37,852 nucleotides of DNA from Synechococcales cyanobacterium PMM_0072 (lineage in GTDB: Bacteria > Cyanobacteriota > Cyanobacteriia > Cyanobacteriales > Chamaesiphonaceae). The notes beneath the pieces were generated by a model that saw only the letters and a program-made list of their open reading frames with translations, did no database searches and was not told the origin of the DNA. The stretch is from positions 1 through 37,852 of the forward strand of contig CASBPY010000177.1 of NCBI GenBank assembly GCA_949127675.1, written 5' to 3'. The translations under genes were made by a program, and so were the position numbers. This document shows positions 1-37,852 of the stretch, in pieces. Positions within the stretch are counted from its first letter, which is position 1; every line of letters begins with the position of its first letter.

Positions 1-117
1 GGACTATCGATCGTCAAAAAGCTAGTCGAAAGTCACGGTGGCGAAATTACCCTCGAATCTCAGCTCGGTATCGGGACAACTTTTAATTTTACCTGGATCG
101 CCGAGCAAACAAGATAG
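1..117 (+). CDS. C-terminal end of a sensor histidine kinase (partial)
   Basis: The window opens inside a reading frame that starts with GLSIVKKLVESHGG and ends in a TAG stop. This is the G2 box and last beta strands of a HATPase_c domain, the ATP-binding end of a two-component sensor kinase. About 38 residues are visible, so the sensory and dimerisation parts lie upstream of the window. The segment resembles the same part of the kinase at 1146-2987 (GIGLAIVKKLVDRVGG), so both belong to the same broad kinase class. The domain assignment follows from the motif; the signal sensed cannot be inferred. Confidence 0.75.
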   Translation, partial: GLSIVKKLVESHGGEITLESQLGIGTTFNFTWIAEQTR

Positions 118-252
118 CGTGTTGGGCGCGTTGAATATAGTTATGTCTTATCCCTAGTGGCGGTGGGACTAGCGATCGTCCATTTAGTCGGTTTGACGAT
201 CCGCGATCGAGAAATTGAAACTGCGGATCTAACTCTGCGATCGCCTGAATAA
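118..252 (+). other. Possible degenerate kinase tail after the stop codon
   Basis: The same frame stays open for 44 codons after the TAG at 115-117 and includes GLAIVHLVG, which looks like a second, decayed HATPase G2 box. It has no start codon of its own. It may be a relic of a duplicated kinase end, or chance. Low confidence. Confidence 0.2.
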
Positions 253-281
253 GTTCAAGATTTAGATCGATCGCGTTAACT

Positions 282-620
282 TCAACGTAGAATCAATGAT
301 TCGATCGCGGGTAACTCGGCTCGATCGTCATCCTGCGGCTCGATCGTTATTTCAACCTTATATCCCGCACCAGCCGCCAAAGCTGCGAGCGTATCCAGCC
401 GTAATAATTGTTTGCCAGTTTCCAATCTAGCGATCTGCGATTGCTTGATTCCGACCTTATCAGCAAACTCCTGTTGAGTCAGCTTTGCAGCTTGGCGCAT
501 GGCAATAACCATTCTCGCAATCTGAAACTCTGTTCTCAAAGCCTCATATTCTTTCAGCACTTCTGGCTTACTCAAAGCGCGTTTCTTAACTTCGTCAAGA
601 CTAATCATTTTAGCTGTCAT
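282..620 (-). CDS. higA: HigA-type antitoxin, XRE-family helix-turn-helix protein
   Basis: This 112-residue protein has an N-terminal helical region and a Cro/C1-type helix-turn-helix at about residues 45-95 (AKLTQQEFADKVGIKQSQIA, then RLETGK). It would bind and neutralise the RelE-like toxin encoded just upstream and repress their shared promoter. A GAGGA Shine-Dalgarno-like sequence lies about 8 bases before the ATG. The gene follows the toxin gene on the same strand after 36 bases. The toxin-first order is typical of higBA loci and unlike most other type II systems. The family assignment is firm; neutralisation and autoregulation are inferred from family behaviour. Confidence 0.85.
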   Translation of the reverse strand: MTAKMISLDEVKKRALSKPEVLKEYEALRTEFQIARMVIAMRQAAKLTQQEFADKVGIKQSQIARLETGKQLLRLDTLAALAAGAGYKVEITIEPQDDDRAELPAIESLILR

Positions 621-656
621 TCTCAGTTCCTCAAATATAATTTAACTTTCGAGCGA

Positions 657-1016
657 TTAAGCTTCAGCTTCAACCTGCTCTAGAAAAGCTGCCAAATATT
701 TTTTTGCCAACTTAAGCTCTTTGGTTGGTGTTTTTTGAGTCTTCTTGTGAAAACCATGTAGGAGGATAAATTGTTGTCCCGTGTATAAGAAATAGATAAT
801 TCGGTAAGCATTTTTATCCACACGGATGCGAATTTCGTAAAGCTTATCTTCTAGCGGCTTGACATGGGGCATTCCCACCTCAACTCCCGACTCTTCTAGT
901 AAATCGAAAACCCAAAGTAACTTAGCTTGAGTTTTAGCGTCCTGAGCTTCAAACCACTCGGTAACTGGAGATTTAGCCTCGCTATCGGTATAGAACTTAA
1001 TCGACCACTCAGCCAT
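657..1016 (-). CDS. higB: HigB-type toxin, RelE/phage Gp49-like family
   Basis: The 119-residue product matches the phage-derived Gp49-like/HigB family within the RelE superfamily. The features are WFEAQDAKTQAKLL near residues 22-35, MPHVKPLEDKLYEIRI near 49-64, a YRIIYF strand and a final LLHGFHKKTQKTP segment. Members are ribosome-dependent mRNA interferases or related nucleases. It is the first gene of a two-gene unit with the XRE antitoxin at 282-620. The length is normal for the family and no truncation is visible. Whether this copy is active cannot be read from sequence; the basic KKTQKTP end is where family members keep residues important for activity. Confidence 0.85.
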   Translation of the reverse strand: MAEWSIKFYTDSEAKSPVTEWFEAQDAKTQAKLLWVFDLLEESGVEVGMPHVKPLEDKLYEIRIRVDKNAYRIIYFLYTGQQFILLHGFHKKTQKTPTKELKLAKKYLAAFLEQVEAEA

Positions 1017-1145
1017 TTACAAAATCGGTAATTATAACATTAATGCTATTACAATTAGTTCTTTCTGGCAACTATCCCACTTAATCCGAGATCGATCGGT
1101 AAGAGGATCTACACAATTTGATAGAGCTACTAAACATCAACCTGC

Positions 1146-2987
1146 CTAAGCTAGCGGAAATTGTGGCCAGGTAAAGTGGACGGCTAAACCCTTGCCAGAG
1201 GCTGGAGTTGCCAACCAAATTTTACCACCAACCCGATCGACGAGTTTCTTGACGATCGCTAGTCCGATCCCCGTACTTTCGTAAACATCACGGGATTTGA
1301 GAGTTTCAAATAGTCGAAATACTCGCTGATGATGTTCTCGATCGATCCCAGGACCATCGTCAGTAATCACAAATTCGATCTGTGTTCCAACTAATTCTAC
1401 ACAAATCCCAATCTGACCGCGATGGGTGTCTTGGGATGCCCCACCGAGATCATGTTCGGTGACTGCTAGTGCGTCATGGTGTTTGAGCGCGTTTTCTAAC
1501 AACTCTTCGAGCACTTTGCGGAGGTGCACTTTGCACACAATCATCTGGAGATCCGTGGGATGAACCTCGATCTTGAAGTTGAGTGGGAGCAAGAGAGCGG
1601 TTTTGATTGCTTCTAAAAAGATCGCAAGTTCGATCGGTTCTGGATCGACGGGAGTTTGTCCTAAATTGGAGTACTCCCACAGTCCATCGATCAAGTTGTT
1701 GAGGCGATAGGTCCGCTGGCGGAGGAGTTGGAGATTGAGATCGAGTTGTTCGGAGGAGTAGGGCTTGACTTCTTCTTCAATCCACTCGGACAGAGTGGCA
1801 ATTCCCCTCAGCGGGGTCTTGAGATCGTGGGCGGTGGCGTAGGCAAATTGAGCTAATTCTTGATTGCGACTATTGAGAGTAAAGTTACTACTAATCAGGG
1901 CAAGATTGAGCTTCTCGGCTGCTTTGAGGTGGAATTCGAGCTGTTTCATCAAATTGATCTGTTCGGACACGTCCCTGACGATCGCGATGGTTTGCTCTCC
2001 TTGCTGAATTTTACTCAGTGACAGTTCGATCGGCAAGCTAGTACCATCCTTGCGGTAGGCGGTAAGCTGCCAAATTCGATCCCGTTGGGGCTGTTGTTGG
2101 AGCCAAGTGATTAGTTCCGGCAGGGGCTGGGATTTGGCGGTGGTTGCCTGGGCAAATAGCCGCATCAGGGGACATTCTAATAAATCGACGGAGGTATAGC
2201 CAAACATCTCAATCAGGGCGGGATTGACAGTTTCAATTTGACCCGATCGATCTAAAATCACCACCCCATCGATAATATCGTTAGTCAGGGCATTAATTAG
2301 ACTATCGCGGGTTTGGATTTTGGCTTCTCGTTGTTGCAATTCTTGTTCTAATAACTGAAATAGATAAATCCCGCCGAGGGTCGATAAAATTCCGGCAACT
2401 GTAAATAGTTGCTGGACGGATTGAATTAAAGATTGAAGATCGCTGAGATTATCCCGTTCTCGATTGAGTCCAGCTTGGTCGATCGCTTGAGTGGCATTAA
2501 TTTCTTGGCGCAGGGCATCCATTTCCCGCTGATCTTGTTTCAATAGGATCGATTGCGCTGGAGCCGAGTAGACAATTTTCAATGCTGCCATCAGTTTTTG
2601 AAGTGATTGAATCCGCGATTGAATCGAGTCTAATTGAGCTAATTGTTTGGGATCGGAACCGATCGATTTTTTCAAGTTTGCTAAAGCAATGGGCAAACTT
2701 TTTTGAGCTATTCGATCGGGTTCTAAAAATTCTGGATCCCCAGAGAGCAGATATCCCCGCACTCCAGTTTCCGCATTTAGCATGACAACCAGTAGCTCTC
2801 TAGTATTGGCGATCCGTTCCTGTCTGAGTTCAATCTTTTCTCTGATCTCCAATCCTGCATCCCGCGACCACAACCACGTTCCCAATGTTGCCAATAGACA
2901 CAGGGCGGGAATAGTCACGATCGCCGCCCCCCGATAAGAGAGCGACATCTTCGACCAACAAGTTAATAATCGAGAATTTGCAAGCAT
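1146..2987 (-). CDS. Membrane sensor histidine kinase with CHASE3 and PAS domains
   Basis: This is a 613-residue two-component sensor. A transmembrane helix at about residues 20-40 is followed by an extracytoplasmic CHASE3-like helical region (about 45-190, with the hallmark NAETGVRGYLLSGD at 71-84). A second membrane helix follows near 195-212, then a short coiled coil and a PAS domain (about 228-340, with VNPALIEMFGY). The HisKA dimerisation region has the phosphoacceptor H387 in ATAHDLKTPLRG. The HATPase has N499 (N box), DDGPGI at 543-548 and GIGLAIV at 573-579. All catalytic boxes look intact. No response regulator is adjacent, so it is an orphan kinase whose signal and partner are unknown. 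Cyanobacterial kinases of this layout often resemble phytochrome-type output modules, but no GAF/PHY domain is present. Confidence 0.93.
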   Translation of the reverse strand: MLANSRLLTCWSKMSLSYRGAAIVTIPALCLLATLGTWLWSRDAGLEIREKIELRQERIANTRELLVVMLNAETGVRGYLLSGDPEFLEPDRIAQKSLPIALANLKKSIGSDPKQLAQLDSIQSRIQSLQKLMAALKIVYSAPAQSILLKQDQREMDALRQEINATQAIDQAGLNRERDNLSDLQSLIQSVQQLFTVAGILSTLGGIYLFQLLEQELQQREAKIQTRDSLINALTNDIIDGVVILDRSGQIETVNPALIEMFGYTSVDLLECPLMRLFAQATTAKSQPLPELITWLQQQPQRDRIWQLTAYRKDGTSLPIELSLSKIQQGEQTIAIVRDVSEQINLMKQLEFHLKAAEKLNLALISSNFTLNSRNQELAQFAYATAHDLKTPLRGIATLSEWIEEEVKPYSSEQLDLNLQLLRQRTYRLNNLIDGLWEYSNLGQTPVDPEPIELAIFLEAIKTALLLPLNFKIEVHPTDLQMIVCKVHLRKVLEELLENALKHHDALAVTEHDLGGASQDTHRGQIGICVELVGTQIEFVITDDGPGIDREHHQRVFRLFETLKSRDVYESTGIGLAIVKKLVDRVGGKIWLATPASGKGLAVHFTWPQFPLA

Positions 2988-3181
2988 CCTCTAAGTTCCG
3001 ATTCAGGTAAAACAGAATTGGCACCCTTTAAGATATTCATTATTTAGCCAAATTTTGCCGCTTTCACCTTCGACGATCTTCATAGTAACCCTTTGTCTGC
3101 AAAATTGGCATTAAGTTTACGCGCAATCGCGCAGCCTGCCAATCTTGACAGAACTCAGCGTACCGCAAGCCAATCAACTAA

Positions 3182-4252
3182 TTAAGCAGCTCTAGCCATC
3201 TGGAGATGTCCATTGCGGGAGAATTTCTCACCCATCACTTGTCGATAGACAGCTTCATAACCATCGGTCATGCTATCTACCCCAAAATGACTTTCGACAT
3301 ACTTCCGACAAGCCCAGCGAGAGATCGAAGGAATTTGGCTGACGGCGGCGATACATTCGGCGACGGTGTGACAGATAAAGCCGTTCTGTCCGTGGGAGAC
3401 TATTTCTGGTACAGCTCCCAAACCCATCGCAATTACAGGCGTACCCGCAGCCATCGATTCGATCGTTACCAAGCCAAAAGGTTCGCGCCAAGTAATCGGA
3501 AATAAGGTGGCGATCGCGTGTCCCATCAGGTTATTCTTCATACAGTGATCGGCTTCACCGAGAAATTGGATGAATTCGCCATCGATTAGGGGTTTAATTT
3601 CTCGATCGAAAAACTCCACATCCACCGGATCGACTTTCCCAGCCATTTTCAGCGGAATACCTGTAGCCTTGGCAATTTCGATCGCATGTTGGGGGCCTTT
3701 TTCCGGTGACATTCGCCCCAAGAATGCGAGATAGGCGGGTTGATCGGGGGTGGGGAAAAACTGATGACTCTCGACATCGATACTGTTATATACTGTTGCG
3801 ACACAGTTTAACCCCAGTCTCGGCTCCCGTTGAGCGTCAGAAATACTTACATAAGGTTGGGCTTTCGCATAGCCGTACATCTTTTGATTGTCAGGGGTGA
3901 AAATACCGTGCAGAGTATGTACTGTCGGTGTTTTAGTTAGTCTGGTATAAGGCAGCGCGGCACAGCCAATATGAGAATGGATCAGATCAAATTCTCCAGC
4001 TCGTTCATAGACTTGGGCTAGCTGAAGCATCTCGTAAATCCCGCACTCTTTCACATCCGGATCTAACCGAAGTGCTTGAGGATGGACTGCTGATAATTTT
4101 GCGCTGGTAATCGAGTCACCGGAAGCAAATAGAGTTACCTCATGTCCGCGTTTGACCAGTTCTTCAGTTAATAGACCGACAATTAGTTCAATTCCACCAT
4201 AAGCTGGCGGGGGAACGCGCTCCCATAAAGGCGCAACCTGTGCAATTCGCAT
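3182..4252 (-). CDS. GT4-family glycosyltransferase
   Basis: This 356-residue cytosolic GT-B enzyme of family GT4 (GlgA/PimA-like) would transfer a sugar from a nucleotide-sugar donor. The N-terminal acceptor domain opens with MRIAQVAPLWERVPPPAYGG and continues with ELVKRGHEVTLFASGDS. The C-terminal donor domain has FLGRMSPEKGP, KMAGKVDP and EPFGLVTIESMAAGTPVIA, which contains the conserved E-x7-E motif. The gene is a single transcription unit with a roughly 250-base upstream spacer. A second GT4 enzyme, now frameshifted, lies at 31455-32542. Donor and acceptor are unknown; roles in exopolysaccharide or glycolipid synthesis are plausible but not shown. Confidence 0.9.
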   Translation of the reverse strand: MRIAQVAPLWERVPPPAYGGIELIVGLLTEELVKRGHEVTLFASGDSITSAKLSAVHPQALRLDPDVKECGIYEMLQLAQVYERAGEFDLIHSHIGCAALPYTRLTKTPTVHTLHGIFTPDNQKMYGYAKAQPYVSISDAQREPRLGLNCVATVYNSIDVESHQFFPTPDQPAYLAFLGRMSPEKGPQHAIEIAKATGIPLKMAGKVDPVDVEFFDREIKPLIDGEFIQFLGEADHCMKNNLMGHAIATLFPITWREPFGLVTIESMAAGTPVIAMGLGAVPEIVSHGQNGFICHTVAECIAAVSQIPSISRWACRKYVESHFGVDSMTDGYEAVYRQVMGEKFSRNGHLQMARAA

Positions 4253-4505
4253 AATAGGACTCCTAACTTAGTTGTGGATGACGAACCTGAGATAACTATT
4301 TGAATCTAATTATCTAACCCCAGAACGGCTAAGTCTTCTATCTGAAGAGGTATTTTTGAGCGTGAAAAATACTTTTGGTTGATTTGAATAAATATATATT
4401 TTGATAGACTCTGGTTAAGCTGATTATCTTTCGATCGACTGACGTAAGTTTTGAGCTATTAGTCAAAAATGGAGATATTCAACTTACTCAAAACAACACA
4501 AGCTC

Positions 4506-4646
4506 ATGAAATCAACTACCCGCGCCTCTGAACTAACACTCCCAAACATCACACCTTCAGTAGGTACAACTATCAATGGGATCTTAATATTACTTCCCTT
4601 ATCTTTATTTCTACTAGGTCTTTTTACTGGTGTAATTAATCCTTAA
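4506..4646 (+). CDS. Possible single-pass small membrane protein, 46 residues
   Basis: An ATG-initiated ORF in an otherwise empty spacer encodes a polar N-terminus of about 22 residues followed by one strongly hydrophobic helix (GILILLPLSLFLLGLFTGVI) and a short NP end. It is followed 31 bases later by a GC-rich hairpin. The size and layout are like the small one-helix subunits of photosynthetic complexes, but it does not match PsbJ, PsbK, PsbM, PsbX, PetM or PetN as I know them. No convincing Shine-Dalgarno sequence is seen. Real-gene status rests on the clean hydrophobic block and the following hairpin, so confidence is moderate. Confidence 0.4.
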   Translation: MKSTTRASELTLPNITPSVGTTINGILILLPLSLFLLGLFTGVINP

Positions 4647-4677
4647 TTTCAACAACTATATAAAATTTTCAGCTATG

Positions 4678-4703
4678 GCCCCGACTTATTAAAAAATCGG
4701 GGC
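4678..4703. terminator. GC-rich hairpin, possible bidirectional terminator
   Basis: GCCCCGA pairs with TCGGGGC around an A/T-rich 12-base loop. It sits between the small ORF ending at 4646 (+) and the 83-residue gene ending at 4734 (-), so it could end transcription from either side. The T-run is weak in both directions. Confidence 0.5.
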
Positions 4704-4733
4704 TATACTTGTCAGCAATGATTATGATGCAAA

Positions 4734-4985
4734 TCACAGTTCTGTTGCTGTATCCGGTGCAATTTCAATTCCCAAATTTGGAGCTAACACGACTTTTTTA
4801 AGTAAATCATCAAAGTGTTTGTTTTTTATGCCCATATCCACCAGAGCAACTGTTAATTCCTGCTGGAAAGTGTCGATATCATCACTATAGCCACACTGCT
4901 GGGCTGTCACTTCGATGCCTTGCTTGGCACTTGCTTGGGCACAATCAATTAGTTCTGTGCCATGTAGAGGGGTTGAGGATGCCAT
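4734..4985 (-). CDS. Hypothetical 83-residue protein cotranscribed with the molybdopterin oxidoreductase
   Basis: This small acidic protein has no domain I recognise. It contains two cysteines (DCAQAS and QQCGYS), an acidic middle (DDIDTFQQELTVALVDMGIKNKHFDDLLKK) that looks helical, and no signal peptide or membrane helix. Its start lies 15 bases after the stop of the FdhF/YdeP-type gene on the same strand, with AAGG about 10 bases before the ATG, so the two are probably cotranscribed. It could be a maturation or electron-transfer accessory factor or simply an independent gene. The link to the oxidoreductase is inferred from position only. Confidence 0.65.
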   Translation of the reverse strand: MASSTPLHGTELIDCAQASAKQGIEVTAQQCGYSDDIDTFQQELTVALVDMGIKNKHFDDLLKKVVLAPNLGIEIAPDTATEL

Positions 4986-5000
4986 AAGATTTAACCTTGA

Positions 5001-7265
5001 TTATTTTGCTTGATAAACTACAACAGGTACCCGCTTATAGGCAGGTGTACCAGATCGGGGTTCGGTTCTCGCCTTGAAGATTACATTCACTTCTGGGTAG
5101 AACATTAACGCCGCACCTTCCCTGACTGAGCCATAGATTATTTCGACGTTTTCCAATTTACCTGCATCACCTTGTACCGTCACCAGATTGTGTGCCGCTA
5201 AACCAATTTTTTCAGCATCGATCCGGTTGATTAAAATACAGTTACGATGAGGCATTCCCCGATAATGATCGCCAACTTTATAGACGACAGTATTGTGTTG
5301 GGAGTAGCTGCGCCCTGTCATGAGAGCAAGGACTAGACTCTTGACAGATCGATCGATCCCAAATTCTTCAGCACCTGGTAAGTTCAGAATCGGTAACGGT
5401 GTCACGAACATTTTCGCTTTCCCCGATAGTGTTTTGAAGTGCGGCTCAGTCACAATCCGCCCTGAAATAATAAACTCTGCTTTTGTCTCGTCAATACTGG
5501 CGATTTTCTCGTAACCTGGAATAGTCGTCGCAATTAATTGCCGGACATAATAGGGATCTTGTAACTTACGCCATTGAATCGGCGTTTCACCTAATAAATT
5601 ATGTGCCAGTCTGGTAATAAATTCGACTTCACCAACCAGATCCGCACCTTTTAAATGGGTTTCGCCTTCATCATTGAGTCGCACAAAATTGTTACCTGAT
5701 TCCGTCGTCGTTTTATATGGATGCTCGAACCGATTCAACACGGGAATGATAATTGTGTTGGTTTTTGCTAATCCATGAAAGTGTCCGATGTTGGGCTTAG
5801 TTGCTAGATAAATAATCGTATCGATATTTCCCAATGCGCGTTTTGCTTGGGCTGAATCGGGATTAGCCCCATAGATATTGCCCCCCACACAGAGCAGACT
5901 ATCTACTTTACCTGCATCGGCTGCTTCGATCAGATCGCGGGTGTGATAGCCCTTGGGAAGGGTCAGCGGTCGTCCTAGCAGCCGCTCCAAGGCTTGCTTA
6001 ATCTCTGCCTTGAGCTTGACCGTCACGCCCATCGAACCAAAGCCTTGGACGTTGGAGTGTCCCCGTACAGGCATCACTCCAGCACCCATTTTGCCAACAT
6101 TACCGCTGACGAGAGCGGTGTTGGCGATACTATAGACGTTATCCACACCGTTAGTTTGCTGGGTAATCCCCATCGCCCAGCCGAAGACTACCCGCTTCGA
6201 TGTACCGATGATTGTAGCTGCGGTTTCGATGTCGGTGCGGGAGACTCCGCAAGTGGTGGTAATGGTTTCCCAGGAAGTTGTTTGTGCCTGTGCTAGTACT
6301 GCTTCCCAGTCTTCTGTATGTGCTTCCAGGAAAGTTCGATCGACTCTACTTTGTCCGATTAGGGCTTTTTGGATCCCGACAAATAATGCCACATCACTAC
6401 CAGGAATCGGTTGAAGATAGAGTGAGGCAATATCCGAGCCAGTCACTAGGGATTTGACGGGAAATGCGGGAGAGCCAAATTTCACTAACCCGATTTCCAT
6501 CACCGGATTGATCACGATCACTTTGCCACCCTTGTCGCGGATCTTAATCAACTCATTCATCAATCGGGGATGATTGGAGGGCGAATTTGCCCCCGCTAAA
6601 ACCACACAGTCCGCCTCCTTCAGGCTCTCCAGACTGACGATCGAGGTAGTTGTCCCAAACATCTCATTCAGAGCGGTAGTCGAGGGCGCATGGCACAAAT
6701 CCGAGCAGTCTGCCAGATTATTAGAACCGAGAGTCCGCATCATTAGTTGCAGCAAAAATGCGGCTTCATTGGAGCCACGCCCAGAACTATAGGAGGCGAT
6801 CCGCTCTGGATCTTGATCAAATGCAGTAGTGGCGATCTGATAAATTTCATCCCAAGAAATCCGCTCGTAGTGGGAATTACCCGCCCGCAAAATCACTGGA
6901 AAACTCAATCTACCCAACTTGTCGGCTTCCAGGGAAGATAATTGTTGAAGTCTAGCGATCGGATTTGTATCAAAAAAATGTGTCGATATCCCTGGCTGAA
7001 TTTCCGCAGAAATCGCCTCCACACTCTTCATACAACGTTGGAGCTTCTCACCCGTTTCGTCAGTAAATCCCCCCTTTTGTCCGCCTGTCCCCCAGGAGCA
7101 AGATAGACAAGCACTCTTATGGAGCAGGGTTTTCCACAGCTTCGATCCTTGGGGCGATAGTGTTTTCTCCGCCCAATATTCAATAATGTGCAGTCCCCCG
7201 CCAATTTCGGGGGTATCCTGATTGGTTTCCTGATAGGGTGGCTGTTGCGGGGAGTTAGTTTCCAT
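5001..7265 (-). CDS. FdhF/YdeP-family molybdopterin oxidoreductase (formate dehydrogenase-like)
   Basis: This 754-residue cytoplasmic protein of the molybdopterin oxidoreductase superfamily is closest in layout to YdeP/FdhA-like alpha subunits. The N-terminal region has C53-x2-C56 and C78, three cysteines where clostridial-type formate dehydrogenases carry a 4Fe-4S cluster. The Mo-bis-MGD core includes SSGRGSNEAAF, DLCHAPSTTALNEMFGTT, VVLAGANSPSNHPRLM and GWAMGITQQTNGVDN. The C-terminal molybdopterin dinucleotide-binding domain begins near LALMTGRSYSQHNTVVYK. It has no Tat signal. Substrates of this subgroup are poorly known; YdeP is linked to acid resistance in E. coli. An 83-residue gene follows 15 bases downstream. 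No FdhD or cofactor-synthesis gene is nearby, so the physiological reaction remains open. Confidence 0.9.
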   Translation of the reverse strand: METNSPQQPPYQETNQDTPEIGGGLHIIEYWAEKTLSPQGSKLWKTLLHKSACLSCSWGTGGQKGGFTDETGEKLQRCMKSVEAISAEIQPGISTHFFDTNPIARLQQLSSLEADKLGRLSFPVILRAGNSHYERISWDEIYQIATTAFDQDPERIASYSSGRGSNEAAFLLQLMMRTLGSNNLADCSDLCHAPSTTALNEMFGTTTSIVSLESLKEADCVVLAGANSPSNHPRLMNELIKIRDKGGKVIVINPVMEIGLVKFGSPAFPVKSLVTGSDIASLYLQPIPGSDVALFVGIQKALIGQSRVDRTFLEAHTEDWEAVLAQAQTTSWETITTTCGVSRTDIETAATIIGTSKRVVFGWAMGITQQTNGVDNVYSIANTALVSGNVGKMGAGVMPVRGHSNVQGFGSMGVTVKLKAEIKQALERLLGRPLTLPKGYHTRDLIEAADAGKVDSLLCVGGNIYGANPDSAQAKRALGNIDTIIYLATKPNIGHFHGLAKTNTIIIPVLNRFEHPYKTTTESGNNFVRLNDEGETHLKGADLVGEVEFITRLAHNLLGETPIQWRKLQDPYYVRQLIATTIPGYEKIASIDETKAEFIISGRIVTEPHFKTLSGKAKMFVTPLPILNLPGAEEFGIDRSVKSLVLALMTGRSYSQHNTVVYKVGDHYRGMPHRNCILINRIDAEKIGLAAHNLVTVQGDAGKLENVEIIYGSVREGAALMFYPEVNVIFKARTEPRSGTPAYKRVPVVVYQAK

Positions 7266-7307
7266 GCGATCGAAGGATAGTTTCTTGCCGTAATATTAAC
7301 CTTGTGG

Positions 7308-7329
7308 GGGCGGGGATTCATCCCCGCCC
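7308..7329. terminator. Perfect 10-bp hairpin between two minus-strand genes
   Basis: GGGCGGGGAT and ATCCCCGCCC are separated by only TC. It lies 49 bases after the stop of the gene at 7379-7633 (minus strand) and 42 bases before the start of the oxidoreductase gene. It can serve as a terminator for the former, although a T-run is lacking. Similar GGGCGGGG palindromes are common dispersed intergenic repeats in cyanobacteria. Confidence 0.55.
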
Positions 7330-7378
7330 TCTAAAGTTCCGCACTTTTTCAATCAGATTGGTATGTGTGGATCTCCAG

Positions 7379-7633
7379 CTAATCGCGATGATTGCCCAAA
7401 TCTGGGACAAGCCGTTTCGCTTCATCTTTGATTTCCACTTTCATCGTGTTGCAAATCTCTGTCAAAGTCTTCGGTTTGCTAAAATTTCCCCGATCACCTC
7501 CAATAATTTGCACGGCTTGATCTTTGATTTCCGCTTTCATTTCCGAGCACTTCTCAGCTAAAGTCTCGGACTTTTCGGTAGATTCAACCGCGTTCGGTTG
7601 AGTATTTTCCGTCATGGAATTTACGTTGTCCAT
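7379..7633 (-). CDS. Hypothetical 84-residue protein with an internal repeat
   Basis: The function is not recognised. The protein is hydrophilic and charged, without signal peptide or membrane helix. It contains two related units, TLAEKCSEMKAEIKDQA (upstream) and TLTEICNTMKVEIKDEA (downstream), spaced about 30 residues apart. Each has one cysteine and a helical MK-x-EIKD-x-A core, which suggests a tandem helical motif, perhaps a two-helix coiled protein. The frame also has a GTG start at 7657, but the ATG at 7631-7633 is more likely; a third ATG lies at 7615. It is upstream of and codirectional with the FdhF-like gene but separated by a hairpin at 7308-7329, and downstream of katE, so it is probably its own unit. 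Confidence 0.6.
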   Translation of the reverse strand: MDNVNSMTENTQPNAVESTEKSETLAEKCSEMKAEIKDQAVQIIGGDRGNFSKPKTLTEICNTMKVEIKDEAKRLVPDLGNHRD

Positions 7634-7737
7634 AGCACTTTTTGTGCATCTAAGCACAAACTTAAACTATTCATATTTTAAGGTGTTTGTTCGATCGAAC
7701 CATCTATCAAATTGAATACTTTAACTTTATAGACCCA

Positions 7738-7765
7738 GTTGGGGCAATCGATCGATCGCCCCAAC
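7738..7765 (-). terminator. Hairpin downstream of katE
   Basis: GTTGGGGC and GCCCCAAC form an 8-bp stem, with an ATCGATCGATC-type loop that can itself pair. It begins about 10 bases after the katE stop on the minus strand. It is the best candidate terminator for katE, but has no strong T-run. Confidence 0.5.
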
Positions 7766-7774
7766 CACCAGAAG

Positions 7775-9937
7775 TTAGGATTTGACTTGCTGTTTTTGGC
7801 TCACCATCCGCGCCGCTGCTGCCTTGACAGATGCCGTACCAGGAACGGGGCGCGTCCAGAACCGATGCTCTTTAATTGCATCGACAAAAGTAGTCGTAAA
7901 GGTCGCCATGTCCGCAGGATCGCGACTGACAATCACCCCTAACTGGCTACTCATTTTGCCATTAACGTTGCCGAAGTCGATCCCTTTGAGATCGGCTTGG
8001 CTGATCAGATCGACACCTTCACCAGTCGCCGCCATTGGTTTGAAGTGCTTGAAAGCTTCATGAATGAAGCTCAAGGGATCGCCGTGAGCGATGAGTGCCT
8101 CAATACTCTGCTCACCACCAGGTACATAGATCGCATCATAGAGTACCGATGCCGTAGTCAAGAAGGTCTTATCAACCTCGATCTTGCCACCCTCGGTATT
8201 GACGATCGATCCGCCAAATAGCGACACGACTTCAGAGCTGATGTGTAGTGCGCTCAGAGATTGCTTGATCATGGAAAACTGAGCTGCATTGACCCCATCT
8301 GCGGCGAGGATAGCTACCTTGCGACCTTTGGCAGTCTTGGTGGTATGTGCTTGGCTCAGAGCTGCTGATTTTTGACCGTGATTGGGGGTGGCTGGCTCGG
8401 TGGGTGCTGGCATTCCCAGACCTTTAGCAACGCGCTTGGCAAGTTCGCCATCGACTTTGTTAAATCGATCGAGCATCCGTTGTTTGATTTCTAAGTGGGG
8501 CACTTTACCCAATTCAAAGTGAGCGGCTTCGACGAGGCGATCCTGTTCGCCAGCAGACAGGCTATTCCAAAATAGGGTAGCTTGACTGAAATGATCGGCA
8601 AAACTAGGGCTACGTTCGCGCACTTTGTGCCCTTCCACCCGCTCTGGGTGGTGGACGAAACCCCCATCGGCTTCAGCTACTGGCGCGGGAAGATTGCCGC
8701 CGAGGGAATTAGGCGAGTAATTGACGCGGCTGGTTTTGATTTCCATCTGCATCCGCCCATCTTGATTATTATTACTAAACGGACAGACGGGACGGTTAAT
8801 TGGCAATTGGGCGAAGTTGGGGCTACCCAAGCGATGGAGTTGGGTATCGTGGTAGGACATCAGTCGCCCTTGGAGCAACGGATCGTCGCTAAAGTCGATG
8901 CCAGACACGATATTGGATGGCCGGAAGGCAACTTGCTCGGTTTCGGCAAAGAAGTTGTCAGGATTGCGGTTGAGTACCATTTTGCCGATCGGTTGTACTG
9001 GCACTATTTCCTCTGGAATCAGCTTGGTAGAGTCCAAAATATCGAAGTCAAACTTCAGTTCATCTTCTTCTTCAATAATCTGGACACCTAACTCGTACTC
9101 TGGATAGTTACCCATTTCGATCGAGTCCCACAGCGTCCGGCGATGGAAGTCGGGATCTTTACCCGCGATCTTTTGTGCCTCATCAAATACATTGGAGTGG
9201 ACACCCACCAGCGGTTTCCAGTGGTATTTGACAAACCGCGATTTACCTTCAGCATTTACCCAGCGGAAAGTGTGGACACCAAAACCCTGCATCGTGCTAA
9301 AATTCAGGGGGAGTGCCCGATCGGACAAAAGCCACATAATCATGTGCATCGATTCGGGAATCAGTGAAATAAAATCCCAGAAACTTGGATGTGCGGTAGA
9401 TGCTTGGGGCATCTCATTATCTGGTTCGGGTTTGACTGCATGAACCAGATCGGGAAACTTAATCGCATCCTGAATAAAGAACACCGGAATATTGTTGCCT
9501 ACGATGTCATAGTTGCCCTCCTCAGTGTAGAACTTCACCGAGAAACCACGGACATCGCGAACGCTATCTGCCGACCCGCGCGAGCCAGCTACCACTGAGA
9601 ATCGGACGAAAACGGGCGTTTTGGTAGCCGGATCGGCCAAGAATTTCGCCTTGGTCAATTTTGCCATCGATTCATAAGGCTGAAAATAGCCATGCGCTCC
9701 CGAACCCCGCGCATGGACTACCCGTTCGGGGATGCGCTCGCGATCGAATGTTGACAGCTTTTCTTGAAAATGGAAATCTTCGAGCAGGGTGGGTCCGCGT
9801 CCACCTGCTTTGAGCGAATCATCGGTGCTATTAATTTTTTGACCGTCGTTGGTCGTCATCTCTTCGCCAGCCCCTTTGCGATAGTCATCGAGGCTGTGAT
9901 TTTTGCTCTGTTCGTCGATAGAATTTTGTTCGCTCAT
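7775..9937 (-). CDS. katE: Large-subunit (clade 2) monofunctional catalase, KatE/HPII type
   Basis: This 720-residue heme catalase converts hydrogen peroxide to water and oxygen. The catalytic H75 lies in ERVVHARGSGAHG. N148 is in IVGNNIPVFFIQD, and the proximal heme ligand Y362 is in RLMSYHDTQLHRLG. The extended N-terminus and the extra C-terminal flavodoxin/DJ-1-like domain (from about residue 538, GRKVAILAADGVN) define the large-subunit class; the full length is close to E. coli HPII (753). The gene is a single unit with a 260-base upstream spacer that contains TATCT/AGATA-like motifs. The neighbouring GST and other redox genes suggest an oxidative or desiccation stress setting. All key residues are present. 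Confidence 0.97.
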   Translation of the reverse strand: MSEQNSIDEQSKNHSLDDYRKGAGEEMTTNDGQKINSTDDSLKAGGRGPTLLEDFHFQEKLSTFDRERIPERVVHARGSGAHGYFQPYESMAKLTKAKFLADPATKTPVFVRFSVVAGSRGSADSVRDVRGFSVKFYTEEGNYDIVGNNIPVFFIQDAIKFPDLVHAVKPEPDNEMPQASTAHPSFWDFISLIPESMHMIMWLLSDRALPLNFSTMQGFGVHTFRWVNAEGKSRFVKYHWKPLVGVHSNVFDEAQKIAGKDPDFHRRTLWDSIEMGNYPEYELGVQIIEEEDELKFDFDILDSTKLIPEEIVPVQPIGKMVLNRNPDNFFAETEQVAFRPSNIVSGIDFSDDPLLQGRLMSYHDTQLHRLGSPNFAQLPINRPVCPFSNNNQDGRMQMEIKTSRVNYSPNSLGGNLPAPVAEADGGFVHHPERVEGHKVRERSPSFADHFSQATLFWNSLSAGEQDRLVEAAHFELGKVPHLEIKQRMLDRFNKVDGELAKRVAKGLGMPAPTEPATPNHGQKSAALSQAHTTKTAKGRKVAILAADGVNAAQFSMIKQSLSALHISSEVVSLFGGSIVNTEGGKIEVDKTFLTTASVLYDAIYVPGGEQSIEALIAHGDPLSFIHEAFKHFKPMAATGEGVDLISQADLKGIDFGNVNGKMSSQLGVIVSRDPADMATFTTTFVDAIKEHRFWTRPVPGTASVKAAAARMVSQKQQVKS

Positions 9938-10197
9938 GGTATTTATGGGGACTGCTATTTTGAGCTAGCTAATTTGGATGGAGACGATTTACGGTAATAA
10001 CCAAGTAAATCTAGATGCCAAATATCGGTAATTACCTCGCTATTTCAACATAAGCAATAAAATATGTTTTAAGCTCATTCTTTAGGTAGAGATCGAGCTA
10101 GATAAACTCTATCTAAAGGCAGAAGTGATGACAAGATCTTGCCCCTACTCGATTTGATTAAAGCGATCGGTTATTCGCTTCGCAATTCTAGCTTTGG

Positions 10198-10866
10198 CTA
10201 CTGCTTCGATTCAACTTCAGCACCACGTTTGACAGCCCGTTGATAAGCAGGACGGGCATGAATGCGATCGAGCCAATCCATCAAGTTCGGACGGCTACCA
10301 TCTAAACCAGCCCGTTCAGCAGCAGATTCTAACGGAAAGCTCATCTGAATATCAGCAGCAGTAAATTCATTACCAGCGAACCAATCAGAATGTTTGAGTT
10401 CCGTTTCTAAATAGTCCAAATTTGTCGTGATTTGAGGCTCGATAAAAGAGCTTTTAACTGGTTGAGAAATCGTCCTAACAATTGGACGTAAAAAGAACGG
10501 CGATTTCTGTTCCATTTGCTCGAAGACTAACTTAATTAATAGTGGCGGCATCAACGAACCCTCCGCATAATGCAACCAATGTCGATACCGCAATCGCTCC
10601 GGTACATCCAGGGGAGGCGCAAATCTTCCTGCCCCATACCGCTCGACTAAATATTCAATAATCGCGCCAGATTCAGCTAATGTGAGTGAATCGTCGGTAA
10701 TTACTGGGGCTTTGCCTAGGGGATGAACTTGGAGCAGAGATGCTGGAGCCAGCATGGTTTCTGGGTCACGCTGGTAGTATTTGATATCGTAGTCGAGTCC
10801 GAGTTCTTCTAGCAGCCAGAGGATCCGCTGGGAACGGGAGTTGTTGAGGTGGTGAACGGTAATCAT
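10198..10866 (-). CDS. Glutathione S-transferase family protein
   Basis: This 222-residue protein has a thioredoxin-like N-terminal domain (MITVHHLNNSRSQRILWLLE) followed by the cis-proline/glutathione-contact region GKAPVITDDSLTLAESGAII (the conserved ESGAI motif). The helical C-terminal domain includes WFAGNEFTAADIQMSFPLE, the usual N-capping box. The serine cluster at residues 10-12 is where the catalytic Ser/Tyr lies in this fold, so it resembles the bacterial GST subgroup found in yeast GTT1 relatives. It is cytosolic and would conjugate glutathione to electrophiles or reduce peroxides. It lies upstream of katE on the same strand with a 260-base gap, so a separate promoter is likely. Confidence 0.92.
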   Translation of the reverse strand: MITVHHLNNSRSQRILWLLEELGLDYDIKYYQRDPETMLAPASLLQVHPLGKAPVITDDSLTLAESGAIIEYLVERYGAGRFAPPLDVPERLRYRHWLHYAEGSLMPPLLIKLVFEQMEQKSPFFLRPIVRTISQPVKSSFIEPQITTNLDYLETELKHSDWFAGNEFTAADIQMSFPLESAAERAGLDGSRPNLMDWLDRIHARPAYQRAVKRGAEVESKQ

Positions 10867-10958
10867 GTTGTAAATAAAATAAGTAGATATAGCAGGACAT
10901 CGACTGTAGCTGGCTTTGTTGATGCTAGAGATTTATATACTCTCTAGAATGCTAGAAC

Positions 10959-11022
10959 GAACCCGCCCAACCCACCGAAAACCCGAACGATCGAAATGTT
11001 GATGGTGGGTGAAGGCGGGTTC
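10959..11022. repeat. Interrupted 15-bp inverted repeat
   Basis: GAACCCGCC-CAA-CCCACC (10959-10976) pairs with GGTGGG-TGAA-GGCGGGTTC (11004-11022) around a 27-base loop that contains a CGATCG. The arms match exactly except for the small internal bulge. No T-run follows. It is about 90 bases upstream of the GST start. It looks like a dispersed palindromic element or a foldback element rather than a terminator. Confidence 0.6.
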
Positions 11023-11416
11023 ATCCGTTTTCGTTAAAGAATGTCTAATCCATTAATCGCTACCATCTCTCGCTCAATCTCGGTCATAGATTCACACCTG
11101 TCTATCATCTCGATCTCACAGCGGCTCGGTTAAGGTTGGGCTTATCATTTAGCATCGCAAACCAGTCGAGAACTAACTTCTATCTAAAGAGATATCTTTG
11201 AATTAAATAAACAATTATCCCTAACTCCCAACTCTCACATCTAGCCTTTCATACCTGAATTCAGCAACGCCAGATCTCAAATGGGTTCTATAAAAATGAG
11301 TACGAGTAGATTATTTTGTTGTAGCTTAAATCGTAAATATCTCATTAGACTGAAATTTTATCTACCTTTGGGAAGATTAACAATAAATTAGTTGAGATTA
11401 AAATAGTACCTATAAA

Positions 11417-11448
11417 GATGATTTAGACCAGCAATCGTCTAAATCATC
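11417..11448. promoter_or_regulatory. Perfect 12-bp inverted repeat upstream of a small Pro-rich ORF
   Basis: GATGATTTAGAC and GTCTAAATCATC flank the 8-base loop CAGCAATC. The right arm ends 27 bases before the ATG at 11476. It is A/T-rich, without a T-run, and positioned like an operator or 5' leader hairpin. Confidence 0.45.
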
Positions 11449-11475
11449 CACAATATTCTATAGTTGCTAAAACCT

Positions 11476-11649
11476 ATGTCACGTTTTGAGATCTATCCAT
11501 CACCAAGTCCGAAGCCGGAACCATCAACCCCCGAACCAGCACCATCGCCACCACCAGAAATATACCCATCACCAATTCCCGCACCACCGCCATCACCAGT
11601 ACCCGAACCGAGTCCATCACCTACTTTTTTTAGTGGCATACATCTATGA
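11476..11649 (+). CDS. Possible small proline-rich protein, 57 residues
   Basis: After MSRFEIYPSPSPKPEPSTPE the protein is almost entirely P, S, E and A, in PSPSPxPEPS-type units with EIYPSP appearing twice, and ends FFSGIHL. There is no signal peptide, so it would be a cytosolic, disordered peptide. The frame also has an upstream TTG at 11464; the ATG at 11476 is preferred. An alternative is that the tract is a simple-sequence CCATCACCA-type repeat that happens to be open. The perfect palindrome just upstream favours a regulated gene, but confidence is low. Confidence 0.35.
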   Translation: MSRFEIYPSPSPKPEPSTPEPAPSPPPEIYPSPIPAPPPSPVPEPSPSPTFFSGIHL

Positions 11650-11892
11650 GGATTGCAGAAAATCCGGTGATGCTCTTGAGTAACACGGCTAGCGGAATCC
11701 CAAAAATTAGACTTAGATGCAGACTGCTCATGTATTCATCCAAACGATTAAAAGATTGAGCGACTTGAATATAACCCTTAATTAGATCCAATTAACGTCA
11801 AATATTAACTTAACTCAACCCATTTCATCTTAATTTCATCTGATCCCGCTAAGATCGTAGTAATGTAAAAATTAATATTATTTTTGTAAGCT

Positions 11893-12591
11893 ATGAATAC
11901 TAGAGCTAAATTAATCGCATCGATCGCAATGTTGACGGGAGCAATTGGTTTTGGTTCCTTAGCAGTTGCTAACTTAACAACTTACAATAAATCTAATTCA
12001 AAACTTGCCCAAAACTCTAATGGAATGAATCATGATCGAATGGATCATGATGGCATAAATAACGGGGGCATGATGAATCATAATATGGATATCGGCCCTG
12101 CTGATACTAACTACGATTTACGGTTTCTTGACAGTATGATTCCCCATCATCAAGGTGCATTAGTAATGTCACAAGAAGTACTCGCCAAGTCAAAACGTCC
12201 TGAACTAATTAATCTCGCTAAAGGCATTCTTGCTGATCAGAAAAAAGATATCGCTCAGATGCAAATGTGGCGCAAGCAATGGTATCCCACAGCATCAGCA
12301 ACACCAATCATGTGGCACGCCCAAATGAATCATGAAATGGGGATGACCCGACAACATAAAGATGCAATGATGATGAATATGTCATTGGGCAAAGCTGATG
12401 CGGGATTTGATGTCAGATTTCTCGATGCCATGATTCCGCACCATCAAGGTGCTGTGACAATGGGACAAGATGCATTGCTAAAATCTAAACGCCCACAGAT
12501 GAAAAAATTCGCGCAGAATATCATCAAGTCTCAACAGGCAGAAATCGATATGATGACTAAATGGCAGAAAGAATGGTCTGTAGCTAAATAG
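11893..12591 (+). CDS. Exported DUF305 protein with two DUF305 units
   Basis: This 232-residue protein starts with a signal peptide or membrane anchor (residues 1-28, ending around LAVANL). A His/Met/Asn/Asp-rich linker follows (NHDRMDHDGINNGGMMNHNM). Two DUF305 copies come next, each with the hallmark FLDxMIPHHQGA (near residues 79-90 and 176-187) and a MxxWxKxW end. DUF305 proteins have a ferritin-like helical bundle and are often near copper-resistance genes. The Met/His-rich linker fits metal binding, but this role is inferred. No copper genes are adjacent. It is a single unit upstream of tRNA-Ser. Confidence 0.92.
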   Translation: MNTRAKLIASIAMLTGAIGFGSLAVANLTTYNKSNSKLAQNSNGMNHDRMDHDGINNGGMMNHNMDIGPADTNYDLRFLDSMIPHHQGALVMSQEVLAKSKRPELINLAKGILADQKKDIAQMQMWRKQWYPTASATPIMWHAQMNHEMGMTRQHKDAMMMNMSLGKADAGFDVRFLDAMIPHHQGAVTMGQDALLKSKRPQMKKFAQNIIKSQQAEIDMMTKWQKEWSVAK

Positions 12592-12685
12592 TTGGCTAAT
12601 TTGAGCTTTGAGTTTAGCATCATAGGCGATCGAATAAGTCGATCTATATTTGCCCCACTCGTGCTAAAATAAGATGCTCACATTT

Positions 12686-12770
12686 GGAAAGGTGGCAGAG
12701 TGGTCGATTGCGTCCGACTTGAAATCGGATGAAGCGAAAGCTTCCGTGAGTTCGAATCTCACCCTTTCCG
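12686..12770 (+). tRNA. tRNA-Ser (anticodon TGA)
   Basis: The 85-base gene folds as a class II tRNA. The acceptor stem is GGAAAGG/CCTTTCC with discriminator G. The anticodon stem is TCCGA/TCGGA around the loop CTTGAAA, with anticodon TGA at 12720-12722. A long variable arm (GCGAAAGC region with CTTCC) and the T-loop GTTCGAATC follow. The 3' CCA is not encoded. It reads UCA and, by wobble, other UCN codons. Confidence 0.97.
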
Positions 12771-12826
12771 TTTTCAGCCTAGAGATTAGATTCAGTGCTA
12801 GTATAAAAAAGCACACTGTTCTGTGA

Positions 12827-14344
12827 ATGCTAGTGTCGATCGACTCAAAATCTACCTATCGAGTTCAGAAACCAGCTTCAAGTCAGGTAGCGACGATTTC
12901 AGGATTTGAGTCTACTAGTATCAATCGATTGGTAGCCGTAGCCGAATCCCAGGTACACTATCAGGTAAATCCAGAATTCCTAGGATGTCCCAAGTTGCCC
13001 GAACATCTGGAATTGCGAGCGTATCAACAGCAAGCTATTTCCAACTGGTTCAAAAATCAAGGTCGGGGTACGCTCAAAATGGCGACTGGTAGCGGTAAAA
13101 CGATTACTGCACTGGCGATCGCTTATCAATTGTACCAACAAATTGGACTCCAAGTATTAATTATCATCTGTCCATTTCGGCATCTCGTCAATCAGTGGGG
13201 GCGAGAGTGTGAGAAATTCAATCTTCAGCCGATTCTTGCCTGTGAGAGCATCCATAAATGGCAGAGTAAATTCTCTCATCAACTCGCCAGAATCAATACC
13301 AAACAACAGCCATTTCTGACGATCGTTACTACTAACGAAACCCTAGTTACCCCAGGCTTTCAATCCCAGCTCAAGTATTTACCCGATCGCACTTTAATTA
13401 TCGGCGATGAAGTGCATAATCTCGGTGCCAAAAAACGGGAATCCAGTCTTCCCCGCAACGTGGGCTTGCGCCTTGCCCTCTCAGCCACCCCAGAACGTCA
13501 CTATGACGAGATTGGCACTCAAAGTATCCTCGACTACTTCGGTGATATCTTACAGCCCGAATTTACCCTCAAAGACGCGATCGATTGTGGTGCCCTCGTT
13601 CATTATTTATACTATCCAATCCTCGTTGAACTGACAGCAGCAGAGAGCGAGCAATATCTCAAACTCACCCGCGCGATCACCCGCAAACTGATTTACAAAA
13701 ATCAAAATATCCTTAGTAACTCTGATCAATTCGACACCCCAGATCTGACCCCATTACTAATGCAACGTGCCCGATTAATTGGTGCAGCAGCAAATAAAAT
13801 TGTCGCGCTCAAAACCTTGATGGCAGGTCGCTTGGACACCAGTCATACCCTCTTCTACTGTGGTGACGGTAGCAGCGACACTACCCAACAACTTACCGCC
13901 GTAACCCATCTTTTGGGTCAAGAATTAGGCTATCGGGTCAATACATACACCGCATCAACATCACTTCCAGATCGAGAACAACTCCGCGCACAATTTGAAT
14001 CTGGCGCACTTCAAGGTTTGGTAGCGATTCGCTGTTTAGATGAAGGTATTGATATTCCATCAATTAAACACGCCGTCATCCTCGCCAGTAGCACAAACCC
14101 ACGTCAATTTATTCAACGCCGAGGTCGAATTCTTCGACCAGATCCTGGTAAGGAGCGGGCAACTCTCTATGATATGGTAGTTTTACCGCCAGAATTGGAT
14201 CGAGAAACATTATCGATCGAGCGTAATCTGCTCAAGAAAGAATTGCTACGACTGATCGAATTTGCCGATCTCGCTGACAACGCCGCCGCAGCTAGAACTC
14301 AATTGTTGACGCTTCAGAAACGTTACGGATTGATGGATTTGTGA
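12827..14344 (+). CDS. SF2 DEAD/DEAH helicase-like protein (SSL2-type)
   Basis: This 505-residue superfamily 2 protein carries Walker A ATGSGKT (86-92), Walker B DEVH (194-197), motif III SAT (219-221), motif V (CLDEGIDIPSI) and the arginine-finger motif QRRGR (430-434). The Q-region LRAYQQQA precedes motif I by about 20 residues. It would be an ATP-dependent nucleic-acid translocase of the COG1061 type, used in repair, restriction or phage defence in different genomes. No nuclease domain is fused, and no methylase or endonuclease is adjacent, so it stands alone. The stop codon is inside a GTGAATA heptamer pair. Confidence 0.9.
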   Translation: MLVSIDSKSTYRVQKPASSQVATISGFESTSINRLVAVAESQVHYQVNPEFLGCPKLPEHLELRAYQQQAISNWFKNQGRGTLKMATGSGKTITALAIAYQLYQQIGLQVLIIICPFRHLVNQWGRECEKFNLQPILACESIHKWQSKFSHQLARINTKQQPFLTIVTTNETLVTPGFQSQLKYLPDRTLIIGDEVHNLGAKKRESSLPRNVGLRLALSATPERHYDEIGTQSILDYFGDILQPEFTLKDAIDCGALVHYLYYPILVELTAAESEQYLKLTRAITRKLIYKNQNILSNSDQFDTPDLTPLLMQRARLIGAAANKIVALKTLMAGRLDTSHTLFYCGDGSSDTTQQLTAVTHLLGQELGYRVNTYTASTSLPDREQLRAQFESGALQGLVAIRCLDEGIDIPSIKHAVILASSTNPRQFIQRRGRILRPDPGKERATLYDMVVLPPELDRETLSIERNLLKKELLRLIEFADLADNAAAARTQLLTLQKRYGLMDL

Positions 14345-14354
14345 ATAGTGAATA
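14341..14354 (+). repeat. Two GTGAATA heptamers spanning the helicase stop codon
   Basis: GTGAATA occurs twice in a row and contains the TGA stop at 14342-14344. On the other side of the spacer, TATCAATTATCAATT (about 14389-14403) forms a two-unit heptamer adjacent to the stop of the minus-strand gene. One of several such stop-linked tracts in the window. Confidence 0.6.
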
Positions 14355-14405
14355 AATTTCAACTAAATCCCCATCCTAATAACCTAGTTATCAATTATCA
14401 ATTAA

Positions 14406-15431
14406 TTATTTAGCAGACTTCTTGGGAAACTTGGGCAGGTCGATTTTCATTGGTTTAATAGCAGTGAGATCGCGGTTGAGGGTTGGGGCTGGCCAATTTG
14501 TGTTCGGCTCATTGATCGTGGTACTTTCTTTGTCGGGTATTTCGGCTGACTGGGGGGTAAGAGTGGGGATTGGATCCAGCTTTTGACGATAAAGGTTGTC
14601 CGAATTACCCGCAAATTCTTCACGCCAGTTGGCTGGAGAGATGATCGGTTTTGTGGGATCTGTTGGGGCGGATGGAGTCCAACGAGCAATCTCTTCCTGC
14701 GCTAGCTGGAGCGGCGATCTTGGGGGTGCTGGATCGATGTTCGAGCTAAATGTGGTGGATGTCGCAAGCGGATCTAGTACGGGCAATTCAGCAGGGATAG
14801 GTGGAGTGGGACTCTGGACATCGATAGTTTCAGTTGTGGCGATCGAGGTCGATGTTGAGGTATTGTCGTTGGCAGAGCCTCTCCCCTGGAGAATCGATAG
14901 GTTGTTTAAGATTTCTGCGATGGATGGATCTATTGCCGTAGCTGAATTAGTAGTCTGAGCTTGGAGTTGACGATGGAGTTCGATTACGACTTGTTCGGTT
15001 TGGTGCAGTTTTTGGGATTGCTGCTGATATTTTTGGGTGAGTTCGTCGTGTTCGGACTCTAGTTGAGGGACAATGGTTTGAACAATTTCGAGTTGTTGAG
15101 ATAGGGTTTCGACTAATGTTTGTTGGCGTTGCCCGATTTGATGGGAGGTTTCTAATTGTTGAAACATTCCAGCCAGTCTGTCGTGGGCGATTCTGAGATC
15201 GTCTTGGTGCTGGAGAATCGTGATTTCGTGGCTCTGGTTTTGCTCTTTGTGGCTATGTAGAGACTGTTTGGTGGAGGCTAAAGCTTGTTCCAATCTGGCA
15301 ATTTCTTCGACAAGTTGACGGTTGATCTGGCGCAGGTTGCTAACTGCTGTCAACCAGTCGGTGCGATCTGGTTCGGATTCTACCGTAGTGTAGACGGTTT
15401 CGAGTGCGTCGAGGTCGTTTGTTGGGTTCAT
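14406..15431 (-). CDS. Hypothetical coiled-coil protein, 341 residues
   Basis: The function is not recognised. Residues about 25-170 are predicted coiled coil by eye (heptad-rich QLVEEIARLEQALASTKQSL and LETSHQIGQRQQTLVETLSQ). A Ser/Thr/Pro-rich disordered linker follows, then a basic tail (PLQLAQEEIARWTP, and finally KIDLPKFPKKSAK). No signal peptide or membrane segment is present. It follows csaB on the same strand with a spacer of about 100 bases that holds degenerate short repeats, so cotranscription is possible. It is likely a lineage-specific structural or scaffold protein, with no stronger inference available. Confidence 0.8.
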   Translation of the reverse strand: MNPTNDLDALETVYTTVESEPDRTDWLTAVSNLRQINRQLVEEIARLEQALASTKQSLHSHKEQNQSHEITILQHQDDLRIAHDRLAGMFQQLETSHQIGQRQQTLVETLSQQLEIVQTIVPQLESEHDELTQKYQQQSQKLHQTEQVVIELHRQLQAQTTNSATAIDPSIAEILNNLSILQGRGSANDNTSTSTSIATTETIDVQSPTPPIPAELPVLDPLATSTTFSSNIDPAPPRSPLQLAQEEIARWTPSAPTDPTKPIISPANWREEFAGNSDNLYRQKLDPIPTLTPQSAEIPDKESTTINEPNTNWPAPTLNRDLTAIKPMKIDLPKFPKKSAK

Positions 15432-15521
15432 GAGTACAGGTTCGGGTTCGGGGTGAATGAGTGAGTGGGTGAATTGAAGATTGTGTGACTGGAAGACTGG
15501 GTGACTGAGAGGTGTCCAAAT

Positions 15522-15556
15522 CTCCGAACTCCCAACTCCTAACTCCCAACTCCCAA
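15522..15556 (-). repeat. Five-unit heptamer tract through the csaB stop codon
   Basis: On the plus strand the units are CTCCGAA, CTCCCAA, CTCCTAA, CTCCCAA and CTCCCAA, in perfect 7-base register. Read on the csaB strand they are TTGGGAG-type units that encode the last residues LGVGS and supply the TAG stop (15539-15541). A degenerate partner tract (GTGAATGAGTGAGTGGGTGA) lies at about 15453-15472. Confidence 0.85.
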
Positions 15557-16594
15557 AGCCTGAACCAACAACTCGCGATGAGCGAGAGACTTTTGGCTCA
15601 GAGACGAGATCGATTGTTTTGACAAAGCCGTCCCTGTGACTAGATGCTGTTGCCAGGACTGAGCAATTTCACTGGGATCTGCGGGAATATTGGTGAGTTC
15701 CCAGCCAGGGATATTAATTTCTGTCATTAGTTTACTGACTTTTGGGTCATAGCCGATCGCCCAACATTTACAGCCTTGGGCTGCTGCCATGATGAGACTG
15801 TGATAGCGCATCCCGATCGCCATGTCCACCCCTTGAAACAAACCGTTAAGTTGTTTGGGGTCTGTGAGGGTGACGACTTGACTATTTTCGGTGAGTTCGG
15901 ACTGGATTTGCTCGGCGATATCTAGATCGGTGGTGGGTTGGAAGGGGACGAGTAAAATATGACTCCCAGTGGCTGCTTGGAGTTCTACTAGAGCTTGGGT
16001 AATCGTATCCAAGCGTTGATTTGTCAATTGGGGGTGCGATCGCAAGGTGACAGCGATTTTTGGGCTGGGGATGTTGGCGATTTCGGGGACGGGGGTAGCG
16101 GACATGCTCCAGACGGGATCTGGTGCCATGACGCAGGTAAGCCCCCAGGATTCGACTAGGGCAGCGGAGGCTGAATCTCTGACACTAAGGGCGGTGCAGC
16201 TACTAAAGGCGCGTTGAGCAATCCAGCGGGTAAGGGGCTTGTCTAGAGGACCAATTCCTTGGGCGATGGCGATGGTTTGGAGTCCAAACTGCCGAGCTAG
16301 TCCGATTAGTCCGCCATAATAGATCGAGTTGCGGATACTAGTAGCATCCTGAATTAGACTCCCACCACCCAAGATCAAGAATTGGGATTCTTTGAGGGCG
16401 CGCACCACCGAACCGCTATTCATTCGATCGTAACTCTTGACTCCATAGTTCTTGGAAGTAGCACGAGGATTGGCGGACAACACTAGGGGTTTTACATGGG
16501 GTGGTAGCATCTCCAACATCGATACCAGCAAGGCTTCATCGCCACCGTTACCCTTGCCATAATAGCCACATAGTACAGCCTGGATTTCTGTCAT
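15539..16594 (-). CDS. csaB: CsaB-like polysaccharide pyruvyl transferase
   Basis: The protein of about 351 residues matches the polysaccharide pyruvyl transferase family: VLCGYYGKGNGGDEALL at the N-terminus, LILGGGSLIQDATSIRN, TIAIAQGIGPL, SVRDSASAALVESWG, and GMRYHSLIMAAAQGCKCWAIGYDPK near the C-terminus. CsaB adds a ketal pyruvate to cell-wall polysaccharide, which in other bacteria anchors SLH-domain proteins and S-layers. The frame also allows a GTG start at 16606, but the ATG at 16592-16594 is preferred. The C-terminus LGVGS and stop lie in a heptamer tract. It is divergent from the binding-protein gene at 16704. Confidence 0.9.
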   Translation of the reverse strand: MTEIQAVLCGYYGKGNGGDEALLVSMLEMLPPHVKPLVLSANPRATSKNYGVKSYDRMNSGSVVRALKESQFLILGGGSLIQDATSIRNSIYYGGLIGLARQFGLQTIAIAQGIGPLDKPLTRWIAQRAFSSCTALSVRDSASAALVESWGLTCVMAPDPVWSMSATPVPEIANIPSPKIAVTLRSHPQLTNQRLDTITQALVELQAATGSHILLVPFQPTTDLDIAEQIQSELTENSQVVTLTDPKQLNGLFQGVDMAIGMRYHSLIMAAAQGCKCWAIGYDPKVSKLMTEINIPGWELTNIPADPSEIAQSWQQHLVTGTALSKQSISSLSQKSLAHRELLVQALGVGS

Positions 16595-16703
16595 TCGATC
16601 GAACACCCGATTGATAGCTTATGAGATATTCTACATTAGTAGCTCGTGCGATCTCAATTGAGTTACCATGCTGTTTAATGTGTGAGCAGTGCAATTTTCA
16701 ATT

Positions 16704-18086
16704 ATGACTAATCCCGATAGACCCATGCAGCCAAAACTAGCTGTAGTGATGGCACTACTGACGAGTATTACCAGTTTACTAGCTACCAGTTGTAGCAATC
16801 CTAAACCAACGGATGGAGCTGGAACCACTGTTGGAACACCAACAGCCACTTATGACACTAGTAGTACTAGTAATGACCAGAGTAAAGGCTTGAAAATTGG
16901 TGCTTTATTCTCTAGTACTGGGGATTTGGCTTCGATCGCTCAACCCTTACCCAGTGCAGTTAAACTAGCTGTAGATACTGTCAATGGTTGCGGTGGCATC
17001 AATGGCGCGCCCGTCACTCTGGTATCTGAAGACGATCAAAGTGATCCGAGCGCGGGATCTGCTGCCATGACTAAGCTTACCGCCGTTGATAAAGTTGCTG
17101 GAGTAGTGGGTGCATTCGGTAGTGGCGTTTCTACTGCTGCTGCTGCAATTGCAGTCCAGAATAAAACAATGATTATTTCCCCTGGTAGTACTAGTCCGGT
17201 ATTTACCGATCGAGCTAAAAAAGGCGAATATAAGGGATATTGGGCGCGGACTGCCCCACCTGATACCTATCAAGCTCAAGCGATGGCACAATTAGCGATC
17301 AAGAGAGGATTTAAAAAAGTTGCCACGATCGCGATCAATAATGATTATGGCATCGGTTTTGAAAAAGAATTTGTCGCTTCCTTCAAGAAATTGGGTGGTA
17401 CGATTACCAATGAAGCCAAACCGACCCACTACGATCCCAAGGGAGTCAGCTTCACCTCGGAAGTTAGAGCGATATTTGAGAGTAAACCCCAAGCTATTGC
17501 CGCTCTAGTCTACCCGGATACTGGCGCGATCATCCTCAAAGATGCTTATGAACAAGGCTTGACTAAGGGCGTAACAATCATGCTTCCCGATGGTGCCTAT
17601 TCACCCAAATTCCCCGATCAAGTCGGCAAGTCCAAAGATGGTCAATTTATCATCAATGGGGCAATTGGTACTGTGCCAGGGGCGCATGGCAAGGCTCTAG
17701 AAGACTTTAATAAGCTGTGGACAGCAACCGGAAAACCGCTCACGCCTTATCTCCAACATACTTGGGATGCTACCGCATTGATCATGCTCGCAGCTCAATC
17801 AGCTAAAACTAATACAGGGGAAGGGATTTCTAGTAAAATTCGGGAAATTTCTAGTGGTACTGGCGAAGAAGTCGGCGATCTGTGCAAAGCGATTACCCTG
17901 CTCAAAGCTGGCAAAAAAATCAACTATCAAGGTGCCAGTGGGAATGTCGATATCGACGCTCAGGGCGATGTTGTTGGGACTTATGACATCTGGCAAGTTC
18001 AACCAGATGGTAAGCTCAAAACGATCGATCAAGTAAATATCCAAGGCATTGCTGGCGCGAAAGCCGATCCGAAACCAACAAAATAA
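16704..18086 (+). CDS. ABC-type branched-chain amino acid/amide binding lipoprotein
   Basis: This protein of about 460 residues is a type I periplasmic binding protein (LivK-like). The signal peptide ends in the lipobox LLATSC, with C30 the likely lipidated cysteine counted from ATG 16704. A low-complexity linker (KPTDGAGTTVGTPTATYD) follows, then the ligand-binding domain starting with KIGALFSSTGDLASIAQPL. The motifs GCGGINGAPVTLVSEDDQSDP and GSGVSTAAAAIAVQNKTMIISP are typical. The frame opens with GTG at 16689; the ATG at 16704 gives a normal signal peptide. No permease or ATPase gene is adjacent, so it is an orphan receptor. The ligand is unknown. Confidence 0.9.
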   Translation: MTNPDRPMQPKLAVVMALLTSITSLLATSCSNPKPTDGAGTTVGTPTATYDTSSTSNDQSKGLKIGALFSSTGDLASIAQPLPSAVKLAVDTVNGCGGINGAPVTLVSEDDQSDPSAGSAAMTKLTAVDKVAGVVGAFGSGVSTAAAAIAVQNKTMIISPGSTSPVFTDRAKKGEYKGYWARTAPPDTYQAQAMAQLAIKRGFKKVATIAINNDYGIGFEKEFVASFKKLGGTITNEAKPTHYDPKGVSFTSEVRAIFESKPQAIAALVYPDTGAIILKDAYEQGLTKGVTIMLPDGAYSPKFPDQVGKSKDGQFIINGAIGTVPGAHGKALEDFNKLWTATGKPLTPYLQHTWDATALIMLAAQSAKTNTGEGISSKIREISSGTGEEVGDLCKAITLLKAGKKINYQGASGNVDIDAQGDVVGTYDIWQVQPDGKLKTIDQVNIQGIAGAKADPKPTK

Positions 18087-18116
18087 CCGGATTTATTAGA
18101 CATAAATCGCTGGAAA

Positions 18117-18153
18117 TTTAAAGTAGGGTGAGCAGTTCTCACCCTACTTTAAA
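18117..18153. terminator. Perfect 16-bp inverted repeat after the binding-protein gene
   Basis: TTTAAAGTAGGGTGAG (18117-18132) and CTCACCCTACTTTAAA (18138-18153) flank the loop CAGTT. It lies 30 bases after the stop of the binding-protein gene. The A/T ends let it act in either direction. A partial third copy (GAGTAGGGTATGG) follows at about 18164-18176, so it is also likely a copy of a dispersed TAGGGTG-type cyanobacterial palindrome. Confidence 0.8.
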
Positions 18154-18297
18154 CTCGTGTTTAGAGTAGGGTATGGCTAACAACCAGAACTATGTAGTCA
18201 TAAAGTTTTCTCAAAAAATTAGATTAAGACTGCCCGTAATTGGCAAGCAGTGGTAGAATTTGTTACTAGATAACATTTGAATAAAAATACAACAATC

Positions 18298-18720
18298 ATG
18301 GCATTACAACAAGGTAGTCTAATCGGCGATTTCAAGAATTTTATTATGAAAGGTAACGTGCTAGATCTAGCCGTTGCAGTCATTTTGGGTGGTGCATTTT
18401 CCAAAATCGTGGAATCTTTCATCAAAGATATTATTACTCCAGTTGTTTTAGCTCCAGTCTTAGAAGCTGCTAAACTCAAAGACATCGCCGAACTAAGTGC
18501 TGGTGGAGTCAAGTATGGTTTGTTTCTATCTGCTGTAATTAACTTCTTACTAGTTTCTTTCGTGATTTTCTTAGTTGTTAGATCGTTTGAAACTGCCAAG
18601 AGAAAATTATCGCGCCAGGAAGTCATGGCTGAGGTAGCTACGGATCCAGTCCTAACCCAGCAACAATTATTGATTGATTCGATCGATCGATTAAATAATA
18701 CAGTCTCGCGCAAAATCTAG
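18298..18720 (+). CDS. mscL: Large-conductance mechanosensitive channel
   Basis: MscL is an inner-membrane homopentamer that opens under membrane tension and releases solutes on hypo-osmotic shock. The 140-residue product has the N-terminal amphipathic helix (FKNFIMKGNVLDLAVAVILG), with the pore-lining first membrane helix ending in GGAFSKIV, and a second helix near VINFLLVSFVIFLVVRSF. A short charged C-terminal helix follows. The frame has a TTG at 18277, but the ATG at 18298-18300 gives the conserved N-terminus. It is a single unit closed by a strong hairpin. Confidence 0.97.
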   Translation: MALQQGSLIGDFKNFIMKGNVLDLAVAVILGGAFSKIVESFIKDIITPVVLAPVLEAAKLKDIAELSAGGVKYGLFLSAVINFLLVSFVIFLVVRSFETAKRKLSRQEVMAEVATDPVLTQQQLLIDSIDRLNNTVSRKI

Positions 18721-18757
18721 CATTTAGATAGATTTAATATTAATTATTTAAATAAAG

Positions 18758-18788
18758 AAACTCATCGTGTGTTGGACACGATGAGTTT
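18758..18788. terminator. Strong bidirectional terminator after mscL
   Basis: AAACTCATCGTGT and ACACGATGAGTTT form a perfect 13-bp stem with loop GTTGG, followed by a T-run on the plus strand and an A/T-rich flank on the minus strand. It lies between the convergent mscL and the PLP enzyme gene. Confidence 0.92.
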
Positions 18789-18817
18789 TTTTAGGACTAA
18801 TCTTCTAAGTTGATAAA

Positions 18818-20056
18818 TTAGGGTGAATCGATCGCATTAATTGCCTCAATTGCTGCTTCTAAGGCGATCGAAATGTGAGTCCAATGGGTACCACCCTGAC
18901 AGAAAGCGGTATAGGGTTCACGCAAGGGGCCATCAGCCGAAAATTCCGATGTGCTACCATCGATGAACGTGCCACCCGCCATGATTAATTCGCTCTCGTA
19001 GCCGTGTAATGTGCCTGGTACCGGATCGACATAAGCATCAATCGGCGAATTTTGTTGGATCGATCGACAAAAAGCAATTAATTTCTGCCGCGAACCCAGT
19101 TTAATCCCCTGAATCACATCGCGGCGGGGGGCGAATGGTGCGGGATTAACTGGATAGCCCAACTGATCGAATACATAAGCCGTTAAATGATTGCCCTTCA
19201 TCGCTTCACCTACCATTTGGGGTGCCAGAAATAAGCCCTGAAATAGCAAGCGATTTTGGTCATAAGTAGCCCCACCGGACGAACCAATCCCTGGCGCAGT
19301 TAACCTGCAAGCTGCCATCTCTACCAGATCCGCTCTCCCCGCCACATAGCCACCACCCGTGGCAATTGTCCCACCAGGATTCTTGATCAAGGAACCAGCG
19401 ATTAAATCCGCACCTACAGCAGGCGGTTCCCGATCCTCGACAAATTCCCCGTAGCAATTATCTACAAAACAAACAGTATCGGGATTTTGGGCTTTGACAA
19501 TCTCCACAATTCGCCCGATCTCCGCAATCGATAGAGAAGAACGCCAAGCATAGCCACAGGAACGCTGAATCAGGACGAGACGGGTATTCGATCGAACAGA
19601 ATGACTCAAAGCATCCCAATCGATCCCCCCGTCGCTGGTAAGGGCTAATTCGCGGTAGTTGATCCCAAACTCCTTCAGCGATCCCTGTCCAGATCCCCGT
19701 GTTCCAATTACCTCCTCCAACGTATCGTAAGGCGCACCCACAACTGAGAGCATCTCATCCCCAGGGCGGAGTACTCCAAATAGGGCACAAGCGATCGCAT
19801 GGGTACCCGAAACAAACTGTACCCGCACCGCTGCCGCTTCCGCACCCACAATATCTGCAAAAACTTTATCCAGAGTTTCGCGCCCCAAATCGTCGTGCCC
19901 GTAACCGCTGACGCTGGAAAAATGCCGCGTACCTACACGATGACGACAGTAAGTTTCTAAAACTCGCCGGAGATTTACCTTGACTTGACCGTCAATACCA
20001 TTAAAAATCAGGGATAGTGCCTTTTCTGCTGCTGGAATGAGTAATGCGCTGTTCAT
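18818..20056 (-). CDS. PLP-dependent enzyme of the methionine gamma-lyase/aluminium-resistance family (COG4100)
   Basis: The 412-residue protein belongs to the cystathionine-lyase-related family often annotated as aluminium resistance protein. The PLP-binding features are VQFVSGTHAIACALFG, CFVDNCYGEF (Schiff-base partner Asp) and AGSLIKNPGGTIA with the likely PLP-binding lysine. The C-terminus holds a GGTFIDGSTSE substrate-side segment. The exact reaction is not settled for this family; C-S lyase activity is expected from fold. The frame extends to a GTG at 20095, but the ATG at 20054-20056 gives the conserved N-terminus MNSALLIPAAEKAL. It ends against a bidirectional terminator shared with mscL. 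Confidence 0.9.
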   Translation of the reverse strand: MNSALLIPAAEKALSLIFNGIDGQVKVNLRRVLETYCRHRVGTRHFSSVSGYGHDDLGRETLDKVFADIVGAEAAAVRVQFVSGTHAIACALFGVLRPGDEMLSVVGAPYDTLEEVIGTRGSGQGSLKEFGINYRELALTSDGGIDWDALSHSVRSNTRLVLIQRSCGYAWRSSLSIAEIGRIVEIVKAQNPDTVCFVDNCYGEFVEDREPPAVGADLIAGSLIKNPGGTIATGGGYVAGRADLVEMAACRLTAPGIGSSGGATYDQNRLLFQGLFLAPQMVGEAMKGNHLTAYVFDQLGYPVNPAPFAPRRDVIQGIKLGSRQKLIAFCRSIQQNSPIDAYVDPVPGTLHGYESELIMAGGTFIDGSTSEFSADGPLREPYTAFCQGGTHWTHISIALEAAIEAINAIDSP

Positions 20057-20137
20057 GATTCGATCGGGTAAATTATTTGCCTTGTGGATCTGCACGCAGA
20101 TCGGGCATAGTACTAAAACTCTTCATAGGTTAGCTCA

Positions 20138-20965
20138 ATGACCGTTGCCGCATCAACAAAACTTCGTCTGGATTGGACGATGATTATCGCACTCGTAATA
20201 TTTCATATCGGCGCAGTGTGTGCTTTTTTACCCGGATTATTTAGTTGGCAAGCCGTTGGCGTAGCCGTATTCTTACATTGGATTACGGGTGGATTGGGGA
20301 TTACCCTCGGCTGGCACCGTCTGCTCTCCCATCGCAGCTTTCAAGTACCCAAATGGTTAGAGTACTTCTTTGCTTTGTGTGGCACATTAGCATTACAAGG
20401 TGGGATTATTTGGTGGGTAGGTTTACACCGTCACCATCACCTACACTCGGATGAAGATCTGGATCATCATGATTCCAAAAAAGGTTTCTTGTGGAGTCAT
20501 GTCCGCTGGATGTGCTATGAGATTCCGGCTGAAAGCGATATTCCGCGTTTCACCAAGGATATTGTCAACGACAAGTTCTATCAATTCTTGAACAATTACT
20601 TTTTCCCACTCCAAGTCGTGTTGGGTGTCGTGTTGTACCTAATTGGTGGTTTACCGTTCGTATTCTGGGGCGTATTCGCTCGCCTGGTAATCGTTTATCA
20701 CTGCACTTGGTTGGTAAATAGTGCAACGCACAAATTTGGCTACCGCAATTTTGAAACTACTGACAACTCCACCAATTGCTGGTGGGTAGCACTGACTACT
20801 TACGGCGAAGGCTGGCACAACAACCACCATGCGTATCAATATTCCGCTCGTCATGGGATGAAATGGTGGGAACTGGATATCACCTGGATTACGATTCAGG
20901 TACTTCAGTTATTGGGTTTGGCGACGAAGGTGAAGTTGGTGGAGGCAGGGACTGCGAAGGAGTAG
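20138..20965 (+). CDS. desC: Delta-9 acyl-lipid desaturase (DesC type)
   Basis: This 275-residue integral membrane di-iron desaturase introduces the first double bond at carbon 9 of membrane lipid acyl chains, with electrons from ferredoxin in cyanobacteria. The three histidine boxes are HRLLSHR (60-66), HRHHH (97-101) and HNNHH (227-231). There are two pairs of membrane helices, around residues 13-55 and 155-190. The length is usual for cyanobacterial DesC. It starts a plus-strand run followed by hisZ, but the two are separated by stacked hairpins, so they are probably separate units. Confidence 0.93.
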   Translation: MTVAASTKLRLDWTMIIALVIFHIGAVCAFLPGLFSWQAVGVAVFLHWITGGLGITLGWHRLLSHRSFQVPKWLEYFFALCGTLALQGGIIWWVGLHRHHHLHSDEDLDHHDSKKGFLWSHVRWMCYEIPAESDIPRFTKDIVNDKFYQFLNNYFFPLQVVLGVVLYLIGGLPFVFWGVFARLVIVYHCTWLVNSATHKFGYRNFETTDNSTNCWWVALTTYGEGWHNNHHAYQYSARHGMKWWELDITWITIQVLQLLGLATKVKLVEAGTAKE

Positions 20966-21015
20966 TATGTAGCAGAGATCTACCCACCCCGCCCTACGGG
21001 CACCCCCCTCTTGTC

Positions 21016-21083
21016 GGTTTTTTTATTCGGAGGGAACCTCCGAATAAAACCGCCGCTCCAAGGAGGGGATCTTATCCCCTCCT
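21016..21083. repeat. Two stacked palindromes, one possibly nested in another
   Basis: The first is TTTTATTCGGAGG (21021-21033)/CCTCCGAATAAAA (21037-21049) with loop GAA, and its CGG/CCG flanks extend it with a bulge. The second, AGGAGGGGAT (21061-21070)/ATCCCCTCCT (21074-21083), follows immediately. The context (CCCTACGGGCACCCCC before, AAGGAGGGGA after) resembles a common cyanobacterial intergenic palindrome that appears split by the inner element. The T-run near 21018-21024 precedes the first stem, so termination from desC is not obvious. Confidence 0.65.
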
Positions 21084-21100
21084 CAAACCTACAATTTCTG

Positions 21101-22351
21101 ATGATCTCAACTCCACTCAGCGCAACCACATCAACTCCATCCACAAACTTCTACGTGCCTGGTGCGCGGGATTTACTCCCATTAGATGTCGCTCAAAAAC
21201 GGTGGGTGGAGAAAGGGATTCAGGATGTCTTCCATCGCTGGGGTTATCAGCGGATTATTACTTCTACGCTGGAACGTCTAGACACATTGATTGCAGGTGG
21301 CGCGGTCGATCGAGAAACCGTGATCCAAATCCCCTCAGCCGAAGGTGGTACACTGGGGCTACGACCTGAATTGACGGCTTCGATCGCCCGCGCTGCGGTA
21401 TCGAGAATGGGTGATTTGTATCCCCAACGGCTATATTACAACGCCAATGTCTTTCGCAAGGCTGATGTCGAGCATCATGGGCGGCAGCAAGAATTTTATC
21501 AAGCGGGAATCGAGCTATTAGGTGTGGGCGGCATCCTCGCAGATGTCGAAGCAATCCTATTGATGATGGATTGCTTGAAATCTTTAGCTGTACCTAATTT
21601 TCAGATAATTTTGGGCGAAGCAGGCTTGAGTCGTGCTCTACTAGCTCAATTCCCGATCGAATTTCAAACTCGAATTAGACACTGCTGGGCACATCTGGAC
21701 AGGGTGAGCTTAGAACAATTAGCCCTGACTCCAGCTCAACAAGAATTAGCACTCTCCCTGATAGATTTACGCGGTAAACCCGCTCTAGTTCTCGCAAAAC
21801 TAGCACAATTAGATCTCGATTTAGCTAGTCAAGCGACAATTGCTCATCTTCAAACATTGGTCGAATTACTAGGAAATACTGCTCAAAATTCACTACCGCT
21901 AATCTTGGATCTGAGCTTAATTCAAACCTTTGATTACTATACCGGAATCGTATTTGAAGCGGTAACGATTACTGAAGATCGCGCATACATACTTGGCAAA
22001 GGTGGACGTTACGATCAGTTACTCGCACTCTATCACCCTCAGGGGCAAAACTTCCCTGGAATTGGCTTTGCCCTGAATATTGAAGAGTTGCAGCAAGTCT
22101 TGCAAACCAACTCCGCCATGCCTCATATAGCCCCCAAATCGGACTGGTTAGTAGTGGCAATGGCACCGGAGGCGATCGCCGCAGCCCTGGCTTGTGGTCA
22201 AAAATTACGATCGCATCCAGCCTTAGTCCGCGTCGAGATGTATCTCAATGACGGCACACCAGCCGAAATCAGACAGATTGCGATCGATCGTGGTATCGCC
22301 AACATTGCCTGGATTAGTACCGATAGCGAGAGAATTGAAAATCTCACATAA
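21101..22351 (+). CDS. hisZ: ATP phosphoribosyltransferase regulatory subunit HisZ
   Basis: This 416-residue class II aminoacyl-tRNA-synthetase-like protein pairs with a short HisG in the first step of histidine synthesis. The features are FYVPGARDLLPLDVAQKRWVE, the motif 2 region (LRPELTASIARA, RLYYNANVFRK, QQEFYQAGIELLG) and FDYYTGIVFEAV with GKGGRYD near the C-terminus. No C-terminal anticodon-binding domain follows, which separates it from HisS. The ATG at 21101 begins after the two hairpins; the longer frame from 21011 would run through them and is rejected. HisG is not in this window. Confidence 0.93.
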   Translation: MISTPLSATTSTPSTNFYVPGARDLLPLDVAQKRWVEKGIQDVFHRWGYQRIITSTLERLDTLIAGGAVDRETVIQIPSAEGGTLGLRPELTASIARAAVSRMGDLYPQRLYYNANVFRKADVEHHGRQQEFYQAGIELLGVGGILADVEAILLMMDCLKSLAVPNFQIILGEAGLSRALLAQFPIEFQTRIRHCWAHLDRVSLEQLALTPAQQELALSLIDLRGKPALVLAKLAQLDLDLASQATIAHLQTLVELLGNTAQNSLPLILDLSLIQTFDYYTGIVFEAVTITEDRAYILGKGGRYDQLLALYHPQGQNFPGIGFALNIEELQQVLQTNSAMPHIAPKSDWLVVAMAPEAIAAALACGQKLRSHPALVRVEMYLNDGTPAEIRQIAIDRGIANIAWISTDSERIENLT

Positions 22352-22366
22352 TACACACCTAAAAAC

Positions 22367-22400
22367 TCGGCAGGGGTAATCGTTCAATTACCCCTACCGA
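22367..22400. terminator. Terminator after hisZ
   Basis: TCGGCAGGGGTAAT and ATTACCCCTACCGA form a 14-bp stem with one mismatch and the loop CGTTCA, followed by a T-run. It is placed between the convergent hisZ and TPR genes. Confidence 0.88.
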
Positions 22401-22415
22401 ATTTTTTATCTACCT

Positions 22416-22949
22416 TTACAATTCTCGAATCTTTTCCAGCGTCCGATCTCGATCCCACTCTCTACCTTGTTGTAAAAATAACTCCGCAGCAGCTTGAAGA
22501 TCTTCTTTCGCACCTTCTCGATCGCCCAAATAAGCAGAGACTAGACCTCGATTATAATAAGCCTTAGCATAAGTCGGATCTAGTTGAATCGCTCGACTAT
22601 AATCACGTAGAGCACCCTGCCTATCTTCCAACCGATAGCGGACATTACCTCTATTATAGTAGCTAGTTGTATTCCGACTTTCTAGCTCGATGGCTCGATC
22701 GTAATCAGATAGCGCGCCTTGTCTATCCCCCATTCGATCGCGCAACAAGCCACGATTGACGTATGCCTTGGCATAAATCGGATCGATCTGAATCGTGCAG
22801 TTGTAGTCAGCTAAAGCTCCTTCTCGATCGCCCCCCAGATCGCGAGATCGACCCCGATTATAGTACTCACGAGCATCTTGGGGGTGTAGTTGTAGATCGG
22901 GTTGAGAATCGATCGGAATCTCTGGTTGATTATTTAGATTGTCAGGCAT
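22416..22949 (-). CDS. Tetratricopeptide-repeat protein
   Basis: From the ATG at 22947-22949 the protein has about 177 residues: a short polar lead, then four TPR units of 34 residues. Recurrent signatures are AREYYNRGRSRDLGGDREGA, KAYVNRGLLRDRMGDRQGAL, TSYYNRGNVRYRLEDRQGAL and KAYYNRGLVSAYLGDREGAK. The frame is open up to 23069, and an ATG at 22970 is also possible, but residues before that show no domain. TPR arrays mediate protein-protein binding; the partner is unknown. The highly regular repeats suggest recent unit duplication. No signal peptide is visible from the chosen start. Confidence 0.85.
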   Translation of the reverse strand: MPDNLNNQPEIPIDSQPDLQLHPQDAREYYNRGRSRDLGGDREGALADYNCTIQIDPIYAKAYVNRGLLRDRMGDRQGALSDYDRAIELESRNTTSYYNRGNVRYRLEDRQGALRDYSRAIQLDPTYAKAYYNRGLVSAYLGDREGAKEDLQAAAELFLQQGREWDRDRTLEKIREL

Positions 22950-23278
22950 AGTTTCATACTTTGATGTCATCTCGATCCATAGCAACGCAATACCACTTCT
23001 GCTCGAAGCTGATAAACGATTAGCTGCGACGATCGTTGATTGGGATTGCCAAGATCTTATTAAGTGCAAAGCTGAGGCTGTGCCAATAAAGACAGAACGT
23101 CGCTTACCTTAGTAGCTAAGAGCAGAATATTCACAATAGAAATTCTACCAGTTTCACTAAATTGGTTGGTATTTCTACTGCAAAGTCCAGCCGAATTGCT
23201 GAGGATAACACCGCGATCCAGCTTGGATTGGTAGGTATTTAGGAAGATGGGGCAGAAGACTTTAGCTGAGCTGGTTGT
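22950..23278. other. Spacer between two minus-strand genes
   Basis: Nothing clear is coded here. It holds a stretch at about 23064-23107 with GCAAAGCT, AGGCT, GCCAAT and GACAG boxes that recurs at about 27332-27372 upstream of another minus-strand gene. Confidence 0.4.
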
Positions 23279-23608
23279 TTATTCTTCGGTTTCTGGTAAA
23301 TTAGCGAATAGAGCTTGGAGTTTCCATCGTTGCACGTATGGCCAGCCGCCATTTTCTTCAATGTCTCGCAACAGCGTATACAAAGCTTGACGACTATTTG
23401 GTAGAGCTGGTTGAAAATAATTTTGTTGAATTTCGCGATGGAGTTGTTCTAGAGTCCGCAGGAGGTGCAGGAGTGCGATCGGATCTTCGCGATTAAGATC
23501 GGCAATTTCGTGGATTTGAGCGGCAATCTCTGGGAGGGGCTGCATTGAAGATGGCAATCCTGTTGATGTTGATTCTGGGTGTGAAGAGGAGTTTTTTTCG
23601 ATGTTCAT
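23279..23608 (-). CDS. Conserved-looking hypothetical protein, 109 residues
   Basis: The function is not recognised. After a disordered Ser-rich lead of about 25 residues, the protein is helical and charged, with DPIALLHLLRTLEQLHREIQ, ALPNSRQALYTLLRDIEENG and WPYVQRWKLQALFANL. The Trp/Tyr-rich end (GGWPYVQRWKL) looks like a conserved core. No signal peptide or membrane helix is present. It is a lone minus-strand gene upstream of psbO, divergently placed with a spacer of about 290 bases. It may be a cyanobacterial-specific family without a named domain. Confidence 0.7.
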   Translation of the reverse strand: MNIEKNSSSHPESTSTGLPSSMQPLPEIAAQIHEIADLNREDPIALLHLLRTLEQLHREIQQNYFQPALPNSRQALYTLLRDIEENGGWPYVQRWKLQALFANLPETEE

Positions 23609-23896
23609 CTAACTTAATTTGTCAAATATCTTTAATATAAATTTATATTTTTAGGCTTGAGGGTTTGCGTCGAGAATAAAAAGCTAACTCTACCGATAAA
23701 ATCAAAAGCCATCCTAGAAAAGCGGTGCTCTAGATCCTGTTTTTTGGTAAGATACCGATCGACAAGACAATTATCTTACTGTGTCTACAGCGACGATCGA
23801 ACATAATCTTGAAGATTCATTCAATTAAATTCGATTAAAGCTGACGACAACCAAATACTGTAATAACATAAAATATATCGAAGCTTGAGGTTAAAT

Positions 23897-24724
23897 ATGA
23901 AATTTCGCGGATTAGTTGCTGCTCTACTTGCCATCTGTATTGGCTTGTTGACAGCTTGTAGTGATGCTCCCGTATCGGCAACAACGGTAATGACTTACGA
24001 GGACATTAGAGGCACTGGGCTGGCAAATAATTGTCCAGTTATTGACGATACTAGTCGGGGTTCCATTCCGCTAGATGCAGCCAAGAGCTACCAATTGGTA
24101 GATATGTGCATCCAACCTACCAATTATTTTGTCAAAGAAGAACCTCAAAACAAACGTCAGGAAGCTGAGTTTGTCGCAGGTAAAGTGGTCACACGGGCGA
24201 CTTCCAGCCTCGACCAGATCAGAGGCTCTGTTACCCTCTCAGCAGATCGGACCCTAACTTTTAAAGAAGAAGATGGACTTGATTTCCAAGCCGTCACCGT
24301 CAAAATGCCTGGTGGTGAATTGGTACCATTCCTGTTTACGATCAAAGAACTAGTTGCTACCAGCCAACCTGGGGTCGAAAGCATCACTACTTCTACTGAC
24401 TTTGCGGGTGAATACAAAGTCCCATCCTACCGTGGTAACGTCTTCCTCGATCCTAAAGGTCGTGGTGTTGCCAGTGGCTATGTCGATGCTAATGCGCTCC
24501 AAGCAGAAGCAGTAAATCGCCAAGGAAATCGCAAGAACACCAAACGCGCTCAAACTGGTAAAGGTAAAATCAACTTTGAAGTTGCTAAAGTTAACAGTGC
24601 AACTGGCGAAATCGCTGGTATTTTTGAAAGCGAACAACCTTCTGATACAGATTTAGGTGCTCTAGATCCCAAAGAAGTCAAAATTCGCGGTTTATTCTAC
24701 GCTCGGTTAGAAGCTAAATCTTAA
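23897..24724 (+). CDS. psbO: Photosystem II manganese-stabilizing protein PsbO
   Basis: PsbO is the 33-kDa extrinsic subunit on the lumenal side of photosystem II that stabilises the Mn4CaO5 cluster. The 275-residue precursor has a signal peptide with the lipobox-like LLTAC (C21), as in some other cyanobacterial PsbO. The mature protein starts near TYEDIRGTGLANNCP. The disulfide pair C46 and C71 is present, as are KRQEAEFV, TSITTSTDF-like TSTDFAGEYKVPSYRG, and IAGIFESEQPSDTDLGA near the end. GAGG at 23887-23890 is a good Shine-Dalgarno sequence for the ATG at 23897; the in-frame TTG at 23885 is rejected. Confidence 0.97.
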   Translation: MKFRGLVAALLAICIGLLTACSDAPVSATTVMTYEDIRGTGLANNCPVIDDTSRGSIPLDAAKSYQLVDMCIQPTNYFVKEEPQNKRQEAEFVAGKVVTRATSSLDQIRGSVTLSADRTLTFKEEDGLDFQAVTVKMPGGELVPFLFTIKELVATSQPGVESITTSTDFAGEYKVPSYRGNVFLDPKGRGVASGYVDANALQAEAVNRQGNRKNTKRAQTGKGKINFEVAKVNSATGEIAGIFESEQPSDTDLGALDPKEVKIRGLFYARLEAKS

Positions 24725-24728
24725 TTTG

Positions 24729-24763
24729 GTGAATAGTGGATAGTGAATAGTGAATAGTGAATT
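24729..24763 (+). repeat. Five-unit heptamer tract after psbO
   Basis: GTGAATA, GTGGATA, GTGAATA, GTGAATA and GTGAATT run in exact 7-base register, starting 4 bases after the psbO stop codon. It is complementary to the tract at 24870-24893. Confidence 0.9.
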
Positions 24764-24795
24764 AAGCGATCAAATGTAAATATCATCCTCAAAGG

Positions 24796-24819
24796 TGCCG
24801 GATCTTCAGTGATCTGGCA
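24796..24819 (+). terminator. psbO terminator
   Basis: TGCCGGATC and GATCTGGCA form a 9-bp stem (one G-T pair) with a 6-base loop, followed by TCTTTTCTTTTT. It lies between the two complementary heptamer tracts of this spacer. Confidence 0.85.
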
Positions 24820-24827
24820 TCTTTTCT

Positions 24828-24845
24828 TTTTGCGCTAGCGCAAAA
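24828..24845. repeat. Perfect 18-bp palindrome
   Basis: TTTTGCGCTAGCGCAAAA, centred on CTAG, overlaps the T-run of the psbO terminator. It may reinforce termination or be a protein-binding site upstream of argG. Confidence 0.6.
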
Positions 24846-24869
24846 GTCCACCAACCACCATCCACCAAA

Positions 24870-24893
24870 CACTATCCACTATCCACAATTCAC
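24870..24893. repeat. C-rich heptamer tract before argG, inverted partner of 24729-24763
   Basis: CACTATC, CACTATC, CACAATT and CAC run in 7-base register. A looser CCACCAAC-type run begins at 24848. It is the reverse complement of the G-rich tract after psbO, matching 16 of 17 bases over the core. It lies 36 bases before the argG ATG. Confidence 0.85.
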
Positions 24894-24928
24894 TAGATAA
24901 TAAAGACTCGTCATAACAAATAAAAATT

Positions 24929-26131
24929 ATGGGTCGCGCTAAAAAAGTTGTACTTGCTTACTCTGGTGGAGTAGATACCTCCGTCTGTATTCCTTACCTC
25001 AAGCAGGAATGGGGTGTGGAAGAAGTAATTACCCTCGCCGCAGATTTGGGACAAGGGGATGAATTGGAACCAATTCGGATCAAAGCTCTCAATTCTGGTG
25101 CGAGTGTCTCGCTGGTTGCTAAAGCTACAGAGAGTTTTATTACCGATTATGCCTTCCCCGCGCTCAAGGCGAATGCACTGTATGAAAATCGTTATCCGCT
25201 GTCTACAGCATTAGCCCGTCCGTTGATTGCCAAATTGCTCGTCGAAGCGGCTGAGGAGTACGGCGCGGATGCCGTAGCCCACGGTTGTACTGGCAAGGGT
25301 AACGATCAAGTCAGATTTGATGTCTCGATCGCTGCTCTCAATCCTAACCTCAAAGTGCTAGCACCAGCACGGGAATGGGGGATGAGCCGCGAACAAACGA
25401 TCGCTTATGGTGAGAAATGCGGTATTCCTTCACCTGTGAAAAAGTCATCTCCTTACAGTGTGGACTTAAACTTACTCGGACGTAGCGTCGAAGCGGGACC
25501 CCTCGAAGATCCTTGGGTAGAGCCGCTCGAAGAAGTCTATGCACTGACTAAAGCGATCGAGAATACTCCCGATACGCCAGAATATATTGAGATTGGCTTT
25601 ACTTGCGGTTCACCAACTAGCATCAATGGGATTGCCCTAGATCCAGTCAGTTTGATTAGTCGCTTGAATCAAATCGTCGGCAATCATGGGATTGGGCGAA
25701 TTGATATGGTCGAAAACCGTCTCGTCGGGATTAAATCTCGCGAGATCTATGAAGTTCCCGCCTTATCTGTCCTGATTCAAGCTCACCGTGAGCTAGAAAG
25801 CCTCACCCTCACAGGCGATGTCACCCAATACAAGCGCGGCATCGAAGAAACCTATAGCAAACTCGTTTACAACGGTCTGTGGTATTCGCCGCTCAAGACA
25901 GCCTTGGATGCCTTTGTTGAGCAAACCCAAGCGCGAGTCACTGGCAATATCCGGATCAAGCTATTTAAGGGCAATGCGGTGATCGTCGGGCGGCAGTCAG
26001 AGTACAGTCTGTACGATATGGACTTGGCTACCTATGGTGAGGATGATCAATTTGACCACAAGGCTGCGGAAGGCTTTATCTATGTTTGGGGTCTGCCTAC
26101 GCGGGTCTGGTCGCAACGGAATCGGGGATAG
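24929..26131 (+). CDS. argG: Argininosuccinate synthase
   Basis: ArgG joins citrulline and aspartate at the cost of ATP, the penultimate step of arginine synthesis. The 400-residue cytosolic protein has the N-type ATP pyrophosphatase P-loop SGGVDTS (12-18) and the substrate-binding [13 protein letters not shown] and [13 protein letters not shown]. The C-terminal tetramer-forming region includes [14 protein letters not shown] and [20 protein letters not shown]. The length and motifs are standard. The gene is flanked by stop-linked heptamer tracts; its own stop (TAG at 26129-26131) lies in GGGGATAGGG. Other arg genes are not nearby, as is usual in cyanobacteria. Confidence 0.98.
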
Positions 26132-26138
26132 GGAACCA

Positions 26139-26166
26139 GTGAACAGTGAATAGTGAATAGTGGATA
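26139..26166 (+). repeat. Four-unit heptamer tract after argG
   Basis: GTGAACA, GTGAATA, GTGAATA and GTGGATA start 7 bases after the argG stop. The convergent partner is GATTCAC x3 at 26202-26222. Confidence 0.9.
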
Positions 26167-26201
26167 GTTAATTAGGGTTTAGGACCGGATCCCTTCTTAG
26201 C

Positions 26202-26222
26202 GATTCACGATTCACGATTCAC
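26202..26222 (-). repeat. Three-unit heptamer tract through the DUF2358 stop codon
   Basis: GATTCAC occurs three times in a row on the plus strand (GTGAATC on the gene's strand). It encodes the C-terminal VNRES and supplies the TGA stop at 26205-26207. It is the inverted counterpart of the argG tract. Confidence 0.9.
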
Positions 26223-26597
26223 CAATTTAAAGTGTTGTTTCAATACATCTAATGGAGCACAATCCCAATAGTCAACGTGACTGATAATTAATTCTAAATC
26301 GTTTAATAGCATTTCACTTCTCCCAGTAATTTCAATTCGTGGATACCAAGGTAGCGGAGTATTCCAGCTCAAAGACCAGCGGGTGGTAATTAGTTGTTCG
26401 ACTCGATCGATGTCGTATAATTCCAACTGTGGATCTTTAAACCAAGTCTGAATAAATGCGATCGTTTTTTTGTAGCGGTTAAGTCCCCGAAACTTGCTCA
26501 ATGGATCTTGGAAGTATACATCTTCGGCGTAGATTTGATAGTTTTGATCGATCGGGAATTTAGCGTAATCCGATCGCAGAATTGTAATAATATCCAC
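26205..26597 (-). CDS. DUF2358 family protein
   Basis: This 130-residue protein matches the DUF2358 family found in cyanobacteria and chloroplast lineages, which adopts an NTF2-like fold. The features are LRSDYAKFPIDQNYQIYAED, VYFQDPLSKFRGLNRYKK, an aromatic core (TRWSLSWNTPLPWYP) and the end HVDYWDCAPLDVLKQHFK. No catalytic function is known for the family. It is convergent with argG. Its last five residues are encoded by GTGAATC heptamers, so the C-terminus may have been altered by tract growth. The next minus-strand gene (26651-27289) lies 53 bases upstream and may be cotranscribed with it. Confidence 0.8.
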   Translation of the reverse strand: MDIITILRSDYAKFPIDQNYQIYAEDVYFQDPLSKFRGLNRYKKTIAFIQTWFKDPQLELYDIDRVEQLITTRWSLSWNTPLPWYPRIEITGRSEMLLNDLELIISHVDYWDCAPLDVLKQHFKLVNRES

Positions 26598-26650
26598 AGT
26601 AGTCTTTCAATATCTCTAAATTTGATCAAGCCTAACACCTAAAGCCTAAT

Positions 26651-27289
26651 TTAGAATTGTGCTGAAACCAGAATACTTTTAATCAGCTCATTCTTAATTA
26701 ATAATTCCTCCTTGCTCAAATAGGCAAAAATTAGCTCATTTGTGATTCCATGGTGCTGCTTCTGTTGAAATACTGATAGTGTCGTCAACAAAAATAAGAC
26801 ATCCTTGGACTTGAGCGGGATAAAATTGCCACCAATATCAGTCGAGAGTAACTTCGGTAAACAAGTGGGTAATTGACGCACATTAGTCATCAAATCCCTT
26901 GGACGGATCAAGCACAATCGATCGAGTCCAAAATCCTTGTAGACTAAAAGCTTTGTACAAGCTGTGCTGACGACTTCAGCATCAGCGAATGGCAAGATAC
27001 AAATCCCCAATTGAACTTGAGCTTGAGTCGGTAGACGACAAACTAGTTTAAAATCAATTAACCCTTGATTGCGGCCTGGAGGATAGATGCGATCGAGTCC
27101 TTCTATCTTAATGTTGTCGATCGTGCGATCGACAATCATCGATAAACATAAGAGCAATCCCGCTGCAATTTTTTCTTTATCCTCCATTGACTCGGTGAGT
27201 TCTGGTGTCAAAACTTGACGCTCCACAGCAAAAGCTGTGGCTACAGCAAGAAGGTCGGGATTTGATAGTGGGAGATCAGAGCTAGTCAT
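26651..27289 (-). CDS. Hypothetical protein, 212 residues
   Basis: I do not recognise this one. It has no signal peptide or membrane helix. It mixes helices and strands, including LLAVATAFAVERQVLTPE, a conserved-looking VDRTIDNIKIEGLDRIYPPG, QVQLGICILPF and LVYKDFGLDRLCLIRPRDLM, and ends in helices with KEELLIKNELIKSILV. The CLIRPRDL segment and alternating strands are reminiscent of nuclease-like folds, but no catalytic set is evident, so no function is offered. It lies 53 bases upstream of the DUF2358 gene on the same strand. Confidence 0.7.
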   Translation of the reverse strand: MTSSDLPLSNPDLLAVATAFAVERQVLTPELTESMEDKEKIAAGLLLCLSMIVDRTIDNIKIEGLDRIYPPGRNQGLIDFKLVCRLPTQAQVQLGICILPFADAEVVSTACTKLLVYKDFGLDRLCLIRPRDLMTNVRQLPTCLPKLLSTDIGGNFIPLKSKDVLFLLTTLSVFQQKQHHGITNELIFAYLSKEELLIKNELIKSILVSAQF

Positions 27290-27448
27290 CTTGGCTAATT
27301 TACCATCATTCGTTGACCCAGCGTTGATGTCAGCGCAAAGCTCAGGCTTAGACTAACGCCAATGTAGACAGGAAATCGCCTTAAACCGAAAATCCAAAGA
27401 AAAAATCCCTAAAATAGGATTAAATACCAAATAACAACATTAGGCAAG

Positions 27449-28123
27449 ATGGCAGAATCAAAATCGGCACAGGAATTATTTCAGGCTGCTTACGAGAATC
27501 GTTATACTTGGGAGCCTGGTTTTCCAGGTTACACCGCCGCAGTCAAATATCAAAAAGGTGATCAAGTTTTGACTGGCACCATCTTAGTTAAAGCGAATTT
27601 GAGTGCTGAAGTCACTGGCATCGATGATGAAGAAGTCCGTAAATCAATTATCGGACAACTGCGCGAAGTCGCTATCCACCGCGTCCGCCGGACCTTTGCC
27701 GAAACCCACAGCATGAATACCTTCGCTTACGGTGAAACTGATGCCACAGGTGCCGTTGAGATCCTGATGCCAGAAAAACCAATGGGCGATCGGTACAAAC
27801 TCCGCAATAATGAAGTATGCCACGTTCATCGCCATCTACATGGGATCATGGTGACGATCGACACCTTCAGCAGTCACGATACTGGCGAGGGCTATCTCTC
27901 TCACCGTTATGATTCTCTATATGCCGATCCCGAGACTGGCGTAATCAAAAGCGAGAAAATCGTCTTTGAAGACAACTACCAAAAAGTCGGCGGGTACCAA
28001 CTCCTGAGTCAACGGATCATCGAAGGTGTTGAAGCAGATGGTACGCCTAGTACTACCGAGTTTAGTTTCTCCAACTTTGAGCTATTACCAGCAAAAGTAG
28101 AAGCTGTTGTAGCAGCAGTCTAG
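27449..28123 (+). CDS. DUF3386 family protein
   Basis: The 224-residue protein belongs to the cyanobacterial DUF3386 family. It has no signal peptide and is mostly strand-forming, with RYTWEPGFPGYTAAV, KGDQVLTGTILVKANLSAEV, an arginine-rich helix (VAIHRVRRTFAETHSMNTF), CHVHRHLHGIMVTIDTFSSH and LSHRYDSLYADPETG. The role is unknown. It is followed by ycf66 on the same strand, with about 118 bases between the genes that carry complementary heptamer tracts, and may be cotranscribed with it. The TAG stop at 28121-28123 starts the G-rich tract. Confidence 0.85.
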   Translation: MAESKSAQELFQAAYENRYTWEPGFPGYTAAVKYQKGDQVLTGTILVKANLSAEVTGIDDEEVRKSIIGQLREVAIHRVRRTFAETHSMNTFAYGETDATGAVEILMPEKPMGDRYKLRNNEVCHVHRHLHGIMVTIDTFSSHDTGEGYLSHRYDSLYADPETGVIKSEKIVFEDNYQKVGGYQLLSQRIIEGVEADGTPSTTEFSFSNFELLPAKVEAVVAAV

Positions 28124-28151
28124 GGAGAAGAGGATAGGGATTAGGGAGTGG
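28121..28151 (+). repeat. G-rich tract starting at the DUF3386 stop codon
   Basis: TAGGGAGAAGAGGATAGGGA continues as TTAGGGAGTGG, a degenerate 7-base repeat that includes the stop codon TAG. It is complementary to the C-rich tract at 28182-28234. Confidence 0.75.
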
Positions 28152-28181
28152 AAAAATCTCCCTCGTCACTTTGTTCACCGT

Positions 28182-28234
28182 CCCCTATTTCCTTTCCCCT
28201 ATTTCCTATTTCCTAGCCCCTATCCCCTATCTCC
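28182..28234 (+). repeat. Seven-unit C-rich heptamer tract before ycf66
   Basis: CCCCTAT, TTCCTTT, CCCCTAT, TTCCTAT, TTCCTAG, CCCCTAT and CCCCTAT are in exact 7-base register, then CTCC. The tract ends 7 bases before the ycf66 ATG and so occupies its 5' leader. Confidence 0.92.
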
Positions 28235-28241
28235 ATAAAAA

Positions 28242-28946
28242 ATGCTGGCATACATCTTAGCTGTCTTAGTAGGCGCGGGTAGCGTTGGTTTGTATATCTC
28301 CGCCTTCTTCTTTCCCGAAATCCATCGCAAACAGGATTTTATCTGGAGTGGGGTTGGTTTCTTTTATGCTCTCGTGCTCTGGATTTATGCGCGTCAAGAG
28401 ACGGGGGGGATTTTGCTGGGACAAACCACTAGTGTTGCCCTCTTAGGCTGGTTGGCATGGCAAACCCTCACCCTCCGTCGTCAATTAGTCCCAGTCAAAC
28501 AGCAAACACCGATTCCGAGTACAACTAAGCTCAAAGAAAAATTAGGTGTAAAGCCCTCAGCTCCAAAACCGATAAAATCTACTGATCCAGTCACTACAGT
28601 TACCCCAAAACAACCAGACCCCGCACTGAAAAAAACTACTATTCGTACCTCTGTCAGTCAGGAAGTGGCTTCGATCGAGGATCATCTGCCCAAACCTGTC
28701 CCACAACTTGTTCAGCCTGTGATCATCGATCCTGCCGTTGAAGAAGAAGCTTGGATCAAATTAGAAGTAAAACCAGCCGTAACTCCGACAAAACCACTAG
28801 GAACTCCAGTGCAGCCACCGACAACTACCATCTCAGAAACCGCCAAATCTCCAGAGATTTTCCCTCAAACTATCGCTAAAAGTATTCCAACCGATCCAGC
28901 TCAATCGAAAGCAGAACTAGATTTAGAATCTGAGAATTGGGACTAG
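28242..28946 (+). CDS. ycf66: Ycf66 family protein
   Basis: The 234-residue protein matches the Ycf66 family, conserved in cyanobacteria and some plastid genomes. The N-terminal 80 residues hold three hydrophobic segments (AYILAVLVGAGSVGLYISAF, FIWSGVGFFYALVLWIYA, and LLGQTTSVALLGWLAWQTL) followed by TLRRQL. The rest is a long disordered Pro/Thr/Lys-rich tail (KPSAPKPIKSTDPVTTVTPK and similar), ending DLESENWD. The function is unknown; membership in photosynthetic lineages suggests a thylakoid-linked role. No Shine-Dalgarno sequence is visible because the leader is the C-rich heptamer tract. Confidence 0.88.
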   Translation: MLAYILAVLVGAGSVGLYISAFFFPEIHRKQDFIWSGVGFFYALVLWIYARQETGGILLGQTTSVALLGWLAWQTLTLRRQLVPVKQQTPIPSTTKLKEKLGVKPSAPKPIKSTDPVTTVTPKQPDPALKKTTIRTSVSQEVASIEDHLPKPVPQLVQPVIIDPAVEEEAWIKLEVKPAVTPTKPLGTPVQPPTTTISETAKSPEIFPQTIAKSIPTDPAQSKAELDLESENWD

Positions 28947-29012
28947 ACAAGTGGCTTGCCGAATACTTAGATTTAGATGGTCTAATTTCAATCGATCGAG
29001 ACATTTAGGATC

Positions 29013-29780
29013 ATGATAAATGCATACTTGGAAGTGATATCATGTCCCAAGTTAATGCATCTATTTTACATGTTGAATATCAGAAAAATTTGCTGGGGAA
29101 TGCTGGGAGTTATGGCGATCGGGACGATTGAGCCAATTGCCTGGGCTGCTATGCCAGAAATCGAGCCAGTAATAGTCCAAGACAGTAGATTAGCTGCCGA
29201 ACCTAGTTTGGCAAGTGTTTTGAGTGGTAATAGTGTACCTACTTCGATCGAGTTAAAAAAATTAACTCCTGAATGGCGAGCAATGAGTACCAATGGTCAA
29301 TTTGAATTTGGTAATTTTCAAGCTTTTATTAGTGTCTTTGGTGGTGGCTCTTTTGCGACCACTTATTATACTAAAGGTCAAACAATCAGCATTGGTTCCG
29401 AAACCTATATTGTGGCGTATAGTTTATTATCCTTAGTTGAAAAAGTCGTCCCAGAAACTCTACTAAATCTCTCGCTGCTGAATCTTAAAACGATCGGCAC
29501 TATGAGTAATATTCGGGCATTTGAAACAGTTGCTGAAACTAAGGTTTTGGAGCGACAATTAGCCACTCTTCAGGTTGCCAATATTTTCGATCCAACTAAG
29601 ATGGAAAAGCCTAAAGACAAGCCAGAAGAACCAACGACGAAACCTGCTGAAGATCCTACGATCAGACAGGAAGAAGCCAAACCTAAGCCGACTGTGAGAA
29701 AGAAGCGGATCAGATCTAACCGAAATTATCGGCGCAGATATCTCCGCAAAAATACTAGAAGAAAAGTCAACAGGGGATAG
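29013..29780 (+). CDS. Exported hypothetical protein with a basic tail, 255 residues
   Basis: The function is not recognised. A signal peptide is present, most clearly if counted from the internal ATG at 29070 (MLNIRKICWGMLGVMAIGT, cleavage near AWA-AMPE); the listed start is the first ATG, with AGGA just before it. The exported part has GQFEFGNFQAFISVFGGGSF and IGSETYIVAYSLLSLVEKVV. A Pro/Glu/Lys linker and a very basic tail (RKKRIRSNRNYRRRYLRKNT) follow. A basic tail of this kind could bind polyanions or nucleic acid at the cell surface. The stop lies in GGGGATAG. A TAGGGTG palindrome follows directly. Confidence 0.7.
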   Translation: MINAYLEVISCPKLMHLFYMLNIRKICWGMLGVMAIGTIEPIAWAAMPEIEPVIVQDSRLAAEPSLASVLSGNSVPTSIELKKLTPEWRAMSTNGQFEFGNFQAFISVFGGGSFATTYYTKGQTISIGSETYIVAYSLLSLVEKVVPETLLNLSLLNLKTIGTMSNIRAFETVAETKVLERQLATLQVANIFDPTKMEKPKDKPEEPTTKPAEDPTIRQEEAKPKPTVRKKRIRSNRNYRRRYLRKNTRRKVNRG

Positions 29781-29783
29781 TGG

Positions 29784-29820
29784 GTAGGGTGCGTTAGGGG
29801 TGCGCCGTAACACACCCTAC
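29784..29820. repeat. GTAGGGTGCGTTA palindrome
   Basis: GTAGGGTGCGTTA (29784-29796) and TAACACACCCTAC (29808-29820) pair with one mismatch around GGGGTGCGCCG. This belongs to the widespread cyanobacterial GTAGGGTGCG intergenic palindrome family. It lies between convergent genes and could double as a terminator. Confidence 0.75.
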
Positions 29821-29832
29821 GCAATGCTTCTC

Positions 29833-30519
29833 TTAATTAGTCAAACCATGTTCTAAGGCATACCGCACCAACTCAGTCCGACTATTCGTACCAGTCTTAC
29901 CGAATAGTCGGCTGACATACTTCTCGACATTTCGCACACTCGTTTCCAGTTGCTTGGCGATTTCCTTGTTCATCAAACCCGCTGCGACTAAATCCAGTAC
30001 ACTCTGTTCGCGGGGAGTCAGATCGATCCGAATTGGGGGTGGTGTTTTGACAATGCCGCTAGTGGGGTTAAGCATCCCCCGTAGCTCGGCGGCGATTTGT
30101 TTGGCAATGCCTTCCATTTCTGGATTTTGGGACGCTGCTACCGCAACCACACGGCGTTCTAGGAGATTTTGGACGATCGCAATCAGCTCATCAGGATCGA
30201 AAGGCTTGGATAAATAGGCATCACAACCAGCTTGATAACCAGAAATCCGATCTGCCTTCATCCCTCTGGCAGTTAGGAAAATTACCGGAGTTGCTTTGAA
30301 CCGAGGATCTTCGCGCATCTGCTTGAGAAACTGATAGCCATCTACCTGAGGCATCATCACATCTGAAATCACTAAGTCTGGCAACTGTTGTTGGAGCAAT
30401 TCCCAAGCATCCTTAGCACTACTTGCCACTTGAACGATATGCCCACTATCTTCCAGATAAGCTTGCACCGCTTCCCGCAAGCCTGGTTCATCATCTACTA
30501 GTAAAAGTTTTGCTGCCAT
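29833..30519 (-). CDS. NarL/LuxR-type response regulator (Ycf29-like)
   Basis: This 228-residue two-component regulator has a receiver domain (residues 1-120) with acidic D9-D10, phosphoacceptor D53 in LVISDVMMP, T83 and K105 in YLSKPFDPDE. A linker and a LuxR helix-turn-helix (about 165-228) follow, with DLTPREQSVLDLVAAGLMNK, ETSVRNVEKYVSRLFGKTGT and SRTELVRYAL. The architecture is like Ycf29/Rre1, a regulator kept in some plastids, but assignment to that exact orthologue is not certain. No kinase is adjacent; cyanobacterial regulators are often orphans. All phosphorelay residues are present. Confidence 0.93.
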   Translation of the reverse strand: MAAKLLLVDDEPGLREAVQAYLEDSGHIVQVASSAKDAWELLQQQLPDLVISDVMMPQVDGYQFLKQMREDPRFKATPVIFLTARGMKADRISGYQAGCDAYLSKPFDPDELIAIVQNLLERRVVAVAASQNPEMEGIAKQIAAELRGMLNPTSGIVKTPPPIRIDLTPREQSVLDLVAAGLMNKEIAKQLETSVRNVEKYVSRLFGKTGTNSRTELVRYALEHGLTN

Positions 30520-30835
30520 TGGATTGCTTCCTTAAATGCCCTTGGAGTCTACACTTCTCACTTTAGCAAACCTTGTCCGGTTTCCGGTGACATCTGAGTC
30601 AAGATCCTGCTGTCAGCACTTTGGCGGATTTCATTTTAGTGGTGTTTGTTATGATTGTGATAGATAAATTCGATCTAATTTTTGTCGATTGATTACAGTT
30701 TTAATCATTGCTAATTATTTCTAGCATTTCAATTACTAGTTTTGGTTTGAATAAAACGTCAAGAATATCGCCAGCTAATTAATAATAACTGAATTAATCT
30801 AGAATCGAACTCTATCAAATTTATTATTTAGATTG
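30520..30835. other. 316-base AT-rich spacer between divergent genes
   Basis: It holds the promoters of the response regulator (minus) and the membrane protein (plus). No palindrome, ORF or repeat stood out. Confidence 0.5.
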
Positions 30836-31402
30836 ATGCTCCTCACAAACATGGCAACGCCCACATCATTACTGGTAACAATCTGGAGCTTGAGATCGGT
30901 ACCAATTACGATGCTGATTCTAATGTTTGTATTCAATAGCGGTAGCATCCAAGCCCCCCATCCCAATCTCCAATTCTGGTCTGACACAATCGCGATCGCA
31001 GGCATTATTGGAATTATTACTTACTGGAATAAACTCAAACGTTTACGTTGGAATGTGGGATTCACAATTTATTTATATACTTTCCTAGTTCTAATTCTTC
31101 GCAATCCTTACGGGATTCTAATCGCTATCCCACCAGAAAAATTAGTAGATGCCAGTCCTCAGTCAATTCTAAATACTATGTGGGTAGGGATTGGTATTTT
31201 TGGAATGGGGATGATGTTAGAAGTGGTAATTTTTCAGCTCCGTCAATTCAAAACTTGGGCTTGGTGGGTCGCTTTATCAATTTCGATTCTATATGTAGCG
31301 AGTATTGTGTTTTTCTTCTCTGGGACACTAGGTATTTGGAGCTTGTTAGATGCGGAGACAAAGCAAGCTTTTAAGCAAAGACTGCGTTGTCGCCAAGAAT
31401 AG
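30836..31402 (+). CDS. Hypothetical membrane protein with about five helices, 188 residues
   Basis: Hydrophobic segments lie near residues 7-30 (LVTIWSLRSVPITMLILMFV), 47-62 (DTIAIAGIIGIITYW), 72-88 (VGFTIYLYTFLVLIL), 117-135 (WVGIGIFGMGMMLEVVIFQL) and 145-170 (WWVALSISILYVASIVFFFS). The C-terminus is basic (KQAFKQRLRCRQE). It matches no family I know. The reading frame starts at a TTG at 30833, but the ATG at 30836 is preferred. The TAG stop at 31400-31402 is immediately followed by GTGAATA heptamers. It is codirectional with the GT4 gene at 31455, with only 52 bases between them, so cotranscription is plausible. Confidence 0.75.
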   Translation: MLLTNMATPTSLLVTIWSLRSVPITMLILMFVFNSGSIQAPHPNLQFWSDTIAIAGIIGIITYWNKLKRLRWNVGFTIYLYTFLVLILRNPYGILIAIPPEKLVDASPQSILNTMWVGIGIFGMGMMLEVVIFQLRQFKTWAWWVALSISILYVASIVFFFSGTLGIWSLLDAETKQAFKQRLRCRQE

Positions 31403-31415
31403 TGAATAGTGGATG
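31402..31415 (+). repeat. Two heptamers after the membrane-protein stop codon
   Basis: GTGAATA and GTGGATG follow the stop in 7-base register, with the stop itself inside AAGAATA. The same motif as after psbO and argG. Confidence 0.65.
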
Positions 31416-31454
31416 TAAAATTAAAAGCATTAATTAATCTCAGCTCTTATCCCT

Positions 31455-32542
31455 TTGAATATCTCCTCGTCACCTCAATCCAGACTCAAGATTCTGATTC
31501 TTTCTACGCCTGTAGGTGCCTTAGGTTCTGGCTTAGGCGGTGGTATAGAACTGACGATCGCCAACCTTGCCAGAGAGTTAAGATCGCGGGGACATGAGAT
31601 CGATATTATCGCACCTTACAATTCTAAGTTAGGTGATCTATCGATCATTCAAGTACCTGGAGAACTTCAACTCACCGCCCAAACCCAGGATTTAGCCGCA
31701 TCAATTGTGATGCCAGGAAATCCCGTCTTGGCGAATATGTGGGCAAAGGCGAGAGAAATTCAAGTTGATTATGACATCATTTTCAATACCGCTTTTGATT
31801 GGCTGCCCTTTTATTTGACTCCGTTTTTTGATCGACCAATTGCCCATTTTGTGAGTATGGGTTCGCAGATAGCGGCGATCGATCTCATCATCAATCAAGT
31901 AGCCATAGATTTTCCTGGATCGATCGGGGTATGTACCCGTACCCAGGCGGAGACATTTAGCTTTGGCGATTTGTGTTGTGTTGTCGGTGGTAGCGGTGTC
32001 GATCCGGCTGTCTACGAGTACTGTGCGACTCCAGCAGACGAGCTGGCTTGGTTGGGCAGGATTTCACCTGAAAAGGCTCTCGAAGATGCGGTAGCGGCTG
32101 CCGATCGAACTGGGGTCAAGCTGAAGATTATGGCAAAATCCAAGATCCTGATTATTGGGCGCAAATTCAACGGGACTATCCGAACGCGCCAATTGAATAT
32201 TTGGGCTTTTTGCCGACTCATGAATTGCAGCAAGCCCTTCGTACTTGCAAGGGGATGTTGATGACTCCCCGTTGGGTGGAAGCTTTTGGGAATGTGGCGA
32301 TCGAAGCCTTAGCCTGTGGTGTCCCACTCATCGCCTATCGGCGGGGTGGTCCTGCGGAAATCATCACGGATGGTAAAACAGGGTTTTTGGTCGAACCAGA
32401 TAGCGTAGAGGGCTTAGTGGTGGCAATCGGTAGGTTAAATGAGATCGATCGAGCTGATTGTCGTCATGCTGCTGAAACTGTCTTCTCGCAATCGGCGTGG
32501 GGGAATGTGATTGAAGACTGGTTTTATCGATTGGTGGGATAG
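31455..32542 (+). pseudogene. GT4-family glycosyltransferase broken by a one-base frameshift
   Basis: Two overlapping frames together spell one GT4 enzyme. The first (31455-32261) gives the acceptor domain from MNISSSPQSRLKILILS and GSGLGGGIELTIANLARELR to WLGRISPEKAL and KLKIM. The true continuation KIQDPDYWAQIQRDYPNAPI, EYLGFLPTHELQQ and RWVEAFGNVAIEALACGVPL reads in a second frame from about 32135 to 32542. The shift is near 32131-32138, where ATGGCAAAATCC would be in frame with one more G (MGKIQ). With that base the length is about 362 residues, normal for GT4. The start is a TTG; no in-frame ATG fits. It may be a sequencing error, a real mutation or a slip on AAAA. The E-x7-E donor motif (EAFGNVAIEAL) is intact in the second frame. 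Confidence 0.85.
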
Positions 32543-32591
32543 CTCAAATCTTGTACCAAGGGGAAAATATTAGTAATTACTGTAGATATTT

Positions 32592-32639
32592 GGGCACTCC
32601 TACAAGTTATCTGTAGGGGTGCCCTTCATGGGTACCCTT
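32592..32639. terminator. Two mutually exclusive hairpins between convergent genes
   Basis: GGGCACTCCTACA (32592-32604) can pair with TGTAGGGGTGCCC (32612-32624), 12 of 13 bases. Alternatively AGGGGTGCCC (32615-32624) can pair with GGGTACCCTT (32630-32639). The shared arm means only one forms at a time. It lies between the GT4 gene (+) and ftrV (-). Confidence 0.65.
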
Positions 32640-32658
32640 GGATTTTCCCATCAATACT

Positions 32659-32883
32659 TTAAATTACTTCGATCTCATCTTCGCGCATGTGCGCCCGGAG
32701 CTTGTCATTGTCAAACTTGACCAATAGTGGGAAATTAGCACTCACAGGGCGACCCTTCCATTCCGTAGCGATTTTATCGATCGTCCCCTCTTGGTTCTGG
32801 ATATCGACAGCTTGACCGCGATTTTTGGGGTGATGATAAATAACTACGGATGTACTGACACGAACGCGATCGCCTACTTGCAT
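32659..32883 (-). CDS. ftrV: Ferredoxin-thioredoxin reductase, variable chain
   Basis: FtrV is the small variable subunit of ferredoxin-thioredoxin reductase. It forms a heterodimer with the catalytic FtrC, which transfers electrons from photosynthetic ferredoxin to thioredoxin for light regulation of enzymes. The 74-residue protein has the SH3-like fold signature: MQVGDRVRVSTSVVIYHHPK, EGTIDKIATEWKGRPVSANF and PLLVKFDNDKLRAHMREDEI. The length is normal. FtrC is not in the window. It is 73 bases downstream of malic enzyme on the same strand, so the two may share a transcript. Confidence 0.93.
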   Translation of the reverse strand: MQVGDRVRVSTSVVIYHHPKNRGQAVDIQNQEGTIDKIATEWKGRPVSANFPLLVKFDNDKLRAHMREDEIEVI

Positions 32884-32956
32884 GTGCTTAAAATACCTAT
32901 ATTTTTGATTGTCAGATTTTAGCTAATAGCCTTCTATTCTCGCATGATTTAGCACC

Positions 32957-34348
32957 TTAATACTTAGCAATCCCCTCCTCCCGCGCCGCCTTCTGCACCG
33001 CTGAAGCAACCGCCGTAGCTACCCGTTTATCAAACACAGACGGCACGATGTATTCGCGGTTCAGTTCATTGGGATTGATCAGAGAAGCAATCGCTTTAGC
33101 GGCTTCTAAGCACATATTAATGCTAATCTCACTGGCGCGACAATCGATCGCGCCGCGAAATACACCAGGGAAAGCCAGGACGTTATTGATTTGATTGGGA
33201 TAATCACTCCGTCCAGTTGCCATTACCGCCACATCATTGCTGACTAATTCAGGTTGGATTTCGGGAATTGGATTCGCCATTGCAAAGACAATCGCATCCT
33301 TTGCCATCGATTTGACCATTTCCACACTGACAACACCAGGTGCGCTGACTCCGAGGAAGACATCCGCTCCCACCATTGCATCAGCGAGGGTTCCAGTTTG
33401 AGCGACCGCAAATTCTATTTTTTCGGGGTTTAAATCAGTGCGACTGGTGGAGATGATTCCTTTGGAGTCACAGATACAGATATGCTTGACTCCAGCAGTA
33501 GTGAATAATTTAGCGATCGCAATCCCCGCCGCACCTGCACCATTAATGGTGATCTTGACCGTATCGAGCGATTTTTTGACCAGTTTGAGGGAATTTAAAA
33601 GGGCAGCGAGGGTGACGATCGCGGTACCATGTTGATCGTCGTGAAAGACGGGTATATCTAATTCTGCCCGCAACCGTGCTTCGATTTCAAAACAACGTGG
33701 TGCGGCAATATCTTCGAGATTGATCCCGCCAAATACAGGGGCGAGATGTTTGACAGTTTTGATAATTTCTTCGGTATCTTGAGTATCTAAACAGATCGGG
33801 AATGCATCCAATCCCGCAAATTCCTTAAATAACATCGCCTTGCCTTCCATCACAGGCATCGAAGCGGCTGCACCTAAATTGCCCAAGCCTAATACCGCGC
33901 TACCATCTGAGACGATCGCTACAGTATTACACTTAATTGTCAATTCATAAACTCGTTCTGGTTCATTGGCAATTGCCATACACACCCGTCCTACACCTGG
34001 CGTATAAGCCATCGCCAAATCCGACTGACGGGTCAGGGGAATCTTGCTCTCCATCCGAATTTTACCACCGCGATGGAGTTGCATGGTTCGATCGAAGGTG
34101 CTGGTCAACCGCACTTCAGGAATCGACTTGACTACTTCAACAATTTGGTCGCCATGCTCGGTACTAGTCGCATCAACAGTAACATCAATCCGTGATAGCA
34201 CCCGCGTTTGCTCAGTAATATCGAGGGAGCTGATATTGCCGCCGACAGAAGCGATACCCTGAGCGATACTCGCCAGCATCCCCGATCGATTGGGCACTTC
34301 CAAGTGCATGGAGATACTAAAAGAAGAAGTAGGATTTAAGTTGACCAT
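32957..34348 (-). CDS. NAD(P)-dependent malic enzyme with N-terminal ACT domain
   Basis: The 463-residue cytosolic enzyme decarboxylates malate to pyruvate. An ACT domain (about 10-88, HLEVPNRSGMLASIAQGIAS) precedes the malic enzyme core, a layout known for bacterial forms in which ACT would bind a small regulator. Catalytic Y115 is in AYTPGVG and K170 in MEGKAML. Metal ligands are E212-D213 (LEDI) and D237-D238 in FHDDQHGTA. The Rossmann motif INGAGAAGIA is at about 268-277. The start codon region has a degraded copy 1265 bases away (see 35561-35654). ftrV follows downstream. NAD versus NADP preference cannot be set from sequence here. Confidence 0.96.
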   Translation of the reverse strand: MVNLNPTSSFSISMHLEVPNRSGMLASIAQGIASVGGNISSLDITEQTRVLSRIDVTVDATSTEHGDQIVEVVKSIPEVRLTSTFDRTMQLHRGGKIRMESKIPLTRQSDLAMAYTPGVGRVCMAIANEPERVYELTIKCNTVAIVSDGSAVLGLGNLGAAASMPVMEGKAMLFKEFAGLDAFPICLDTQDTEEIIKTVKHLAPVFGGINLEDIAAPRCFEIEARLRAELDIPVFHDDQHGTAIVTLAALLNSLKLVKKSLDTVKITINGAGAAGIAIAKLFTTAGVKHICICDSKGIISTSRTDLNPEKIEFAVAQTGTLADAMVGADVFLGVSAPGVVSVEMVKSMAKDAIVFAMANPIPEIQPELVSNDVAVMATGRSDYPNQINNVLAFPGVFRGAIDCRASEISINMCLEAAKAIASLINPNELNREYIVPSVFDKRVATAVASAVQKAAREEGIAKY

Positions 34349-34389
34349 CTCAGTTTTTGAAGCGTTCGTGACTAGCAGCCCTAATTATA
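34296..34389. repeat. Repeat copy A: malic enzyme 5' end and leader
   Basis: This 94-base segment covers the first 17 or so codons of the malic enzyme gene and 41 bases of its leader. It is 84/94 identical to 35561-35654 with no gaps, in direct orientation. Here it is the functional copy with the ATG (CAT at 34346-34348). Confidence 0.9.
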
Positions 34390-34463
34390 TAGCGGTTATG
34401 GTCTGGGGGTTTGGTACTAAAAGGAATTATTTCAAAGTCTGTAGTGTCAGGATTCTAGTCACT

Positions 34464-34515
34464 TTACCCTTCAGGTTCGATTACCTACGGGGTGAAACGT
34501 TCTTCTGACACAATT
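34464..34515 (-). pseudogene. Relic of the coiled-coil gene, internal 351 bases deleted
   Basis: On the minus strand this reads GTG TCA GAA GAA CGT TTC, the same first codons as the gene at 35733-36131 with ATG changed to GTG. After a short joint comes ATC GAA CCT GAA GGG TAA, matching its last codons (IEPEA stop). Both ends sit at a nearly constant offset to copy B. The difference of the two offsets (1620 minus 1269) is 351, which is 117 codons. Confidence 0.7.
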
Positions 34516-34603
34516 TTTGAACCAATACCGCAATACCATCCGCAAAGATCTCTACGCTGTTACACTTAATCTTTCAATTCGTAAAACCGTGCTGGTTTAT
34601 AGC

Positions 34604-34632
34604 TTGACAAAGCGTGTGATAATGTATAGCTA
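34604..34632 (+). promoter_or_regulatory. Candidate promoter of the CsgG-like gene
   Basis: TTGACA (34604-34609) and TAGCTA (34627-34632) are 17 bases apart, a good sigma-70-like layout. The TTGACA is also part of a CTTGACA (34603-34609)/TGTCAAG (34643-34649) inverted pair that spans the promoter, which could be an operator. The site lies about 75 bases before the ATG. Confidence 0.45.
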
Positions 34633-34705
34633 CTACATGCTCTGTCAAGACTGATCTTAAAACATCTTTTATGGCTGAGTAATATTACGGAGCAAAACAT
34701 ATCCT

Positions 34706-35488
34706 ATGAAAACTTTATTACACAAAACACAAATTGCAGCTAGATTACTGATGGCTTTGACGATAGTGAGTTCTAGTGTTGGAATTGTCAATAGCCCTGT
34801 ATTAGCTCAGACCAAACCAACGATTTCCGTGCCATCTTTTAAGAATGAAACGAATTGGTGGTGGTGGAAATCGAGTACCGCTAGTCAATTGGGAGATGCG
34901 CTAAGTAATGAGCTATCCGCGACTGGAAACTTTAAAGTCGTTGAGAGACAAAAATTGCAGTCAGTTCTGTCCGAGCAAGAATTAGCCGAAGCAGGGCTAG
35001 TGAAAAAGACAACTAGGGCAAAAAAAGGTGAATTGACCGGAGCGCAGTATGTCGTACTTGGTCGTGTGACATCTTTTGAGGAAGGGGTAAGTAAGAAATC
35101 AGGTGGGAATCAGACTAGCGGTTGCTTCATGGGGATCTGCGCTGGTGTTGGCGGACAGAAGAGCGAAGTTGAAGCTTATGTTGCCATCGATCTCCGAGTT
35201 GTCGATACCACCACCGGAGAAGTGGCTTATTCCCGCACCATCGAAGGTCGTGCGACTGATAAAGCCGAAGCGAGCCGTAATAGTATCGGCATCATGGGCT
35301 TCCAAACTGGAAGTAATTCCTCCGAAGAGAAGAAAGCTCCCGTTGGTAAAGCCTTGCGGGCGGCAATCATCGAAACTACGGAATATCTCTCCTGCGTTAT
35401 GTATAAAAAAGATGCTTGTATTAATACCTACCAAGCAAAAGATACGAAGCGTCGTCAAGGAACTCAAGATGTTCTTAAATTAGATTAG
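34706..35488 (+). CDS. Exported CsgG-like protein
   Basis: The 260-residue protein has a signal peptide (basic KTLLHKTQIAARLL, hydrophobic core, cleavage near LA-QT at residue 34). A CsgG/HfaB-type domain follows, with QLGDALSNELSATGNFKVVE, RQKLQSVLSEQELAEAGLV, GAQYVVLGRVTSFEEG, VEAYVAIDLRVVDTTTGEVA and YSRTIEGRATDK. CsgG forms the outer-membrane curli pore, but many relatives are periplasmic or outer-membrane proteins of unknown role, and no curli genes are near. There is no lipobox cysteine at the cleavage site, unlike true CsgG lipoproteins. Later cysteines (CFMGIC, SCVMYKKDAC) may form disulfides. The gene sits inside a duplicated segment. Confidence 0.85.
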   Translation: MKTLLHKTQIAARLLMALTIVSSSVGIVNSPVLAQTKPTISVPSFKNETNWWWWKSSTASQLGDALSNELSATGNFKVVERQKLQSVLSEQELAEAGLVKKTTRAKKGELTGAQYVVLGRVTSFEEGVSKKSGGNQTSGCFMGICAGVGGQKSEVEAYVAIDLRVVDTTTGEVAYSRTIEGRATDKAEASRNSIGIMGFQTGSNSSEEKKAPVGKALRAAIIETTEYLSCVMYKKDACINTYQAKDTKRRQGTQDVLKLD

Positions 35489-35525
35489 ATCGATCGTTTT
35501 TAGCCGATTAATTCAACTGGGAAAC

Positions 35526-35552
35526 GATCGGGTATATTCAACATACCCGATC
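35526..35552 (+). terminator. Hairpin after the CsgG-like gene
   Basis: GATCGGGTAT (35526-35535) and ATACCCGATC (35543-35552) form a perfect 10-bp stem, 37 bases after the stop. The T-run is weak (ATTTG). It ends 8 bases before repeat copy B, near the duplication joint. Confidence 0.7.
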
Positions 35553-35560
35553 ATTTGACA

Positions 35561-35654
35561 ACTTCCAAGTGCATGGAGATACTAAAGGAAGAAGTCGGAT
35601 TTAAGTTAACCAGATCAGTTTTTGAAGCGTTGGTGACGAGGAGACTTAATTATA
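35561..35654. repeat. Repeat copy B: decayed malic enzyme 5' end
   Basis: Ten mismatches and no gaps against 34296-34389. The start codon is lost (CAT is CAG here), so it cannot start a gene. It is followed at the same spacing as copy A by the coiled-coil gene. Confidence 0.9.
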
Positions 35655-35732
35655 GGGGTTTGTGTTCGGATCGATCGGCAATAAACTATCTATAGGCTTG
35701 CCAGAAGCATTGATCTCGATCTCAAAACATCT

Positions 35733-36131
35733 TTATGCTTCAGGTTCAATCGAGTTGTTGATGTCTTCTAATCGCTCAACCCGACTGCGTAAACGAGTTG
35801 ATACACGTTCCTGATTGGCGAGATCGTAATTAAGATTATTAATCATCGATCTTTGATTACGGATTGAGTCCCGAATCCCGATTCGGGTCGTTACTTCCAG
35901 ACTATCTACACGTTCGCTCAAAACAGCAATATCTGTGCGAATGTCACTCACAGTTCGCTGTACGAGAGCTAAATCCTGTTTAGTCGCCATATTTTGTTGG
36001 ATGTCTACTATGTTTTGCTGCATGGTTGACATATTTTGCTGTATGGTTGACATATTTTGCTGCATGGTTGCCATACCTTGAATAACTTGTCCTAACTGAT
36101 TTTCAAGCCGATCGAAACGTTCTTCTGACAT
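35733..36131 (-). CDS. Hypothetical coiled-coil protein with 7-residue repeats, 132 residues
   Basis: The function is not recognised. The protein has no signal or membrane segment and is almost all helix. Residues about 16-50 contain a 7-residue repeat MQQNMST, IQQNMST, MQQNIVD, IQQNMAT encoded by 21-base DNA units. VQRTVSDIRTDIAVLSERVD, NLNYDLANQERVSTRLRSRV and RLEDINNSIEPEA follow. It would form a trimeric or parallel coiled coil. Similar short coiled-coil proteins with MxxRFDRLE starts are common in cyanobacteria. The start is the ATG at 36129-36131. A deleted second copy is at 34464-34515. Confidence 0.75.
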   Translation of the reverse strand: MSEERFDRLENQLGQVIQGMATMQQNMSTIQQNMSTMQQNIVDIQQNMATKQDLALVQRTVSDIRTDIAVLSERVDSLEVTTRIGIRDSIRNQRSMINNLNYDLANQERVSTRLRSRVERLEDINNSIEPEA

Positions 36132-36275
36132 AATTAGTCCACAATCATCTTGCTTACAATTATATCCAACAGGAACAACATCCTAAAAATTACTTAATTG
36201 GTATGCTTTTTTGATAATCGATTAAGCTATAGGAAATATACTCAAGTCGCTGCTGAGAAATTCTGAACCTCGAAT

Positions 36276-37775
36276 ATGACCTTTAGTACAGAATTTGAAT
36301 TACTATTACGGGCGAGATCGCCACTAATCTATATTCCCACTAGCGAAGAAGAACGGGTCGAAGGATCGATCGCTAGAGTTGCCCAGCAGCAAGGAAATCG
36401 TCCGATTTACATCTGGGATTTTGTAGATGGTTATCAGGGCAATCCCAACGATCTGGGCTATGGGAAACGTAATCCACTCCAAGCTCTAGAATTTGTCGAT
36501 AAACTCAGCCCTGATGTGTCGGGGATCTTTATCCTGCGGGATTATCACCGCTTCCTTGAAGATGTATCTGTTGCGCGAAAACTCAGGAACTTAGCTCGCA
36601 AACTCAAATCTGAACCCAAAAATATCGTCATTCTCTCCCCCCAGATTACTATCCCCAGCGATCTGAGTGAAGCGATCGTCCTACTCGAATTTCCATTGCC
36701 AACAGCTACCGAAATCAAAGTCGAGATCGATCGATTGCTCAATGCTACCGTCAATCATCTCAGTCATCAACAATTAGATGACTTGGTTCGTGCTTGTCAG
36801 GGTTTATCACTGGACAGAATTCGGCGGGTATTAGCTCGTGCGATCGCCACCCACGGCGAAATTCGTCCCGATGATGTAGAATTGGTACTTGCCGAAAAGC
36901 GTCAAACTATCCGCCAAACCCAAATCCTCGATTTCTATCCTGCCAAGGAACAGATCACTGATATCGGTGGTTTGGATAACCTCAAAGACTGGTTGCTGCG
37001 CCGTGGTGGTTCCTTTTCCGATCGCGCTCGCCAATATGGTCTGCCTTATCCCAGAGGGCTGCTCCTGGTCGGAATTCAGGGCACTGGTAAATCGCTCACG
37101 GCTAAAGCAATCTCCCATCACTGGTATTTACCCCTATTACGCTTGGATGTCGGACGTTTGTTTGGTGGATTGGTAGGTGAATCGGAGTCTCGCACCAGAC
37201 AGATGATTCAACTAGCCGAAGCTCTTTCTCCTTGCGTGTTATGGATTGATGAAATCGATAAAGCCTTTGCTGGAATCGATGGCAAGGGAGATGCAGGCAC
37301 ATCGAGTCGGGTATTTGGGACATTTATCACCTGGCTAACCGAAAAAACTTCCCCTGTTTTTGTGGTTGCAACTGCGAATAATATTGATTCACTTCCGGCT
37401 GAAATGCTGCGTAAGGGCAGATTCGACGAGATTTTCTTTGTCGGTTTACCCACCAGAGCGGAACGCGGCGCAATTTTCAACGTCCATCTGACTAAACTTC
37501 GTCCTCATAACCTTGCGAACTATGATATCGATCGATTAGCCTATGAAACCAACGATTTTTCAGGCGCAGAAATCGAGCAAACCTTAATTGAAGCAATGCA
37601 CATTGGCTTTAGCCAGAACCGTGATTTCACTACTGATGATATTCTAGAATCAGCAACTCAAATGATTCCCCTCGCAGTCACCGCCCAATCCCAAATTCAA
37701 TTCCTCCAGGACTGGGCAAATTCTGGCAAGGCAAGATTAGCTTCGAGACAAGTTAATTTAGGGAATAGGGAATAG
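36276..37775 (+). CDS. ycf46: AAA ATPase Ycf46
   Basis: The 499-residue protein matches the cyanobacterial and plastid Ycf46 family. The N-terminal half (residues 1-220) is a divergent ATPase-like domain (LLLRARSPLIYIPTSEEERV, WDFVDGYQ, FILRDYHRFLED). The second half is a canonical AAA module: Walker A GIQGTGKS (266-273), Walker B VLWIDEID (321-328), sensor 1 ATANN (365-369) and arginine fingers in RKGRFDE (379-385). Ycf46 is reported to influence inorganic carbon use in cyanobacteria. Its last residues NLGNRE and TAG stop are encoded by GGGAATA heptamers, so the true C-terminus may be shaped by repeat growth. Confidence 0.92.
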   Translation: MTFSTEFELLLRARSPLIYIPTSEEERVEGSIARVAQQQGNRPIYIWDFVDGYQGNPNDLGYGKRNPLQALEFVDKLSPDVSGIFILRDYHRFLEDVSVARKLRNLARKLKSEPKNIVILSPQITIPSDLSEAIVLLEFPLPTATEIKVEIDRLLNATVNHLSHQQLDDLVRACQGLSLDRIRRVLARAIATHGEIRPDDVELVLAEKRQTIRQTQILDFYPAKEQITDIGGLDNLKDWLLRRGGSFSDRARQYGLPYPRGLLLVGIQGTGKSLTAKAISHHWYLPLLRLDVGRLFGGLVGESESRTRQMIQLAEALSPCVLWIDEIDKAFAGIDGKGDAGTSSRVFGTFITWLTEKTSPVFVVATANNIDSLPAEMLRKGRFDEIFFVGLPTRAERGAIFNVHLTKLRPHNLANYDIDRLAYETNDFSGAEIEQTLIEAMHIGFSQNRDFTTDDILESATQMIPLAVTAQSQIQFLQDWANSGKARLASRQVNLGNRE

Positions 37776-37781
37776 GGGATA
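37761..37781 (+). repeat. Three-unit heptamer tract through the ycf46 stop codon
   Basis: GGGAATA, GGGAATA and GGGGATA in 7-base register encode the last residues of Ycf46 and contain its TAG stop (37773-37775). Confidence 0.9.
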
Positions 37782-37788
37782 GTGTTTT

Positions 37789-37802
37789 GGACGCAAGCGT
37801 CC
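37789..37802 (+). terminator. ycf46 terminator hairpin
   Basis: GGACGC and GCGTCC form a 6-bp stem with loop AA, followed by TTTTCTCTG. It is framed by the G-rich tract before and the C-rich tract after. Confidence 0.8.
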
Positions 37803-37823
37803 TTTTCTCTGTACAAATCTACC

Positions 37824-37852
37824 CTCTAATCCCTAACCCCTAACCCCTAACC
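37824..37852. repeat. C-rich heptamer tract running off the window end
   Basis: CTCTAAT then CCCTAAC x3 and C. It continues past the end of the window. Complementary to the ycf46 stop-linked tract. Confidence 0.9.

Follow-up and report, generated by a model that had tools for sequence, protein, structure and literature searches.

Do proteins whose last residues are read from a tandem heptanucleotide repeat vary in their C-termini through gain and loss of repeat units, as the initial annotation of this locus proposed, or are such ends incidental to the repeats of the neighboring spacers? The window analyzed here, the whole stretch of 37.9 kb, was chosen because three genes with stop-overlapping arrays fall in it. 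The csaB gene, encoding a polysaccharide pyruvyl transferase (15,539-16,606, minus strand; TIGR03609, 368.7 bits), runs into a five-copy array of TTGGGAG with one TTAGGAG variant (15,522-15,556, minus strand), and its end, Q-A-L-G-V-G-S-TAG, is read on the minus strand through TTGGGAG TTGGGAG TTAGGAG. This tail lies outside the family profile, since the TIGR03609 match spans only residues 9-308 of 355. The second gene (36,276-37,775, plus strand) encodes a ycf46-like AAA ATPase, which we take to be Ycf46, the profile matches reaching only AAA PF00004 and the AAA lid; it ends N-L-G-N-R-E-TAG in TAGGGAA units of a G-rich left arm (37,759-37,782, plus strand). The third is a DUF2358 gene (26,205-26,597, minus strand; PF10184) that ends V-N-R-E-S-TGA in GTGAATC units (26,201-26,222, minus strand), one arm of the argG-DUF2358 spacer. 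All three arrays were found by period-7 array detection. The sequence confirms that the last residues and stop codons of CsaB (LGVGS/TAG), Ycf46 (NLGNRE/TAG) and DUF2358 (VNRES/TGA) are heptamer-encoded, and the further statement that the stop comes from the repeat is correct for all three, with an amendment for CsaB: the common unit TTGGGAG contains no stop codon in any reading frame, and the stop is supplied by the single variant unit TTAGGAG. Six period-7 arrays with a score of at least 13 occur in the window and none with a period of 5, 6, 8, 9 or 10, whereas chance gave a mean of 0.01 and a maximum of 1 period-7 array in 100 order-1 simulations.

The window genome and its relatives are all placed in Chamaesiphon, a freshwater cyanobacterium; among the relatives compared are CAN_BIN19 (G008), 341R_metabat_111 (G005), 336R_metabinner_41 (G003) and C. 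polymorphus CCALA 037 (G002). G006, a closed chromosome of 6,284,095 bases, is presumably C. minutus PCC 6605. Array statistics were sampled from 1.2 Mb of G006 and 423 kb of G000, with 271 kb of the sister genus (G009), and open reading frames of at least 100 amino acids were taken by the longest-ORF rule, which makes start sites uncertain. The closest species pair is G000 and G008, with approximately 92-97% nucleotide identity and argG 95.3% identical in DNA; between G000 and G006 argG is approximately 81% identical. Contigs C57 of G003 (L164) and C394 of G001 (L165), from bins of different species, are identical over 6,000 bases, and G003 carries two ycf46 copies, so that these bins are likely cross-contaminated. 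This identical stretch is the only same-strain pair found, and the C-terminus comparisons are between species, a level at which rapid switching inside one species could go unseen. The window also holds two spacer repeats of approximately 100 bases (20,972-21,073 and 11,679-11,777) that have many matches across Chamaesiphon genomes at 79-100% identity, and three in-frame 21-base repeats (36,013-36,075) within a 132-amino acid ORF (35,733-36,131), which at a guess is likely a coiled-coil protein.

The prediction that the C-termini vary holds between species. CsaB was readable in seven of the nine genus genomes (G007 has a fragment only and G004 no match), and all seven species differ after a shared core, although the tail INNIN of G006 is a prefix of the INNINGKSE of G002. 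Six of six species differ in Ycf46, with tails VNLGNRE, VNLGDRD, GKD, SPIGARD, VSG and GSLGKVVEGRD; G008 and G002, which have paralogues only, and G004, in which the gene is split, were left out. DUF2358, absent from the comparison in G007, has seven different tails among eight species, KISG being common to G002 and G006. The array is absent at the stop in csaB of G006 and G001 and in DUF2358 of G003, and in the sister genus (G009 and G010) the orthologs of all three genes stop near the same residue without an array. The end of the protein core does not shift among the relatives; the variation that follows the local heptamer is confined to a tail of 1-11 residues.

What differs between species at the compared gene ends is the sequence of the units or the presence of the array, not the number of units. 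Between G000 and G008 all three comparable C-termini differ, none of them through unit number: the heptamers that close CsaB and DUF2358 are not the same in the two species, and a short ORF on contig L208 (5489-5800) ends in heptamers in one species but not in the other. Ycf46 of G000 and G003 differs by substitutions inside the units, with the stop position unchanged. When one or two units were added in silico, the C-termini of Ycf46 and DUF2358 remained as they were; removal of one unit changed the Ycf46 end from NLGNRE to NLGNRG and made DUF2358 10 residues longer. Addition altered only CsaB, one gene of the three, where a further TTGGGAG before the variant stop fuses the protein in frame to the downstream ORF (735 amino acids; 14,406-16,606), a state seen in none of the species compared. 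The ribosome enters the array at a fixed upstream edge, and unit number is therefore irrelevant to the first in-frame stop in arrays whose unit contains a stop triplet. Slippage itself does occur, because G000 and G008 have unequal numbers of units in one alignable array elsewhere (spacer at L208:2070 and L244:1001). The proposed alignment of orthologs thus gave the expected differences in residues but not in heptamer number, and the claim that gain or loss of a unit shifts the frame and moves the stop was not upheld.

The same heptamer units recur genome-wide. At a score of at least 12 the 1.2-Mb sample of G006 contains 133 period-7 arrays and the 423-kb sample of G000 contains 73, other periods from 4 to 12 giving 0-27 arrays each in these samples, and there are no period-7 arrays in the 271 kb of the sister genus G009. 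As an exact 20-mer, the TAGGGGA repeat is found in nine of nine Chamaesiphon genomes versus one of 51 others among the 60 genomes counted. Most arrays of G000 are intergenic (65 of 86), 15 contain a stop and six lie inside ORFs. Overlap with stops is at the level of random placement within spacers (19 observed versus 20.8 in G006; 11 versus 11.9 in G000), overlap with starts is depleted (3 versus 17.1; 2 versus 11.2), and arrays within 10 nt of stops are enriched (47 versus 28.4, p 0.001, in G006; 25 versus 16.7, p 0.006, in G000). An array lies near the stop in 119 of 1287 ORFs and contains the stop in 31, and in 13 (approximately 1%) at least 4 nt of array extend upstream of the stop; three of the 13 are the genes of the window. 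Heptamer-encoded C-termini are genuine, but they are the uncommon extreme of a graded series. Array starts are most frequent on the stop codon, with 14 of 119 at offset 0, where the stop is always TAG. Turnover is not rapid at every locus, since G000 and G006 share the array type in the L186 and L134 spacers. One spacer (L134:3274 and L186:4478) has kept both of its arrays, whose units do not match each other, between G006 and G000, and some arrays are therefore old.

On the strand read outward from the nearer gene, G-rich arrays make up 111 of 135 cases in G006 and 48 of 61 in G000; within 30 nt of a stop the outward-G orientation is found in 60 of 61 arrays of G006, whichever the gene direction, and it is found in all 31 arrays that hold a stop. 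Within 30 nt of starts the G-rich strand is antisense in 26 of 28 tandem and four of four divergent cases. A stop triplet is present in 57-76% of outward units, depending on class, versus 24-41% of inward units and 31% of all heptamers. Neutrality alone does not explain this polarity. General intergenic skew was rejected as its cause, array-free spacers showing little skew. Orientation by replication strand was suggested by early TTTAGGC matches in G006, nearly all on the plus strand, but was dropped because sampled arrays show no clear replichore bias and AGGGGAT is mixed in strand.

Since arrays are mostly G-rich outward from both neighboring genes, a spacer carries inverted arms on its two sides, and left and right arms occur together in 21 spacers versus 5.4 expected. 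Downstream of ycf46, a terminator-like hairpin, GGACGCAAGCGTCC followed by TTTT (37,789-37,802, plus strand), stands between the left arm and a C-rich right arm that is truncated by the contig end (37,826-37,852, minus strand), and a similar hairpin is present at the same place in G003, G005 and G001. The partner of the DUF2358 arm is an AGTGAAT array (26,137-26,168, plus strand) after the argG stop at 26,131. In the psbO-argG spacer, a GTGAATA array (24,733-24,762, plus strand) after the psbO stop at 24,724 faces an inverted right arm (24,847-24,886, minus strand) across a terminator-like hairpin whose coordinates come from the RNA fold (24,791-24,824, plus strand). Both arms of the psbO-argG and argG-DUF2358 spacers switch unit type together between species, psbO-argG with at least five unit-type changes across eight species by a parsimony count on the argG tree and with arms mostly agreeing. 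A first permutation test of arm agreement in G006 gave p 0.047-0.094 (n 17). An improved test gave p 0.0022 (n 91), with the direct-orientation control also at p 0.025, and in G000 p 0.0014 (n 42), with the control at 0.61; G005, G003 and G001 gave p 0.09, 0.13 and 0.03 with n of 5-6 each, and G008 had too few cases. Agreement across species at four loci, which were picked after the pattern was seen, gave p 0.00005 and 0.0001 and was carried by argG-DUF2358 and psbO-argG, the csaB and ycf46 spacers showing no agreement on their own. A hold-out over nine other orthologous spacers, some of them shortened by short predicted ORFs, found agreement in five (p 0.28). Arm agreement is consequently kept as a tendency, and as a universal rule it was rejected.

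The three C-terminal tails likely arise as a by-product of the heptamer arrays, of the STRR kind and fast-changing, that occupy Chamaesiphon spacers. Arrays would lengthen, shorten and change type through replication slippage and template switching between inverted arms, and selection would keep them out of start codons and the conserved protein core. Most outward units would hold a stop triplet and, 7 and 3 sharing no factor, any reading frame should then meet a stop in about six codons or fewer, so that invasion of a stop codon would be nearly harmless and unit number would hardly matter. That unit gain and loss should instead vary the C-termini reversibly, as a mild phase-variation device, is very improbable. 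The variation between species, the dependence of the CsaB stop on one variant unit with fusion to the next ORF upon addition of a unit, and the one array with differing unit number speak for such a device. Added units are without effect in two of three genes, none of the three differences between G000 and G008 arises through unit number, stop overlap is at the random level, and arrays equally occupy spacers, such as that after psbO, where the stop is not part of the array. Random stop overlap and a conserved core that ends before the tail likewise argue against the proposal of a reversible, mild variation of protein ends. At phase-variable simple-repeat loci unit number sets the frame or the stop, in contrast to the arrays here, where additions change one gene of three.

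It is possible, if doubtful, that arrays are selected as 3' RNA hairpin arms that stabilize terminators, or as G-quadruplex elements, with the tails incidental. The inverted arms fit this explanation, as does the greater density of arrays in convergent (0.83 per kb) and tandem (0.72) than in divergent spacers (0.36), and in G006 a match with the spacer's own arm is seen in tandem (p 0.016) and convergent (p 0.015) but not in divergent spacers (p 0.64, n 11). The left and right arms of the ycf46 spacer pair in the RNA fold (z -3.17), and the argG-DUF2358 and psbO-argG spacers fold with z -2.59 and -6.96. However, the psbO value is owed mostly to terminators, the fold of the csaB 3' end is no more stable than those of shuffled sequences (z 0.08), arms are mismatched at many loci, and the outward-G polarity is present in divergent spacers too. 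No G-quadruplex is expected from the DUF2358 unit because GTGAATC, unlike the CsaB and Ycf46 units, has no run of three G. We regard it as unlikely that the arrays are hairpin arms rewritten in concert, each copied from the other by template switching while terminator and genes stay fixed. New heptamer types would then gain their foothold at an existing TAG stop acting as a 3-nt microhomology, so that arrays would start on the stop codon and C-termini would be overwritten. Template switching is known to create and repair hairpin stems in RNA genes (PMC8794818) and would make both inverted arms change together, although the accessible part of that paper describes it for RNA genes and not for tandem heptamer arms. 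It is quite improbable that arm-bearing spacers arose when a mobile, dispersed hairpin element inserted and its arms later expanded. The hairpin ACGC(AA/TT)GCGT does recur in spacers, with eight copies in 1.2 Mb of G006, three in 423 kb of G000 and none in 271 kb of G009 (sites include the window hairpin at 37,789-37,802 and L107:5615, L124:5767, L135:672, L141:10448, L143:6384, L158:11083, L201:5758 and L220:16713); nine of the 11 have a scored array to one side or both, and the genome-wide recurrence of units would agree with dispersal. Against this, most array spacers lack the hairpin, and relatives retain the central hairpin of psbO-argG as its arms change.

Returning to the by-product explanation, the STRR heptanucleotide repeats of Calothrix and Nostoc, which Mazel and others reportedly described in 1990, are said to be tandem and dispersed. 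The Chamaesiphon arrays are likewise tandem 7-nt units, dispersed and mostly intergenic; the likeness lies in organization. Known from the accessible parts of two papers are stop-overlapping heptamers with outward-G polarity in Xanthomonas and Nostoc, and stop-overlapping ones in Beggiatoaceae. The TAACTGA direct repeats of Beggiatoaceae and cyanobacteria are intergenic and mostly upstream of start codons, with some overlapping stops; they hold stops in all three frames, and their insertions succeed at protein ends (MacGregor 2015, PMC4679880). They resemble the Chamaesiphon arrays as intergenic heptamers overlapping stop codons but consist of one unit, and the accessible text describes no inverted-arm rule and no comparison of tails across species (PMC4679880). 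In the GGGNATC and GGGGA(C/T)T heptamers of Xanthomonas and Nostoc, the G-rich strand is sense within 50 bp of stops and antisense upstream of starts, and arrays are rare between divergent genes (Rehm 2015, PMC4692102). These also overlap stop codons, with inverted pairs in Xanthomonas and few in Nostoc (PMC4692102). Tested in Chamaesiphon, this sense-after-stop and antisense-before-start polarity was found to be shared. As far as that paper could be consulted, the Xanthomonas and Nostoc repeats form one unit family per genome and are discussed as G-quadruplexes (PMC4692102). The quadruplex-capable unit typical of those G-rich heptamers is not general in Chamaesiphon, as the DUF2358 unit illustrates, and Chamaesiphon has many unit types, which is why arm-to-arm agreement can be seen. 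Among the open-licence papers searched, in the parts available, nothing on repeat-encoded C-termini was found beyond PMC4679880 and PMC4692102, and arm-to-arm agreement, a TAG-anchored edge and a species comparison of tails were not found.

A tandem array with a stop triplet in its unit gives the same C-terminus whatever the number of units, and a period of 7 does not by itself indicate phase variation at the ends of genes. Beyond the by-product verdict on the C-termini, the remaining interest lies in the polarity and the coordinated arms, and Chamaesiphon, a genus with many units, offers a place to test the polarity of bacterial heptamer repeats, which has long been known but not explained.
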